Assembly (NCBI RefSeq): GCF_005048265.1
Contig: NZ_SUNH01000007.1
Coordinates: 62,001-126,000 of the forward strand
Length of the DNA stretch: 64,000 bases
Reading direction: 5' to 3'
From: Paracoccus hibiscisoli
GTDB lineage: Bacteria > Pseudomonadota > Alphaproteobacteria > Rhodobacterales > Rhodobacteraceae
Part shown: positions 1-64,000 of the stretch, one piece after another
Position numbering within the stretch: the first letter of the stretch is position 1
How the letters are laid out: each line of letters starts with the position of its first letter
The notes under the pieces: generated by a model
Databases searched by the model: none
Told to the model about the DNA's origin: nothing
What the model saw: the letters and a program-made list of their open reading frames with translations, nothing else
Program-made: the position numbers and the translations under genes

Positions 1-52
1 CCAGCACGCACAGGACGTGCCCCTTCCCCCGCTACAGGAGAGGCACGTCTGA
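1..52 (+). CDS. possible C-terminal end of an upstream prophage gene (partial)
   Basis: An open frame enters from the left edge and stops at TGA 50-52. That stop shares its last base with the ATG of the next gene, the same kind of tight junction seen in the following genes. Only about 16 codons are visible and no motif can be read, so this is inferred from the junction pattern alone. It could equally be leader sequence. Confidence 0.3.
   Translation, partial: QHAQDVPLPPLQERHV
14..49 (+). repeat. 8-bp inverted repeat enclosing the ribosome site of the first gene
   Basis: GACGTGCC at 14-21 pairs with GGCACGTC at 42-49. The loop holds CAGGAG (35-40), the likely Shine-Dalgarno of the gene starting at 52. 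If it folds in RNA, the stem could limit access to that ribosome site. It is visible in the sequence, but its function is a guess. Confidence 0.3.
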
Positions 53-432
53 TGAGCGTTCCCCAATTGATCTACGAGATGTTCATGTCGCCCGGCACGC
101 CGCAGGGTAACTATGAGCGCATGGCCGCGGCGTTCGGCCACGCCATGATCGGCGTGCTGCTGGCCGCCGCGCTGCTGCGGCCCATGGCACGCCGCCCTTG
201 GCTAGCAAGTGGCCTGGCGCTGGCCATCTACCTGCCCTGGGAGATCGGCCAGCTGCTTATCGCCGGATCGTCACTGGCAGACAGCGCGATCGACGCGGGC
301 GCGGTTCTGGCCGGCGCGCTGATCGCCGCATCCCTGTGGACCCGGCGCCTGCCGCTGGTCCTCGTCCTGGCCCCGGTGCTTGTGCTGCTGGGCCGTGCCA
401 TCCCCGAGAAGCAGCGGGGCGGCGATGAGTGA
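52..432 (+). CDS. small prophage membrane protein, function unknown
   Basis: A 126-aa hydrophobic protein. Three to four membrane segments can be seen, at about residues 27-42, 52-72, 80-96 and 101-115, with short charged loops and a charged C-terminus (EKQRGGDE). The start at 52 follows CAGGAG 11 nt upstream. Its stop overlaps the next ATG (425), so it is translationally coupled to the genes leading to the endolysin. Position in a lysis-type gene run suggests a phage-encoded membrane protein. The general layout recalls small VanZ-like membrane proteins, but no catalytic motif is visible and no function is assigned. Confidence 0.65.
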   Translation: MSVPQLIYEMFMSPGTPQGNYERMAAAFGHAMIGVLLAAALLRPMARRPWLASGLALAIYLPWEIGQLLIAGSSLADSAIDAGAVLAGALIAASLWTRRLPLVLVLAPVLVLLGRAIPEKQRGGDE

Positions 433-1003
433 GAAAACCCAAGCGTTCGGCGCATTCCTGCTGGACGAGGCGAAGAAGTGGGCCGCCCGAACCTTCATCA
501 TGCTCATGGTGGCGGTGTTCGTCCTCCTGGTGACGCCGATGAAGGATCGCCTCGAACGCATCTGGAACAGCCCCGATTTACTGGCCGAGGTGCTGAACAA
601 GCTGGACGAGCTGTCGGCAGAGGTCCAGCGTGCCACCGGCGAGGATCGCGTGATCTTCGAGGTGCCGGGCCAGTCCTTCGTGCGCGAGCCGGTTCACCTG
701 GGCGAACAGATCACCCTGAACATGGTCCTGCGCCGTACCAAGCTGGGCACGCCCTGCACGCTCCTGAACCGGACAGCGATCTTCACCGACGAGACGGGCA
801 TTGCCAATGCCGGGCTGACGATCCGCCCAGCCCGCCAGGTCGGCGCGGCTGATACCCTGATCCGGCTCATGCTCGATGTTCCCCAGCAGGTCCAGACGGG
901 CCGCGTGACGGTCTATCTGTCGCTGGAGTTCGATTGCGGCGGCAAGCCGGTGTTCGATCAGACCCGCCCCGTCGCCTTCGCCCTGCTGGAGAAGCCGTCA
1001 TGA
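425..1003 (+). CDS. prophage membrane-anchored protein, function unknown
   Basis: 192 aa. The N-terminus is a short amphipathic stretch followed by one membrane helix (about residues 20-38). A charged, probably coiled-coil segment (about 40-70) follows, then a 110-residue domain rich in short hydrophobic/polar alternation, probably beta. Two or three cysteines occur in the distal domain. The likely topology is a single-pass protein with its large domain outside the cytoplasm. It overlaps the gene before (stop 432) and the gene after (ATG 1000). A spanin-like or lysis accessory role is possible from position, but no family motif is recognised. Confidence 0.6.
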   Translation: MSEKTQAFGAFLLDEAKKWAARTFIMLMVAVFVLLVTPMKDRLERIWNSPDLLAEVLNKLDELSAEVQRATGEDRVIFEVPGQSFVREPVHLGEQITLNMVLRRTKLGTPCTLLNRTAIFTDETGIANAGLTIRPARQVGAADTLIRLMLDVPQQVQTGRVTVYLSLEFDCGGKPVFDQTRPVAFALLEKPS

Positions 1004-1212
1004 TGAGCCGCCGCAAGCGCCTGTCCATCGCTGCAAATCGCTGCATAGGCGGCCCTGTAGGAGAAACGCTTTGCGCACATGCCCATCGGTCAGGCTGGGC
1101 GCGCTTCGATGGCGCCATGCAGATCCTCTTTCGTGATCCAACCCACTGCGAGGGGGAACATCTCGACCGCCTCGCCTTGCCTGAAAATGTGAACCAAAGG
1201 ACTGATCCATGA
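1000..1212 (+). CDS. hidden 70-aa prophage protein between overlapping genes
   Basis: This small frame starts at ATG 1000 (a second ATG follows at 1003), overlapping the previous stop by 4 bp. It ends at TGA 1210-1212, which overlaps the start of the endolysin gene (ATG 1209). This double ATGA coupling is strong evidence that it is translated. The protein is basic at the N-terminus (MMSRRKRLS) and has three cysteines, one in ETLCAHAHR and one in DPTHCEGEH. Short phage proteins of this general look are common beside lysis genes in Rhodobacterales prophages. That is a recollection, not a search. Function unknown. Confidence 0.6.
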   Translation: MMSRRKRLSIAANRCIGGPVGETLCAHAHRSGWARFDGAMQILFRDPTHCEGEHLDRLALPENVNQRTDP

Positions 1213-1949
1213 TGAACCGCATCGCCAACCACCACACCGGGGGCGGTTACGAGCCTTCGGCGCTGGATTTGAGCCACTATCACAAGCTGATTTCCCTGGA
1301 CGGGACGGTTCACGATGGGCGGCACCCGATCGCCGCGAACGCGCCCGGCCGCCCGCTGGTCGCGGGGCGCTATGCGGCCCATACCCGCGCGCTGAACACC
1401 GGCACGATCGGCAACGCGCTTTGCGCCATGGCGAACGGCGACTGGCGCAGCCCCTTTGCCTGCCGAACCTTTCCCCTGCCCGCCCAGGTCGAGGCGCTGG
1501 TGCAGCTGAACGCGCGCCAGTGCGTCGAATATGGCATCCCCGTAACCCGGGCGACGGTTCTTTCACATGGCGAGGTCGAGCTGACGCTTGGCATCAAGCA
1601 GGCTGGCAAGTGGGATTTCGACTACGATTTCATGGACCGCACCGCCACGCGCGATCCCATCGCCATCGGTGACAAGTTCCGGGCCCGCGTGCTGGCCGCG
1701 ATCGAGGGCCTGGGCCAAGGGGCGCCGTGCGCCGCGCCCTCGCCGCGCCCGGTCCTCCGCCGCGGCGCATCGGGGGGCGACGTGCGCGAGCTCCAGTCCC
1801 TGCTGAACCGCCGGGGCGCAAATCTGGACATGGATGGAGGCTTTGGCCCCGCGACCTTCGCGGCGGTCGTGTCCTTCCAACGGCGTTCGCAGCTCCGGCA
1901 GGATGGCCTGGTCGGAGCTATTACCTGGGCGGCCCTGCTGCCCTGCTGA
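1209..1949 (+). CDS. prophage endolysin: N-acetylmuramoyl-L-alanine amidase with peptidoglycan-binding domain
   Basis: A 246-aa probable lysis enzyme that would cleave the amide bond between muramic acid and the stem peptide. The first about 165 residues look like an Amidase_2/PGRP-type fold: an early His in NHHTGGG, then the NTGTIGNAL stretch, then a late His in LSHGEV. These are candidate zinc ligands. Residues about 180-244 read as a PG_binding_1 domain (GASGGDVRELQSLLNRRG, then DGGFGPAT and GLVGAITWAAL). No signal peptide is seen, so export would depend on a holin, and a holin-like gene follows at 1984. The start is ATG 1209, coupled to the small gene before; ATG 1212 is an alternative. 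Confidence 0.75.
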   Translation: MMNRIANHHTGGGYEPSALDLSHYHKLISLDGTVHDGRHPIAANAPGRPLVAGRYAAHTRALNTGTIGNALCAMANGDWRSPFACRTFPLPAQVEALVQLNARQCVEYGIPVTRATVLSHGEVELTLGIKQAGKWDFDYDFMDRTATRDPIAIGDKFRARVLAAIEGLGQGAPCAAPSPRPVLRRGASGGDVRELQSLLNRRGANLDMDGGFGPATFAAVVSFQRRSQLRQDGLVGAITWAALLPC

Positions 1950-1983
1950 TCTTCAACCGCGCCGAGGCGCAAGAGGGACTGAC

Positions 1984-2370
1984 ATGGATAGACTGATCGA
2001 CATCATGGGGCCGCTGCTGCTGTCCTACCTGCCCGCGCTGATCGACGCGGTTCTCGCGCCCGCCCTGCTGGCCGCAGCAGGCTTCGCCGCCCGCAAGTGG
2101 CAAATCCAGATCGCGGATGCACACATCCAGAAGGCGCACCAGGCGCTTAAAACCGCCGCCCTGGCCGGGCTGCGCAAGGGGCTGACCGGCACGCGCCTGG
2201 AGGCGTTCATTCAGGATCAGGCCCGCGCCAGCTCGCCCACGGCGATGAGCAAGCTGGAGGCCAAGGCCACCGGCCCGGTCCTGCAGAACATCATCCTGTC
2301 GAAGATCGAGGACGCTTCGCATGATGCGCTGTCGCGGGCCCTGGAAAAGGCGCTGCCCAAGCCGCGATAA
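1984..2370 (+). CDS. holin-like prophage membrane protein
   Basis: 128 aa. The N-terminal 35 residues form one long or two short membrane segments (LLLSYLPALIDAVLAPALL and on). After it comes a basic, mostly helical tail rich in Ala and Lys. This one-helix-plus-charged-tail layout, directly after an endolysin gene, fits class III or LLH-type holins that let endolysin reach the wall. The start at 1984 was chosen over longer frames because the hydrophobic segment begins there and AAGAGGGA lies about 5 nt upstream. A rho-independent terminator follows at 2391. Holin assignment is from position and layout only. Confidence 0.5.
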   Translation: MDRLIDIMGPLLLSYLPALIDAVLAPALLAAAGFAARKWQIQIADAHIQKAHQALKTAALAGLRKGLTGTRLEAFIQDQARASSPTAMSKLEAKATGPVLQNIILSKIEDASHDALSRALEKALPKPR

Positions 2371-2390
2371 GCTTGGTCGACATTAGACCG

Positions 2391-2415
2391 AAGGGCCGCC
2401 TCCGGGCGGCCTTTT
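2391..2415. terminator. rho-independent terminator closing the prophage lysis genes
   Basis: GGCCGCC (2394-2400) pairs with GGCGGCC (2405-2411) around a 4-nt loop, followed by TTTT. It lies between the holin-like gene (+) and the stop of the zinc-ribbon gene (-), so it may end both transcripts. Confidence 0.7.
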
Positions 2416-2639
2416 CACACCTTATGCACAGGAACGTCCCGCAGCTCTGGCTTCAATGTGCCGATCCGGTTCTCATGCCAGGATGTGAGGAACGTGACAT
2501 GCTCGATCGCTTTCAGACCACAGGCCCCGCAACGCGCCCGGCGGATCAACTCGTCTCGATGAACCCAATGAGACGTGGCTATGTAAGCCCGATGCCCGCA
2601 GGCACATGAAACCTCATAGTAGGCTGGGTCAGGGGGCAT
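2415..2639 (-). CDS. small zinc-ribbon protein downstream of the integrase
   Basis: 74 aa with Cys clusters CACGH near residue 12 and RCGACG near residue 36, spaced as in a small zinc ribbon that could bind DNA or protein. Its ATG at 2639 begins one base after the integrase stop (TGA 2643-2641), so the two are probably one operon. The C-terminal half (LTSWHENRIGTLKPELRDV) is amphipathic. It is not an excisionase family I can recognise, but a regulator or accessory to the integrase is plausible. Confidence 0.55.
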   Translation of the reverse strand: MPPDPAYYEVSCACGHRAYIATSHWVHRDELIRRARCGACGLKAIEHVTFLTSWHENRIGTLKPELRDVPVHKV

Positions 2640-2640
2640 G

Positions 2641-3930
2641 TCAGATCGCGGCCTTGGCCACCTGATCACGCAGGAACGCCAGATCGCCGCCCGAGCCGTA
2701 GCGTTCCCGGTTCAGGCTGTGACCCAGCATGTCGCGCCGCACCCGCTCATCTATGCCAGCCGTCAGCATCCGGTCCTCGAACGCATGGCGCAGGGAATAG
2801 AGGCTGTGTGCCGGCGTCTCCAGCAAGCCATTCTCACGCAGGAACTTGTTCACGGTGGCCGATAGCCCGGCGCTATTCTTTGCATAGCGGGGGAACCCGC
2901 CCGGAGCCTGCCGGAACGCATCGAGGCTGACGCCGACCAGCGGGATAGCGCGCTTGCTGTGCGAGGTCTTGAGCGTGCGGTTCTCGTTCCGCTGGATCAG
3001 GATGTGGGGGACCGGATCGGAGAGGCGGATTTCGCCAGGCATCAGCCCGGCCCCCTCGGACGGGCGATAGCCGGTGTTGACCATGCCGAGCAGGATCAGG
3101 CGCGCGTCCAAGTTTAGCCCGTTCAGCGCCCCTGGCGCCAGCAGCTTGTCGCGGATCCAGCTGCGCGAGAACGGCGGCCGCACATCGTCCTTGTCCGTGT
3201 CGGTCCGCAGCATCAAGCCTTCGGTCGAGAACCCGAGCTGGATGCCCTTTGCGCGGCAGACCCGTTTCCAGCTGCCGATCAGGTGGGTAAAGTCCTTGTT
3301 CGCGGTGTCGGCACGCGTCTCGCCTTCCATTACCCGATCTACCCACCACTTGCGAAACGCATACATGTCGTCGGTCGTGACCTCGGCCAGGGCCTTGTTG
3401 CCGACCACCTCGATGAAATTGCGCGTGGCCTTGATCCGGGGGTTCTTCCACCGTCTGATCTGGTCATCGTTCTTGCCGCGCAGATCCTCGATGGCGACAT
3501 CATAGAAGGCGTCCAGTGCTTGTTCGACCGTCAACACCGGGGGCGAGGCCAGCCCGAGGGCCGCATCAGCTTCGCGGGGATCGAACCGCCCGGCCCCGTC
3601 AACGGTCGATTCGAGCCGGGTCAGCAGGTCCGCGACGGGCAGCTGGGCGACATCGGGCGCGGACAGGTAGCGATAGCCCCGGCGCTGAGCCAGGTTGCGG
3701 GCGGCGGCCATGCGATCCTCGGCGGCCTTGTCCTGGCCGACGAGCTTGGCCTCCCATGCCTCAAGCATTTCTCGCCAGACATCGCCCGCCTTGGACTGTG
3801 CCAGGGCGCGGCTGTCGGTGTGCAGGCTGATATGGACGATCGTCCGCGGTTCGACCGCCGAATAGCGCACCGGCACCCGCTTGCGGATATGCCAGGTGTT
3901 CTCTCGCAGGATGATCGTGGGCGTCCGCAT
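2641..3930 (-). CDS. prophage tyrosine-type site-specific integrase
   Basis: A 429-aa phage integrase/XerCD-type recombinase that would cut and rejoin DNA at the attachment site. The N-terminal part includes an arm-binding-like region and a core-binding SAM-like domain at about 135-225. The catalytic domain shows Arg289 (GYRPSEG), Arg381 in YSLRH, His404 (MLGHS) and the nucleophile Tyr411 (RERYG). The residue normally His in the HxxR box is Tyr here. ATG 3930 (MRTPTIIL) is preferred over a TTG at 3984, although no strong ribosome site is seen. The gene runs away from tRNA-Ser(GCT), whose 3' end is 166 nt upstream, the classic arrangement for integration into a tRNA. Confidence 0.9.
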   Translation of the reverse strand: MRTPTIILRENTWHIRKRVPVRYSAVEPRTIVHISLHTDSRALAQSKAGDVWREMLEAWEAKLVGQDKAAEDRMAAARNLAQRRGYRYLSAPDVAQLPVADLLTRLESTVDGAGRFDPREADAALGLASPPVLTVEQALDAFYDVAIEDLRGKNDDQIRRWKNPRIKATRNFIEVVGNKALAEVTTDDMYAFRKWWVDRVMEGETRADTANKDFTHLIGSWKRVCRAKGIQLGFSTEGLMLRTDTDKDDVRPPFSRSWIRDKLLAPGALNGLNLDARLILLGMVNTGYRPSEGAGLMPGEIRLSDPVPHILIQRNENRTLKTSHSKRAIPLVGVSLDAFRQAPGGFPRYAKNSAGLSATVNKFLRENGLLETPAHSLYSLRHAFEDRMLTAGIDERVRRDMLGHSLNRERYGSGGDLAFLRDQVAKAAI

Positions 3931-3988
3931 GTCGCTATATGGGCAGCGCGGCGGCACTGTGGCAAGGGCCAAGCCCGTGCGCAAAATG

Positions 3989-4081
3989 TGAACCAGAAGG
4001 TGAACCAGAATTCAGAGTGTCGGCGGCGCGATCCGGGCTATTTCTCGGATGGTTCAGCATTTGCTGGGCTTTTCTGGTTCA
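3989..4081. repeat. TGAACCAGAA repeats, candidate integrase arm-type sites
   Basis: The 10-mer TGAACCAGAA occurs at 3989-3998 and again at 4001-4010 (12-bp period). It occurs once inverted at 4072-4081, with a 7-base partial inverted copy at 4050-4056. All lie in the 165 bp between the integrase start and the tRNA-Ser 3' end. Phage integrases bind short repeated arm sites beside the core attachment site, so these are good candidates. They could also be an operator for integrase control. Confidence 0.55.
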
Positions 4082-4095
4082 CAAATCGGGAATTT

Positions 4096-4185
4096 TGGCG
4101 GAGACGAAGGGATTCGAACCCTCGAGACCCTTTCGGGCCTGCACCCTTAGCAGGGGTGTGCCTTCGACCACTCGGCCACGTCTCC
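4096..4185 (-). tRNA. tRNA-Ser(GCT), probable prophage attachment site
   Basis: The reverse strand folds as a 90-nt class II tRNA. The acceptor GGAGACG pairs with CGTCTCC, the discriminator is G and the CCA end is encoded. The anticodon loop CTGCTAA gives GCT, there is a long variable arm (GCAGGCCCGAAAGGGTCTC region), and the T-loop is TTCGAAT. The 3' end (4096) faces the integrase. Integration probably used the 3' part of this gene as core and rebuilt it intact. Confidence 0.95.
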
Positions 4186-4649
4186 GCCGCCCCGTATATG
4201 GATGTCAGGAAGAGGGGGCAAGGGGTTTTCTGAACAACTTTCGAGGGTGATCAGAGGTCGCCTCCTCGGGCAGATTCCGCAGCGGCCGGGGCGGACCATG
4301 CGCCTTTCCTTGGCGGTCCCAGACGGACCATTCCCCCTCCCGCAATCCGCAATCCAATTCGTTTGCCGACTACGACACACAAGTCCGGCAGCCATATGGC
4401 GACGCCGGAGCGGCGCCGCGTACCAGCCCCGTCCATTCCGACATGGGTCGTTCAGGTCCCAACGCAAAGCACGGGCAGCCAGTAATGAAAGCATTGTCGT
4501 CATGTTTCCCATAAACCCCGTCCCAGTGAGCCTTTGGAACGACGTGAACCACGCGCAGGCTGGGACGCGACAGTTGGTCCCGTTGCGCCGGGGGTGGAAG
4601 GCGGGCCGGTTTCGCATGATAGTGGGACCACACAAACGGATGGCAGGGC
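4186..4649. other. 464-bp gap between tRNA-Ser and idi, no convincing gene
   Basis: Open frames here on both strands lack family motifs and codon character, and one merely runs into idi. A short tandem CCGCAAT repeat is visible near 4340. The gap must hold the promoter for idi-crtWZYIB, but I could not place -35/-10 boxes with confidence. Confidence 0.5.
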
Positions 4650-5732
4650 ATGACGGACATCTCTCGGCGCAAATCGGATCATCTGCGCATCGTGACCGAG
4701 GGGCGGGGCGAGCAGCATCGGCTGAACAGCGGCTTTGACCAGGTCCGCTTTCTGCACCAGGCCCTGCCCGAGCTGGACATGGCGGCCATCGACTGCGGCA
4801 CGCGCTTTCTGGGCCGCGATCTGGGCGCGCCGCTGCTGATCTCGGCCATGACCGGAGGCCCGGACGAGGCGGAGCGCATTAACCTGCACATCGCCGAGGC
4901 CTGCGCGCATCACCGCATCGCCCTGTCGGTCGGCTCTCAGCGAATCGCGGTCGAGGCGGGCGGCAATGGGGGCTTGGGCGCCAGCCTGCGGGCGCGCGCG
5001 CCCGACATCCCGATCCTGGGCAATATCGGCGCGGTCCAGCTGAACTATGGCTTTGATCTGGCGCAGGTGCAGCGGGCGGTGGACATGATCGGGGCCGATG
5101 CGCTGATCCTGCATCTGAACCCGCTGCAGGAGGCGATCCAGGACGGGGGCGACCGCGATTTCTCGGGCCTCCTGGCGCGGATCGAGGCGCTGGCGGCCGC
5201 CCTGCCCGTCCCCCTGGGCGTCAAGGAGGTCGGCGCGGGCCTCTCCGCGCCCCTGGCCCGGCGGCTGCTGGAGGCGGGCGTCGCCATCCTGGACGTCGCG
5301 GGCGTCGGCGGCACCAGCTGGGCGCGGGTCGAGGCCGAACGCGGGCCCGACCGCCTTCGTGCGCTGGCGGCCCCCTTCCACGACTGGGGCATTCCCACCA
5401 CTGACGCGCTGCGCGCCATCGCGCCGATGATGGGCGGGGGCCAGATCCTGATCGGGTCGGGCGGCGTGCGGCACGGGCTGGACGCGGCGCGCGCGATCAG
5501 GCTGGGCGCCGATCTGGCCGGACAGGCCGCCCGTGCCCTGCCCGCCGCCCGCGACAGCGCCGAGGCGTTGGCCGAGCATCTGTCCGACGTCATCGCCCAA
5601 CTGCGCATCGCGATGTTCTGCACCGGCTCGGCCGATCTGGCGGCCCTGCGCCGCGCGCCCCTGCTGGAGGCGGGTCCGGGCGGCCAATGGTCGCAAGCAT
5701 CGGGGATGGAAACCGGCGGCGCGGGGCTGTAG
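4650..5732 (+). CDS. idi: type 2 (FMN-dependent) isopentenyl-diphosphate delta-isomerase
   Basis: 360 aa, cytosolic. It interconverts IPP and DMAPP and so feeds prenyl chain building for carotenoids. Type 2 Idi features are present in order: SRRKSDHL at the N-terminus, ISAMTGG near residue 67, HLNPLQE near 155, GVGGTSW near 225 and the FMN phosphate-binding GSGG near 271. ATG 4650 has a close GGCAGGG. It is followed after 28 nt by crtW on the same strand and heads the carotenoid operon. The C-terminal tail is slightly long and low in complexity (Gly-rich), which may be a local feature. Confidence 0.95.
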   Translation: MTDISRRKSDHLRIVTEGRGEQHRLNSGFDQVRFLHQALPELDMAAIDCGTRFLGRDLGAPLLISAMTGGPDEAERINLHIAEACAHHRIALSVGSQRIAVEAGGNGGLGASLRARAPDIPILGNIGAVQLNYGFDLAQVQRAVDMIGADALILHLNPLQEAIQDGGDRDFSGLLARIEALAAALPVPLGVKEVGAGLSAPLARRLLEAGVAILDVAGVGGTSWARVEAERGPDRLRALAAPFHDWGIPTTDALRAIAPMMGGGQILIGSGGVRHGLDAARAIRLGADLAGQAARALPAARDSAEALAEHLSDVIAQLRIAMFCTGSADLAALRRAPLLEAGPGGQWSQASGMETGGAGL

Positions 5733-5760
5733 CCTGCGGCCAATGCCGGACCAGGGGATC

Positions 5761-6507
5761 ATGATGACCGACCACGCCCTGCCCAAGGCCGATCTGACGG
5801 CCACCAGCCTGACCGTCTCCGGCGCCATCATCCTGGCCTGGCTGGGGCTGCATGTGCATGCGCTGTGGTTTCTGGACGCGGTCGCCCATCCGGTTCTGGC
5901 GGCGGTGAATTTCCTGGCGCTGACCTGGCTGTCGGTGGGGCTGTTCATCATCGCCCATGATGCGATGCACGGATCGGTCGTGCCGGGCCGCCCCCGCGCC
6001 AATGCGGCGATGGGACAACTGGTCCTGTGGCTTTATGCGGGGTTCTCGTGGCGCAAGATGATCGTCAAGCACATGGCCCACCACCGCCATGCGGGCACTG
6101 ATGACGACCCCGATTTCGACCATGGCGGCCCGGTCCGCTGGTACGGGCGCTTCATCGCCACCTATTTCGGCTGGCGCGAGGGGCTGCTGCTGCCGGTCAT
6201 CGTGACCGTCTATGCGCTGATCCTGGGCGATCGCTGGATGTATGTCGTGTTCTGGCCGCTGCCGTCGATCCTGGCCTCGGTCCAGCTGTTCGTGTTCGGC
6301 ACCTGGCTGCCGCACCGTCCGGGCCATGACGTCTTTCCCGACCGCCACAATGCGCGCTCGTCACGGATCAGCGACCCTGTGTCGCTGCTGACCTGCTTTC
6401 ACTTTGGCGGTTATCATCACGAACATCACCTGTATCCCACCGTGCCGTGGTGGCGCCTGCCCCGCACCCGCGCCAAGGCGACCCAGAAGAAAGGGACCTG
6501 CGCATGA
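5761..6507 (+). CDS. crtW: beta-carotene 4-ketolase
   Basis: 248 aa, integral membrane di-iron oxygenase of the fatty-acid-hydroxylase-like group. It adds keto groups at C4/C4' of beta-ionone rings. The histidine boxes are visible: HDAMHGS (near 68), HMAHHRHAG (near 107) and HHEHHLYP (near 223). Hydrophobic stretches surround them. The start is the ATG pair 5761/5764 after AGGGG; an in-frame ATG at 5743 is less likely. The stop overlaps the crtZ start by 4 bp. Compared with Paracoccus CrtW sequences I remember (242 aa), most of the protein is nearly the same, but the C-terminal dozen residues differ. Confidence 0.95.
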   Translation: MMTDHALPKADLTATSLTVSGAIILAWLGLHVHALWFLDAVAHPVLAAVNFLALTWLSVGLFIIAHDAMHGSVVPGRPRANAAMGQLVLWLYAGFSWRKMIVKHMAHHRHAGTDDDPDFDHGGPVRWYGRFIATYFGWREGLLLPVIVTVYALILGDRWMYVVFWPLPSILASVQLFVFGTWLPHRPGHDVFPDRHNARSSRISDPVSLLTCFHFGGYHHEHHLYPTVPWWRLPRTRAKATQKKGTCA

Positions 6508-6992
6508 CCAATTTCCTGATCGTCGTCGCCACCGTGCTGGTGATGGAGCTGACGGCCTATTCCGTGCACCGTTGGGTGATGCACGGCCCCCTGGGCTGGG
6601 GCTGGCACAAGTCGCACCACGAGGAACACGACCACGCGCTAGAAAAGAACGACCTTTACGGCGTGGTCTTCGCGGTGATCGCCACGATCCTGTTCACGGT
6701 CGGCTGGATCTGGGCGCCGGTCCTGTGGTGGATCGCCCTGGGCATGACCGTCTATGGGCTGATCTATTTCGTGCTGCATGACGGGCTGGTCCATCAGCGC
6801 TGGCCGTTCCGCTATGTCCCCCGGCGCGGCTATGCCCGCCGCCTGTATCAGGCCCACCGCCTGCATCACGCGGTCGAGGGGCGCGACAACTGCGTCAGCT
6901 TCGGCTTTATCTATGCCCCCCCGGTGGACAAGCTGAAGCAGGAGCTGAAGGGCTCGGGCGTGCTGCGGGCCGAGGCGCAGGAGCGGTCGTGA
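6504..6992 (+). CDS. crtZ: beta-carotene 3-hydroxylase
   Basis: 162 aa membrane di-iron enzyme. It hydroxylates C3/C3' of beta-carotene or canthaxanthin and with CrtW yields astaxanthin. His motifs: HRWVMHG (near 21), HKSHHEEHDH (near 35), HDGLVHQRW (near 93) and HRLHHAVEG (near 118). Four membrane segments lie between and before them. The start at 6504 overlaps the crtW stop (ATGA) and the stop overlaps the GTG start of crtY. Size matches known CrtZ. Confidence 0.95.
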   Translation: MTNFLIVVATVLVMELTAYSVHRWVMHGPLGWGWHKSHHEEHDHALEKNDLYGVVFAVIATILFTVGWIWAPVLWWIALGMTVYGLIYFVLHDGLVHQRWPFRYVPRRGYARRLYQAHRLHHAVEGRDNCVSFGFIYAPPVDKLKQELKGSGVLRAEAQERS

Positions 6993-8149
6993 CCCCCGAC
7001 ATCCTGCTGGCCGGGGCGGGGCTTGCCAACGGGCTGATCGCGCTTGCGCTGCGGGCCGCGCGCCCCGACCTGCGGGTGCTGCTGCTGGACCGTGCCGCGG
7101 GGCCGTCGGACGGGCATACCTGGTCCTGCCACGACCCCGACCTGTCGCCCGAATGGCTGGCCCGGCTGAAACCCCTGCGCCGCGGCAACTGGTCCGACCA
7201 AGAGGTGCGGTTCCCTAGGCACGCCCGCCGGCTGCGCACCGGATACGGCTCTCTGGACGGTGCGGCCTTGGCGCGCGCGGTCCTGGATGCGGGCGCGCAG
7301 ATCCGCTGGAACAGCGACATCGTCGCGCTGGACGCGCAGGGCGCGACGCTGGCCTGCGGCACCCGGATCGAGGCGGGCGCGGTGCTGGACGGTCGCGGCG
7401 CGCAGCCGTCGCGGCACCTGACCGTGGGGTTCCAGAAGTTCGTGGGGGTCGAGCTGGAGACCGACGCCCCCCACGGCGTTCCCCGCCCGATGATCATGGA
7501 CGCGACCGTCACGCAGGAGGACGGATACCGCTTCATCTATCTGCTGCCCTTCTCTTCGACCCGCATCCTGATCGAGGACACCCGCTATTCCGACGGCGGC
7601 GATCTGGACGACGACGCGCTGGCGGCGGCATCGCATGACTATGCCCGCGCGCGCGGCTGGACCGGCGCTGAAGTGCGGCGCGAACGCGGCATCCTGCCCA
7701 TCGCGCTGGCCCATGATGCGGCGGGCTTCTGGGACGATCACGCCACAGGCGCGGTGCCTGTGGGCCTGCGCGCGGGGTTCTTTCACCCCGTGACCGGCTA
7801 TTCGCTGCCCTACGCGGCGCGGGTGGCGGATGTGGTGGCAGGCCTGCCCGGAGCCCCCACGACCGACGCCGCCCGCGCGGCCATCCGCGATTTCGCCCTG
7901 GCGCGCGCGCGTCAGGATCGGTTCCTGCGCCTGTTGAACCGGATGCTGTTCCGGGGCTGCGCCCCCGAGCGCCGCTATACCCTGCTGCAACGGTTCTACC
8001 GGATGCCCGAAGGTCTGATCGAGCGGTTCTATGCCGGACGCCTGACCCTGGCCGACCAGTTGCGCATCGTGACCGGCAAGCCCCCCATTCCCATCGGCAC
8101 GGCGATCCGCTGCCTGCCCGAACGCCCCCTTCTGAAGGAAGACGCATGA
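6989..8149 (+). CDS. crtY: lycopene beta-cyclase
   Basis: 386 aa flavoprotein that closes both ends of lycopene into beta rings, giving beta-carotene. The N-terminal dinucleotide-binding segment reads LLAGAGLANGLIALAL. Family features DRAAGPSDGHTWSCHD, EDTRYSDGG and GFFHPVTGYSLPYA are present. It starts with GTG 6989 (overlapping crtZ) and ends overlapping crtI, both by 4 bp, so translation is probably coupled along the cluster. Confidence 0.95.
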   Translation: MTPDILLAGAGLANGLIALALRAARPDLRVLLLDRAAGPSDGHTWSCHDPDLSPEWLARLKPLRRGNWSDQEVRFPRHARRLRTGYGSLDGAALARAVLDAGAQIRWNSDIVALDAQGATLACGTRIEAGAVLDGRGAQPSRHLTVGFQKFVGVELETDAPHGVPRPMIMDATVTQEDGYRFIYLLPFSSTRILIEDTRYSDGGDLDDDALAAASHDYARARGWTGAEVRRERGILPIALAHDAAGFWDDHATGAVPVGLRAGFFHPVTGYSLPYAARVADVVAGLPGAPTTDAARAAIRDFALARARQDRFLRLLNRMLFRGCAPERRYTLLQRFYRMPEGLIERFYAGRLTLADQLRIVTGKPPIPIGTAIRCLPERPLLKEDA

Positions 8150-9651
8150 ACGCCCATTCGCCCGCGGCCAAGACCGCCATCGTCATCGGTGCAGGCTTTG
8201 GCGGCCTGGCCCTGGCGATCCGCCTGCAATCGGCCGGCATCGCCACCACCCTGGTCGAAGCCCGCGACAAGCCGGGCGGGCGGGCCTATGTCTGGCACGA
8301 TCAGGGGCATGTCTTTGACGCGGGCCCCACGGTCATCACCGACCCCGACGCACTGCGCGAATTGTGGGCGCTGACCGGCCAGGACATGGCGCGCGACGTG
8401 ACGCTGATGCCGGTATCGCCCTTTTATCGGCTGATGTGGCCGGGCGGAAAGGTGTTCGACTATGTGAACGAGGCCGATCAGCTGGAGCAGCAGATCGCGC
8501 AGTTCAACCCCGACGACCTGGAGGGATACCGCCGGTTCCGCGATTACGCGGAGGAGGTGTATCAGGAGGGTTACGTCAAGCTGGGCACCGTGCCGTTCCT
8601 CAAGCTGGGCCAGATGCTCAAGGCCGCGCCCGCGCTGATGCGGCTGGAGGCCTACAAGTCGGTCCATGCCAAGGTCGCGACCTTCATCAAGGACCCCTAT
8701 CTGCGGCAGGCGTTCTCGTATCACACGCTGCTGGTGGGCGGGAATCCGTTCTCGACCAGCTCGATCTATGCGCTGATCCACGCGCTGGAGCGGCGCGGCG
8801 GCGTCTGGTTCGCCAAGGGCGGCACCAACCAGCTGGTCGCGGGCATGGTCGCCCTGTTCGAGCGGCTAGGCGGACAGGTCATGCTGAACGCCAAGGTCGC
8901 CCGGATCGAGACCGAGGGCGCGCGCACCACCGGCGTCACCTTGGCCGACGGACGCCATGTGGCCGCCGATATGGTCGCCAGCAACGGCGATGTCATGCAC
9001 AACTATCGCGACCTGCTGGGGCACACCAAGCGCGGCCAGTCGCAGGCCCGCTCGCTTGGACGCAAGCGCTGGTCGATGTCGCTTTTCGTGCTGCATTTCG
9101 GCCTGCGCGAGGCGCCCAGGGACATCGCGCATCACACCATCCTGTTCGGCCCCCGCTACAAGGAGCTGGTGAACGAGATCTTCAAGGGCCCGAACCTGGC
9201 CGAGGATTTCTCTCTCTACCTGCATTCCCCCTGCACGACGGACCCGGACATGGCGCCTCCGGGCATGTCCACGCATTATGTGCTGGCCCCCGTGCCGCAT
9301 CTGGGCCGCGCCGATATCGATTGGGCGGTCGAGGGGCCGCGCTATGCCGACCGCATCCTGGCATCCCTGGAGGAACGGCTGATCCCGAACCTGCGCGCCA
9401 ACCTGACCACGACGCGCATCTTCACCCCCGCCGATTTCTCGACCGAGCTGAACGCCCATCACGGCAGCGCCTTTTCGGTCGAGCCGATCCTGACGCAATC
9501 GGCCTGGTTCCGGCCGCATAACCGCGACAAGACGATCCGCAACTTCTATCTGGTCGGTGCGGGCACCCATCCGGGCGCGGGCATCCCCGGCGTCGTTGGG
9601 TCCGCAAAGGCCACGGCCCAGGTGATGCTGTCCGATCTGGCGGGCGCATGA
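8146..9651 (+). CDS. crtI: phytoene desaturase (lycopene-forming)
   Basis: 501 aa FAD enzyme catalysing the four desaturations from phytoene to lycopene at the membrane surface. The N-terminal VIGAGFGGLALAIRL is the FAD-binding Rossmann motif, followed by EARDKPGGRAY. The C-terminal bacterial phytoene-dehydrogenase signature is seen near 470-490 (VGAGTHPGAGIPGV). Length matches bacterial CrtI. Start and stop both overlap the neighbouring genes by 4 bp. Confidence 0.95.
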   Translation: MNAHSPAAKTAIVIGAGFGGLALAIRLQSAGIATTLVEARDKPGGRAYVWHDQGHVFDAGPTVITDPDALRELWALTGQDMARDVTLMPVSPFYRLMWPGGKVFDYVNEADQLEQQIAQFNPDDLEGYRRFRDYAEEVYQEGYVKLGTVPFLKLGQMLKAAPALMRLEAYKSVHAKVATFIKDPYLRQAFSYHTLLVGGNPFSTSSIYALIHALERRGGVWFAKGGTNQLVAGMVALFERLGGQVMLNAKVARIETEGARTTGVTLADGRHVAADMVASNGDVMHNYRDLLGHTKRGQSQARSLGRKRWSMSLFVLHFGLREAPRDIAHHTILFGPRYKELVNEIFKGPNLAEDFSLYLHSPCTTDPDMAPPGMSTHYVLAPVPHLGRADIDWAVEGPRYADRILASLEERLIPNLRANLTTTRIFTPADFSTELNAHHGSAFSVEPILTQSAWFRPHNRDKTIRNFYLVGAGTHPGAGIPGVVGSAKATAQVMLSDLAGA

Positions 9652-10562
9652 GCGATCTGGTCCTGACCTCGACGCAAGCCATCACCCAAGGCTCGCAAAG
9701 CTTTGCCACGGCGGCCAAGCTGATGCCACCGGGCATCCGCGACCACACGGTGATGCTCTATGCCTGGTGCCGCCACGCCGATGACGTGATCGACGGTCAG
9801 GCCCTGGGCAGCCGCCCCGAGGCCGTGGACGACCCGCAAGCGCGGCTGGACGACCTGCGCGCCGACACGCTGGCGGCATTGCAGGGCAACGGTCCGGTCA
9901 GCGCGCCCTTTGCGGCGCTGCGCGCGGTGGCGCGGCGGCATGATTTCCCGCAGGCCTGGCCCATGGACCTGATCGAAGGCTTCGCGATGGATGTCGAGGC
10001 GCGCGATTACCGCACGCTGGATGACGTGTTGGAATATTCCTATCACGTCGCGGGCATCGTGGGCGTCATGATGGCCCGCGTGATGGGCGTTCGCGACAAT
10101 CACGTCCTGGACCGCGCCTGCGATCTGGGGCTGGCCTTTCAGCTGACCAATATCGCGCGCGACGTCATCGACGATGCCGCCATCGGGCGCAGCTATCTGC
10201 CGGGCGACTGGCTGGATCAGGCGGGGGCAAAGGTCGACGGGCCGCTGCCCTCGCCCGAGCTTTACGCGGTGATCCTGCGGCTGCTGGACGCGGCGGAGCC
10301 CTATTACGCCTCGGCCCGCGTGGGGCTGGCGGACCTGCCGCCGCGCTGCGCCTGGTCGATCGCCGCCGCCCTGCGCATCTATCGCGCCATCGGGCTGCGC
10401 ATCCGCAAGGGCGGACCCGACGCCTATCGCCAGCGCATCAGCACCTCCAAGGCGACCAAGATCGGCCTGCTGGGAGTCGGAGGCTGGGATGTCGCGCGGT
10501 CACGCCTGCCGGGGGCGGGCGTGTCGCGGCAGGGCCTGTGGACCCGGCCGCATCACGTCTAG
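9648..10562 (+). CDS. crtB: phytoene synthase
   Basis: 304 aa. It condenses two GGPP into phytoene. The two Asp-rich regions of squalene/phytoene synthases are seen: RHADDVID (near 45) and TNIARDVIDDA (near 168), along with the signature YSYHVAGIVGVMM and RSYLPGDW. It is last in the crtWZYIB run. Its stop TAG 10560-10562 overlaps, on the palindrome CTAG, the stop of the facing crtE, so the two operons converge with no gap. Confidence 0.95.
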   Translation: MSDLVLTSTQAITQGSQSFATAAKLMPPGIRDHTVMLYAWCRHADDVIDGQALGSRPEAVDDPQARLDDLRADTLAALQGNGPVSAPFAALRAVARRHDFPQAWPMDLIEGFAMDVEARDYRTLDDVLEYSYHVAGIVGVMMARVMGVRDNHVLDRACDLGLAFQLTNIARDVIDDAAIGRSYLPGDWLDQAGAKVDGPLPSPELYAVILRLLDAAEPYYASARVGLADLPPRCAWSIAAALRIYRAIGLRIRKGGPDAYRQRISTSKATKIGLLGVGGWDVARSRLPGAGVSRQGLWTRPHHV

Positions 10563-11434
10563 GCGCGCACGCCGTAGGGCAGGACACGTTCCAGCAGCGC
10601 GGCGATCTCGGGGGCCTGCAGGCGCTTGCTGCGCAGCATCGCGTCCAACTGGGCGCGGCTGGCCTCGTAATGGCGCGACACCTGCTGCATGTCGGCCACC
10701 GCAAGCAGCCCGCGCTTCGGACCCGGGGCGGCAGCGTCGCGGCCCACATCCTTGCCCAGGGCCGCGCGGTCGCCGATCACGTCCAGCAGGTCGTCATAGG
10801 ACTGGAACACGCGCCCCAGCTGACGGCCAAAGGCGATCATCTGGGCCTTTTCCTCATCGTCGAAATCCTTGACCACGGCCAGCATCTCAAGGCCCGCGAT
10901 GAACAGCACGCCGGTCTTGAGATCCTGTTCCTGCTCGACGCCGGCACCGTTCTTGGCGGCGTGCAGGTCCAGATCCTGGCCCGCGCACAGGCCCTGCGGC
11001 CCCAGGGACCGCGCCAGGATGCGCACCAGCTGCGCGCGCACGGCACCCGTGGCACCGCGCGCGGTCGCCAGGACCGACATGGCCTCGGTGATCAGCGCGA
11101 TGCCGCCCAGCACGGCGCGGCTTTCGCCATGCGCCACATGGGTGGCGGGCTGGCCGCGGCGCAGGCTGGCATCGTCCATGCAAGGCAGGTCATCGAAGAT
11201 CAGCGAGGCGGCATGCACCATCTCGACCGCAGCGGCGGCATCGACCATGGTGTCGCAGACCCCGCCCGACGCCTCGGCCGCCAGCAGCAGCAGCATGCCG
11301 CGAAACCGCTTGCCCGAAGACAGCGCCGCATGGCTCATCGCCGCGCCCAGGGGCTGGGACACCGCCCCGAAACCGTCGGAGATCTCTTCAAGTCTGGTCT
11401 GCAACAGGATGGAATGATTGACGTCTGGTCTCAT
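10559..11434 (-). CDS. crtE: geranylgeranyl diphosphate synthase
   Basis: 291 aa trans-prenyltransferase that extends DMAPP with IPP to GGPP, the substrate of CrtB. Motifs: the first Asp-rich region FDDLPCMDD (near 83), GKRFRG near 45, the second region DDLLDVIGD (near 223), and KTGVLF between. ATG 11434 was chosen; upstream codons in the longer frame have no similarity to the family. It is transcribed toward crtB, from its own promoter in the 257-bp gap shared with the lipoprotein gene at 11692. The residues after the first DD favour a bacterial type II GGPP synthase. Confidence 0.93.
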   Translation of the reverse strand: MRPDVNHSILLQTRLEEISDGFGAVSQPLGAAMSHAALSSGKRFRGMLLLLAAEASGGVCDTMVDAAAAVEMVHAASLIFDDLPCMDDASLRRGQPATHVAHGESRAVLGGIALITEAMSVLATARGATGAVRAQLVRILARSLGPQGLCAGQDLDLHAAKNGAGVEQEQDLKTGVLFIAGLEMLAVVKDFDDEEKAQMIAFGRQLGRVFQSYDDLLDVIGDRAALGKDVGRDAAAPGPKRGLLAVADMQQVSRHYEASRAQLDAMLRSKRLQAPEIAALLERVLPYGVRA

Positions 11435-11691
11435 CAGGGCCTTCGCGCTTGGGTTCTGGTCTGGCGGGGAGAGCGGTGCCTGCCGCCCGACCCGACGTCC
11501 ACCGGCAATGGTCGCCATGTTGGTACGGTTCGGGGCCGAATGCACGCCTTTTCGACAGCGACGCGCCGTCGCGCGGCAATTTGTCCGCCCGGTGTCGCGG
11601 GGCAGCAGCGGGCTATTCGACTGCACATGAGGGAACCCGATGCACCCTGCAGGCGTCTGTTCCAAGGACCGAACATCAAAGGATAGAGAGC

Positions 11692-11859
11692 ATGAAACTC
11701 GTGACAATCGCATTCTGCGGCGCCGTTCTGACCCTGGCCGCCTGCGGCACCACCGTCGGAGAGCGCGCAGCCACCGGCGGCTTGGGCGGCGCGGCCGTGG
11801 CGGGCCCTGCAGGCGCGATCGTGGGGGGCACCGTGGGTGCCGTCAGCGCCACGCAATAA
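11692..11859 (+). CDS. small entericidin-like lipoprotein
   Basis: 55 aa with a lipoprotein signal peptide; the lipobox LAAC places the lipidated Cys near residue 18. The mature part is Gly/Ala-rich (GGLGGAAVAGPAGAIVGGT), as in glycine-zipper or entericidin-like envelope lipoproteins. AAAGGA lies 11 nt before the ATG. It is divergent from crtE. Exact role unknown. Confidence 0.75.
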   Translation: MKLVTIAFCGAVLTLAACGTTVGERAATGGLGGAAVAGPAGAIVGGTVGAVSATQ

Positions 11860-11884
11860 GCGCGCGTCCAGGAATGCCCGCGTC

Positions 11885-11916
11885 AGCCGCGTCCCCTTGG
11901 GGGCGCGGCTGTTTTC
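11885..11916 (+). terminator. rho-independent terminator after the small lipoprotein gene
   Basis: AGCCGCGTCCCC pairs with GGGGGCGCGGCT (one G-U pair), followed by GTTTTC. The U-tract is short. Confidence 0.6.
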
Positions 11917-11981
11917 GTGGCGGTCTTGCGGGTCGTGCCGCCATCCCCTACATCTGGACCAACAACGACAAGGATCACCCC

Positions 11982-12224
11982 ATGGCCATGGAAGCGCATG
12001 ACATCGAGGCCCTGCTGCGGGTTTCGTTCCCCGATGCCCGCATCACGATCACCGATCTGGCGGGCGACGGAAACCATTACGCGGCCGAGGTCATCGACGA
12101 AAGTTTTCGTGGCCTGAACCGCGTGCAGCAGCAGCGCGCCGTCTATGCCGCCCTCAAGGGCAAGATGGACGGCCCCGCCGGAGAGCTGCACGCCCTTGCC
12201 CTGACAACCAAGGCGCCGGACTGA
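11982..12224 (+). CDS. BolA family protein
   Basis: 80 aa, cytosolic. BolA proteins pair with monothiol glutaredoxins through shared [2Fe-2S] clusters and act in iron sensing and cluster trafficking. The class II KH-like fold is recognisable: ALLRVSFPDARITITDLAGDGNHY, then the GLNRVQQQRAVYAAL helix and a final His (ELHAL) suited to cluster binding. It sits 32 nt upstream of the grxD-like gene, matching the usual BolA-Grx partnership. ATG 11988 is an alternative start. Confidence 0.88.
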   Translation: MAMEAHDIEALLRVSFPDARITITDLAGDGNHYAAEVIDESFRGLNRVQQQRAVYAALKGKMDGPAGELHALALTTKAPD

Positions 12225-12256
12225 CGCGCCCCCTGCCCCAGATAAGGATTGCCACG

Positions 12257-12619
12257 ATGAGCGACGTGACCACTCGCATCCAGGACCTGATCGACAGCAA
12301 CGACGTCGTGTTGTTCATGAAGGGCACCAAGGAGATGCCGCAATGCGGATTCTCCAGCCGCGTGGCCGGGGTGCTGAACTACATGGCGGTGCCCTATGAG
12401 GGGATCAACGTCCTGTCGGACGCCGATATTCGCCAGGGAATCAAGGATTTCTCGGATTGGCCGACGATTCCGCAGCTCTATGTCAAGGGTGAGTTCGTCG
12501 GCGGGTGCGACATCATCACCGAAATGACCCTGTCGGGAGAGCTGGATCAGCTGCTGTCAAAAAAGGGCGTGACCTTCGACCAGGCCGCGGCGGATAAGAT
12601 CCGCGAAGCGAACGCCTGA
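12257..12619 (+). CDS. grxD: monothiol glutaredoxin (Grx4/GrxD type)
   Basis: 120 aa. It carries the monothiol active site CGFS at Cys30 (MPQCGFSSR), the WPTIPQLYVKGEFVGGCDI segment with the cis-Pro and the GG loop that binds glutathione. It would hold a [2Fe-2S] cluster with glutathione and pass it on, working with the BolA protein encoded just upstream. Length is right for single-domain Grx4. A strong terminator follows. Confidence 0.93.
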   Translation: MSDVTTRIQDLIDSNDVVLFMKGTKEMPQCGFSSRVAGVLNYMAVPYEGINVLSDADIRQGIKDFSDWPTIPQLYVKGEFVGGCDIITEMTLSGELDQLLSKKGVTFDQAAADKIREANA

Positions 12620-12637
12620 ACGCACTGATACGGACAA

Positions 12638-12668
12638 TAAAAAAGGGCGCCTCGGCGCCCTTTTTTTC
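12638..12668. terminator. bidirectional rho-independent terminator
   Basis: A-tract, then GGGCGCC/GGCGCCC stem with a minimal loop, then a T-tract of 7. It can end grxD on the plus strand and the holin-X-like gene on the minus strand, whose stop is at 12674. Confidence 0.9.
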
Positions 12669-12673
12669 GTTCG

Positions 12674-13330
12674 TTACATCAGATCGTCGGGATCATAGGG
12701 GTCGCGGCTGCGGCTTTCCTTGATTGCTGCGGCCAGAGTCACGCCCACGGCGAATGCGCCGATCAGCTTGGCCATGCTGCCCGCATTGCTGTCAGAGGCC
12801 TCGCGGACCTGACGGCTGCCGCTTTTCACCGCACGCTCGGCGGCGTGCAGGTTCGCAGAGGTCAGACCCACCGCCGATGCGGTCTTGCGGACCGAACCGA
12901 ACAGCTTGTCCTCGGCGTCGCTGGCCAGCTTGGAGGCGCGGTTGCCCGCCTGATCCATCAGCGACGTGGCCTTGGTCTCGGCCAGCTCGACCATGCGCGT
13001 TGCCTCGGACCGGGCGCGCAGCACGGCGGCCTCGGTCGCCAGCGACACGCGTGCCTGAACCTCGTTCTTGAGGTCTTCGGTCGTCGGCATGCGATGTTTC
13101 TTGCGGGCCGACACGGCAACCAGAATCACCGTGATCGCCAGCAAAGCACCGCCGATGACCAGCGATGCCATCGCCGAACCCCAGCCCAGTTCCGTCGCCA
13201 GAAACGACCACAGCGCGGCGGTCAGAAAGCCGCCGGCCACCAGGCCCACGACTGCGGCGGCGGCCTTGAGGGCCGCGCGCCGCGCCGTATCGCCGACAGC
13301 CAATTGTGCGCGTCGGGCGAAATCGAACAT
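12674..13330 (-). CDS. phage-holin/YqjE-like membrane protein
   Basis: 218 aa. Two membrane helices near residues 22-46 and 54-73, then a long Ala/Lys-rich helical region (about 80-185) and a short hydrophobic stretch near the end, finishing with an acidic tail (DPYDPDDLM). This resembles the YqjE/holin-X group that accompanies DUF883 proteins, which associate with the inner membrane. It lies 10 nt after the DUF883 gene, so the two form an operon. Role in membrane or stress physiology is inferred from family only. Confidence 0.6.
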   Translation of the reverse strand: MFDFARRAQLAVGDTARRAALKAAAAVVGLVAGGFLTAALWSFLATELGWGSAMASLVIGGALLAITVILVAVSARKKHRMPTTEDLKNEVQARVSLATEAAVLRARSEATRMVELAETKATSLMDQAGNRASKLASDAEDKLFGSVRKTASAVGLTSANLHAAERAVKSGSRQVREASDSNAGSMAKLIGAFAVGVTLAAAIKESRSRDPYDPDDLM

Positions 13331-13340
13331 GTGTCCGACC

Positions 13341-13772
13341 TCAGCGACGCGAAATCAGCAGACCGACCAGGAAGCCGATGCCAGCCGCGATGCCCAGAGC
13401 CTGGGCCGGATTGCGGCGAACCATCTCGGAGACTTCGTCGTAACGCTCTTCGGCGTAATGCGCGACTTCGGTCGCCTTCTGCTGGCCAGCCTCGTACAGG
13501 CGCTCGGCCTCGACGCGGGCCTTGTCGGCGTACTCGTGCGTCACATCCTTGGCGCGCTCGGCGTACTGGCGGCCGGTCTCGATAGCCTCGTCCGACAGAT
13601 CCGCCGCGCGGTCCTTCAGACGCGCCGCGCCCGAGTTATCGGCCAGGTTGCGGGCCGTGTCACGCACATCGTCGGCAACGCGGCGGGCGCCGTCATTCAG
13701 GTCGCGCTTGGCCTCGTTGGCTGCGCTCTGGGCGTCACGCTTGGCGTCGTCGAGGGTCGGGTTCTGTGCCAT
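13341..13772 (-). CDS. DUF883 (ElaB/YqjD-like) membrane-anchored protein
   Basis: 143 aa. A long charged amphipathic helix with Ala/Asp/Arg repeats occupies residues 1-115. A C-terminal GxxxG-type membrane helix (ALGIAAGIGFLVGLLIS) ends in RR. This is the layout of ElaB/YqjD/YgaM proteins, C-tail-anchored inner-membrane proteins linked to ribosome binding and stationary phase in E. coli. It precedes the YqjE-like gene, as yqjD precedes yqjE in E. coli. Confidence 0.8.
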   Translation of the reverse strand: MAQNPTLDDAKRDAQSAANEAKRDLNDGARRVADDVRDTARNLADNSGAARLKDRAADLSDEAIETGRQYAERAKDVTHEYADKARVEAERLYEAGQQKATEVAHYAEERYDEVSEMVRRNPAQALGIAAGIGFLVGLLISRR

Positions 13773-13884
13773 GGTAAGATCCTTTCATCGGTGTCTTGTC
13801 ACCTTCGTCGGACAAACCGTCACAGGGGGATGATTGTTCCCGCATCGCTGCAAATTCTTTGACAGGGAATGCGGCGAAAGGGCG

Positions 13885-13968
13885 TGGTAGGGGCGGCCGG
13901 ACTCGAACCGGCACTCATTGCTGAAACGGATTTTGAATCCGTCGCGTCTACCATTCCGCCACGCCCCC
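13885..13968 (-). tRNA. tRNA-Leu(CAA)
   Basis: Class II tRNA on the minus strand. The acceptor GGGGGCG pairs with CGCCCCT, the anticodon loop TTCAAAA gives CAA, there is an extended variable arm, the T-loop is TTCGAGT and CCA is encoded. A sixth G at 13969 makes the exact 5' end uncertain by one base. Confidence 0.93.
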
Positions 13969-14070
13969 CGACCTGCGTCAGGCGCCCTTCCGGCGAGGTT
14001 CCCTGCGGAACCGATGGCCGAGGCGTAAATCCCGCCGCGGCGATTTGCAAGAGGCGCAATGCGCCCGCGG

Positions 14071-15027
14071 TCAGGCGCGCCCCAGCTTGACCAGACGCGC
14101 ATCGCGCAGCCGCGCGAAATCGTCGCCCGCGTGATAGGATGACCGCGTCAGCGGCGTGGCCGAGACCATCAGGAACCCCTTGCCATAGGCAGCCTTTTCA
14201 TAGCCCGCGAATTCCTCGGGCGTGACAAAGCGGTCGACGCGGTGATGCTTGGGGCTGGGCTGCAGGTACTGGCCGATGGTGATGAAATCGATATCGGCGG
14301 CGCGCATGTCGTCCATGACTTGCAGAACGCCCTGACGATCCTCGCCCAGGCCGACCATGATGCCCGATTTGGTGAACATGGTCGGGTCCAGCTCCTTGAC
14401 GCGCTGCAGCAGGCGCAGCGAATGGAAATAGCGCGCGCCCGGACGCACCTCAGGGTAGAGGCCGGGCACCGTCTCCAGGTTGTGGTTGAAGACGTCGGGG
14501 CGCGCCGCGACCACGGTCTCCAGGGCGCCGGGGGCCGATTTCAGGAAATCGGGGACCAGCACCTCGATGGTCGAACCCGGAGAGCGGTGGCGGATCGCGC
14601 GGATGGTCTGGGCGAAATGCTCGGCCCCGCCATCGTCAAGATCGTCGCGATCGACGCTGGTGACGACGACGTGGTTCAGGCCCAGCTTTTGCACGGCATG
14701 GGCGACGCGGCCCGGCTCGAACGTGTCCAGGGCCTGGGGCTTGCCGGTCGCGACGTTGCAGAAGGTGCAGCCGCGGGTGCAGATCTCGCCCATGATCATC
14801 ATGGTGGCGTGGCCCTGGCTCCAGCATTCGCCGACATTGGGACAGCCAGCCTCCTCGCAGACGGTGGAGAGGCGGTTCTCGCGCAGCAGATCGCGCGTTG
14901 CCTTGTAGCCCGCCGAGGTCGGCGCCTTGACGCGGATCCAGTCCGGCTTCTTGGGCTGGGCCTGGTCGGGTCGGTGCGCCTTTTCCGGGTGGCGCTGATC
15001 CGGGATCCTGAGGTCGCGCAAGGTCAT
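14071..15027 (-). CDS. lipA: lipoyl synthase
   Basis: 318 aa radical-SAM enzyme that inserts two sulfurs into octanoyl groups on E2 and GcvH proteins to make lipoate. Both clusters are seen: the auxiliary-cluster motif [12 protein letters not shown] (near 60) and the radical-SAM CTRGCTFC (near 86). The closing R-S-S-Y segment (TRSSYHAG) supplies the auxiliary-cluster Ser. ATG 15027 was chosen because GAAAGGA lies just upstream and the start of the longer frame is unsupported. Fe-S and sulfur supply links it to the SUF genes at 47-54 kb. Confidence 0.95.
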
Positions 15028-15120
15028 GGTCCTTTCAATCGCGGTTCGGCCAGAAATAGGGCCTTTGCACCGGTTTGGCAACGCACAGCCTGCGACCGCA
15101 GCCGCATGGCAGACCTGCGG

Positions 15121-16029
15121 TCACGCACAGGCCAGCAACGGGCGCGCGGCTGCCGCCAGAACGCCCGCCAGATCGTCGAACCAGCCCTGCGCGGGCGTCG
15201 TCGCACGGCGCATCAGCACCACCTGCCGGGAGGGTTGCGGGTCGGGAAAGCGGATCGCGGTCAGGCCGGGGGCGGCCGCCAGCTCCTGCCGGCGGGCGAT
15301 TTCGGGCAGGAAGGTCAGGCCCATCCCCTGAGCGGCCAGCCGGCACAGCGTAGAGAGCGACGCGGCCCCCAGGTCCAGCCGCGCGGCGCGGCGGTTCAGG
15401 CCACAGACCTCCAGCGCCTGATCGCCCAGGCAGTGGCCTTCGTCCAACAGCAGTAGCTGGCCCGGGTCCAGCGCGTCGGGCGACAGCGTGCCGTGGCGCA
15501 GATCGGCGATGCGCGCCGCGCTGCCTGCCAGCAGAAAGCGGTCGGTGAACAGCGGCACCGCGCGCATGTCCTCACCCTCGGGCGGGCTGGCCACGACGAC
15601 GGCGTCCAGCCGCCCCGCCGCCAGTTCCTCCAGCAGGCGGTCGGTCTGCGCCTCGCGCAGATGCAGGTTGCGGCCGATGTCGCGGGCGCGCAGCACCGGC
15701 AGGGCCTCTGGCAGCAGATAGGGCGCGACGGTGGGAATCATCCCCAGCATCAGCCGGCCGCCCTGCCCCGGCTGGCGCAGATCCTGTTCCAGATCGGTCA
15801 TTGCGCCCATCACGCGGCGCGCGTGGCGTTCCAGCGCGCGGCCCTGAGGCGTCAGGACGATGCCCTGGGGCGTCCGCTCGACCAGCCGCGCGCCGACCGA
15901 ATCCTCCAGCGCGCGGATCTGCATGGACAGGGCGGGCTGGGTGACATTGATCGATTCCGCGGCGCGCGTGAAATGCAGATGCTGCGCCAGGGCCAGGAAA
16001 TAGCGCAGCTGGCGCAGAGTGATGTTCAT
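15121..16029 (-). CDS. oxyR: peroxide-sensing LysR-type regulator OxyR
   Basis: 302 aa. The N-terminal winged HTH (residues 5-60, FTRAAESINVTQPALSMQI) is followed by a periplasmic-binding-like sensor domain. Two cysteines, Cys200 (DEGHC) and Cys209 (ALEVC), sit in the OxyR redox context with the GHCLGDQ motif, so a peroxide-formed disulfide would switch DNA binding. LysR proteins without a peroxide role lack this pair. ATG 16029 follows AGGTG. A partner catalase or peroxidase gene is not adjacent. Confidence 0.9.
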   Translation of the reverse strand: MNITLRQLRYFLALAQHLHFTRAAESINVTQPALSMQIRALEDSVGARLVERTPQGIVLTPQGRALERHARRVMGAMTDLEQDLRQPGQGGRLMLGMIPTVAPYLLPEALPVLRARDIGRNLHLREAQTDRLLEELAAGRLDAVVVASPPEGEDMRAVPLFTDRFLLAGSAARIADLRHGTLSPDALDPGQLLLLDEGHCLGDQALEVCGLNRRAARLDLGAASLSTLCRLAAQGMGLTFLPEIARRQELAAAPGLTAIRFPDPQPSRQVVLMRRATTPAQGWFDDLAGVLAAAARPLLACA

Positions 16030-16128
16030 CAGAACACCTGACGATGTCGTGCGGATCTCATTATGCGACCTTATCGGACCGCGGGTGCGCCTGGCAAGGG
16101 CATGGCCCTGCCAGCGCGCGGGGTCGGA

Positions 16129-17286
16129 TCAGCCGATCAGGCGCGACCCCTTGCCATAGGTTTCGGCATAGTGCCGCTCCAGCCGCATCAGCGCCAGGCG
16201 CAGCACGATCTTCCCCGAACGGGCGGACCAGCCGAGGCGACGCTCGGTCATCTCGATCCCCTCCAGGAAACAGCAGACGCGCAGCACGATGTCGCCCATG
16301 CCCGGTCCCAGATCGCGCAGCGCCAGCGCCACCCGGTCGCGCGCCGATTCCGACCCGCCGCGATAGCCGCCGCCCCCGCGCGACACGTCGATCCCCGAGG
16401 TCATGAACCCGTCCCAGTTCTGGGTGACGCGCGGCCCCATCTGGGCCAGTTCGAAATCCTCGCGCAGGCGTTCCCCGGCGGTCACCATCCCCGGCGTCAG
16501 AAAGGCCTGCCCGTCATGATCGCGCCGGCGCGCCAGCACCAGCAGCGGGCTTTCGGCGATGTTGACGCGGGCATGGCGGCGGCGCCCGTCCTCGGGATCG
16601 TCGATGACGCGGTTTTCCCAGACCCGGTGGCGGTCGGCGTGATCGAACCCGGCCTGCGCCTCGGCCATGCCCATCACGGGCTGCTCATCGGTGACCGGCT
16701 TGGCATCAACGAAGGCTGCGGGCCCCGGATGCACCGTACCCTGTTGGCGCGGCGAGCGCAGCATGTCGCGCAGCGCCTCGCGCCCGGCCGGAGAGATGAC
16801 ATAGCGCTGGATGCGCCCGCCGCCCCGGGTCTGCACGACCCATCCCTTGAGGGCCAGCGTCTCGGCCAGGGCCCGCTCCAGCACGGCGGTGCGGATGTCG
16901 TCGCGGGTCACGATGGCCTTGTCCATGCCCGGCGCCGAGGCCATCTCGGCGGACGGCTCTGCCAGGCGGCGCAGCACGCGCATGATCTGGCGTTCATCGG
17001 GACGGGCGGTCCCGTCCGGGCGGGGTTCCAGCGCGGTATCCACCAGCGGATCGTCGCGCCGGGCCTCAAAGCGCCGGATGCGGCGCATGATGGTCGAGGC
17101 GTGGCACCCCGCCTCGCGGGCCAGGGCACGGATGGTCACGCCCTGCTCGACATGGCGCAGATACAGCTGGGCGTCCTGTGTCATGTCATCGGGCGTGTGG
17201 TCGGGCCCGTTATCCGGCCCTTGCACCTGCGAACGGTGCTCCGCGACGCCCGAGTGGTTTGCGAAATCACCGGTCAATATGGTCAT
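16129..17286 (-). CDS. DUF6456 HTH-containing protein, probable regulator
   Basis: 385 aa. The first about 80 residues hold a helix-turn-helix: a segment (TIRALAREAGCHASTIMRRI) that reads as a resolvase/Xre-like HTH. A second winged-helix-like part is around 130-170. The C-terminal half (about 225-385) includes the conserved NIAESPLLVLARR and LTPGMVTAGERLREDFELAQMG region, which I recognise as the DUF6456 type found in Rhodobacterales. Function is not known to me; DNA binding is inferred. It is divergent from the DUF6477-like gene. Confidence 0.7.
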   Translation of the reverse strand: MTILTGDFANHSGVAEHRSQVQGPDNGPDHTPDDMTQDAQLYLRHVEQGVTIRALAREAGCHASTIMRRIRRFEARRDDPLVDTALEPRPDGTARPDERQIMRVLRRLAEPSAEMASAPGMDKAIVTRDDIRTAVLERALAETLALKGWVVQTRGGGRIQRYVISPAGREALRDMLRSPRQQGTVHPGPAAFVDAKPVTDEQPVMGMAEAQAGFDHADRHRVWENRVIDDPEDGRRRHARVNIAESPLLVLARRRDHDGQAFLTPGMVTAGERLREDFELAQMGPRVTQNWDGFMTSGIDVSRGGGGYRGGSESARDRVALALRDLGPGMGDIVLRVCCFLEGIEMTERRLGWSARSGKIVLRLALMRLERHYAETYGKGSRLIG

Positions 17287-17345
17287 GTCAGGTCCCTTGT
17301 CGTCCTCGGGCAGCCCGGCAGATGACTACCCTGGGTTGAATGTTT

Positions 17346-17445
17346 CCCTGTGGTTAACAGGGTGTTTCTGCACATAGCCGCAACATTCACTAACAATTCC
17401 TAAAGAAGCCTTGTCCCACCGCGCGCTGCGACAGGGCTTTTGGCA
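17346..17445 (+). other. structured intergenic RNA region with terminator-like hairpin
   Basis: CCCTGT (17346-17351) pairs with ACAGGG (17357-17362). Further on, AGCCTTGTC (from 17408) pairs with GACAGGGCT, followed by TTTT. Both lie in the gap between two divergent genes, on the strand leading to 17502. It may be a leader attenuator or a small RNA; nothing decides between them. Confidence 0.35.
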
Positions 17446-17501
17446 ACGCACGTCAAGGTTGTGTGATGGTGACCGCGTGGCAAACGCAAAGGACCCGCCC
17501 C

Positions 17502-17837
17502 ATGACCGCAGCTTCGAACGTGATCCTCTTTCGGCCCCGCCCTGCGAATCAGGGCCTGCACCGTCCGGCCACGCTGATCCGCGCCGCCCGCGAAGGGCAG
17601 AAGTCGTGGAAGCGCGACCGCGATCTGCCCCGCCTGCTGCGCAGCGACCGCTGCCCCGCGCCTGGCGCCGTCCTGTCCCGCCTGCGGGCCGAGGAGGAGA
17701 TCCAGAACGACATGCGTCAGACGCAGGCTGCCGAATACGACCTGCGCCGCCATGTGCTGCTGATGATCGCGATCCTGGCCGAGATGCGCGCCGCGATCGA
17801 GGCGGCGCCCATGCCGGTCACCGCCGTCGCGCTGTAG
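17502..17837 (+). CDS. DUF6477-like small protein
   Basis: 111 aa, basic and mainly helical. The segment LHRPATLIRAAREGQKSW, the RDRDLPRLLR stretch and a final helix (RRHVLLMIAILAEMRAA) match my memory of the DUF6477 family of Rhodobacterales. ATG 17502 was chosen because AAAGGA precedes it by 8 nt; an earlier GTG/ATG at 17463/17466 is not supported. It is divergent from the DUF6456 gene. Function unknown. Confidence 0.65.
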   Translation: MTAASNVILFRPRPANQGLHRPATLIRAAREGQKSWKRDRDLPRLLRSDRCPAPGAVLSRLRAEEEIQNDMRQTQAAEYDLRRHVLLMIAILAEMRAAIEAAPMPVTAVAL

Positions 17838-17840
17838 GCG

Positions 17841-19394
17841 TCAGCGTCTGCGGACCAGCGAGCCCAGAACGCCCCGGACCAGCGCCTGCCCGGTCCGGGT
17901 GCCCAACTGCCGCGCCAGGCTTTTGCCAAAGGTCTGCGCGATGCTGTCGGACCGCGCAGGCCCCGGCTTTGACACTGGTTTAGCCGCCGGTGGCCAGGGT
18001 TTGCCACGGCTCCCGCCCGGCATCTGGAACAGATCGGCATCGCTGCCGCCGCCCGCCTGTTCGGTGCGACGGGCCAGCATCTCATGCGCGGAATCGCGAT
18101 CCAGCGCGGTGTCATAGCGCGCGGCCATCCCCGATGCCGCCATGACCGCCGCGCGCTGGTCGTCGGTGATCGGCCCGACATGGCTGAAGGGCGGCCGAAT
18201 CAGCGTGCGCTGCGCGATGCCCGGAACCCCCTTGGGCTGCAGGAACGAGGTCACCGCCTCTCCGGTGCCGACCTGCTGGATGGCCTCGGCAATGTCGAAA
18301 TCGGGATTGGCGCGGTAATTCTGCGCCGCATCGCGCAGGGCCTTCTGATCCTTGGCGGTAAAGGCGCGCAGGGCGTGCTGCACGCGGTTGCCCAGCTGCC
18401 CCAGCACCGCATCGGGAATATCGGCCGGGTTCTGCGTCACGAACCAGATGCTGACCCCCTTGGAGCGAATCAGCCGCGCGACCTGTTCGACCTTGTCGAC
18501 CAGCGCCTTGGGCGCCCCGTCGAACAGCAGATGCGCCTCGTCAAAGAAGAATGCCAGATGCGGGCGGTCGGGGTCGCCCACCTCGGGCAGCTGCTCGAAC
18601 AGCTCGGACAGCAGCCACAGCAGGAACGTCGCGTAAAGGCGCGGCGCGGTCATCAGGCGCGCGGCCGAGAGGATGTTGATCATGCCCCGGCCATCCGCGT
18701 CACGGCGCATCAGGTCCGACAGCGCCAGCGCGGGCTCTCCGAACAGACGGTCGCCGCCCTCGGTCTCCAGCACCAGCAACGCGCGCTGGATCGCGCCGAC
18801 GCTGGCCGGGGCGACATTGCCGAATTCCTGCGACAGGGCAGCGGCGTTCTGACCCATCCAGACCAGCATCGCGCGCAGATCCTTGAGGTCCAGCAGCGGC
18901 AGCCCCTGCTGGTCGGCGACGCGAAAGGCAATGGTCATCACCCCCTCCTGCACATCCGTCAGGCCCAGCAGGCGCGACAGCAGCAGCGGCCCCATCTCGG
19001 CCGGGGTGGTGCGCACCGGATGGCCCTGCTGGCCCCAGATATCCCAGAAAGTCACCGGAAAGGCGCGATAGGTCAGATCCAGCCCGATCTGATCGGCGCG
19101 GGCCTGAAAGGCGTCGTGCATCTTGCCCTGATCCGATCCGGGCTGAGAGATCCCGCCCAGATCGCCCTTGGCATCGGCCAGAAAGACCGGAACGCCAGCC
19201 TCGGACAGGCTCTCGGCCAGGGTCTGGAGGGTGACGGTCTTGCCGGTGCCGGTGGCGCCCGCGATCAGACCGTGACGGTTTGCCAGCCGCAGCAGCAGCG
19301 TCTCGGGCGTGGCATGCCCTGCCCCTGCGCCGCCGACCGTCACCGTGCCCGCATCCGCGTCCAGAATCGCTCGCGTCATCATGTCCCTCGCCAT
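17841..19394 (-). CDS. HerA-like / DUF853 P-loop ATPase
   Basis: 517 aa. The Walker A motif is GATGTGKT near residue 40 and Walker B is LAFFFDEAH near 265. A sensor-like FVTQNPADIP and an R-finger region follow, as in the DUF853/YjgR branch of HerA/FtsK-like ATPases. The biological role of YjgR-like proteins is not established. ATG 19394 has an AGGG 8 nt before it; ATGs at 19382 and 19379 are alternatives. The Gly/Ala/Pro-rich segment near 455-480 looks like a linker. Its stop lies 3 nt from the convergent DUF6477-like stop. Confidence 0.85.
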   Translation of the reverse strand: MARDMMTRAILDADAGTVTVGGAGAGHATPETLLLRLANRHGLIAGATGTGKTVTLQTLAESLSEAGVPVFLADAKGDLGGISQPGSDQGKMHDAFQARADQIGLDLTYRAFPVTFWDIWGQQGHPVRTTPAEMGPLLLSRLLGLTDVQEGVMTIAFRVADQQGLPLLDLKDLRAMLVWMGQNAAALSQEFGNVAPASVGAIQRALLVLETEGGDRLFGEPALALSDLMRRDADGRGMINILSAARLMTAPRLYATFLLWLLSELFEQLPEVGDPDRPHLAFFFDEAHLLFDGAPKALVDKVEQVARLIRSKGVSIWFVTQNPADIPDAVLGQLGNRVQHALRAFTAKDQKALRDAAQNYRANPDFDIAEAIQQVGTGEAVTSFLQPKGVPGIAQRTLIRPPFSHVGPITDDQRAAVMAASGMAARYDTALDRDSAHEMLARRTEQAGGGSDADLFQMPGGSRGKPWPPAAKPVSKPGPARSDSIAQTFGKSLARQLGTRTGQALVRGVLGSLVRRR

Positions 19395-19439
19395 TGCCTG
19401 CGCCCTGCGGCGCAACGTTCGCCCTGAAAACGCTATCTT

Positions 19440-19537
19440 AACGATTGTGTGGCAATGTTCACCTGTCCGGTTCACCTCCCGTGACCCGGACCTTCCTCCC
19501 TGTTGGACTGCCGCGCCCCCGGGCGCGGCTTTTTTTG
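19440..19537 (+). ncRNA. candidate small RNA with CUCCC loop and rho-independent terminator
   Basis: No protein gene is upstream, yet a perfect 9-bp terminator stem (19510-19518 with 19521-19529) followed by seven T's ends here on the plus strand. Just before it a 9-position hairpin (19467-19475 with 19481-19489, one mismatch) exposes CTCCC in its loop. A second CTTCCTCCC is unpaired at 19491-19499. Exposed CCUCC runs complement Shine-Dalgarno sites and are typical of trans-acting anti-SD sRNAs such as the CcsR family of Rhodobacter. Promoter and 5' end are not fixed. Confidence 0.5.
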
Positions 19538-19888
19538 TGATGAGGGCAGCAACCAAGGACAGTTGACGGATCACGGTCGCGCGACTAGCGTGCCCAGCAA
19601 TGATGACCGGCCAGTCCGGCAGGGAGACTACGCAACGCGTCGGGGGCCGTGGTTCACACCACGGCCCTTCGCGTATGGGACAGACGCCCGATGCGCCGTC
19701 CCGGTTCCCCGCGACGTGACCGATTGCGCGGAACCCTGCCCAAGGCGCGGCGGCGCGCTGCCGGTGGGCATGCCGCGCGGGCGCGGATCAAGCCAAGGTG
19801 ACAGCGCCGCCAGCGTCGGGGGGACTGACAAGCGCCGGGCCGCATGCTAGATCAGCCGCAATGCGTTGAGCAAAAGGAAGAAACATCC
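19538..19888 (+). other. 350-bp gap before the IalB-like gene with a promoter-like site and stem-loop
   Basis: TTGACG (19563-19568) and TAGCGT (19586-19591) are spaced 17 bp, a good sigma-70-type promoter reading toward the IalB-like gene. About 50 nt later a 9-bp perfect stem (19644-19652 with 19659-19667) has loop TTCACA, but no T-run follows. The rest shows no gene. It may be a long structured leader or a second short RNA. Confidence 0.4.
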
Positions 19889-20617
19889 ATGTCCATCAAA
19901 TCCTCGCACGCGCTGATCGCGGCCCTGGCCCTGCTTGCTGGCCCGGCCTTTGCGCAGGATGCCCCCGCCCAGCCCGAAACCCAGACCGAGGCCCAAACCG
20001 AGGCTGAAACGGACGCCGCGACGCAGGCCCCCGCGGCGGAGGCCACCGAATCCACCGCCCCCGACGCGGCAACCGCCGATGCCGATGCCCCTGCGGCACC
20101 TGCAGCGCGCGACCCCGAGGGACCGGGCACCTATTACGCTAAGACCGAGCATGGCGACTGGACCATCCGCTGCATCCGCGCCGGTCAGGGCAAGGACCCC
20201 TGCGAGATGTACAAGCTGCTGACCGATGAGGATGACAACGCCGTCGCCGAACTGACGCTGGTGCCGCTGGAGAACGGCGATGTCGCCGCCGGTGCCACCC
20301 TGGTCGCGCCCCTTGAGACCGACCTGATCGAGGGCCTGGGCTTTCGCGTCGACCAGGCGGATTTCCGCGGCTATCCGTTCAGCTTCTGCGCGCCGGTGGG
20401 CTGCGTGTCGCGTCTGGGCTTTACCCCGGACGAGCTGGCCGGCATGAAGCGGGGCCGCACCGCCACCATCCAGCTGCTGCCCTTTGGCGGCGATCCGGCC
20501 TCTCCGGTGCAGCTGCCGATCTCGCTGACCGGGTTCACGGCCGCCTTTGACGAGCTGACCGCCTATGCCGCAGAACCCGCGCCCGAGGCCGAAGAAGACG
20601 CCGCTCCGGCAGAGTGA
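19889..20617 (+). CDS. IalB-like (invasion-associated locus B) exported protein
   Basis: 242 aa. A cleavable signal peptide ends near residue 22 (ALLAGPAFA). A low-complexity Ala/Glu/Thr/Pro linker (24-90) follows, then the IalB domain from about 95: GDWTIRC, DPCEMY, and the paired Cys in SFCAPVGCVSRLGF. IalB proteins are periplasmic or envelope proteins of alphaproteobacteria with unclear molecular action. An acidic tail rich in Ala/Glu ends the protein. AAAGGAAG lies before ATG 19889, chosen since the signal peptide starts there. Confidence 0.8.
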   Translation: MSIKSSHALIAALALLAGPAFAQDAPAQPETQTEAQTEAETDAATQAPAAEATESTAPDAATADADAPAAPAARDPEGPGTYYAKTEHGDWTIRCIRAGQGKDPCEMYKLLTDEDDNAVAELTLVPLENGDVAAGATLVAPLETDLIEGLGFRVDQADFRGYPFSFCAPVGCVSRLGFTPDELAGMKRGRTATIQLLPFGGDPASPVQLPISLTGFTAAFDELTAYAAEPAPEAEEDAAPAE

Positions 20618-20632
20618 TCCCCCTGACATGAC

Positions 20633-20662
20633 AAGGCCGCGCCCCGATGGGCGCGGCCTTTT
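20633..20662. terminator. rho-independent terminator after the IalB-like gene
   Basis: AAGGCCGCGCC pairs with GGCGCGGCCTT, with TTTT at the 3' side. It may also serve the facing ketosynthase gene, which stops at 20679. Confidence 0.85.
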
Positions 20663-20678
20663 GCATGGGTCGCCCGTG

Positions 20679-21977
20679 TCAGACCCGGCGCAGCGCGATG
20701 ACCGCGTTCAGCCCGCCAAAGGCGAAGGCGTTGGACAGCACCGCATCGACGCGGGCCTCGCGCGCCTCGTTCGGCACCACGTCCAGCGCGCATTCCGGGT
20801 CGGGTTCCTGATAGCCGATCGTGGGCGCGATCACCCCGTCGCGCAACGCCATGATGCAGGCCAGCAACTCGACGGCGCCGGTGCCGCCGATCAGATGCCC
20901 GTGCATCGACTTGGTCGATGAGATCATCAGCCGGTCCGCGTGATGGCCGAAGGCATGGGCCACGGCGGCGCATTCCGTCTTGTCATTGGCCGCGGTGCCC
21001 GTTCCGTGGGCATTGATATAGCCGATATCCTCGCGGTTCAGACCGGCATCCATCATCGCGCCGGTGATCGCGCGCTCGGCCCCCTGGGCGGACGGCATGA
21101 CGATGTCCTGCGCATCAGACGACATGGCAAAGCCCACAACCTCGGCCAGGATCTCGGCGCCGCGGGCATGGGCGTGTTCGTAATCCTCAAAGACAAACAC
21201 GCCCGCACCCTCGCCCTGGACCATGCCGTTGCGGTTGGCACTGAAGGGGCGGCAGGCGTCCTTGGACATGACGCGCAACCCCTCCCAGGCCTTGACGCCG
21301 CCAAAGCAGAGCATCGCCTCGGAGCCGCCCGACAGCATCACATCGGCCGCCCCCGACCGCACCATCTGGAACGCCAGCCCCATCGCGTGATTGCTGCTGG
21401 CGCAGGCGGTGGCGACGGTAAAGGCCGGACCGCGCAGGCCGAATTCCATGCTGACATGGCTGGCCGCGGCATTGTTCATCAGCTTGGGCACGACGAAGGG
21501 GTGAACGCGGTTCTTGCCCTCCTCATAGACGGCGCGGTAATTCTCGTCCCAGGTGTTCAGCCCGCCGCCCGCCGTGCCCAGCACAACCCCCGACCGCAAC
21601 CCAAGCGCGCCCTGGAAATGCAGGCCCGCCTGTTCGACCGCCTGCTTGGCCGCCAGCAGCGTGAACTGGGTGAACTTGTCATAGAGCAGGATCTGCTGGC
21701 GGTTGAAATAGGTCTCGGGGGTCCAGTCATGGACCTGCGCACCGATCTGGATCGACAGGCGGTCCACGTCGCGGAACTCCAGCTGGGTGATGCCGCAGCG
21801 GCCATCGCGGAACGCCTGCATCGTCGATGCGACGTCATGGCCAAGCGCGTTGATCGTACCCGCCCCGGTGATGACCACCCGGCGCAACCCGCCGCGCCCG
21901 GCCAGATCGCGCCCGCCCTGAATCGCAGGGGCGGCGCGGCCCGCGTCGATCAGCGCCTCGTCCAGCGGCTTGCTCAT
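20679..21977 (-). CDS. beta-ketoacyl-ACP synthase (FabF-like, specialised)
   Basis: 432 aa. It carries the Cys-His-His triad of KAS II: active Cys in TVATACASSNHAMG (near 197), His in NAHGTGTAA and His in KSMHGHLIGG. It would condense malonyl-ACP with an acyl group. The start ATG 21977 overlaps the stop of the ACP gene by 4 bp, so it very probably works with that dedicated ACP rather than the general FAS carrier. The N-terminal about 30 residues are extra compared with common FabF. The neighbouring lpxD suggests a lipid A or other envelope acyl chain as product; this is inferred. Confidence 0.88.
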   Translation of the reverse strand: MSKPLDEALIDAGRAAPAIQGGRDLAGRGGLRRVVITGAGTINALGHDVASTMQAFRDGRCGITQLEFRDVDRLSIQIGAQVHDWTPETYFNRQQILLYDKFTQFTLLAAKQAVEQAGLHFQGALGLRSGVVLGTAGGGLNTWDENYRAVYEEGKNRVHPFVVPKLMNNAAASHVSMEFGLRGPAFTVATACASSNHAMGLAFQMVRSGAADVMLSGGSEAMLCFGGVKAWEGLRVMSKDACRPFSANRNGMVQGEGAGVFVFEDYEHAHARGAEILAEVVGFAMSSDAQDIVMPSAQGAERAITGAMMDAGLNREDIGYINAHGTGTAANDKTECAAVAHAFGHHADRLMISSTKSMHGHLIGGTGAVELLACIMALRDGVIAPTIGYQEPDPECALDVVPNEAREARVDAVLSNAFAFGGLNAVIALRRV

Positions 21978-22240
21978 CCGGCCTTGTCCGCGACCAGGCG
22001 ATGCACGGCCGCGATGATCGTGCCCATGTTCGAGATGTCGAATTCCGACTTTTCCGGCTCGTTCGCGTTGAACGGGATCGAGATGTCGAACTCCTCCTCG
22101 ATGGCAAAGATCGATTCGACCAGACCCAGGCTGTCGATGCCCAGATCGGCGGGGGTCGCCTGATCGGTGATCTGGTCGGGGTCCAGCATGGCCTGTTCGG
22201 CGATGATGGCCCGAATGCGCGTGGTGATGTCGTCTGTCAT
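21974..22240 (-). CDS. dedicated acyl carrier protein
   Basis: 88 aa, acidic, helical. The phosphopantetheine attachment site is Ser37 in LGIDSLGLVESIFAIEEEF. It carries an extra loop (FNANEPEKSEF) compared with ordinary AcpP, as seen in specialised ACPs. AGGAGG precedes ATG 22240. It is coupled to the ketosynthase and 12 nt downstream of lpxD. It resembles AcpXL-type carriers in genomic setting, but sequence identity was not tested. Confidence 0.9.
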   Translation of the reverse strand: MTDDITTRIRAIIAEQAMLDPDQITDQATPADLGIDSLGLVESIFAIEEEFDISIPFNANEPEKSEFDISNMGTIIAAVHRLVADKAG

Positions 22241-22252
22241 GTCGCCTCCTGT

Positions 22253-23353
22253 TCAGCCCTTTTCCAACAGGCGTGTCACGGATTCCTGAAGCTTTGACAA
22301 CTGTTGCGCGAAACGCGGCAGGCGCCGCATCGCCTTCTGGATCTCCATCTGGGTCTCCATCTTGACGGCGGGGTTGCCCAGGATCACGCGGCCTGCGGGA
22401 ACGCGGGAATAGATCTTGGTGGCGCCGCCCGCGATCACGTCGGAGCCCACCTGGATGTTGTCGCTGACGCCCACCTGGCCTGCCAGCACCACCCGGTCGC
22501 CGATCACCGACGATCCGGCGATGCCCACCTGGCTGCACAGCAGGCAGTCGCTGCCCACGACCACGTTATGCGCGATCATCACCAGGTTGTCGATCTTGGT
22601 GCCCCGGCCCACGCGGGTGGCGCGGATGGTGCCTCGGTCGATGGTGGCATTCGCGCCGATCTCGACATCGTCGCCGATCTCGACCCCGCCAAGCGAATGG
22701 ATGCGGGTCCAGTGCTGCTGGCGGATGTCCGCGCGGGTGCCCAGGGTGCGGCGGATCTCCTCGATCCCCGATTCCTCGGGCGTGACAAAGGAAAAGCCGT
22801 CGCCGCCGATCACCGCGCCGGGCTGCACGATCAGCCGGTCGCCCGCCGTCACGCCATGGCCGATGCGCACGCCGGGATGGATCAGCGCGCCCTGCCCGAT
22901 GCGCGTGCCGCGCCCGATGCTGGCATGCGCGCCGATCCGCGCCCCCAGCCCGATCGCCACATCCGCGCCGATGACCACGAAGGGCCCGACGGCGGCGCCC
23001 TCGGCCAGCTGCGCGGTGGGGTCAATGACCGCCGTGGGGTGGATGCCGGGCGCGATGTCGGGGCCGGGATCAAAGGCGCGCGTCAGCCCTGCCATCACCA
23101 GGCGCGGGCGCGGCGCAAAGATCGCGGCCTTGAGGCCATAGGCCGCGGGGTCCATGCCCTGCGCCAGGATGGCGATGCTGCCGGGGCGCAGCTGATCGGC
23201 GTATTTCGGGGCCATGGCCATGGCCAGCTGGCCACCCTGGGGGCCTGCGGGTTCCACGGCGGACGGTTCCGCCGCGCCGGTCACCCGGATCGTCGCATCG
23301 CCCCAGCACTGCGCGTCCAGAGCCCGCGCCAGCTCACCCATCGTCAGGACCAT
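22253..23353 (-). CDS. lpxD: UDP-3-O-acylglucosamine N-acyltransferase (LpxD-like)
   Basis: 366 aa. It would transfer a 3-hydroxyacyl group to the amine of UDP-3-O-acylglucosamine in lipid A synthesis. A short N-terminal domain (about 1-100) is followed by left-handed beta-helix hexapeptide repeats (about 110-300, such as [18 protein letters not shown]) with the active His in MIAHNVVVG near 250. A C-terminal helix follows. The start is ATG 23353 after AGGGGGG; a downstream ATG (MGELA) is possible. lpxA, lpxB and fabZ are not nearby, so this may be a second LpxD-type enzyme. Confidence 0.85.
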
Positions 23354-23423
23354 GGTCCCCCCTTTCGCGCAAGGGCTTAGCCTGTTTGGGTCGCTGCTTC
23401 CAGTGCCTGCGTTCCCCCTGCGG

Positions 23424-25052
23424 TCACAACCCGGAGGGTGCGCCAAAGCCCTCCGCCTCCAGCGCAGCCCAGATGCGGGCGTCGCGGCCATAGATGTCGT
23501 CGAACAGCCGCACCCGCCCGTCCATCCCCGGCCAGGCGGTGAAATAGACCAGATGCACCGGCACCGCGGGCGTCAGCTTCAGCCAGGTCTCGCGGCCGCT
23601 GTCGCGGGCGCGCTGGAACATCGCCGCAGGGCTCTCCGTCTGGCGCGACAGCAGCGCATGGGCCAGATCGACCGGGTCGCCGATGCGGATGCAGCCGTTC
23701 GACTCCGCGCGCACGCGGTTGGCGAACAGATGCTTGGACGGCGTGTCGTGCAGATAGATGTTCCAGGGGTTGGGAAAGATGAACTTGACCACGCCCAGGG
23801 CATTGTCGTCGCTTGGCTTCTGGCGCAGGCGGAACGGGAAATTCGCGGCCGTATAGGCGCTGAAATCGATGCCGTCGCGCGACAGCACCTGACCGCGACC
23901 GTCGACCACGTCCAGATGCGACACGGCATGGCGGTTGGCCTGCAGACGCGGCAGGTAGTCGCGCACCGCGATGGACCGGGGCACGTTCCAGCTGGGATTG
24001 ACGACGACATTGGCCATCATCTCGGAAAATTCGGGGGTGCGCATCTCGGGCGTGTCCTTGCCCATGACGCTGCGGGTGCGGAACAGCTCGGTCCCGCCCT
24101 CGACGATTGTGGTGCTGAATTCGGGGATATTCACCCAGACATGGCGGCGGTCCAGATCCTCGGACCCCATCCAGCGCATCCGCTCCAGCGCAACGATGAT
24201 CGCCCGCTGGCGGGCATCGCGCCCGCTGGCGCCGTCGCCGTTCAGCGCCGCGATGGTGCGCGGCCCTGCCACGCCGTCATCGGGCAGACCCGCCGCCCGC
24301 TGATAGGTCAGCACGGCATCGGTCAGGCCCGCGTCAAAGACGGCATCGTCGCCGGCCTGCCCCGCCATCCCGATGGCCGCCAGCCGCGCGCGCAGCACAG
24401 CCACCGCCGGATCGCGCATGCCCGCCCGCCACACGCCCTCGGGGATGCGCGGCAGGCCCGCAGGCACGGCCAGGTCGGCGCGGCCCGCCAGAGCCTCCTG
24501 CAGGGTCAGATAGGCCGGATGATCGGGCGCCGCACCCGCCACGACCGCCGCAGGGTCCGCCGCATGCTGGAACCGCGTCAGCAGGCTCGCCACACGGTCA
24601 CGGCGCGGCTGCCGCTTGATTTCGGGATCGACGCGGGCCGGGTTCAGCACGCCGCCGGTCAGGTCGCGCAGCAGGCGCGACAGAGCGCGGGCATGAGCCA
24701 CCTCGGAGGCCAGCCCACCCCCCGCATCCAGCGCCTCCGGGCGATAGCGCGCCGCCGGGATGCCGTGACGCGGCGCGCCCGCGATGGCCGCCTGCACCGC
24801 CTGCCGTCGGGCGGCACCCTCGGGGCCCTGAAACACGGGTCGCAGGCCGTTGCTGCCGTAAAACGCGGCAAGGTCGGGGTCGTCGGACACGGCCATCGCC
24901 AGGGCCATCTGATCGCGGGTGAAATCCAGCCGTGGCGCAACGGACACGCTCACGGGAAAGAGAGCCTCCTGCGCCGCGGCACGCGGCACGACCCCGGGCA
25001 AAAGCCCCGCAAATGCCAGCGACAGCACGCCCGCAACCCACCGATCCATCAT
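23424..25052 (-). CDS. murein L,D-transpeptidase, YcbB/LdtD-like
   Basis: 542 aa. It would form 3-3 cross-links between stem peptides in the periplasm. A signal peptide covers the first 26 residues (ending PRAAA). A PG_binding_1 region lies near 235-280 ([27 protein letters not shown]). The YkuD domain lies at about 310-470 with the nucleophile in [10 protein letters not shown] and upstream His in [12 protein letters not shown]. Size matches long YcbB-type enzymes. The start is the first of two adjacent ATGs (25052/25049). It is divergent from the M15-type hydrolase at 25356. Confidence 0.9.
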
Positions 25053-25355
25053 TCTGCACCCCCGGAACCTGCCCCGATCATCCCACAACAGCCCCCGGCG
25101 CGCCATCGCCCATCCCCCTGTTTGCAGAGCGGAAAACAGGGCGTGTCGCGGGCGCCACAGTGGCGGAACCGATTTGCAACTCTCCGTGATATCGGCAAGT
25201 TCCCGCCGAAATTCGCGCTATGGTGGTTTCAACGCCCAGAATCTGTTTCGTGGCGCACGCCCTTTTGACATATTGTTAATCAGGTCGGGGATAAACCACG
25301 ACCGGCGGCTCTCGCTGATGGCCGACGAAAAACGAAGCAGGACAGGCGATCTGAC
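25053..25355. promoter_or_regulatory. divergent intergenic region with a candidate promoter
   Basis: TTGACA at 25265-25270 is followed by GATAAA at 25290-25295, a 19-bp spacing that is long but usable. It reads toward the YcbK-like gene. No gene or repeat is seen in the other 250 bp, which must also hold the promoter of the L,D-transpeptidase. Confidence 0.4.
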
Positions 25356-25919
25356 ATGACAATGGACCTTATCTCCCGTCGCGGCATTCTGGGTGTGTTC
25401 GCGGCCACGACTGTTGCGGCGACCCCCGTGATGGCCAACGCCTTCGGTTTTCTGCGCGGCAACGCAGGCGACATGCGGCGGGTCAAGATGTATAACGGGC
25501 GCACCGGCGAAAGCATCGACACCGTTTATTGGGTCGACGGCAAGTACATCCGCGAGGCCCTGAACGAGATCAACGTCTTCATGCGCGACTGGCGCACCGG
25601 AGAGGTGATCGGCATCGATCCCCGCATGGTGGACGTGGCCGCCGCGTCGGCACGCCTGCTGCAGACCAACGAACCCTACATGATGCTGTCGGGCTATCGC
25701 TCGCCGCGCACCAACGCCATGCTGCGCCGCCAGTCGGGCGGGGTGGCCCAGAACTCGCTGCACCTGACCGGCAAGGCGGCCGATCTGCGGCTGAAGTCGC
25801 GCTCGGTCGGGCAGATGTATCAGGCGGCGGTGGCCTGCCGCGCAGGCGGGGTCGGTCGCTACAGCCGGTCGAACTTCGTGCATATGGATTGCGGTCCGGT
25901 CCGCACCTGGGGCAGCTGA
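25356..25919 (+). CDS. YcbK/MepK-like murein endopeptidase (M15/DUF882)
   Basis: 187 aa. The N-terminus SRRGILGVFAATTVAATPVMA is a twin-arginine-type signal. The domain shows MLSGYRSPRTN, then SLHLTGKAADLR (His and Asp zinc ligands) and SNFVHMDCG (His ligand) near the end, matching M15-type peptidases such as MepK, which cleaves meso-DAP cross-links. It is divergent from the L,D-transpeptidase, which makes such bonds; the E. coli homologs are also neighbours. The start could be 25356 or the ATG at 25362. Confidence 0.85.
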   Translation: MTMDLISRRGILGVFAATTVAATPVMANAFGFLRGNAGDMRRVKMYNGRTGESIDTVYWVDGKYIREALNEINVFMRDWRTGEVIGIDPRMVDVAAASARLLQTNEPYMMLSGYRSPRTNAMLRRQSGGVAQNSLHLTGKAADLRLKSRSVGQMYQAAVACRAGGVGRYSRSNFVHMDCGPVRTWGS

Positions 25920-26048
25920 TCCTTGCAGGCATGCCCGCCGCGCAAGCGCCCTCTGCCCCGGCAGACGGCGTTTTCCGCGTTTTCCGGCTTGCCCTCGCGC
26001 GCGGGGCTTGCCACCTTGCCCGCAGACACACCAGATGAACGGACCTGC

Positions 26049-26645
26049 ATGAGCCCCCTCCAGACGCGTCGCTTCCGTACCGCCAAGAAAATCCAGGCTG
26101 CGGCCGTCGAACTGGCCGTCCGCGACGGCTTGGCGAATGTCACGACCGAAGCGATTGCGCGCCATGCCGGAATCAGCACGCGCACGTTCTTCAACTATTA
26201 TCCCTACAAGGAAGCGGCCCTGATGGGTCCACCGCCCGACTATCCGCCCGAGGCGTCCGAGGCCTTTGCAGCTGGCAAGGGCCGCCTGATCGACGATCTG
26301 GGCCTGCTGATCGAGGCGCATCTGGCCCGCTATCTGGGCGAGCGCGAGATGATCGGCGCCCTGTTGGCCCTGTCGGAAAAGGACGCCAAGCTGGAGGCCC
26401 TGCGCAACAGCGCGATGCTGTCGCGCCGCGCCCAGATGCGCGCCCTACTGCACCGCCGCCTGCCCGGATCGGACGAGCGCGTGATCGAGATCCTGGCCGC
26501 CGCCATCATCGCCTGCACCCATGCCGCGACCAAGGATTGGGTGGCGGGAACGCGGCTGGATTTCATCGCCGCCGCGCATGAGAATCTGTCGCTGATTCTG
26601 GTCGCCGCCGAGATGCTGGACAAGCCCGCCTCAGGGCCCGCCTAA
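26049..26645 (+). CDS. TetR family transcriptional regulator
   Basis: 198 aa. The N-terminal TetR helix-turn-helix is clear (residues 12-55: AAVELAVRDGLANVTTEAIARHAGISTRTFFNYY). The C-terminal part is helical and gives no ligand clue. It converges on the RutR-like gene: its TAA (26643-26645) overlaps the TAG of that gene. Target genes are unknown; an upstream efflux or envelope gene is not adjacent. Confidence 0.88.
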   Translation: MSPLQTRRFRTAKKIQAAAVELAVRDGLANVTTEAIARHAGISTRTFFNYYPYKEAALMGPPPDYPPEASEAFAAGKGRLIDDLGLLIEAHLARYLGEREMIGALLALSEKDAKLEALRNSAMLSRRAQMRALLHRRLPGSDERVIEILAAAIIACTHAATKDWVAGTRLDFIAAAHENLSLILVAAEMLDKPASGPA

Positions 26646-27259
26646 GGCGTCAGCAGCTTGCGATAGAGGTCGTCCAGGAAGGCCCCGCCCTCGGCCACCG
26701 GGTCGCGGCCCTCACCCAGGACGGCGCGGACCTGGATCTCGAAATCGGCGTAATGCTGGGTCATCGACCAGATCGAGAAGATCAGGTGGCGCGGCTCGAC
26801 CCGCGCCAGCCGACCCTCGTCCATCCAGCGCTCCAGCACGACGACGGTGCGGTCCACGATCTCGCGCAGGCCCCCGCCCAGGATCTCGGTCAGATGCGGC
26901 GCGCCCTGCAGGATCTCATAGGCGAACAGCCGGCTCTCGCGTGGATAATCGCGCGACATCAAAAGCTTGGCCCGGACATAGCCCAACACCTGGTCCAGCG
27001 GGTCGCCCTGAGGGTCGATCTGCTGCATCGGCGCCAGCCACATCTCCAGCAGCGTGGTCAGCAGCGCCTTGTGGATCTCGTCCTTGGAGCCGAAATAATA
27101 CAGCACGTTGGGCTTGGACAGGCCCGCGGCCTTGGCGATCTGGTCGATCGTGGCACCGCGAAAGCCGTTGGCCGAGAACGCCTCCAGCGCGCCCTGCAGG
27201 ATCAGGTCGCGGTTCTTCTGCTGAATTCGGGTCATCGGCGGTGCGCTTGCGTCTGTCAT
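26642..27259 (-). CDS. RutR-like TetR regulator of pyrimidine catabolism
   Basis: 205 aa. The TetR HTH spans about 15-60 (ALEAFSANGFRGATIDQIAKAAGLSKPNVLYYFGSKDEI). The C-terminal segment (LLEMWLAPMQQ..., SRDYPRESRLFAYEILQGAPHL) matches the YcdC/RutR ligand-binding domain, which senses uracil or thymine in E. coli. It is divergent from the pyrimidine-breakdown operon, and a palindrome like the RutR operator lies in between (27364-27379). GGAG precedes ATG 27259. It likely represses that operon in the absence of pyrimidine. Confidence 0.85.
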   Translation of the reverse strand: MTDASAPPMTRIQQKNRDLILQGALEAFSANGFRGATIDQIAKAAGLSKPNVLYYFGSKDEIHKALLTTLLEMWLAPMQQIDPQGDPLDQVLGYVRAKLLMSRDYPRESRLFAYEILQGAPHLTEILGGGLREIVDRTVVVLERWMDEGRLARVEPRHLIFSIWSMTQHYADFEIQVRAVLGEGRDPVAEGGAFLDDLYRKLLTP

Positions 27260-27331
27260 CGATGCTCCGGCTCTGGCATGATCTGAAAATGGGCAGTTGC
27301 ACGGGAATTGCCAATGGCCCTGTCAGGACGC

Positions 27332-27379
27332 TTGACTGCCCATGGACCCGTGCTAGCCTGATCCTGACCGTTTGGTCAA
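27332..27379 (+). promoter_or_regulatory. promoter with RutR-type operator
   Basis: CTGACCGTTTGGTCAA (27364-27379) matches the E. coli RutR consensus TTGACCANNTGGTCAA at all but two defined positions and is palindromic in its arms. TTGACT (27332-27337) and TAGCCT (27354-27359), 16 bp apart, may be the -35 and -10. The operator would then cover the transcription start, a repressor layout. It lies 20 bp before ATG 27400. Confidence 0.7.
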
Positions 27380-27399
27380 TATTCCGTGAGGACGTACCC

Positions 27400-28725
<1,326 letters not shown>

Positions 28726-28790
28726 GCGGCCCTGACCCATCCAGCCGACCCCGCGATAGAATGGGGCGGCCCGACAGGAAGGACTGACGA

Positions 28791-30056
28791 ATGAGCGACG
28801 CAAGTGGCGTGATGACGGCTGCGAACATGACGGTCGATGGTGATCGGCTGTGGGACAGCCTGGAGCAGATGGCCCAGATCGGTCCCGGCATCGCGGGCGG
28901 CTGCAACCGCCAGACCCTGACCGATGCCGATGCCGAGGGGCGCGCCCTGTTCCAGCGCTGGTGCGAGGATGCCGGCATGACCATGGCCGTCGACCGGATG
29001 GGCAGCATGTTCATGCGCCACGAAGGGACCGAGCCCGATCTGGACCCCGTCCATATCGGCAGCCACCTGGACACGCAGCCGACCGGCGGGCGCTATGACG
29101 GCGTTCTGGGCGTGCTGGCGGGGCTGGAGGTCGTGCGCTCGATCCGCGATCTGGGCATCCGCACGCGGCGGCCCATCGTGGTGACCAATTGGACCAATGA
29201 GGAAGGTGCCCGCTTTGCCCCGGCGATGCTGGCGTCGGGCGTTTTTGCCGGGGTGCTGACCGAGGATTACGCCAACAGCCGAGAGGATGCCGACGGCAAG
29301 CGGTTCGGCGATGAGCTGGATCGCATCGGCTGGCGCGGGACCGAAGCGCCGGGCGACCGCCGCATCCACGCCATGTTCGAGCTGCATATCGAGCAGGGTC
29401 CGATCCTGGAGGCCGAAGGCAAGCAGATCGGCGTCGTGACCCACGGTCAGGGCCTGTGGTGGCTGGAGGTGACGCTGACCGGCAAGGATGCGCATACCGG
29501 ATCGACGCCGATGCATCTGCGGGTGAATGCGGGCCTGGGCATGGCGCGGATCATCGAGGCGGTGCATCGCATCGCCATGGACCACCAGCCCGATGCCGTG
29601 GGCGCGGTGGGTCAGGCCTTTTTGTCGCCCAACAGCCGCAATGTGATCCCGGGAAAGGCGGTCTTCTGCATCGATTTCCGGTCTCCGGATCTGGAGAAGC
29701 TGACCTCGATGCGATCAAGGTTGGAGGCAGAAGCCGCTGATATTGCGGCTGACCTGGGCCTGGGCATCGCGATTGAACCCGTCGGGCATTTCGACCCGGT
29801 GAGCTTTGACGAGGACCTAGTCGGCAAGGTGCGGGGCGCGGCCGAGAGGCTGGGTTACAGCCACATGGATATCGTTTCTGGTGCGGGGCATGACGCCTGC
29901 TGGATCGCCAAGGTCGCGCCGACGGTGATGATCATGTGCCCCTGCGAGGGCGGGCTGAGCCATAACGAGGCCGAGGCGATCACCCCCGATTGGGCGCGGG
30001 CGGGCGCCGACGTGCTGTTGCACGCGGTGCTGGACGCCGCCGAGATCGTCCGCTGA
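28791..30056 (+). CDS. M20-type amidohydrolase: beta-ureidopropionase / N-carbamoyl amino acid hydrolase
   Basis: 421 aa. Zinc-binding HIGSHLDTQPTGGRYDG (near 90) and TNEEGARFAP (near 137) are the di-zinc ligands of the M20/hydantoinase-carbamoylase group, with a dimerisation lid from about 210. In the reductive pyrimidine pathway this step splits N-carbamoyl-beta-alanine into beta-alanine, CO2 and ammonia. AGGAAGG lies upstream. It is between the aminotransferase and dihydropyrimidinase genes, which supports ureidopropionase over a hydantoin role. Confidence 0.88.
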   Translation: MSDASGVMTAANMTVDGDRLWDSLEQMAQIGPGIAGGCNRQTLTDADAEGRALFQRWCEDAGMTMAVDRMGSMFMRHEGTEPDLDPVHIGSHLDTQPTGGRYDGVLGVLAGLEVVRSIRDLGIRTRRPIVVTNWTNEEGARFAPAMLASGVFAGVLTEDYANSREDADGKRFGDELDRIGWRGTEAPGDRRIHAMFELHIEQGPILEAEGKQIGVVTHGQGLWWLEVTLTGKDAHTGSTPMHLRVNAGLGMARIIEAVHRIAMDHQPDAVGAVGQAFLSPNSRNVIPGKAVFCIDFRSPDLEKLTSMRSRLEAEAADIAADLGLGIAIEPVGHFDPVSFDEDLVGKVRGAAERLGYSHMDIVSGAGHDACWIAKVAPTVMIMCPCEGGLSHNEAEAITPDWARAGADVLLHAVLDAAEIVR

Positions 30057-30067
30057 CGCGGACCACG

Positions 30068-30110
30068 ACCGGGGGTTTCACCCCCGGACCCCCAGGATAT
30101 TTGAATGAAG
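30068..30110 (+). repeat. intergenic hairpin plus conserved-looking tail
   Basis: CGGGGGTTTCACCCCCG (30070-30086) is a short hairpin, followed by GGACCCCCAGGATATTTGAA and an AAG run. I recall similar hairpin-plus-GGATATTT elements in many Rhodobacterales intergenic regions. Only one copy is in this window, so repetition cannot be shown here. It lies just before the dihydropyrimidinase ribosome site. Confidence 0.35.
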
Positions 30111-30122
30111 AAGAGGGATGCG

Positions 30123-31574
30123 ATGAGCACGGTCATCAGAGGCGGCACGATCGTCACGGCGGATCTGAGCTATGCGGCGGATGTGCTGATCGAAGGGGGC
30201 CGGATCGCGGCCATCGGTCAGGGGCTGGTCGGCGATACGGTTCTGGATGCCAGCGGCTGTCTGATCATGCCGGGCGGGATCGACCCGCATACGCATCTGG
30301 AGATGCCCTTCATGGGCACCTATTCCGCCGATGACTTCGAGAGCGGGACGCGGGCTGCGCTGGCGGGCGGGACGACGATGGTCGTGGATTTCGCTTTGCC
30401 CTCGCCGGGTCAGGGGCTGCTGGACGCGCTGCAGATGTGGGACAACAAGGCGGGCCGCGCGCATTGCGATTACAGCTATCACATGGCGGTGACGTGGTGG
30501 GGGGAGCAGGTTTTCGACGAGATGCAGGCGGTCGTGGACCGGGGCATCACCAGCTTCAAGCATTTCATGGCCTACAAGGGCGCGCTGATGGTGAATGACG
30601 ACGAGTTGTTCGCGTCCTTCCGCCGGGTGGGCGATCTGGGCGGCATCGCGATGGTGCATGCCGAGAATGGCGATGTGGTGGCCGAGCTGTCCGCGCGGCT
30701 GCTGGCCGAAGGCAATACCGGCCCCGAGGCGCATGCCTATTCCCGCCCGCCCCAGGTCGAGGGCGAGGCCACGAACCGCGCCATTATGGTGGCCGACATG
30801 GCGGGTGTGCCGCTGTATGTCGTCCATGTCAGCTGCGAGGACAGCCACGAGGCGATCCGTCGCGCGCGCGCCGCGGGCAAGCGCGTCTGGGGTGAGCCGC
30901 TGATCCAGCATCTGGTGCTGGACGAATCCGAATATTTCAACGCCGATTGGGACCATGCCGCGCGGCGGGTCATGTCGCCGCCCTTCCGCAACAAGCTGCA
31001 TCAGGACAGCCTGTGGGCCGGGCTGCAATCGGGCAGCCTGTCTGTCGTGGCGACCGATCACTGTGCCTTTACCACCGAGCAGAAGCGCACGGGCATGGGC
31101 GATTTCACCAAGATTCCCAACGGCACCGGCGGTCTTGAGGATCGGATGCCTGTCCTGTGGACGCACGGCGTGGGCACGGGGCGGCTGACGCCCAACGAAT
31201 TCGTGGCCGTCACCTCGACCAACATCGCCAAGGTGCTGGGGATGTATCCCAGGAAGGGCGCCGTGCTGGTCGGCAGCGACGCCGATCTGGTGGTCTGGGA
31301 CCCCGAGGCCGAGAAGGTCATCAGCGCGGGCGCGCAGCAATCGGCCATTGATTACAACGTTTATGAGGGGCAGCGGGTCAAGGGCCTGCCGCGCTTCACC
31401 CTGACCCGCGGCGTGGTCGCCGTGACCGAGGGCAAGATCGACAGCCGCGAAGGGCATGGCGAATTCGTGGCCCGCGAACCGCGCGGCCAGGTGAACCGCG
31501 CCCTGACCGCCTGGAAGGAGCTGACGGCCCCGCGCCCGGTCCAGCGTTCGGGCATTCCGGCAAGCGGGGTCTGA
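30123..31574 (+). CDS. dihydropyrimidinase
   Basis: 483 aa cyclic amidohydrolase that opens 5,6-dihydrouracil or dihydrothymine to N-carbamoyl-beta-amino acid. The metal ligands GGIDPHTHLEMPF (near 58) and the carboxylated Lys in FKHFMAYKG (near 148), then HAENGDVV, VHVSCEDS and ATDHCAF, fit D-hydantoinase/dihydropyrimidinase. ATG 30123 with AGGG is preferred to ATG 30105. It is followed after one base by the ABC ATPase gene, so uptake and breakdown are co-expressed. preT/preA genes for the first step are not in the window. Confidence 0.93.
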   Translation: MSTVIRGGTIVTADLSYAADVLIEGGRIAAIGQGLVGDTVLDASGCLIMPGGIDPHTHLEMPFMGTYSADDFESGTRAALAGGTTMVVDFALPSPGQGLLDALQMWDNKAGRAHCDYSYHMAVTWWGEQVFDEMQAVVDRGITSFKHFMAYKGALMVNDDELFASFRRVGDLGGIAMVHAENGDVVAELSARLLAEGNTGPEAHAYSRPPQVEGEATNRAIMVADMAGVPLYVVHVSCEDSHEAIRRARAAGKRVWGEPLIQHLVLDESEYFNADWDHAARRVMSPPFRNKLHQDSLWAGLQSGSLSVVATDHCAFTTEQKRTGMGDFTKIPNGTGGLEDRMPVLWTHGVGTGRLTPNEFVAVTSTNIAKVLGMYPRKGAVLVGSDADLVVWDPEAEKVISAGAQQSAIDYNVYEGQRVKGLPRFTLTRGVVAVTEGKIDSREGHGEFVAREPRGQVNRALTAWKELTAPRPVQRSGIPASGV

Positions 31575-31575
31575 G

Positions 31576-32349
31576 GTGCAGACCATCGAGGCACGGGGCG
31601 TCAGCCTGACCTTTCAGACCGCCGACGGGCCGGTCCATGCGCTCAAGGACGTCGATCTGACCGTCGCGCCCGGCGAATTCGTCAGCTTTATCGGGCCGTC
31701 GGGCTGCGGCAAGACGACCTTTCTGCGCTCGATCGCGGCGCTGGAGACGCCCACCGGCGGCACGTTGCGCGTCAACGGGATGGAGCCGGACGCGGCGCGG
31801 CGGGCGCGGGCCTATGGCTATGTCTTTCAGGCGCCGGGGCTGTATCCGTGGCGGACGATTTCAGGGAACATCTCGCTGCCGCTTGAGATCATGGGGTTTT
31901 CCAAGGCCGATCGTGCCGAGCGCATTGCCCGTGTCATGGACCTGGTCGAGCTGTCGGGCTTTGGCGGCAAGTTCCCCTGGCAGCTGTCGGGCGGCATGCA
32001 GCAGCGCGCCAGCATCGCCCGGGCGCTGGCCTTTGACGCCGATATCCTGCTGATGGACGAGCCCTTCGGCGCGCTGGACGAGATCGTGCGCGACCGCCTG
32101 AACGAGGCGCTGCTGGCGTTGTGGCGCAAGACCGGCAAGACCATCGGCTTTGTCACCCATTCGATCCCCGAGGCGGTCTATCTGTCGACCAAGATCGTCG
32201 TGATGTCGCCGCGTCCGGGCCGCATCACGCGGGTGATCGACAGCACCCTGCCCCCGGATCGCCCGCTGGACATCCGCGACACGCCTGAATTCATCGCCCT
32301 GGCTCATGAGGTCCGCGAGGGCCTGCGTGAGGGGCACAGCTATGACTGA
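31576..32349 (+). CDS. ABC importer ATPase (nitrate/taurine/pyrimidine type)
   Basis: 257 aa. Walker A is GPSGCGKTT (near 39), the signature is LSGGMQQRASIARA (near 138) and Walker B is ILLMDEPFGALDE (near 156). The starting codon is GTG, 1 nt after the dihydropyrimidinase stop. Downstream permease and NMT1-like binding-protein genes complete an importer. Substrate is probably a pyrimidine or a breakdown product, inferred from the operon. Confidence 0.93.
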   Translation: MQTIEARGVSLTFQTADGPVHALKDVDLTVAPGEFVSFIGPSGCGKTTFLRSIAALETPTGGTLRVNGMEPDAARRARAYGYVFQAPGLYPWRTISGNISLPLEIMGFSKADRAERIARVMDLVELSGFGGKFPWQLSGGMQQRASIARALAFDADILLMDEPFGALDEIVRDRLNEALLALWRKTGKTIGFVTHSIPEAVYLSTKIVVMSPRPGRITRVIDSTLPPDRPLDIRDTPEFIALAHEVREGLREGHSYD

Positions 32350-33256
32350 CGCGGTGCTCAACGCGCCCACAGCTCGGCGCTGGCGGCTGTCCACGGGCAA
32401 CCTGCTGCCGATCCTGACGGTGCTGCTGGTCATCGTCGCGGTCTGGTATCTGGCCGCGATGCGCATGAACGCCACGTGGGAACGCGACCAGGCCGTCCGC
32501 GCAGGCGTCGAGCTGACCCTGCCCGACCTGATCACCCGCACGCTGACCCAAGACCGCCCCGTCCTGCCCGCGCCCCATCAGGTCGCCGCAGGCCTGTGGG
32601 AGGGGGTGGCCGGACAGCCCGTCACCTCGCGCCGCAGCCTGGTCTGGCATGCCTGGGTCACGCTGTCCGCGACGCTGGCGGGCTTTGCCATCGGCACCGG
32701 GGCGGGCGTCCTGCTGGCCGTGGGCATCGTGCACAGCCGCAGCATGGACCAGTCGGTCATGCCTTGGGCCGTCGCCAGCCAGACCGTGCCCATCCTGGCC
32801 ATCGCGCCGATGGTGATCGTCGTCATGTCCAGCGCGGGCATCACGGGCCTGCTGCCCAAGGCGATCATCGCGGCCTGGCTGTCGTTCTTTCCGGTGCTGG
32901 TCGGCATGGTCAAGGGCCTGCGCACGCCCGATGCGATGCAGACGGACCTGATGCGATCCTGGAGCGCCAGCGGCAGCCAGCAGTTCTGGCGGCTGCGGCT
33001 GCCCTCGTCCCTGCCCTACCTGTTCGCCAGCCTCAAGGTCGCGATCGCCGCCGCTCTGGTCGGCACCATCGTCGCCGAACTGCCCTCGGGCGCCACGGCG
33101 GGCCTTGGGGCGCGGCTGCTCTCGGGCAGCTATTACGGGCAGACGGTGCAGATCTGGTCGGCGCTGTTCGTGGCCGCCATCCTGGCCGCCACGCTGGTCG
33201 CCATCGTCAGCGTCATCGAACGCCGCACCCTGACCCGCATGGGGCTGGCCCGATGA
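32342..33256 (+). CDS. ABC importer permease 1
   Basis: 304 aa. About seven hydrophobic segments, with a BPD_transp_1 region from about 115 to 290. The EAA-type loop is not canonical but lies near SWSASGSQQFWRLRLPSSLP. A large N-terminal extracytoplasmic part (about 35-100) sets it apart from permease 2. It overlaps the ATPase stop by 8 bp and the next permease start by 4 bp. Confidence 0.88.
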   Translation: MTDAVLNAPTARRWRLSTGNLLPILTVLLVIVAVWYLAAMRMNATWERDQAVRAGVELTLPDLITRTLTQDRPVLPAPHQVAAGLWEGVAGQPVTSRRSLVWHAWVTLSATLAGFAIGTGAGVLLAVGIVHSRSMDQSVMPWAVASQTVPILAIAPMVIVVMSSAGITGLLPKAIIAAWLSFFPVLVGMVKGLRTPDAMQTDLMRSWSASGSQQFWRLRLPSSLPYLFASLKVAIAAALVGTIVAELPSGATAGLGARLLSGSYYGQTVQIWSALFVAAILAATLVAIVSVIERRTLTRMGLAR

Positions 33257-34086
33257 GCGCGCTTCCCATCATCGGCGTCTGGCTGGGCGGTTGGGCGCTG
33301 AACATCTGGCTGTCGCGCTTCGACACGCAACTGACGCGGACGCTGGTCGCGGTGATCTTCGGCGCGACGATCATCGCCCTCTGGGAGATGATCGTGCGGG
33401 CATACGCCATCCCCACCGTCATCCTGCCCGCGCCCAGCCAGATCGCGGCCAGCGTCAAAGCCAATACCGGCATCCTCTGGACCGATTTCGTCCAGACGAT
33501 CCTGAAGGGCGCGCTGACCGGCTGGCTGATCGGGGCTGCGGCCGCGGTGCTGACCGCCATCGCCATCGACCGCAGCCCGTTCCTGCAGCGCGGGCTGCTG
33601 CCCATCGGGAACTTCGTCGCCGCCCTGCCCATCGTCGGCATCGCGCCGATCCTGGTGATGTGGTTCGGCTTCGACTGGCAATCCAAGGCCGCCGTGGTCG
33701 TGGTCATGGTGTTCTTTCCGATCCTGGTGAACATGGTGGCGGGGCTGAAGGCCACCGACGCGATGCAGCGCGACCTGATGGCCAGCTGGGCTGCGCCCTA
33801 TGGGGCCAGCTTGTGGAAGCTGCGCCTGCCCGCCGCGATGCCCTTTCTGTTCAACGGGTTGAAGATCACCACCACGCTGGCCCTGATCGGCGCGATCGTT
33901 GCCGAATTTTTCGGCAGCCCGACGCGCGGCATGGGGTTCCGCATCTCGACCGCCGTGGGGCGTCTGGACCTGCCGCTGGTCTGGGCCGAGATTGTCGTGG
34001 CGGCACTGGCGGGAACGCTGTTCTATGGACTTGTCGCTTTGATCGAAAAGAAGGTGACGTTCTGGCACCCGTCGCAGCGCAACTAA
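33253..34086 (+). CDS. ABC importer permease 2
   Basis: 277 aa. Six to seven membrane segments, with the cytoplasmic EAA-like loop ASWAAPYGASLWKLRLPAAMP near 190-210. It belongs to the nitrate/sulfonate/taurine-type permeases. ATG 33253 overlaps the previous stop by 4 bp. With permease 1 it should form a heterodimeric channel for the ATPase. Confidence 0.9.
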   Translation: MSALPIIGVWLGGWALNIWLSRFDTQLTRTLVAVIFGATIIALWEMIVRAYAIPTVILPAPSQIAASVKANTGILWTDFVQTILKGALTGWLIGAAAAVLTAIAIDRSPFLQRGLLPIGNFVAALPIVGIAPILVMWFGFDWQSKAAVVVVMVFFPILVNMVAGLKATDAMQRDLMASWAAPYGASLWKLRLPAAMPFLFNGLKITTTLALIGAIVAEFFGSPTRGMGFRISTAVGRLDLPLVWAEIVVAALAGTLFYGLVALIEKKVTFWHPSQRN

Positions 34087-34136
34087 CCGGGGCCGCATCC
34101 ACATTCGGTGGGCCCCACCAACAGGAGAGACGGGAA

Positions 34137-35120
34137 ATGACACGACTGATGACCGGGGCCGCGGCCCTTGCGCTGATGGCCGGGGCCGCGCAGGCGGGCG
34201 ATCTGACGCTGCAGCTGAAATGGGTCACGCAGGCCCAGTTCGCGGGCTATTACGTCGCGCTGGAAAAGGGATTCTATGAGGAGGAGGGCGTCAACCTGAC
34301 AATCCTGCCCGGCGGTCCCGACATCGCGCCCACCCAGGTGCTGGCGGGCGGCGGCGCGGATGTGATCGTCGAATGGATGCCCGCCGCCCTGGCTGCGCGC
34401 GAAAAGGGCCTGCCGCTGGTGAATATCGCCCAGCCCTTCAAGGCGTCGGGGATGATGCTGACCTGCCTGCAGGAAAGCGGCATCACCGATCCGGCCACCG
34501 ATTTCGCGGGCAAGACCCTGGGTGTCTGGTTCTCGGGGAACGAATACCCGTTCCTGTCCTGGATGAACACGCTTGGCCTGTCGACCGAGGGCGGGGCCGA
34601 TGGGGTCACGGTGCTCAAGCAGGGCTTCAACGTCGATCCGCTGCTGCAAAAGCAGGCCGCCTGCATCAGCACCATGACCTATAACGAATACTGGCAGGTG
34701 ATCGATGCGGGCATTTCCGAGGACGACCTGATCACCTTCAAGTATGAGGATCAGGGCGTGGCGACGCTGGAGGATGGCCTTTATGTGCTGGAGGGCACGC
34801 TGGAGGACAGCGAGAAGGTCACCGATCTGGTCGGCTTTGTCCGTGCCAGCATGCGCGGCTGGCAATATGCCGCCGAGAACCCCGAGGAGGCCGCCCAGAT
34901 CGTTCTGGACAACGATGAGACCGGCGCCCAGACCCTGGAGCATCAGACCCGCATGATGACCGAGATCGCCAAGCTGCTGGAGGGATCAGACGGCACCCTG
35001 GCCGAGGCCGATTACCAGCGGACCGTGGACATCCTGCTGGCGGGGGGCTCGGACCCGGTGATCCAGGCCGCGCCCGAAGGGGCGTGGGTGTCGACGATCA
35101 CCGACCGCGCCTTCGACTGA
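34137..35120 (+). CDS. NMT1/THI5-like ABC substrate-binding protein
   Basis: 327 aa. A signal peptide ends near residue 20 (AGAAQA). The mature part begins DLTLQLKWVTQAQFAGYYVALEKG, the hallmark of NMT1/THI5-like binding proteins, which bind pyrimidine-like or thiamine-precursor molecules. ACAGGAGAG precedes ATG 34137. As last gene of the pyrimidine operon it likely captures a pyrimidine in the periplasm. A terminator follows. Confidence 0.9.
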   Translation: MTRLMTGAAALALMAGAAQAGDLTLQLKWVTQAQFAGYYVALEKGFYEEEGVNLTILPGGPDIAPTQVLAGGGADVIVEWMPAALAAREKGLPLVNIAQPFKASGMMLTCLQESGITDPATDFAGKTLGVWFSGNEYPFLSWMNTLGLSTEGGADGVTVLKQGFNVDPLLQKQAACISTMTYNEYWQVIDAGISEDDLITFKYEDQGVATLEDGLYVLEGTLEDSEKVTDLVGFVRASMRGWQYAAENPEEAAQIVLDNDETGAQTLEHQTRMMTEIAKLLEGSDGTLAEADYQRTVDILLAGGSDPVIQAAPEGAWVSTITDRAFD

Positions 35121-35141
35121 TTAAGACCGTCGCCGGCAACC

Positions 35142-35169
35142 AAGGGCCGCCCCCGGGGGCGGCCCTTTT
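35142..35169. terminator. rho-independent terminator of the pyrimidine operon
   Basis: AAGGGCCGCCCC pairs with GGGGCGGCCCTT, followed by TTTTC. The RND gene on the other strand stops at 35178, so the stem may serve both. Confidence 0.9.
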
Positions 35170-35177
35170 CTCATGCG

Positions 35178-38100
35178 CTATTCTGCGGGCTGGGCCTTGG
35201 CCATGCGGCGCTCCTCGCGGCGCAGCCTGCGGCGACCGTCCCAGGCCAGCAGCGTCGGCGTCAGGAACAGCGTCACCGCCGTCGCCACGACCAGACCGCC
35301 CGCGATGCCGGTCGACAGCTGGATCCAGAACTGTCCCGACGGCGCCCCAAAGAAAAGGTCGCGCCCGGTAAAGTCGATGGTCATGCCCAGCACCATCGGG
35401 ATCAGGCCGATCACCGTGGTCCCCGCGGTCAGCAGCACGGGGCGCGTGCGCTCCGATGCGGCGCGCAGAGCGGCCTCGTCCGCCGACAGGCCGGCGTCGC
35501 GATGTTCGTTATAGGCGTCGATCAGCACGATGTTGTTGTTCACCACCACGCCCGCCAAGGCCAAGATGCCGATTCCGCTCATCACGATCGAGAACGCCTC
35601 CTGCCGGATCATCAGCCCCAAGAACACGCCCGAGATCGAGAAGATGATCGCCGTCAGCACCAGCCCCGCCTGGAAAAAGCTGTTCATCTGCGTCAGCAGG
35701 ATCGTGAACATCAGCAGGATCGCGGCGACAAAGGCGCCCACCAGGAAGGTCATCGCCTCCTCCTGGTCCTCGATCTCTCCGCCGAAGGTGACCTCGACGC
35801 CCTCGGGCATCTCGGCCTGGTCGATGGCCGCCTGGATGCGGGCCAGCTCGGCCTGCAGCGTCGCCCCCGGCGCCAGGTCCGCGGTCAGCGTCTGCGTCTC
35901 GCGCGAGGCGATGCGGGTGATGGCCGCGGGCGCCGGCGCAGGCACGATCTGCACCACGTTCGAGATCGGCACCTGCGCGCCCGAAGGCCCCGCCACGCGC
36001 AGCGCCGACAGGTTCTCCAGGTTGCGCTGGCTGGGCGGATAGCGCAGGGCGATGTCCACCTCGTCATCGGCGAAATCGGGCAGATAGGTGCCCAGGTTCA
36101 CGCCCGTCGTCAGCAGCTGCACCGCCGTGCCGATGGTGTTCATGTCGATGCCGTAACGGGCCGATTCCTCGCGATCGACGATCAGCCGGATCTCGGGGTT
36201 GGGGCGCGGCGTGTCGTTGGCGATGTCGACGAAGCTGCCCTGCGCCTGCATCAGCCGCTCGACCTCGGCGGCGGCCTGCTGCAGCGCGGGGCGGTTGGTG
36301 GCCGAGATCTCGATCTGAACGGGGCGCGTGGCGCCGGGGCCCGAGGCCGCGGCCTCGATCTGGATGCCCAGGCCCGGAACCTCGGACGTGGCGGCGCGCA
36401 TCTGGTCGATGACCTCGCCCGAAGGGGCGCGGCCGCGCCAATCGGTGAACTCGACCTGGATCTGGCCGATCACGTCGCTGGACAGGCTGGACCGGACCCG
36501 CTCTTCGACGCTGCCGATGGTGCGGGAATAGACCCGCTCGATCCCCTCAAAGCCCAGAATGCGCTGTTCGATCAGGCCGACCAGACGGTCGCTTTCCTGC
36601 ACCGACAGATTGCCGTTCGCGGTGATCTGGACCTGCGCACGTTCGGCGTCGGTTTCGGGAAAGAACTCGACCCCACGACCCAGCAGCGAATAGGCATAGA
36701 AGACCACCAGCACCGCCAGGATCGACAGCCCAAGCGTCGCGCCCGGCCGTGCCACGGTCCAGCCCGACACGCGCGCCATGACACCGGATCGGTCGCGATG
36801 GTCGGGTTCAGCCGGCATGTCGGGCGCGCCGCCCAGCACGCTGCCGCAGACCGGCACAAAGATCAGCGCCATCAGCAGCGACATCAGCAGCGTCGCGATC
36901 ATCGTCGCGGGCAGATAGAACATGAACTGCCCCGCCAGCCCCGGCCAGAACAGCAGCGGAAAGAACACCGCCAGCGTCGTCGCGGTCGACGAGGTGATGG
37001 GCCAGGCCATGCGCTGTGCGGCCATGCGGAACGCGTCGCGTTTCGAATGGCCCTGCGCGATCAGCCGTTCGCCCAGCTCGACCACCACGATGGCGCCGTC
37101 GACCAGCATCCCCACCACCAGGATCAGCGCGAACAGCACGATCACGTTTAGCGTGAACCCAAGCGCCCAGATGATCAGGATGCCGCCCAGGAACGACCCC
37201 GGAATGGCCACCGCCACCAGAAGGGACGCGCGGACCCCCAGAAACAGCACCGTCACCAGCATGACCAGCACGACCGCGGCGATCACGTTGTTCTGCAGGT
37301 CGGACAGCAGGGTCCGCATCTCTTCGGACTGGTCGTTCATGAAGACGACATTGACCTGTTCGGGCCAGTCGGCGCGGGTCTCGTCCACGACCGCGCGGAC
37401 GGCCTCGACCGTGTCGATGATGTTGGCGCCCGCCGATTTGCGCACGTCCAAGGCCAGGGCCGGCTGGCCGTCGATGCGGGCAAAGCTGATCGGGTCCTTG
37501 AAGGTCTGGCGCACCTCGGCCACGTCCTGCACGCGCAGCACCGTCGCCCCGTCGACCAGCACCGGGATCGACATGACCTCATCCAGGCGCACCACTGTGC
37601 CGGGGATCGACACGCCAAGCCGCCCCGCCCCGGTGTCGAAGGACCCCGCCGCGATCAGCTGGTTGTTGGCGCGGATCGCCTGCGACAGCTGGTCCGGAGA
37701 GATGCCATAGGTCTCCAGCGCCAGGGGGTCGATCAGGATCTCCAGCTGGTCCTCACGCTCGCCGGTCAGGTCGGCCTGCAGCACGCCGCTGACCGTCTCG
37801 ATGCGGTCGCTGAGCTGGCGGCCAAGGCGGATCAGCTCGCGCTCGGGGACCGGGCCGGACAGGGCCACCGTCAGGATCGGAAAGGTCGACATGTCGATTT
37901 CGCGCACGAAGGGGCCGTCGGCCTCGGGCGGGATGTCGGGGGCGGCGTCGTCCACCGCGTCCTTGACCGATTGCAGCGCGCTGTCCTGGTCAAAACCGGG
38001 CCGGAACTCCAGCGTGACCGAGGCGAAACCCTCGCTGGCCACGGTCTCCATCCGGCGCAGACCGTCCAGCGCGTTCACCTGACGCTCGATCGGCTCGGCC

Positions 38101-38291
38101 AGCAGGGTGGCGGCATCCTCGGCGCTGACGCCGCTATAGGTGACGTTTACGATAAAGATCGGGATATCGACCTCGGGCATCGATTCCTTGGGGATGGTCA
38201 CATAGGCCATGAACCCCGACCCGATCAGCGCGACCATGATCAGCAGGACCGTGCGGGCGCGCGAAAACCCCGCCGCGATCAGCGCATTCAT
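35178..38291 (-). CDS. RND efflux permease, atypical proton relay
   Basis: 1037 aa with the duplicated RND plan: TM1 near 12-32, two large periplasmic domains, TM2-6 from about 340 and TM8-12 near the end. It would drive proton-coupled efflux with the partner gene upstream. TM4 reads VVGMLVDGAIVVVE, where AcrB has two adjacent Asp, and TM10 has VVVNNNIVLID, where AcrB has Lys. The relay is therefore altered but fits a subgroup I recall. The ATG overlaps the adaptor stop by 4 bp. Substrate unknown; an outer-membrane channel gene is absent. Confidence 0.9.
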   Translation of the reverse strand: MNALIAAGFSRARTVLLIMVALIGSGFMAYVTIPKESMPEVDIPIFIVNVTYSGVSAEDAATLLAEPIERQVNALDGLRRMETVASEGFASVTLEFRPGFDQDSALQSVKDAVDDAAPDIPPEADGPFVREIDMSTFPILTVALSGPVPERELIRLGRQLSDRIETVSGVLQADLTGEREDQLEILIDPLALETYGISPDQLSQAIRANNQLIAAGSFDTGAGRLGVSIPGTVVRLDEVMSIPVLVDGATVLRVQDVAEVRQTFKDPISFARIDGQPALALDVRKSAGANIIDTVEAVRAVVDETRADWPEQVNVVFMNDQSEEMRTLLSDLQNNVIAAVVLVMLVTVLFLGVRASLLVAVAIPGSFLGGILIIWALGFTLNVIVLFALILVVGMLVDGAIVVVELGERLIAQGHSKRDAFRMAAQRMAWPITSSTATTLAVFFPLLFWPGLAGQFMFYLPATMIATLLMSLLMALIFVPVCGSVLGGAPDMPAEPDHRDRSGVMARVSGWTVARPGATLGLSILAVLVVFYAYSLLGRGVEFFPETDAERAQVQITANGNLSVQESDRLVGLIEQRILGFEGIERVYSRTIGSVEERVRSSLSSDVIGQIQVEFTDWRGRAPSGEVIDQMRAATSEVPGLGIQIEAAASGPGATRPVQIEISATNRPALQQAAAEVERLMQAQGSFVDIANDTPRPNPEIRLIVDREESARYGIDMNTIGTAVQLLTTGVNLGTYLPDFADDEVDIALRYPPSQRNLENLSALRVAGPSGAQVPISNVVQIVPAPAPAAITRIASRETQTLTADLAPGATLQAELARIQAAIDQAEMPEGVEVTFGGEIEDQEEAMTFLVGAFVAAILLMFTILLTQMNSFFQAGLVLTAIIFSISGVFLGLMIRQEAFSIVMSGIGILALAGVVVNNNIVLIDAYNEHRDAGLSADEAALRAASERTRPVLLTAGTTVIGLIPMVLGMTIDFTGRDLFFGAPSGQFWIQLSTGIAGGLVVATAVTLFLTPTLLAWDGRRRLRREERRMAKAQPAE

Positions 38292-39454
38292 GGCGCGGCC
38301 ACCGGCGCGGCATTGGCCGCACCGATCAGATCGGCAGCCGAACCGGGCGGCGCGGGTTCCGCAGAGCCCGCCCCCACCACGTCGCGATAGGCCTCGGGGG
38401 TGTCGCTGATGCGGGCCTTCTGCCCGTCGCTGAGCGCACCCTGAGAGATGGTGACGATGCGCGCGCGGTCCGGCAGGCCGGTGACCCAGATCGCCTCGGC
38501 GCGGGCCTGGGCGATCTCGACGGGGGCAAAGCGCAGCGTCTCGTCGTCACCGTCCACCACGAAGACGCCGATGCGCCCGGCATCGTCCAGCCGGATCAGC
38601 GCGGGCGACAGGCGATGCGCCCGCACCCCCTCCAGCGCCAGCGAGATCTGCGCGCTGAGGCCCGCGGGGATCGCGGCATCGTGGTTCGGCACCTCCAGCT
38701 CGACCCGGAATGTGCGGGTCTGCGCCGTGGCCACCGGAGAGATGAAGCGCACGCGGCCCACGGCCTCGTGACCGCCCTGGAACACGACATCGGCCTCTTG
38801 GCCCTGGCGGATCGCCGTGATCTCGGACTGGCGGACCTCGATCTGGGCGACCAGGGGGTCGTTCCGGACGATCTCCAGGACCTCGCCGCCGGCATCGACG
38901 AAGCTGCCCAGCTCGGCGATGACATTGCTGACGGTGCCGGTGATGGGCGCGGTCAGGCGGGTGTTCTGCAGCTCCAGCTCGGCGGCGCGCAGCTCGGCCC
39001 GCGCGGATTCCAGCTGGGCAAAGCGCGACTGCAGCTCGGCCTCGGAGGTCACGCCGCGTTCGCGCAGCTGGCGGGCTGCGTCATAGTCGCGCTCGGCCGA
39101 TCCGACGGCGGCCTGGGCGCGGGCCACGCCCGCCTCACGGTCATCGGCGGACAGACGCGCCAGCTGGTCGCCCTGGGTGACGGTCTCGCCCTGGCGGACG
39201 ACCTCCTCGACGATGCCCGCGGTGCGCGCGCGCAGGATCGAGGTCTGGTCGGGCACCACATTGCCGAACAGCACTGTGCGCGGCACGATCTCTTCGGCGA
39301 CCGACAGGCTGGCCGCGACATGGGGGATTGCGGCCTCAAGTGGGGCTGCCTGTTCGGGGGGTTGGCGGTTCAGCATCCCGCCGCCGATCCAGAAGGCCAG
39401 AAACCCCAGGATCGCCAGAAAAACCAGCGTCGAGGAAGACAGATACCGCGCCAT
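38288..39454 (-). CDS. HlyD/MFP family efflux adaptor
   Basis: 388 aa. An N-terminal membrane anchor (residues 4-24) is followed by the beta-barrel/lipoyl halves (about 55-75 and 165-185), a coiled-coil hairpin (85-150, AVGSAERDYDAARQL) and an MP-proximal domain. It bridges the RND permease and an outer-membrane channel. Starts at ATG 39454; a GTG 15 nt earlier begins a longer frame. Co-transcribed with the permease. Confidence 0.9.
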   Translation of the reverse strand: MARYLSSSTLVFLAILGFLAFWIGGGMLNRQPPEQAAPLEAAIPHVAASLSVAEEIVPRTVLFGNVVPDQTSILRARTAGIVEEVVRQGETVTQGDQLARLSADDREAGVARAQAAVGSAERDYDAARQLRERGVTSEAELQSRFAQLESARAELRAAELELQNTRLTAPITGTVSNVIAELGSFVDAGGEVLEIVRNDPLVAQIEVRQSEITAIRQGQEADVVFQGGHEAVGRVRFISPVATAQTRTFRVELEVPNHDAAIPAGLSAQISLALEGVRAHRLSPALIRLDDAGRIGVFVVDGDDETLRFAPVEIAQARAEAIWVTGLPDRARIVTISQGALSDGQKARISDTPEAYRDVVGAGSAEPAPPGSAADLIGAANAAPVAAP

Positions 39455-39718
39455 GACCGTCCCATTCACAATAAAAACCGGCCATGCAGCGACCGTCGGG
39501 CTGCATGCGCGCCCTGAACCTGTGCCTTAGATGGTTTCTTGCGGCCCGCAGGTCAACAGCCCCGCCCCCTAACACCTGCGTCATGGTGCGCGCCGGGCAC
39601 GCGCGGCCGGGCGTCTGCGCAGGGACGGGGCATGCCGGGGATTTGTCTGTCGCCCGCCCCGAAACGCGCTATGCTGGGGCATCCGCTCTCTTTCCGGCGG
39701 TCCATCAGGAGTTGAGAC

Positions 39719-39847
39719 ATGGCCAAGGGCATGGACAAGCGCAAGCGCGACGAGAAGAAGCCGAAGAAGGAAAAGCCCAAGACAAACGCATCGGCGCCCA
39801 GCACCAAGGATGTCGTGTCGAACGCGGTCGCGGCGCGCAAGAAGTAA
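39719..39847 (+). CDS. small Lys-rich protein (42 aa)
   Basis: A very basic peptide: KGMDKRKRDEKKPKKEKPKT, then a Ser/Ala/Val-rich end. AGGAG sits 8 nt before the ATG and a TATGCT -10-like box (39670-39675) lies about 45 bp upstream, so it is probably a real gene although short. The charge suggests binding to RNA, DNA or ribosomes. Similar tiny basic proteins are common in Rhodobacterales. Function unknown. Confidence 0.7.
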   Translation: MAKGMDKRKRDEKKPKKEKPKTNASAPSTKDVVSNAVAARKK

Positions 39848-39866
39848 TCGGCGCAGTGCGGGTCGA

Positions 39867-39941
39867 TGGTGGCCCGTGAGAGATTCGAACTCCCGACCGG
39901 CCCGGTGTAAACGGGACGCTCTACCACTGAGCTAACGGGCC
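39867..39941 (-). tRNA. tRNA-Val(TAC)
   Basis: 75 nt. The acceptor GGCCCGT pairs with ACGGGCC, the anticodon loop TTTACAC gives TAC, the T-loop is TTCGAAT and CCA is encoded. Confidence 0.95.
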
Positions 39942-39995
39942 AACCCGGCGGGACTAAACCCCCGCCGCGCCGGGTTTGCAAGCCCTGATGCGCGG

Positions 39996-40559
39996 TCAGA
40001 TGTCCTGCGGATGGCGCAGCACCGTCTCAGCCCCACCGCGCAGGACATGGACGCCGCCCTGCCGCACCGTCCCGCAGGCCAGATCGGGCAGGTCCAGGAC
40101 CAGCAGCCGCAGCATGCGCAACGTGATCCCATGCGTGACCACCAGCGTGGGGCCGGTCAGGTCGTCCAAGAACGCCCGGCACCGCGACCGCAGCGCGGCC
40201 AGTCCCTCACCTCCGGGGCAGCGGTCGTACCAGTCCAGCGGACCCCCCGCGAACAGGTCGGGATGGGCGCGGCGCAGGTCATGCTCCAACGCGCCGGACC
40301 AGTGGCCGACGCAGATCTCGGCCAGGCGGGGATCGTGGGGGACGGCTGCGCCGAACGCGAGCCGCGCGGTCTGATCGGCCCGGCCAAGCGGGCTGGACAG
40401 GCGCGCGCCCGCGACGCCGCGCGTCAGATCGCCCAGCCATGCCGCCTGCTGCCGGCCCCGCGCCGTCAGGGGCGAATCGCCGCGACCCTGCAGGCGACCC
40501 TCAATGTTCCAGGCGGTCTCTCCGTGGCGCATCAGATAGAGGTCGGGGTGGCGGCGCAT
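39996..40559 (-). CDS. histidine phosphatase (phosphoglycerate mutase-like)
   Basis: 187 aa. The active-site RHGE is seen in LYLMRHGETAWN at the N-terminus, with the second His in VVTHGITLRML near 140. This is the catalytic set of branch 1 histidine phosphatases such as CobC or PhoE-like enzymes. Substrate not determinable. Its ATG at 40559 overlaps the stop of the CLC gene by one base, so it is co-transcribed with it. Confidence 0.88.
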   Translation of the reverse strand: MRRHPDLYLMRHGETAWNIEGRLQGRGDSPLTARGRQQAAWLGDLTRGVAGARLSSPLGRADQTARLAFGAAVPHDPRLAEICVGHWSGALEHDLRRAHPDLFAGGPLDWYDRCPGGEGLAALRSRCRAFLDDLTGPTLVVTHGITLRMLRLLVLDLPDLACGTVRQGGVHVLRGGAETVLRHPQDI

Positions 40560-41905
40560 CACCCCCGCCCGTCGTCGCGACGCGCCTGCCGCCAGCGTTG
40601 CAGCGGCAGCTGCGGATCGCCCGGCCCCGCGCCGCCCGTCTTTGGCACCGCCACCCGCTGCGCGCCATAGATCGAGCCGTGGCCCGAGGCCGCATAGGCC
40701 GTGAAACAGCCGATGGCCAGGGGCACCGCGTGGGTGGCGCCGAACAGCTCGATCCCCATGACGACGCAGGCCAGGGGGGTGTTCGTGGCCCCCGCAAAGA
40801 CCGCGACAAAGCCGATCGCCGCCATTAGGTCCGTCGGCACCCCCATCAGCGACCCGAGCGCCACGCCAAGCCCCGCGCCGATGAAGAACAGCGGCGTCAC
40901 CTCTCCGCCTTTGAAGCCCGCGGACAGGGTGATGACCGTGAACAAGAATTTCCAGAACCAGCTGGTGTAATCGGCCTGACCCGGCTGCAGGAAGCCTGAC
41001 AGAGTCGGATCGCCGGGGATCGCGCTCCAGACGCCCAGGCCCAGATAGGCCCGCGTATCCAGCGCATGGACCAGCGCCAGGATCAGCACACCCGCGATGA
41101 CCGGGCGCAGCGGCGCATAGGGCACAAAGCGCGTCCACAGCGCCGTCAGCCCGTGCGACGCCTCGGCAAAGGCCCGCGCGCAGAGGCCAAAGACCAGCCC
41201 CGCCACCGCCACCTTGGCCAGCAGCAGCAGGTCCACGCCGAACCAGCCCGCCACATCGGTGGGGATGAAACTGATCTGGTAATGCACATGGCCCACGCCC
41301 CAGGCCAGCACCGTCCAGTCGCCCACCAGCGCCGCGACCAGCGCGGGCAGCAGGGCGTCATACTGGATGCGGCCGATCATCAGCACCTCCAGCGCAAAGA
41401 TCGCGCCTGCCAGCGGCGTGCCGAAGACCGCGCCGAACCCCGCCGCGATCCCGCAGATCAGCAGGATGCGCAGCGAGGCCGGGTCCAGCGCCAGCCGCCG
41501 CCCCAGCCCCCCGGCCAGCGCGCCGCCGATCTGCACGGCCGTCCCCTCGCGCCCCGCCGATCCGCCGACCAGATGGGTCAGCACGGTCGAGACCAGGATG
41601 AACGGCGCCATGCGCAGGGGCACGCCGCCGCCGGGCTGGTGGATCTCATCGACGATCAGGTTGTTGCCGGCCCCAGAGGTGCCGCCAAAGCGCTGATAGG
41701 CCCAGACCATCGCAAAGCCCGCCACCGGCATCAGCCAGATCAGCCAAGGCAGGTCGAACCGCGCCTGCGTCGCGCGCTCCAGCGCCCACAGGAACAGGGC
41801 GACCGCCGAGCCGATGGCCATGGCCAGGGGCAGCAGCAGCGCCAGCCAGAAGGCCGTCCGCCGGGCCTTGCGCCATTGGCGGCGCAGCATCGCGTGATTG
41901 GGCAT
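40559..41905 (-). CDS. CLC antiporter with fluoride-type (CLC-F) motifs
   Basis: 448 aa, about ten to eleven membrane helices. Three pore motifs are visible: GNNLI near 80, [11 protein letters not shown] near 115 with gating Glu120, and [12 protein letters not shown] near 335. Common Cl-/H+ CLCs have GSGIP and GREGP instead. The GNNLI plus REGT set matches what I recall of CLC-F fluoride/proton antiporters. AGGAGG lies 8 nt before ATG 41905. I found no convincing fluoride riboswitch in the leader. Confidence 0.8.
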
Positions 41906-41998
41906 GGATCGACCTCCTGCGGAGCCGTGACCGCGGCGCGCGGTGTCGTCAGTCCTAGCCCAGCCACGGACGGGTGCAACCCCCCGCGGCCGCCCGGG

Positions 41999-42919
41999 TC
42001 AAGGGGCCGGTTGCGCCTCGGCCACGGCCAGATGCGCCAGGCGCAGGGCCGCGTCGCGGTCAGCGGCCACCGCGATAAAGCGCGCATTGTGGCAGAACCG
42101 CGCGCCCGACACGCCCGACGCAGCCTCCAGCGCGGCATCGGTCAGCCCGGCCCAAGCTGCGGGCAGATCTGCGCGCAGGGCAAAGCCCTCTGCGTCGCGG
42201 CGGATGCCGGTCACGCACCAGTCGGTGTCGCGCGGGCTGACCACGAACAGCAGGTGATCGGCGCCCGCCTTGTCAATGGCACCCCGGAACGGCATCCCCA
42301 TCGGCAGCTCCAGCACCGCGCCCGTCCCGGCGGCGGCGATGGCCTGCAGGACGACCCCCTCGGCGCGCCGCTTGGCCGCCTTGCGCGCAAGGGCCGCCTC
42401 GACAAAGGCGCGGGCGATGGTCAGCGCGCGGTCAAAGGCGCGATCCTCGGCCTCCGGGTCGCGGTCGTCGAACACCGGCTTGAGGCTCTCCAACAGCAGC
42501 GGCAGGGACAGGTCGGCCAGCGGCCCCTCGGGCGACAGCGCGCCGTTGTCCACCAGATCGATGGGCAGGACGAAATCGGCGTCGAAGCCCGCATGGATCG
42601 ACGCGACGTGATCCTCCGGGACGGCCAGCGCCCGCAGATAGTCCTGCCCGAACTGCTGCCAGATCAGACCGAAGCTGCTGTAGGGCTGCCCATCCGCGCG
42701 CAGCGGCGGGTTCTTCTGGTGGTGATCAAAGATCAGCCGCGCGGGGTCGTGGTCGCGCCCCACATCATAGATCACCCGGTCCGGCGCGGGCGTGATCCAG
42801 TCGGCGTCGCGCGTACGGATGATGCGGGCATCGGGAAACAGCCGCGTCAGGATGACCGAGGACAGCAGTTCGTCGGCGTGAAAGCCCCCGGAATGGGTGA
42901 CAAGATGGGTGATGGTCAT
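41999..42919 (-). CDS. MYG1-like DHH-type metal hydrolase
   Basis: 306 aa. Starts MTITHLVTHSGGFHADE; the metal-binding FHADE and the DHH-like FDHHQ (near 65) mark MYG1 proteins. Eukaryotic MYG1 is an RNA exonuclease; the bacterial role is not established. The leading THSGGFHADELLS is the family hallmark. It is separated by 93 nt from the CLC gene, with no sign of coupling. Confidence 0.85.
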   Translation of the reverse strand: MTITHLVTHSGGFHADELLSSVILTRLFPDARIIRTRDADWITPAPDRVIYDVGRDHDPARLIFDHHQKNPPLRADGQPYSSFGLIWQQFGQDYLRALAVPEDHVASIHAGFDADFVLPIDLVDNGALSPEGPLADLSLPLLLESLKPVFDDRDPEAEDRAFDRALTIARAFVEAALARKAAKRRAEGVVLQAIAAAGTGAVLELPMGMPFRGAIDKAGADHLLFVVSPRDTDWCVTGIRRDAEGFALRADLPAAWAGLTDAALEAASGVSGARFCHNARFIAVAADRDAALRLAHLAVAEAQPAP

Positions 42920-43009
42920 GCGCGCCTTCCGACATGCAGAGGGCCGCCCGAAGGCGGCCGGGACAGGGTCGCAGCCCATCGCCACGGCGGCGTCAGGCGT
43001 GGGGCGGGG

Positions 43010-43321
43010 TCAGTGGGTCCAGGGCGCCCGGCGGTCGGTGGCAAAGTTTTCGCCATAGCCGCGGGGGCGGACGTTCTGGGCGCGGCGGTGCGGCTCCTGG
43101 ACGATGAACTCCAGGCCATGCTCGCGCGCGTAATCCTCGGCCTGCTTGCGGGTGTCAAAGCGCAGGCGGACCTGGCTCTGGGTGTCGCGGCTGCTGGTCC
43201 AGCCCATCAGCGGATCGACCTCGCGCGCGTCCGAGGGCGGGAATTCCAGCACCCAGCCCTTGGTCTTGGCGGTGCCGGATTGCATCGCGGTGCGGGCGGG
43301 CTGGTAAATGCGGACGATCAT
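43010..43321 (-). CDS. complex I accessory subunit, NDUFS4-like
   Basis: 103 aa. It starts [19 protein letters not shown], then [16 protein letters not shown] and ends with [11 protein letters not shown], the layout of the ETC_C1_NDUFS4 family found in mitochondrial complex I and in Paracoccus denitrificans NDH-1. It would bind the NADH-dehydrogenase hydrophilic arm. It is not with the nuo operon but alone, as usual for accessory subunits. Confidence 0.9.
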
Positions 43322-43468
43322 GGGATATCCTTCGGAATGGCCTGCAGGCTGTATCGCCAAATCTGGCGGGCGGATCAAGCCCCGCCAGCATCGCCCCTGC
43401 CGGAACCGCAACGCGCTTGGCAGGTTCCGTTGCCAGCACCACCCCTTTGCCACGAGAGAGGCGCCTCC

Positions 43469-43755
43469 ATGACAGCCACCCCCCGCCCTACCCTGCGCGT
43501 CACGCTGATCGGCGCGTCGCTGCTGACCCTCGCCCTGGGGGCCTGCGGCGCAAGCCCCTATACGGTCGATGGCGCGCAATGCAGCCCCGAACGCCACCAA
43601 GCCCTGGTCGGCCGCAACATCGGAGAGGTTCTGCTGCCCCCCAACCTGCGCAAGCGCGAGGTCGGCCCCGAGCGCGTGATGACGCGCGATTTCAACCCCG
43701 CGCGCCTGACCATGTTCCTGGATGCCAAGGGCTGGATCACCGGCATCGCCTGCGG

Positions 43756-43759
<4 letters not shown>
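43469..43759 (+). CDS. I78-type peptidase inhibitor lipoprotein
   Basis: 96 aa. A signal peptide with lipobox LALGAC gives a lipidated Cys near 26. The mature part shows [37 protein letters not shown] and a closing ACG, matching the small peptidase-inhibitor I78 fold. The stop TAA 43757-43759 overlaps the uvrB stop on the facing strand. Role in protecting envelope proteins from proteases is inferred from the family. Confidence 0.8.
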
Positions 43760-45942
<2,183 letters not shown>

Positions 45943-45996
45943 GGGGTTCCTGATCCGTTCGGCTTGCCCCCAAGATGTGTCGCAAGCCGTCCGGTT

Positions 45997-47214
45997 TCAA
46001 CCGCGTTTCAGGCGCGAGGGTTGAAGTTCCGCCCAGCCCTCGCCGCCCGACATCTCATCGGCCAGGATTTCCGCCGTGACCGGCCCCAGGGTGAACCCCT
46101 GGTGGCCGTGCCCGAAATGCGCCCACAGGTTCGGCTGGTCCGGCACGCGGCCCACCACGGGCAGCATGTCGGGCATGCAGGGGCGACGCCCGGTCCAGGG
46201 CTCGGCCTCGACCGGGGCGCCGATGTCGAACAGCTCGCGCGCGGCCTTTTCGCCGTGGCGCAGCTGCGGGGGCGACAGGCGCGGATGGGGGGTCAGCTCG
46301 GCCGCGGTGGCGATGCGCAGGCCCCGCCGCATGGGCGACATCACGACCGAATTGCCGAAATCGGCGATCGGGTGATGGGGCGGCAGCTCCATGTGGTAAT
46401 GTTTGTGATAGCCGCGCTTGAACACCATCGGCACCTTGAGCCCGAAGCGCTGCGTCAGCATCGGCGACCACGGCCCAAGCGCGATCACCGCGTGTTCGCC
46501 CACCGCCTCGTCCGCGCGCCAGCCCGCGCCGTGGCGGTGCAGATCGCCCGCATCGCCATTGACGATACGCCCGCCATTCTTCTGAAACAGCGCGGCATAG
46601 CTGGCCACCAGGCCGCCCGGATCGGCGCAGTTCCAGCTGTCGGACCAATGGGTCGCGCCCTCGACCTCGATGCGGATCGACGGCTCCATCGCGCGCAGCT
46701 CGGCCCCGGTCATCAGGCGGGCCTGCACGCCAAATTCGGTCGCGAAGCGTTCCGCAGTCTGGCGGGCCTTGTCCATGCGGGCGGGGGTGCGGTGGATCTC
46801 GATATAGCCGTTGCGGCGGATGATGTTATCCGCGCCCGCGGCGGCGATCAGGGGTCCGTGCCGGTCGGTCGACTGTCGGATCAGCTTGCCCCAGGTCACC
46901 GACGCCCGCTTATGCGCGGCGGGCCGCGAATTCCACGCATAGGTCGCGACCGCGCCCAGCTGCGAGATCAGTCCCGCAGGCGTCCATTTCACGTCATAGC
47001 CGCGCCCAAGCGCAATCTGGAACAGCGCGCCGGGCGACAGGGGCATTGCGTAAGGCTCGACCGCCTCGGTCTGGATCAGGCCGGCATTGCCATAGCTGGT
47101 CTCGCGTCCCGGCACACCGCGCTCGATGATGGTAACGTCATGCCCGCGCGCCTGCAGCGCCAATCCGGTCGAGACCCCGACCATGCCCGCACCCAGAACC
47201 AGAACCTCGGCCAT
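45997..47214 (-). CDS. D-amino acid dehydrogenase-like FAD oxidoreductase
   Basis: 405 aa. The N-terminal Rossmann motif VLVLGAGMVGVSTGLALQARG and the ERG... segment bind FAD. A C-terminal PDMLPVVGRVP and HFGHGHQGFTLGP are DadA-like. It oxidises D-amino acids to 2-oxo acids and ammonia. The start at 47214 was chosen because the fold begins there. Specific substrate cannot be told; sarcosine or glycine oxidase is an alternative. Confidence 0.8.
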   Translation of the reverse strand: MAEVLVLGAGMVGVSTGLALQARGHDVTIIERGVPGRETSYGNAGLIQTEAVEPYAMPLSPGALFQIALGRGYDVKWTPAGLISQLGAVATYAWNSRPAAHKRASVTWGKLIRQSTDRHGPLIAAAGADNIIRRNGYIEIHRTPARMDKARQTAERFATEFGVQARLMTGAELRAMEPSIRIEVEGATHWSDSWNCADPGGLVASYAALFQKNGGRIVNGDAGDLHRHGAGWRADEAVGEHAVIALGPWSPMLTQRFGLKVPMVFKRGYHKHYHMELPPHHPIADFGNSVVMSPMRRGLRIATAAELTPHPRLSPPQLRHGEKAARELFDIGAPVEAEPWTGRRPCMPDMLPVVGRVPDQPNLWAHFGHGHQGFTLGPVTAEILADEMSGGEGWAELQPSRLKRG

Positions 47215-47316
47215 TGCCGCCCCCATCGCTGATGATGGGTCAGGGATGCAGACATTCCCGGCGTCGGGCAAGAATTATCGGGCAATCTTCGGCGACCGCC
47301 CGAATCTTTGCAAGAT

Positions 47317-48525
47317 TCAGGCGAAAAGCTCGCGGCAGAAGGTCAAACCTTCGATCAGCGCGTCGACTTCTGCCTGCGTGTTGTACATCGCGAAACTGGC
47401 GCGGGCGGTGGCGTTCAGGCCCAGGTGCTCCATCAGGGGCATGGCGCAATGCGCGCCCGCCCGCACGGCGATTCCCTTCTTGTCGAGGATGGTCGAAATA
47501 TCATGCGCATGCGCGCCTTCCATCGTCATGGAAAAGATCGCGCCCTTGTCCGCCGCATCGCCCTGGACCTGCAACCAGTTCAGTTCGCGCAGGCGACCGC
47601 GCGCGTAATCGCGCAAGGCGCGTTCATGCGCGGCGATGTTCTCCATCCCCAGGGACATCATGTATTCCAGCGCGACGCCCAGGCCGATCTGGTTGACGAT
47701 GCCGGGCGTGCCCGCCTCGAACCGCAGGGGGCCGTCGTTATAGGTGACGGTGTCGCGCGACACGGTGCGGATCATGTCGCCACCGCCCAGAAAGGGGCGC
47801 ATCTCGGCCTGACGGTCCGCCCTGATCCAGATCGCGCCCGACCCCGAGGGGCCATACAGCTTGTGCCCGGTCACGCAGTAGAAATCCGCGCCAAGCGTGG
47901 ACAGGTCCACCGGCATGTGGACCGCCGCCTGAGACCCGTCGACCACCATCGGCAGATCGGTGCCCTTTCGGATCGCGGCGATGTCCACGACCGTACCGGT
48001 CACGTTCGACATATGCGTCAGCGCCAGCATCCGGGTGCGCGGCGTGATCGCGGCCAGCACCTTTTCCGGCGGCAGGCTGCCATCCTCCTCGGGTTCTACC
48101 CATTTCAGCACCACGCCCTGACGTTCGCGCAGGAAATGCCACGGCACGATATTGGCGTGATGTTCCAGCAGGGACAGCACGATCTCGTCGCCCGCCTGCA
48201 GGCGCGGGGCGGCCCAGCCATAGCTGACCAGGTTCAGCGCCTCGGTCGAGCCGGAGGTGAAGATGATCTCGCTCTCGGGCGCGTTCAGGAAGCGCGCGAT
48301 GATCCCCCGCACGCGCTCATAGTTCTCGGTCGCCAGATTCGACAGGAAATGCAGGCCGCGATGGACGTTGGCATATTCGCCTTCATAGGCGTGGCTGATC
48401 GCGTCGATCACCACCTGGGGTTTCTGCGCGCTGGCGCCGTTGTCCAGATAGACCAGGGGGCGGCCGTTCACCTGCCGCGACAGGATCGGAAAGTCGGCGC
48501 GGACAGCATCGACGTCGAAACTCAT
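47317..48525 (-). CDS. sufS: SUF cysteine desulfurase
   Basis: 402 aa, fold type I PLP enzyme that removes sulfur from cysteine for Fe-S assembly. Features: the PLP Lys in TGHKLYGPSG near 226, the catalytic Cys in RAGAHCAMP near 365 and the HRGLHFLSN segment near 55. It overlaps the upstream YIP1-like gene by 4 bp. sufE or sufU, the usual sulfur acceptors, are not found nearby. It is the last gene of the SUF block. Confidence 0.93.
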   Translation of the reverse strand: MSFDVDAVRADFPILSRQVNGRPLVYLDNGASAQKPQVVIDAISHAYEGEYANVHRGLHFLSNLATENYERVRGIIARFLNAPESEIIFTSGSTEALNLVSYGWAAPRLQAGDEIVLSLLEHHANIVPWHFLRERQGVVLKWVEPEEDGSLPPEKVLAAITPRTRMLALTHMSNVTGTVVDIAAIRKGTDLPMVVDGSQAAVHMPVDLSTLGADFYCVTGHKLYGPSGSGAIWIRADRQAEMRPFLGGGDMIRTVSRDTVTYNDGPLRFEAGTPGIVNQIGLGVALEYMMSLGMENIAAHERALRDYARGRLRELNWLQVQGDAADKGAIFSMTMEGAHAHDISTILDKKGIAVRAGAHCAMPLMEHLGLNATARASFAMYNTQAEVDALIEGLTFCRELFA

Positions 48526-49112
48526 TGCGGCATCTCCGGCATGAGGCCAAGCGCGGCCATGAAGAAGGACAGGACGAACCCCATCGCCATCAGCGTGCCG
48601 AACATCACCAGCAGCACCTTGGGGCCGCTGGTAAAGCCGTGCAGCGCCTTGGTGAACTGGACGGTCAGCCACAAAAACAGCGCGATGGCCAAGATGCCCA
48701 GAATGCCCGCCAACGGCGGCAGGATCAGCGACACGACGATCTGGGCGGCCTGCACGATCAGCAGCATGGCCTCGATCCAGACGGCCAGCAGCAGCGCGTC
48801 CTCGAACCGGCCATGGCCGCCGAACATGCGCCCGACGCCCGCCATCAGCCCCGCGCCCAGCACGATGGCGACCAGCTGCATCCCCGCCAGGACCAGCGGC
48901 TGGCCCGCGATGGGCAGGATCGTGGCCTGACCCTCAGGCACCGGGAACAGCAGGGTCGACACGAAAGCCAGCACGCCTGACAGAGACACCGCCAGGACCA
49001 GCGCCATCCAGCGGACCTGCATCGGCCAGCCCTGCCCGATCAGCCAACGGGCCGCCTGTTCGGGGTTGCGCAGCGTCTGGCGCGCCAGCGCCTTGAAGTC
49101 GTCGAAGGTCAT
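48522..49112 (-). CDS. YIP1-like membrane protein A in the SUF block
   Basis: 196 aa with five to six membrane segments (about 37-57, 68-90, 105-118, 125-145, 150-185). An early conserved segment (TLRNPEQAARWLIGQGWP) precedes TM1. It fits the bacterial YIP1-domain proteins. It is coupled on both sides by 4-bp overlaps: to the second membrane gene and to sufS. Role unknown; the position in SUF operons is recurrent in Rhodobacterales, as I recall. Confidence 0.7.
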   Translation of the reverse strand: MTFDDFKALARQTLRNPEQAARWLIGQGWPMQVRWMALVLAVSLSGVLAFVSTLLFPVPEGQATILPIAGQPLVLAGMQLVAIVLGAGLMAGVGRMFGGHGRFEDALLLAVWIEAMLLIVQAAQIVVSLILPPLAGILGILAIALFLWLTVQFTKALHGFTSGPKVLLVMFGTLMAMGFVLSFFMAALGLMPEMPQ

Positions 49113-49582
49113 GAGCGTCTCGCCAGCGCCGCGATCCCGGCGCCCCAGATGAACAGAAATCCCACGCCCGCCACCGTGCGGGTCAGGGTCAGCGCCGGGG
49201 ACGGGCCGATCAGCCCCGCCACCATCCCGGACAGCAATGTCGCGGGCGCCACCGCCAGCAGCGCCCAGAACAGCGCCAGCCGCGCGTGCCGCGGCTCCAG
49301 CCGCCAGGGCGTCAGGCGGGACAGCAGACCCGTCACCCCTGCCACGGCATAGGCCAGCAGCGGCATCATGAATACGGTCCCCAAAGCCGCACCCCCGACC
49401 CGCGCGTCCAGCGGGATGGAGGGGTCCAGCTGGGCTGCGCGCGCCAGACCCGGCCCCTGCCCGATCAGCGTGATCAGCATCGCCAGCATCAGCACGACCA
49501 GTTGCACGCTGTCCGGCATGGCCTGCAGGCCCCGCACCACCCGGCGCGGGGCCCACCAGCTTTCCAGCACGCGCAGCACCAT
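49109..49582 (-). CDS. YIP1-like membrane protein B in the SUF block
   Basis: 157 aa, four or more membrane segments. The first is near 20-40, after VLRVLESWWAPRRVVRGL, a segment of the kind that starts YIP1-like proteins. ATG 49582 is 18 nt after the sufD stop (49600); a GTG at 49627 would begin inside sufD. Ends overlapping protein A's start. Its partner is probably protein A, so a heteromeric membrane unit is possible. Confidence 0.65.
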   Translation of the reverse strand: MVLRVLESWWAPRRVVRGLQAMPDSVQLVVLMLAMLITLIGQGPGLARAAQLDPSIPLDARVGGAALGTVFMMPLLAYAVAGVTGLLSRLTPWRLEPRHARLALFWALLAVAPATLLSGMVAGLIGPSPALTLTRTVAGVGFLFIWGAGIAALARRS

Positions 49583-49599
49583 GCCGCCGCGTGGGCGCC

Positions 49600-50933
49600 C
49601 TAGCCCCGCGGGCGGTCGGTCAGCCACGCGTCCAGCCGTTCGTTGATCTCGTCGCGCAGGGTCTCATCCTCGACCTCCTCCAGGGCGTCGGCCAGGAAGG
49701 ACAGCACCAGGAACACGATCGCCCGCTCATGCGGCACCCCGCGAGAGCGCAGGTAGAACAGCGCATCCTCGTCGATCGCCCCGGTGGTCGAGCCGTGAGA
49801 GCATTTCACGTCATCGGCATAGATCTCCAGCTCGGGCTTGGCCAGGAACTGGCTGGCCTCGTCCAGCAACAGCGCCTGGCTGATCTGATAGCCATCGGTC
49901 TTCTGCGCGCCGTTCTTGACCAGGATCTTGCCCTGGAACACGCCGACCGCGCCGTTCTTCAGCACCTTCTTGAACACCTGGCGGCTTTCGCCGCGCAGCG
50001 CGCCATGGGTGATAAAGACCGTGTCGTCGTGATGGAAGGGCCCCACATTGCCGTCGCCCAGAACCGCCGCCGCGACATGGGCCACCGCGTCGTCGCCGAC
50101 CATGTCCACGATCGCCTCGTGCCGCATGGTCGTGCCGTTCACGACCAGCGCGAAACTTTTCAGCACCGCCTCGGCGCCCACGCGGGCGAACAGATGCGAC
50201 AGTCCGACCTTGGGGTCGTTGGCCCGCTTGGCGGTGATGTGGTGCAGTTTGGCGCCTTGGGCAAGATCGGCCTCGATCACGCCGTTCGACCGCGCGCCCA
50301 CCACGCCGCTTTCCAGCAGCGTCAGCTCGGCCCCGGATTCGACCCGGATGACATGGTGCCAGACGGCGTCAGCGCCCTCCGACCCGCGCCGGTGCAGCAC
50401 ATGCACGGGTTTCGCGGGCTTGCCCGTCACGCGGATCAGCAGCCCGTCGCGGGCGGCGGCGGTGTTCAGCGTGGCAAAGGGGCGGCTGACCGGACTCTGC
50501 CCCGCCAGCTCCAGCGCGCCATACAGATCGGCGGCCCAATGCGAACCGGCCTGATCGGCCTGCGCCAAGGTGGTGATCTCGACCCCCTCCAGCGACAGAT
50601 CGTCGGACGCCGCGGCATCGAACAGCCCGTCGACAAAGACCAGGGTCAGCTTGTCGCGCGCCGCGAACAGCGGCGATTCCGGGCCGCCATCGACCGGCAG
50701 GGCCTGCGGGCTGGCGGCGGTGAAGGGACGCGGATCGGTATAGCGCCAGTATTCGTCACGCGGACCGGGCAGCCCGGCGGCGCGCAGACGCGACAGCGCA
50801 TCGGCCCGCGCCCGGGCCGAGAACCCGCCCTGTGGCAGATCCAGCTGCGCCAGACGCGCATCCAGCGCCCCGGCGGGCCGCGCCGTGCCGCTGACCTGCG
50901 GGGTTTGCAATTCCTGAACGGCGGATTCGGACA

Positions 50934-50934
<1 letters not shown>
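49600..50934 (-). CDS. sufD: Fe-S cluster assembly protein SufD
   Basis: 444 aa. The SufB/D beta-helix core is seen in the C-terminal half, with LEIYADDVKCSHGSTTGAIDEDALFYLRSRG near 375-405. The N-terminal part (EYWRYTDPRPF) is typical of SufD. It pairs with SufB and SufC to form the SufBC2D scaffold. The ATG overlaps the sufC stop by one base. Confidence 0.95.
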
Positions 50935-51689
<755 letters not shown>

Positions 51690-51707
51690 ATTTCCCTCAA
51701 ACGGCAA

Positions 51708-51758
51708 AGGCGCCACCGGGGCGCCGCATCTATGGTGGCCGGGCCCCCTGGCCCGGCC
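51708..51758 (-). repeat. two stem-loops between sufB and sufC
   Basis: GGCCGGGCC (from 51737) pairs with GGCCCGGCC ending at 51758, and GGCGCC at 51711-51716 pairs with GGCGCC at 51721-51726. They form two hairpins in the transcript, between the sufB stop and sufC start, with no T-run, so they are not simple terminators. They could stabilise or process the message. Confidence 0.5.
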
Positions 51759-51764
51759 GGAATA

Positions 51765-53285
<1,521 letters not shown>

Positions 53286-53301
53286 CCTTCTGTCCTTTTC
53301 C

Positions 53302-54357
53302 TCAAATGGCCGCAATCGGTCCATTCCTGTCGCGCCAGCGTGAATACGCCTTTTTCCAGGCATCCGCAAATCGGTTGATCTGATCGCCCCCCACAGCGGG
53401 GCTTATCGAGATCCGGATCGCCGATTGCGCAAGCTGATCGTCAAACCCCATCGCCTGCAGCGCTCCGCTGGCCCGGACCTTGCCCGACGAACAGGCCGAG
53501 CCGGCCGAGATCGCGAAGCCCGCCAGATCCATCTGCATGACCTGGGTTTCGCCCTTCCATCCCGATGTAAGAAGGCATGTCGTGTTCGGCAAGCGTCGCG
53601 CCGCCTTTCCCACGATCACCGCGCCGGGCGCGATGTCGCAGAGCTGTGCCTCCAGCGCGTCGCGCCGCGCAGCGACCTCGTCCCACAGCCCGGCATCCAG
53701 ATCGCGCTGCGCGGCGGTCGCTGCGGCGGCGAATGCCAGAATGCCGATCAGATTCTCGGTCCCGGCGCGGCGGCCCTGCTCCTGCCCGCCGCCCTTGATC
53801 AACGGGGGCAGGTCGGTGCCCTTGCGCAAGATCAGCGCACCGATCCCCTTGGGCCCGCCCAGCTTGTGCGCGCTGACGAAACCCGCCGTGACGCCCAGCC
53901 AGTTGAACGCCATCGGCACCTTGCCGAAGGCCTGGGTCAGATCGCTGGAATGCAGCCCCTGCGGCAGGTCCTGCATCACCCCGGTCTCATTATTGGCCAG
54001 CTGCAGGCTGGTCCGCGCGGGGTCGGTGACCGTCACGATGCCATCCCCGTCGACCGCCAGATCCGCCTCGCACCAGACTTTGACGGCGCTGTGCTCCACC
54101 GGCGCGCAGTGGAACCCGCCCTGCCCCAGCACCATCGCCGCCGCCTCGGTCGCGCCGGCGGTAAAGACCACGTCTGCCCCATCCGCACCCAAAGCCACGG
54201 CCAGCTGTTCGCGGGCGCGTTCCAGCGCCATCTTGGCCGCCCGCCCCTCGGTATGGACCGAGGAGGGGTTGCCCGAAATCTCCAGCCCCTCGATGATCGC
54301 GGCCTTGACCTCGGCGCGCAGCGGCGTGGTGGCGTTCCAGTCCAGATAGGTTCTCAT
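53302..54357 (-). CDS. second cysteine desulfurase (NifS/IscS-like)
   Basis: 351 aa. Starts [11 protein letters not shown], the PLP Lys is in [13 protein letters not shown] near 172, and the catalytic Cys is in [11 protein letters not shown] near 290. Class I desulfurases of about 400 aa have a longer region between; this one is short but intact in its motifs. The ATG overlaps the coaBC stop by 4 bp, and sufB follows by 16 nt. An IscR-type regulator, usual at this place, is missing. Confidence 0.9.
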
Positions 54358-55538
54358 GCCAGTGCCTCTGCAATGCGCGCGGCCAGCCGGGCCGCGACCG
54401 CGTGCTTGTCCATGCGCGGCCAGTCCTCGGGCCCATCTTGGGTGATCAGCGTGACGGCATTGTGGCTGCCGCCCATGATGCCCGTCGCGGGGCTGACATC
54501 ATTCGCCACGATCCAGTCGCAGCCCTTGCGCAACCGTTTTGCGGTCGCATGCGCCGTCACGTCCTGCGTTTCCGCAGCAAACCCCACGACCAGGCGCGGC
54601 CGCCGCGCATCGCGGCTGATCCAGGCCAGGATGTCCGGGTTCTCGGCCATCTGAAGGCTGGGCAGCGCGCCGGTCTTCTTGATCTTCTGGTCGCTGCCGT
54701 TCGCGACGCGCCAATCGGCGACCGCTGCCGCCATCACCGCCGCATCGGCGGGCAGCGCCGCCTCGACCGCGTCGCGCATCTGCTGCGCCGTCTCGACCGC
54801 GATCACGTCCACGCCCTGCGGCGCGGGCACGGATGCGGGGCCGGTCACGAAACTGACCCGCGCCCCCAGATCGCGCAAAGCCGCCGCAATCGCCGCCCCC
54901 TGCGACCCGCTGGAGCGATTGGCGATATAGCGCACCGGGTCGATCGGCTCATGCGTCGGCCCCGAGGTCACGATCACATGCCGCCCCACCAGCGGCCCAT
55001 CGCTCAGCGCCGCACGGATCGCGGCCAGGATCGCCTCCGGCTCGGCCATACGACCGGGGCCGTATTCGCCGCAGGCCATGTCGCCCTCATCGGGGCCGAC
55101 GACCAGCACGCCGTCGCCGCGCAGCGTGGCCAGGTTCCGCTGCGTCGCCGGATGGTCCCACATGCGCACATTCATGGCGGGCGCGATCAGCACCCGCTTG
55201 TCGGTGGCCAGCAGCAGGGTGGAGGCCAGATCATTCGCCAGCCCCTGCGCCATGCGCGCCATCAAGTCGGCGGTGGCGGGGGCCACGACAACCAGATCGG
55301 CCCGACGCGACATCTGGATATGGCCGATCTCGGCCTCGGCGCCCTGATCCCACAGGGTGTCGTGCACCGGCTCTCCGGCCAGCACGGACAGGGTCATGGG
55401 CGTGGTGAACTGCGCGCCCGCCGCCGTCAGCACCGGCGTCACAGACGCACCGGCCGCGCGCAGCAGCCGGATCAGCGCCGGCGCCTTGAAGGCCGCGATC
55501 CCGCCACCCACGATCAGCAATATCCGCTTGCCCTGCAT
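54354..55538 (-). CDS. coaBC: bifunctional phosphopantothenoylcysteine decarboxylase/synthase
   Basis: 394 aa. It converts 4'-phosphopantothenate and cysteine to phosphopantetheine in CoA synthesis. The CoaC domain has the FMN-binding LLIVGGGIAAFKAP, H-site VAPATADLMARMAQGLANDL, PAMNVRMWDHP and the catalytic Cys in MACGEYGPGRM. The CoaB domain, from about 190, has TSGPTHEPIDPVRYIANRSSG and VVGFAAET. ATG 55538 is preferred to a GTG one codon earlier. Consuming cysteine, it is coupled with a cysteine desulfurase gene. Confidence 0.95.
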   Translation of the reverse strand: MQGKRILLIVGGGIAAFKAPALIRLLRAAGASVTPVLTAAGAQFTTPMTLSVLAGEPVHDTLWDQGAEAEIGHIQMSRRADLVVVAPATADLMARMAQGLANDLASTLLLATDKRVLIAPAMNVRMWDHPATQRNLATLRGDGVLVVGPDEGDMACGEYGPGRMAEPEAILAAIRAALSDGPLVGRHVIVTSGPTHEPIDPVRYIANRSSGSQGAAIAAALRDLGARVSFVTGPASVPAPQGVDVIAVETAQQMRDAVEAALPADAAVMAAAVADWRVANGSDQKIKKTGALPSLQMAENPDILAWISRDARRPRLVVGFAAETQDVTAHATAKRLRKGCDWIVANDVSPATGIMGGSHNAVTLITQDGPEDWPRMDKHAVAARLAARIAEALA

Positions 55539-55661
55539 CACACCCCCATCGGTCCTGCGCCTCAGATAGCGGCGCCGCGCCCCTGCCGCAAGGAAAGCCC
55601 GCCCGTTAACCTTTTCTTAAGCCCGGGACCGTTAACCATTGGGGTCTGATACGGGGGATAC

Positions 55662-57173
55662 ATGGTCGCCATCGCCTATTCCGTGGCCTTTGAGGGCATC
55701 GAGGCCCGCCTGGTCGAGGTGCAATGCGCCGTGGCCGCGGGTCTGCCCGGCTTTTCCATCGTGGGCCTGCCCGACAAGGCCGTCAGCGAGGCCAAGGAAC
55801 GCGTCCGCGCGGCCTTTGGCGCGCTGGCCATCGCGCTGCCGAACAAGCGGCTGACCGTGAACCTGTCGCCCGCCGATCTGCCCAAGGAGGGGTCGCATTT
55901 CGACCTGCCCATCGCGCTGGCGGTGCTGGCTGCGCTGGACATCGTGCCCCGGGACGAACTGGCCCGCTGCGTGGCCCTGGGCGAACTGGCGCTGGACGGG
56001 CGGCTGGTCGCGGTCGCGGGCGCCCTGCCCGCCGCCGTGGCCGCCGCCGATGAGGACCGCGCGCTGATCTGCCCCCGCGCCTGCGGCGCCGAGGCCGCCT
56101 GGATCGAACAGGTCCCCGTGCTGGCCGCCGACACCCTGCGCGCCGTGGTCGATCACCTGACCGACCGCGCCCCCATCACGCCCGCCCGCCCCGGCGAGGT
56201 GGTCGACGGCCCCCAGCCCCTGTGCCTGTCCGACGTGCGCGGCCAGGAACGGGCCAAGCGCGCGTTGGAGATCGCCGCCGCTGGCCGTCATCACCTGCTG
56301 ATGGTCGGCCCTCCCGGTGCGGGCAAATCCATGCTGTCGGCGCGCCTGCCCGGCCTGATGCCGCCGCTGACCGCGCGCGAGGCGTTGGAGACGTCGATGG
56401 TCCATTCGGTGGCGGGCCTGCTGAAGAACGGTCAGATCTCGCGCCGCGCGCCGTTCCAAAGCCCGCATCACACGGCATCGTCCCCGGCCATCGTCGGCGG
56501 CGGCCCCAAGGCCAGGCCCGGAGAGATCAGCCTGGCCCATAACGGCGTCCTGTTCCTGGACGAACTGCCGGAATTCGACCGCAAGGTGCTGGAAAGCCTG
56601 CGCCAACCCGTCGAGACCGGAGAGGTCTTTGTCAGCCGGGTCAGCGCGCATATCCGCTATCCCTGCCGGTTCCTGCTGATCGCGGCGGCGAACCCGTGCC
56701 GCTGCGGCTATCTGGCCGATCCCGGGCGGGCCTGTTCGCGCGCGCCGGTCTGCGGGGACAGCTATCTGGGCAAGATATCGGGGCCGCTGATGGACCGGTT
56801 CGACCTGCGGCTGGAGGTGCCGGGCGTTAGCCTGACCGATCTGGATCTGCCGCGCGGCGACACCTCGGCGGTGGTGGCCGCCCGCGTGGCGCAGGCCCGC
56901 GCGGTGCAGGCCCACCGGTTCCGAGACCATCCCGGCGTGACGGTCAATGCCGACGCGTCCCCGCCCCTGCTGGAGCAGATCGCGGCGCCCGATGCCGAGG
57001 GGCGCGCGCTGATCCTGAGGGCGTCCGAAAAGCTGGGCCTGTCGGCGCGCGGCTATCACCGCATCCTGCGCAGCGCGCGCACTATCGCGGACCTGGACGG
57101 GTCGGAGCCTGTCCTGACCCGCCACCTGGCCGAGGCGATCAGCTATCGCCTGCCCTTCGTCGCGGGGGGCTGA
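55662..57173 (+). CDS. comM: ComM-like AAA+ (Mg-chelatase-like) ATPase
   Basis: 503 aa. The N-terminal Lon-protease-like fold starts GIEARLVEVQCAVAAGLPGFSIVGLPDKAVSEAKERVRAA. AAA+ Walker A is GPPGAGKS near 222, Walker B LFLDELPEF near 305, followed by the C-terminal Mg-chelatase-like region with Cys-rich CRCGYLADPGRAC. ComM is a branch-migration helicase used in natural transformation. ATG 55662 follows GGGGGATA. Confidence 0.92.
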   Translation: MVAIAYSVAFEGIEARLVEVQCAVAAGLPGFSIVGLPDKAVSEAKERVRAAFGALAIALPNKRLTVNLSPADLPKEGSHFDLPIALAVLAALDIVPRDELARCVALGELALDGRLVAVAGALPAAVAAADEDRALICPRACGAEAAWIEQVPVLAADTLRAVVDHLTDRAPITPARPGEVVDGPQPLCLSDVRGQERAKRALEIAAAGRHHLLMVGPPGAGKSMLSARLPGLMPPLTAREALETSMVHSVAGLLKNGQISRRAPFQSPHHTASSPAIVGGGPKARPGEISLAHNGVLFLDELPEFDRKVLESLRQPVETGEVFVSRVSAHIRYPCRFLLIAAANPCRCGYLADPGRACSRAPVCGDSYLGKISGPLMDRFDLRLEVPGVSLTDLDLPRGDTSAVVAARVAQARAVQAHRFRDHPGVTVNADASPPLLEQIAAPDAEGRALILRASEKLGLSARGYHRILRSARTIADLDGSEPVLTRHLAEAISYRLPFVAGG

Positions 57174-57176
57174 TCC

Positions 57177-57431
57177 TCAGCCGCCGTTGCTGCTGGAGTA
57201 ATCCACGGCCCGGCCCGAACGCGGCAGCGCGGTGACCGTCACGCGGTCATCGGCTGACAGGCCGCGGCGCGCCAGGTCGCGCGTCTCGTACAGATCGCCC
57301 GCGCGACGTTCGACGGTCTGGACCATGCGATCGGGCTTGGCCAGCTCGGGGCGCTCGTTCATGCCGGTGGCGGCCAAGGCGGGAATGGCGGTCATGCCGA
57401 ACAGTGCGGCGGCGGTCAGAAGGGTTTTCAT
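57177..57431 (-). CDS. small exported protein, function unknown
   Basis: 84 aa. A signal peptide covers residues 1-20 (FGMTAIPALA), then a short polar mature part (RPELAKPDRMVQTVERRAGDLY) with no Cys. It converges with comM, whose stop is 4 bp away. An export-only guess; no family recognised. Confidence 0.6.
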   Translation of the reverse strand: MKTLLTAAALFGMTAIPALAATGMNERPELAKPDRMVQTVERRAGDLYETRDLARRGLSADDRVTVTALPRSGRAVDYSSSNGG

Positions 57432-57538
57432 GGCTCAGGTCCTTTCGGTGACAGGGGGATCGTTGCGATCCATGCCATCACACACGCAGGCAACCCCCGG
57501 TCCGTTGCACCCCATCACCAAAGCGTGTCCGCCATGAC

Positions 57539-57568
57539 AAAGGGGCGGCCCGAAGGCCGCCCCCTGTG
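57539..57568 (-). terminator. rho-independent terminator of glnA
   Basis: On the minus strand GGGGCGGCC-TTCG-GGCCGCCCC forms a perfect 9-bp stem with a stable tetraloop, followed by TTT. It lies 16 nt after the glnA stop. Confidence 0.85.
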
Positions 57569-57583
57569 ATGATCCCTGACGGA

Positions 57584-58990
57584 TCAGCAGCTGTAATACA
57601 TCGCGTATTCGATGGGGTGCGGGGTATGCTCGTAGGCATAGACCTCTTCCCATTTCAGGGCGATATAACCCTCCAGCTGATCACGGGTGAACACGTCGCC
57701 CTGCAGCAGGAAGTCCATGTCCTTCTCCAGCTCCTCCAGCGCCTCGCGCAAGGACCCGCAGACGGTCGGGATCTCGGCCAGTTCCTCGGGCGGCAGGTCG
57801 TACAGATCCTTGTCCGAGGCCGGGCCCGGATCGATCTTGTTCTTGATGCCGTCCAGGCCCGCCATCAGCAGGGCCGCAAAGCACAGATACGGGTTGGCCG
57901 AGGGGTCGGGGAAACGCGCTTCGACGCGCTTGGCCTTCGGCGATTCCGTCCACGGGATCCGGACGCAGCCCGAGCGGTTGCGGGCCGAGAACGCGCGCAG
58001 CACGGGCGCCTCGAAACCGGGGATCAGGCGCTTGTAGCTGTTGGTCGACGGGTTGGTCAGCGCGTTCAGCGCCTTGGCATGCTTCAGGATGCCGCCGATG
58101 AAATACAGCGCCTCCTGCGACAGATCCGCATACTTGTCGCCCGAGAACAGCGGCTTGCCGTCCTTCCAGATCGACATGTTTACGTGCATCCCCGACCCGT
58201 TGTCACCCTTCATGGGCTTGGGCATGAACGTCACCGACTTGCCATAGGCATGGGCCACGTTGTGGATGACGTACTTGTATTTCTGGATGTTGTCGGCCTG
58301 CTCGACCAGACCGCCAAAGATCAGGCCCAGCTCGTGCTGGCAGGTCGCGACCTCGTGGTGGTGCTTGTCGACCTTCATGCCCATCCGCTTCATGGTGGAC
58401 AGCATCTCGCCGCGGATATCCTGGGCGGTGTCGATCGGGTTGACCGGGAAATAGCCGCCCTTATGGGCCGCGCGGTGGCCGGTATTGCCCATCTCGTATT
58501 CGGTGTCGGTGTTCCAGGCGGCGTCGGCCGCATCGATCTGGAACGACACCTTCTGCGGCGTGACCGAATAGCGCACGTCGTCAAAGATGAAGAACTCGGC
58601 CTCGGGGCCGAAATAGGCCACGTCGCCGATGCCCGTCGCCTTCAGATAGGCCTCGGCCTTGGCGGCGGTGCCGCGCGGGTCGCGCGAATAGGGCTCGTTC
58701 GTGTCGGGCTCGACGACGTTGCAATGCACGCACAGCGTCTTTTCGGCATAGAACGGGTCGATATAGGCCGATGCCGGGTCCAGGATCAGCTTCATGTCCG
58801 ACTGGTCGATCGACTTCCAGCCCGCGATCGAGCTGCCGTCGAACATGAAGCCTTCCTCGAAGAAGTCCTCGTCGACCAGGTCGCGGTCCAGCGTCACATG
58901 CTGCAGCTTTCCCTTGGGATCGGTAAAGCGGACGTCGACATAGGCGACCTCCTCATCCTCGATCAGCTTCAAGACGTCCTTGATGTTCAT
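57584..58990 (-). CDS. glnA: glutamine synthetase type I
   Basis: 468 aa. Main ammonium-assimilating enzyme. Motifs: the DGSS segment near 50, the catalytic [12 protein letters not shown] near 262, NRSGCVRIP near 340, and the adenylation Tyr in [10 protein letters not shown] near 398, showing control by GlnE. It lies 78 nt after glnB, the normal glnBA operon. The intercistronic sequence contains a GC-rich stem (about 59010-59035). Confidence 0.97.
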
Positions 58991-59068
58991 CTCTTCCCTT
59001 TCCTCATAGTTGCGGCCCGGCGGCCAAAGCCGGCCGGGCGCGGGAGTCCTGTTGGTCGGCGGCCGCGA

Positions 59069-59533
<465 letters not shown>

Positions 59534-59562
59534 TCACAACGCACAAGGATTAATCAGACACC

Positions 59563-61107
59563 ATGATCGAAGGCCCCGAAATCGTGACCTGCGCCCAAAT
59601 GCGCGCCATGGAATCCGCTGCAATGGGCAGTGGCGCGATCTCGGGGCTGAACCTGATGACCCGGGCGGGCCGAGCGGTCGCGGGCCAGATCCGCCTGCGC
59701 TGGCCGGTCGCGGGTCGGGCGACCGTGCTGTGCGGGCCGGGTAACAATGGCGGCGACGGCTATGTGGTCGCGCAGGCGCTGGCGCAGGCGGGGTGGTCGG
59801 TGCGGGTGCTGGGCGGCCCGCCCCGCCCGGGCAGCGACGCGGCGGCGGCCCGCGCCCGCTGGCAGGGCGACGTGCATCCGCTGACGGTCGTCGCGTTGCG
59901 CGCCGGCCCGGCCCCGGACCTGTACGTCGACGCGATCCTGGGCACCGGCCTGACCCGCCCGCCCGAGGGAGAGGTCGCGGCCCTGCTGGCCCATCTGGCC
60001 CAGGCCGATATTCCCGTGGTGGCCGTCGACGGGCCAAGCGGGCTGTGCCTGGACAGCGGCCAGATCCTGGGCCTGCCGCGTGGTGCGCCCGCGCGCGATG
60101 CGCTGCGCGCCGCGCTGACGGTCACCTTCGACAGCCCCCGCCCCGGTCACCTGCTGGAGCATGGCCCGGCCGCCTGCGGCACCCTGATCGTGGCCGATAT
60201 CGGGTTGGAGCCGTTCCGCGTCCTGGGTCCGACCCTTCCCCGGCTGACCGCCCTGTGGCCGCGGCCCGCCATTCCCAACCGCAGGCCGCTGGCCGGTCAC
60301 GGCCCCTGGCTGCGCAAACAGCAATCGGCGGGGGGGCATAAATACGATCACGGCGCGGCGCTGATCGTCACCGGGGGGCCCGGCGCGGGCGGCGCCGCCC
60401 GGCTAGCCGCGCGGGCCGCGTTGCGCGCAGGCGCGGGTCTGGTGACGCTGGCACCGCCTCAGGCCGCGATGGCGGAACACGCCCTGCCGCCCGATGCGCT
60501 GATGCGCCGCGCCATCGATGACGGCCCCGCCCTGGCAAAGGCGCTGGCGGACCGCCGGGCCATGGCGCTGTGCCTGGGGCCGGGCGGCGGGGTCGCGCGG
60601 ATGCTGGCGCTGCTGCCTCCCGCATGTGCGGCCGCCCGCCCGATGGTGCTGGACGCCGATGCGCTGACGGCCTTGGCACAGGCGCCGCATCCACTGCCGC
60701 CATCCTGCGTGCTGACCCCGCATGGCGGCGAATTCGCGCGGCTGTTCCCCGATCTGGCCCAGGATCTGGCCCGCCCGGGCGGTCCGGGCAAGGTCGCGGT
60801 CCTGCGGATCGCCGCGCAAAGAATCGGCGCCGTGGTGCTGCTCAAGGGGCCGGACACCGTGATCGCCGCCCCCGACGGGCGCGCGGCAATCCATTCGGAC
60901 GCGGCCATCCCCTGGCTGGCCACCGCAGGCGCGGGCGATGTACTGGCCGGGCTGATCACCGGCCTGCTGGCCCGCGGCCTGCCGCCGTTCGCGGCCACCT
61001 GCCTGGCCGTGCGCCTGCATGGGCAAGCGGCACGGCAGCACGGTCCCGGCCTGATCGCCGATGATCTGGTCGAGGCCCTGCCCGCCGTCATCGCCGCCTG
61101 GCGCTGA
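59563..61107 (+). CDS. nnr: bifunctional NAD(P)HX epimerase / dehydratase
   Basis: 514 aa. The N-terminal YjeF_N epimerase part has GPGNNGGDGYVVAQAL near 50 and VDAILGTGLTRPPEG, and the C-terminal ADP-dependent dehydratase has ALIVTGGPGAGGAARLAARAAL near 265, VLTPHGGEFARL near 385 and GAGDVLAGLITGLL near 455. It repairs damaged hydrated NADH/NADPH. Length and order of both parts are normal. It is divergent from glnB. Confidence 0.95.
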   Translation: MIEGPEIVTCAQMRAMESAAMGSGAISGLNLMTRAGRAVAGQIRLRWPVAGRATVLCGPGNNGGDGYVVAQALAQAGWSVRVLGGPPRPGSDAAAARARWQGDVHPLTVVALRAGPAPDLYVDAILGTGLTRPPEGEVAALLAHLAQADIPVVAVDGPSGLCLDSGQILGLPRGAPARDALRAALTVTFDSPRPGHLLEHGPAACGTLIVADIGLEPFRVLGPTLPRLTALWPRPAIPNRRPLAGHGPWLRKQQSAGGHKYDHGAALIVTGGPGAGGAARLAARAALRAGAGLVTLAPPQAAMAEHALPPDALMRRAIDDGPALAKALADRRAMALCLGPGGGVARMLALLPPACAAARPMVLDADALTALAQAPHPLPPSCVLTPHGGEFARLFPDLAQDLARPGGPGKVAVLRIAAQRIGAVVLLKGPDTVIAAPDGRAAIHSDAAIPWLATAGAGDVLAGLITGLLARGLPPFAATCLAVRLHGQAARQHGPGLIADDLVEALPAVIAAWR

Positions 61108-61113
61108 GACCGC

Positions 61114-61968
61114 CTAGACCCATTTCGCCAAGGGCGGCAGGCTCATCAGCACGGCATCGGCGTTGTGGCCGGTCTCAAGGCCGAACTTTGTGCCGCGGTC
61201 ATAGACCAGGTTGTATTCCGCATAGAGCCCACGATGGATCAGCTGCGTGTCGCGGTCCGCATCGGTGAAGGGCTGGGTCATCCGCGCCTCGGCCAGCGGC
61301 AGGAAGGCGGGCAGGAACGCCGCCCCCACGGCCTGGGTAAAGGCGAAATCCGCCTCCCAATCGCCGGTGTTCAGATCGTCGTAGAAGATGCCGCCGACGC
61401 CCCGCGCCCGGCCGCGATGGGGGATATAGAAATACTCGTCCGCCCAGGCCTTGAACCGGTTGTAATAGCCGTCGTCATGGGGCGCGCAGGCCGCGCGCAG
61501 CGTGTCGTGGAAATGCGCGGTGTCGTCCGCGTATTCGATGCAGGGGTTCAGGTCGGACCCGCCCCCGAACCACCAGGCGCCCGGCGTCCAGAACATGCGC
61601 GTGTTCATGTGCACCGCCGGCGCATGCGGGTTCTGCATATGCGCCACCAGACTGATCCCCGAGGCCCAGAACCGCGGATCATCCGCCATGCCGGGCACGC
61701 CGCGCGCGGCCATCGCGGCCTGCGCGCGGGGCGCCAGCGTGCCGTGAACTTCGGACCAGTTGACGCCCACCTTTTCAAAGACGCGCCCGCCGCGCATGAC
61801 CGACATGATGCCGCCGCCGCCATCATCGGCGCGGGCGGTCGGCGTGACCTCGAACCGACCCGCGGGGGCTTCGCCGGGGGCACGATCCTCCAGCGCCTCG
61901 AAGCTTTCGGTGATGCGGTCGCGAAGGGTTCGGAACCAGTCGGCGGCGCGGCGGCGTTGATCGTCCAT
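61114..61968 (-). CDS. hemF: oxygen-dependent coproporphyrinogen-III oxidase
   Basis: 284 aa. Motifs: FEKVGVNWSEVHG (near 60), the HMNTRMFW (near 117), YIPHRGRARGVGGIFYDDLN (near 180), and the final RGTKFGLETG segment. Decarboxylates coproporphyrinogen III using O2 in heme synthesis. Start 61968 is preferred to 61980 since GAGG lies 6 nt before it. It converges with nnr, 6 nt apart. Confidence 0.95.
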   Translation of the reverse strand: MDDQRRRAADWFRTLRDRITESFEALEDRAPGEAPAGRFEVTPTARADDGGGGIMSVMRGGRVFEKVGVNWSEVHGTLAPRAQAAMAARGVPGMADDPRFWASGISLVAHMQNPHAPAVHMNTRMFWTPGAWWFGGGSDLNPCIEYADDTAHFHDTLRAACAPHDDGYYNRFKAWADEYFYIPHRGRARGVGGIFYDDLNTGDWEADFAFTQAVGAAFLPAFLPLAEARMTQPFTDADRDTQLIHRGLYAEYNLVYDRGTKFGLETGHNADAVLMSLPPLAKWV

Positions 61969-62043
61969 GGCGGGCCTCATTCGTGATTTGCATTGGCCGC
62001 GTCAACGCGGCTAGCATCGCAGACGTCCTTAAAGAGAGCCGCC

Positions 62044-62460
62044 ATGCGCCGCAACACCACCCTTGCCCTCTGCCTGGCGCCCGTCCTGGCCCTGGCCGCC
62101 TGCGGCACGCCCCAGGAACGCTGCATCAGCCGCAACACCAGCGAATTCCGCACCGTCAGCAGCCTGCTGGCCGATGTGGAGGGCAATCTGTCGCGCGGTT
62201 ATGCCTGGGAGGAGCGTCAGGTCGTCCGCACACGGTTCGCGCAATGCGAGACCGTGACGCGCGACCGCGAAGGTCGGGCCGTGGTCTCGACCTATGGCTG
62301 CTGGCGCGACTACGTCGATTCCGAGCGCTACCGCGTGCCCATCGACCCGGTCGCCGAGGCGCGCAAGCGCGACGGTCTGATCGCGCGCCGCGACGCCCTG
62401 TCGCGCAGTGCCCAGGCCGCCGTCACCGCCTGCCGCGCCGCCTATCCGGAAACCGGCTGA
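62044..62460 (+). CDS. putative lipoprotein with cysteine-rich mature domain
   Basis: 138 aa. The lipoprotein signal ends in LALAAC at about residue 20. The mature part has several cysteines (ERCISRN, FAQCETV, GCWRDY, TACRAAY) that could form disulfides in the periplasm. AAAGAGAG precedes ATG 62044. It converges with the SDR gene. Conserved-looking in Rhodobacterales as I recall, with no known function. Confidence 0.7.
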   Translation: MRRNTTLALCLAPVLALAACGTPQERCISRNTSEFRTVSSLLADVEGNLSRGYAWEERQVVRTRFAQCETVTRDREGRAVVSTYGCWRDYVDSERYRVPIDPVAEARKRDGLIARRDALSRSAQAAVTACRAAYPETG

Positions 62461-62464
62461 GCCC

Positions 62465-63271
62465 CTACAGGATCTGCGCGGTGACCGGGTCGGCCAGGCT
62501 GCGCCCGCCATCCACGGTGATGATCTGGCCGGTCACAAAGCGTGCGCCGTCGCTGACCAGGTAATGCACGGTCTCGGCCAGCTCATCGGCGGGGGCGATG
62601 CGGCCCAGGGGGGTGCCCGCGATGATCTGGGCGCGCTGGTCGGGGTTGTCCTTCAGCGCGCATTGCAATTCGTGCGACATCACGCTGCTGAAGCTGACCC
62701 CGTTCACGCGGATGCGGTGCGGTGCCAGCGCCAAAGCCAGCCCGCGGGTGGCCTGCTCCTGCGCCGCGCAGGCGATGGAATAGCCCAGCATCGAGGGAAT
62801 CGGCCGCCGCGCCGCCAGGGTCGAGATGTTCACGATGGCCCCGCTTTGCGCCGAGGGGCCTTCGGTTTCCGCCTGACGGATCATGCGCTTGGCCACCATC
62901 TGCGACAGGCGCAGACCGGCCAGCATGTTCTGGCGCAGCATCTCCTCCAACGCGTCCATGTCGGTTTCCAGCGGGTCGCTGCCCCGCACGAAACGGTGCG
63001 CGTTGACCAGGATGTCGACCCGGTCAAAGGCGTCCAGCGTCGCCGACAGCAGGTTGGCCATGGCCAGCTTTTCCGACATGGCGCCGACGAAATGGCGCAC
63101 CTGGCTCTGGTCGTCGGCGTAATCGGACACGACCGATTGCAGCATGGCCTCGTCGCTATCGGCGAACATGACCGAAGCGCCACGCTCGGCCAGATGGCGG
63201 GCGATGGCCAGGCCGACGCCCTTGCCCGCGCCGGTGACGATGGCAACCTTGCCCTGGATCGACATGGTCAT
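62465..63271 (-). CDS. short-chain dehydrogenase family protein lacking catalytic Lys
   Basis: 268 aa Rossmann-fold protein. The cofactor motif TGAGKGVG is near 14. The usual NNAG is VNAH, the catalytic Ser is present (NISTLAARR near 150), and the YxxxK motif reads YSIAC, with Cys instead of Lys. Catalysis of the classical type is doubtful. The ATG overlaps the stop of the methyltransferase by 4 bp. It ends DGG, as SDRs do. It may be a non-classical SDR or a regulator. Confidence 0.8.
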   Translation of the reverse strand: MTMSIQGKVAIVTGAGKGVGLAIARHLAERGASVMFADSDEAMLQSVVSDYADDQSQVRHFVGAMSEKLAMANLLSATLDAFDRVDILVNAHRFVRGSDPLETDMDALEEMLRQNMLAGLRLSQMVAKRMIRQAETEGPSAQSGAIVNISTLAARRPIPSMLGYSIACAAQEQATRGLALALAPHRIRVNGVSFSSVMSHELQCALKDNPDQRAQIIAGTPLGRIAPADELAETVHYLVSDGARFVTGQIITVDGGRSLADPVTAQIL

Positions 63272-64000
63272 CGGCGGGCGCCCTTGCGAGGTGCGGCGCT
63301 GCCCTTGCCGGCCGCGCTGGCCTCGATCACCTTGAAGCGGGTGTCGCCGCCGATCTCGTGGACCTGGCCGAAATGCTGGGCCAGCACCGATTCGTAGGGC
63401 AGGTGCCGGTTCGCCACCATCCACAGCCGCCCCGCCCCGGTCAGCAGGCGCGCGGCGGTCGCGATGAAACCCGCCCCAAGGCGCGGGTCCGCCTGGCGTC
63501 CCTCGTGAAACGGCGGGTTCATGACCACACCGTTGACCGGCTCGCGCAGCGCGAAATCACGCGCATCGGCCCAATGGAATCGCACGCGCGGGTCGGTGAC
63601 GTTGCGCCGCGCCGATTCCAGCGCGGTGTGATCGGCCTCGACCAGATGCAGCTCGGTCACGCCGGGGCGCGCCAGAACCTGCGCCGACAGCCAGCCCCAG
63701 CCCGCGCCCAGATCGACGACGCGCGTGGGCAGCTTGGGCGGCAGATGATCGGCCAGCATGCGCGATCCGGGGTCGATCCCATCCGCGGAAAACACCCCCG
63801 GCAGGGTCACAAAGCCCGGCGCGACCTCGGTCGCGGTGGCGGTCCAGTCGGCGGGCAGACCCTGCGGGGGCAGCGTCAGGCGAAAGATCTTGCCATGCGC
63901 CTTGCTGATCACGTCATCGACCTGCGCCAGGCCGCGCAGCTCCCGCAGCAGCGAATCGACGCCGTCGGTCTTTTGCCCGTCGACCCAGATCGTGGCGCCC
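63268..64000 (-). CDS. RsmC-like class I methyltransferase (partial, 5' end outside)
   Basis: The frame runs off the right edge with intact coding (the visible N-side reads WVDGQKTDGVDSLLRELRG before VISKAHGK). SAM motif VVDLGAGWGWLSAQVL and the catalytic MNPPFHEGRQADPRLG are clear; NPPFH is typical of RsmC/RlmG enzymes that methylate guanine N2 in rRNA. The whole protein probably has the two-domain RsmC layout, with the N-terminal half mostly out of the window. Overlaps the SDR gene by 4 bp. Confidence 0.88.
   Translation of the reverse strand, partial: GATIWVDGQKTDGVDSLLRELRGLAQVDDVISKAHGKIFRLTLPPQGLPADWTATATEVAPGFVTLPGVFSADGIDPGSRMLADHLPPKLPTRVVDLGAGWGWLSAQVLARPGVTELHLVEADHTALESARRNVTDPRVRFHWADARDFALREPVNGVVMNPPFHEGRQADPRLGAGFIATAARLLTGAGRLWMVANRHLPYESVLAQHFGQVHEIGGDTRFKVIEASAAGKGSAAPRKGARR

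Follow-up and report, generated by a model that had tools for sequence, protein, structure and literature searches.

The spacer between herA and ialB in the window (the whole 64,000-nt stretch of Paracoccus hibiscisoli DNA that was analyzed) contains two conserved elements on the plus strand, RNA1 and RNA2, each with secondary structure and promoter- and terminator-like signals, and RNA2 is complementary to a seed that RNA1 has in common with the small RNAs (sRNAs) SorX and SorY. Judged from the sequence, RNA1 (19464-19536) is probably a small regulatory RNA whose gene ends in a terminator of its own; it carries an unpaired, anti-Shine-Dalgarno-like motif of the CCUCC type, as the preliminary description of the region had proposed, and is kept in relatives. 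By its 3´ module RNA1 appears to be a third paralog of SorX and SorY, one that falls below both Rfam cut-offs. The interpretation that we favor, and hold to be reasonably likely, is that RNA1 would act in trans as a SorX/SorY-like sRNA, with the adjacent RNA2 as its sponge or anti-sRNA. The features of the locus are the following.

17841-19382, minus strand: gene for a HerA_C (DUF853) helicase, divergent neighbor of RNA1 (Pfam PF05872, E 6e-214)
19450-19458, plus strand: likely extended -10 element of RNA1, TGGCAATGT (TGn plus CAATGT), a conserved block in orthologs
19464-19536, plus strand: RNA1, SorX/SorY-like small RNA of ~73 nt (fold z, sub-cut-off Rfam matches, conserved locus)
19465-19491, plus strand: RNA1 5´ hairpin (double-sided changes, fold z per ortholog)
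19492-19509, plus strand: RNA1 seed CUUCCUCCCUGUUGGACU, conserved and mostly unpaired, of which the CCUCCCUGUUGGA part is common to SorX and SorY
19510-19536, plus strand: RNA1 intrinsic terminator, 8-bp stem and 7 T
19563-19568 (-35) and 19586-19591 (-10), plus strand: promoter-like sequence of RNA2, sigma-70 type, TTGACG-N17-TAGCGT
19599 to ~19675, plus strand: RNA2, candidate sponge/anti-sRNA, conserved in Paracoccus and many other Rhodobacteraceae (ends approximate)
19609-19626, plus strand: RNA2 anti-seed core GGCCAGTCCGGCAGGGAG, reverse complement of the RNA1 seed
19644-19667, plus strand: RNA2 3´ hairpin of 9 bp, with a weak T tract here (sequence and fold)
19889-20617, plus strand: gene for an IalB-family protein, downstream neighbor (Pfam PF06776, E 2.5e-33)

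Beyond ialB, an ORF on the minus strand from 20679 onward looks like a beta-ketoacyl-ACP synthase gene, which we take to be fabF-like, and a similar reading frame also lies 3´ of ialB in Rhodobacter sphaeroides. The names LysR, PurL, catalase and fabF-like, as used here, are our assumptions, drawn from the sequences.

Folding of the 98 nt first noted (19440-19537) gave -37.7 kcal/mol (z -3.5), and the 73 nt from the likely start at 19464 gave -36.0 kcal/mol (z -5.7), with none of 200 shuffles equal in either case. The rho-independent terminator and its seven T's were found as first described; the 9-bp stem was not, as 19510-19529 reads GCCGCGCC-CCCG-GGCGCGGC, with 8 pairs and a 4-nt loop (a ninth pair leaves a 2-nt loop), followed by TTTTTTT. 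A pattern scan of the 4 kb around RNA1 detected three terminator-like sites where 1.8 were expected, so the terminator pattern by itself is unremarkable. No plus-strand gene was found upstream of RNA1, as had been stated, the neighbor being the HerA_C helicase gene on the minus strand. The hairpin with CUCCC in its loop (CCUCCC in the window's genome) is present at 19465-19491, and the motif reported as unpaired just before the terminator, CUUCCUCCC, does remain mostly free of pairing: the mean unpaired probability is 0.70 across 19492-19509, where a weak 3-bp UCC/GGA helix is predicted. Directly 5´ of the hairpin, a TGnCAnnnT block is kept in most of 30 aligned orthologs; this block is likely the extended -10 of RNA1, which would overlap the -35 of the minus-strand herA promoter. 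Within 19430-19470, herA promoter-like elements (reverse complement, TATTGT and nTGnCA) overlap the RNA1 extended -10, and in relatives they are spaced 17 nt apart.

The herA-RNA-ialB locus recurs in Paracoccus and in other Rhodobacteraceae. A similarity search with RNA1 matched 57 of 101 genomes including the window's own, 56 of the 57 belonging to the same genus, with the SorY copy accounting for the weaker matches; in the best 30 loci, fetched with 1.5-kb flanks, herA was divergent in 27, ialB was present in 27 and both were present in 26. Scanning the title-bearing genomes for the pattern TTCCTCCCTGTTGRACT gave at least 120 loci, and among those listed 74 were at herA/ialB (66 with herA, eight with ialB only), 20 behind ompR (the SorX place), two behind lysR at the SorY position and 24 elsewhere, 14 of these last lacking a T run. 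Since this 17-letter string fixes the seed, the invariance of the seed in that set is by selection; the best 30 Paracoccus loci from the similarity search and a HerA-based set were not selected by seed, with the counted copies still defined by seed patterns. The herA-locus records among the matches listed include Marivita, Thioclava, Shimia, Donghicola, Yoonia and Amaricoccus. A search with the N-terminal 200 residues of HerA was positive in 166 of 198 family genomes (E up to 1e-40), and an RNA1-like seed plus terminator was called in 75 of the 90 herA loci viewed (the 30 best plus 60 chosen among 150 listed places). Three of these 75 had an odd or misplaced seed (L216, L229 and L272, a regular RNA1 being visible in the latter two). 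None of the published P. denitrificans sRNA coordinates in the available part of PMC5107571 fit the matches of the genus search, which neither supports nor refutes expression in that species, and the names SorX and SorY are absent from the R. pomeroyi sRNA list in the available main text of PMC4809877.

The RNA1 hairpin is kept while its sequence changes. When each of the 30 Paracoccus orthologs was folded separately, the hairpin before CUUCC had a mean z of -2.7; for 69 distinct herA/ialB copies, drawn from the TTCCTCCCTGTTGRACT set and partly from the same genomes as the 30, the mean was -2.4, compared with -0.03 for stretches farther upstream. All four outer hairpin pairs, which were set by hand, show double-sided changes, with 82.5% of cells paired. 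For hairpin and terminator together 94.2% of cells were paired versus 32-46% with the partner slid; because the sequences counted are related, the shuffle control cannot be read as a probability. The terminator has one double-sided change (C-G to U-A) in two of the 30 orthologs. RNAalifold on a MAFFT alignment found the terminator only; it missed the 5´ hairpin because the hairpin is too variable for sequence alignment, hence the use of single folds. The stem covariation in other Paracoccus genomes that the preliminary description had named as a check is thus present in the outer pairs, and hairpin and terminator are both conserved. Occurrence of the same RNA at the same locus in relatives, together with compensatory stem changes, is more than would be expected by chance.

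SorX and SorY bind Hfq, are induced by singlet oxygen and are controlled by RpoHI/RpoHII. At a loose threshold they were the best Rfam matches of RNA1 (SorX, RF02784, 33.2 bits against a gathering score of 46.6; SorY, RF02651, 28.2 bits against 111), with the model alignments covering CCUCCCUGUUGGACU and the terminator. RNA1 is like SorX in having the 3´ module CCUCCCUGUUGGA followed by a GC-rich terminator, in its size (~73 versus 75 nt) and in the hairpin upstream of the seed. Like SorY, it has CCUCCCUGUUGGACU, a hairpin at the extreme 5´ end and the arrangement of a stand-alone gene. RNA1 differs from both in location. According to the available part of PMC6238624, on which the gene name OmpR also rests, R. 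sphaeroides SorX is a cleavage product of the 3´ UTR of the ompR-like RSP_0847 and SorY has its own promoter; RNA1, in contrast, is outside any ompR 3´ UTR, divergent to the HerA_C helicase gene and preceded by its own promoter-like element. The same part of that paper gives 5´ ends of 2,598,224 for SorX and 1,632,642 for SorY, and the SorX model matched genome G150 at 2598225-2598299 and 1632636-1632725; because these coordinates agree, we took G150 to be R. sphaeroides 2.4.1.

Whereas RNA1 adjoins herA, SorY lies between LysR-like and PurL-like genes, a place that in the window's genome (G000) is occupied by another copy (G000:C34:144051-144112; locus L072) with the same LysR-RNA-PurL synteny as in R. 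sphaeroides. With the SorY ortholog on contig C34, RNA1 is a third locus and not SorY. Exact CCTCCCTGTTGGAC occurs in this genome at RNA1 and the C34 copy only. Against the SorY model the C34 copy reached 62.1 bits; its 48.1 bits against the SorX model exceed the SorX cut-off of 46.6, so this cut-off does not separate the paralogs. The Rfam cut-offs would misname the C34 copy, for which SorX was passed and SorY failed (62.1 versus 111). Searching the window's own genome with the SorX model at E up to 1 gave 13 matches, and 10 of 14 control genomes also had matches at this setting; weaker own-genome matches on C16 and C36 were set aside as they were without the CCUCCCUGUUGGA module. The ompR 3´ region of the window's genome (L092, G000:C36) has a degenerate SorX-like module only (CCCTCCCTCTCTGATG and a hairpin), and farther downstream of this place a transposase-like sequence was seen by eye.

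RNA2 was found by lining up the herA-ialB spacers, which revealed a further conserved block downstream of RNA1, with RNA2 itself 63 nt beyond RNA1. In the window this block opens with TTGACG-17-TAGCGT, continues with AATGATGACCGGCCAGTCCGGCAGGGAG and, past a variable segment, ends in a GC-rich hairpin. The preliminary description had missed this element at 19599-19675; its small RNA, motif and terminator held up, while its likeness to CcsR and its emphasis on the hairpin loop did not. The block is present in 30 of 30 Paracoccus loci (with four core mismatches in L026), as is TTGAC at -35. Its GGCCAGTCCGRCRGGGAG is the reverse complement of CTCCCTGTYGGACTGGCC, which in many family members comprises the seed and the start of the terminator arm. 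Across 174 RNA1 loci (from overlapping sets, with the window entered twice, as L001 and L215), the core was found with at most two mismatches in 164 (none in 82, one in 55, two in 27), or in 146 of 156 distinct letter pairs. In the same stretches, the reversed core was never better than four mismatches and a shuffled core was so once only (three).

RNA2, which may be a discrete transcript, has promoter- and terminator-like signals in most loci. A score of at least nine out of 12 for the promoter-like site was reached in 170 of 171 loci, compared with 116 of 855 shuffles and 10 of 171 stretches that were reversed, and the spacer is 17 nt in 163 loci. A terminator-like hairpin with a T run follows at no more than 72 nt in 143 of 171 loci, versus 6 of 171 in the control. 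A short hairpin, GUCGG-CCAGU-CCGAC, has double-sided changes in four of its five pairs, with 91.4% of cells paired in 49 sequences (57 rows minus nine with shifted register, plus R. sphaeroides) and 81.1% in all 57 rows; 18 of the 49, mainly from Paracoccus, have lost the outermost pair. Folded alone, the window RNA2 was moderately more stable than its shuffles (z -2.6, with four of 200 equal). Nothing convincing was found for RNA2 in Rfam.

Genome-wide, counting matches at any place, the RNA2 core occurred at zero or one mismatch in 112 of 125 Paracoccus genomes (the reversed pattern in two) and in 13 of 289 genomes of the class, three of the 13 being Rhodobacteraceae (the family accounts for four of the 289). 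Outside Rhodobacteraceae, 10 of 285 genomes had the core at this level (one exact, G562) compared with 22 for the reversed control, so there is no sign of RNA2 beyond the family. Of the 15 herA loci without a called RNA1, 10 carried the core at zero or one mismatch (L226 and L230, which are doubtful, the latter being the opposite strand of RNA1 itself, and L231, with two mismatches, were left uncounted). The core is without mismatch and no RNA1 is recognized upstream in L248, L252, L257, L270 and L302; at some loci scored as lacking RNA1 (for example, L223 and L256), RNA1 had only diverged beyond the search pattern.

In R. sphaeroides the core is found once without mismatch (G150:C4:1426575-1426592, minus strand); matches with up to three mismatches are background in both G000 and G150, where the exact match alone is informative. 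There, a catalase-like gene is followed by an RNA1 variant, CTTCCTCCCTGAACTGGACTGGCC, and its terminator, then by RNA2 with the same TTGACG-17-TAGCGT and finally by an IalB-like gene. The seed of this RNA1 is changed, with two blocks of pairing to RNA2 kept and the RNA2 core unchanged. At this locus (L305, G150:C4 at about 1426500), the diverged RNA1 is directly downstream of the catalase-like gene and not of herA, and it could be a catalase 3´-UTR RNA.

We then compared predicted RNA1-RNA2 duplexes with those formed by shuffled RNA2. The mean energy was -37.9 kcal/mol versus -21.5 kcal/mol, and in 135 of 151 distinct pairs the shuffles, 100 per pair, never matched the true duplex; as RNA2 was chosen at each locus by closeness to the core, the duplex energy is not an independent measure. 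Co-folding of the window pair gave -91.1 kcal/mol, compared with -36.0 and -37.1 kcal/mol apart, a gain of 18 kcal/mol. The co-fold keeps the RNA1 hairpin and terminator and the RNA2 3´ hairpin, opens the short 5´ hairpin of RNA2 and adds a 14-bp intermolecular duplex with two G-U pairs. The predicted pairing extends to the paralogs and is somewhat stronger there than with RNA1: RNA2 pairs at -38.9 kcal/mol with SorY and at -35.2 kcal/mol with RNA1 in the window's genome, and at -40.4, -39.6 and -36.0 kcal/mol with SorX, SorY and the local RNA1, respectively, in R. sphaeroides. Changes in the two RNAs are also correlated, as GACT-T in RNA1 goes with A-AGTC in RNA2 (12 of 22 versus 10 of 135, p 7e-7; 157 of 171 loci readable, phylogeny ignored). 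Cognate pairs had a small advantage over permuted pairs, again with phylogeny ignored (-34.8 versus -34.5 kcal/mol; p 0.0017 for 135 distinct pairs, p 0.0038 for 54), and an A-C mismatch to RNA2 persists in many species whose seed reads GAACU or CAGACU. RNA2 thus has one property expected of a sponge, in that it is conserved as the complement of an sRNA seed.

On the reading that we favor, RNA1 would be a trans-acting third paralog of the Hfq-bound stress RNAs SorX and SorY, transcribed from its own promoter-like element, and its unpaired CUUCCUCCCUGUUGGACU would pair with Shine-Dalgarno regions of the GGGAGG type in target mRNAs. RNA1 would repress these targets as SorX represses potA; SorX is Hfq-dependent and inhibits potA translation in the available part of PMC9438474, and a malate transporter mRNA is named as the target of SorY in that of PMC8307010. 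RNA2, which has its own conserved promoter-like sequence and carries the reverse complement of the seed, would sequester RNA1 and, because the seed is common to all three, SorX and SorY as well, titrating these RNAs rather than being regulated by them. As to whether RNA2 is a conserved dedicated sponge for RNA1, SorX and SorY in Rhodobacteraceae, encoded beside one member and with a housekeeping-type promoter, we judge the chances to be about even. Such an RNA would set a threshold above which the stress-induced SorX and SorY act, which would explain why RNA2 is kept in R. sphaeroides and in genomes with a changed or unrecognized RNA1.

The main rival to RNA2 as a sponge retains RNA1 as a SorX/SorY-like sRNA and takes RNA2 to be the 5´ leader of ialB, with an attenuator, such that RNA1 would alter read-through into ialB or the stability of ialB mRNA. 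RNA2 does lie between RNA1 and ialB, its usual downstream neighbor, in the same direction, and the poor T tract after the RNA2 hairpin in the window might allow read-through into ialB. We nevertheless regard a leader as unlikely given that RNA2 comes with a promoter-like site and, in most loci (143 of 171), also with a terminator-like hairpin of its own, that ialB has a promoter-like site of its own at 19825-19853 (CTGACA at 19825, 17 nt, TAGATC at 19848; read by eye), and that RNA2 is kept where RNA1 is unrecognized or, as in R. sphaeroides, has a changed seed. The presence of RNA2 in genomes without a recognized RNA1 would also suit a second, independent regulatory RNA that has its own mRNA targets and whose match to the seed of a SorX/SorY-like RNA1 is incidental or minor in the cell, an explanation to which we give little credence in view of the core being complementary within two mismatches in 164 of 174 loci and of the correlated RNA1-RNA2 changes. 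The core also contains AGGGAG, which resembles a Shine-Dalgarno sequence and is inside the stretch covered by RNA1, as would be expected if the two formed a toxin-antitoxin-like pair in which RNA1 blocks the ribosome site of a small peptide encoded by RNA2. This is very improbable: an ATG was found 3-13 nt past the core in just 27 of 171 loci compared with 15 of 171 in a control interval, and the reading frame differs between the window and L003 (by eye). A protein-coding RNA2 was rejected as the start codon is not conserved.

For RNA1 itself, the preliminary description had proposed kinship with CcsR. Cuckoo-type RNAs are defined by CCUCC presented in hairpin loops, and RNA1 has the CCUCC motif in common with CcsR1-4 (RF02791), with CCUCCC in the 5´ hairpin loop in the window's own genome. 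The CcsR1 model, however, gave no match at RNA1 at E up to 10, among 13 Rfam matches of which SorX and SorY were the best, and CCUCC is in the loop in just two of the 30 Paracoccus orthologs. The conserved part is instead the unpaired CUUCCUCCCUGUUGGACU by the terminator. A separate CcsR-like array was detected on contig C15 at about 105600 (L087), next to a ccaF1-like gene (DUF1127); the CcsR1 model matched it five times, at 26-48 bits, always below the cut-off of 65.3. This array also has three ar14 matches, all under the Rfam cut-off. A CcsR/cuckoo identity for RNA1 was rejected on the covariance model, and an RNA of this type acting through CCUCC-presenting loops is scarcely credible here.

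The RNA1 seed and RNA2 strings appeared in no paper of the literature searched, and none was named among the publications listed for sponges together with SorX, SorY or Rhodobacter, with an earlier mention under another name being possible. In gammaproteobacteria, SroC and QrrX are RNA sponges of sRNAs. RNA2 is like these in carrying a long conserved complement of an sRNA seed; unlike them, it seems to be a gene of its own, next to one of the members of an sRNA family, and is predicted to be able to pair with all three. Another instance of RNA-RNA regulation in the same bacterial family, compared here by description, is StsR of R. sphaeroides, which acts on the sRNA UpsM and on the rpoE mRNA according to the available part of PMC8307010, a part that contains no statement on binding of SorX or SorY by StsR. 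As stress sRNAs of R. sphaeroides, SorX and SorY have already been studied, and our data indicate that a third paralog is widespread in the family and is adjoined, in R. sphaeroides too, by an 18-nt complement of the common seed. If RNA2 is a common sponge, existing data on regulation by SorX and SorY would need to be reread, and RNA2 would be a clear case of a sponge evolving beside its sRNA.
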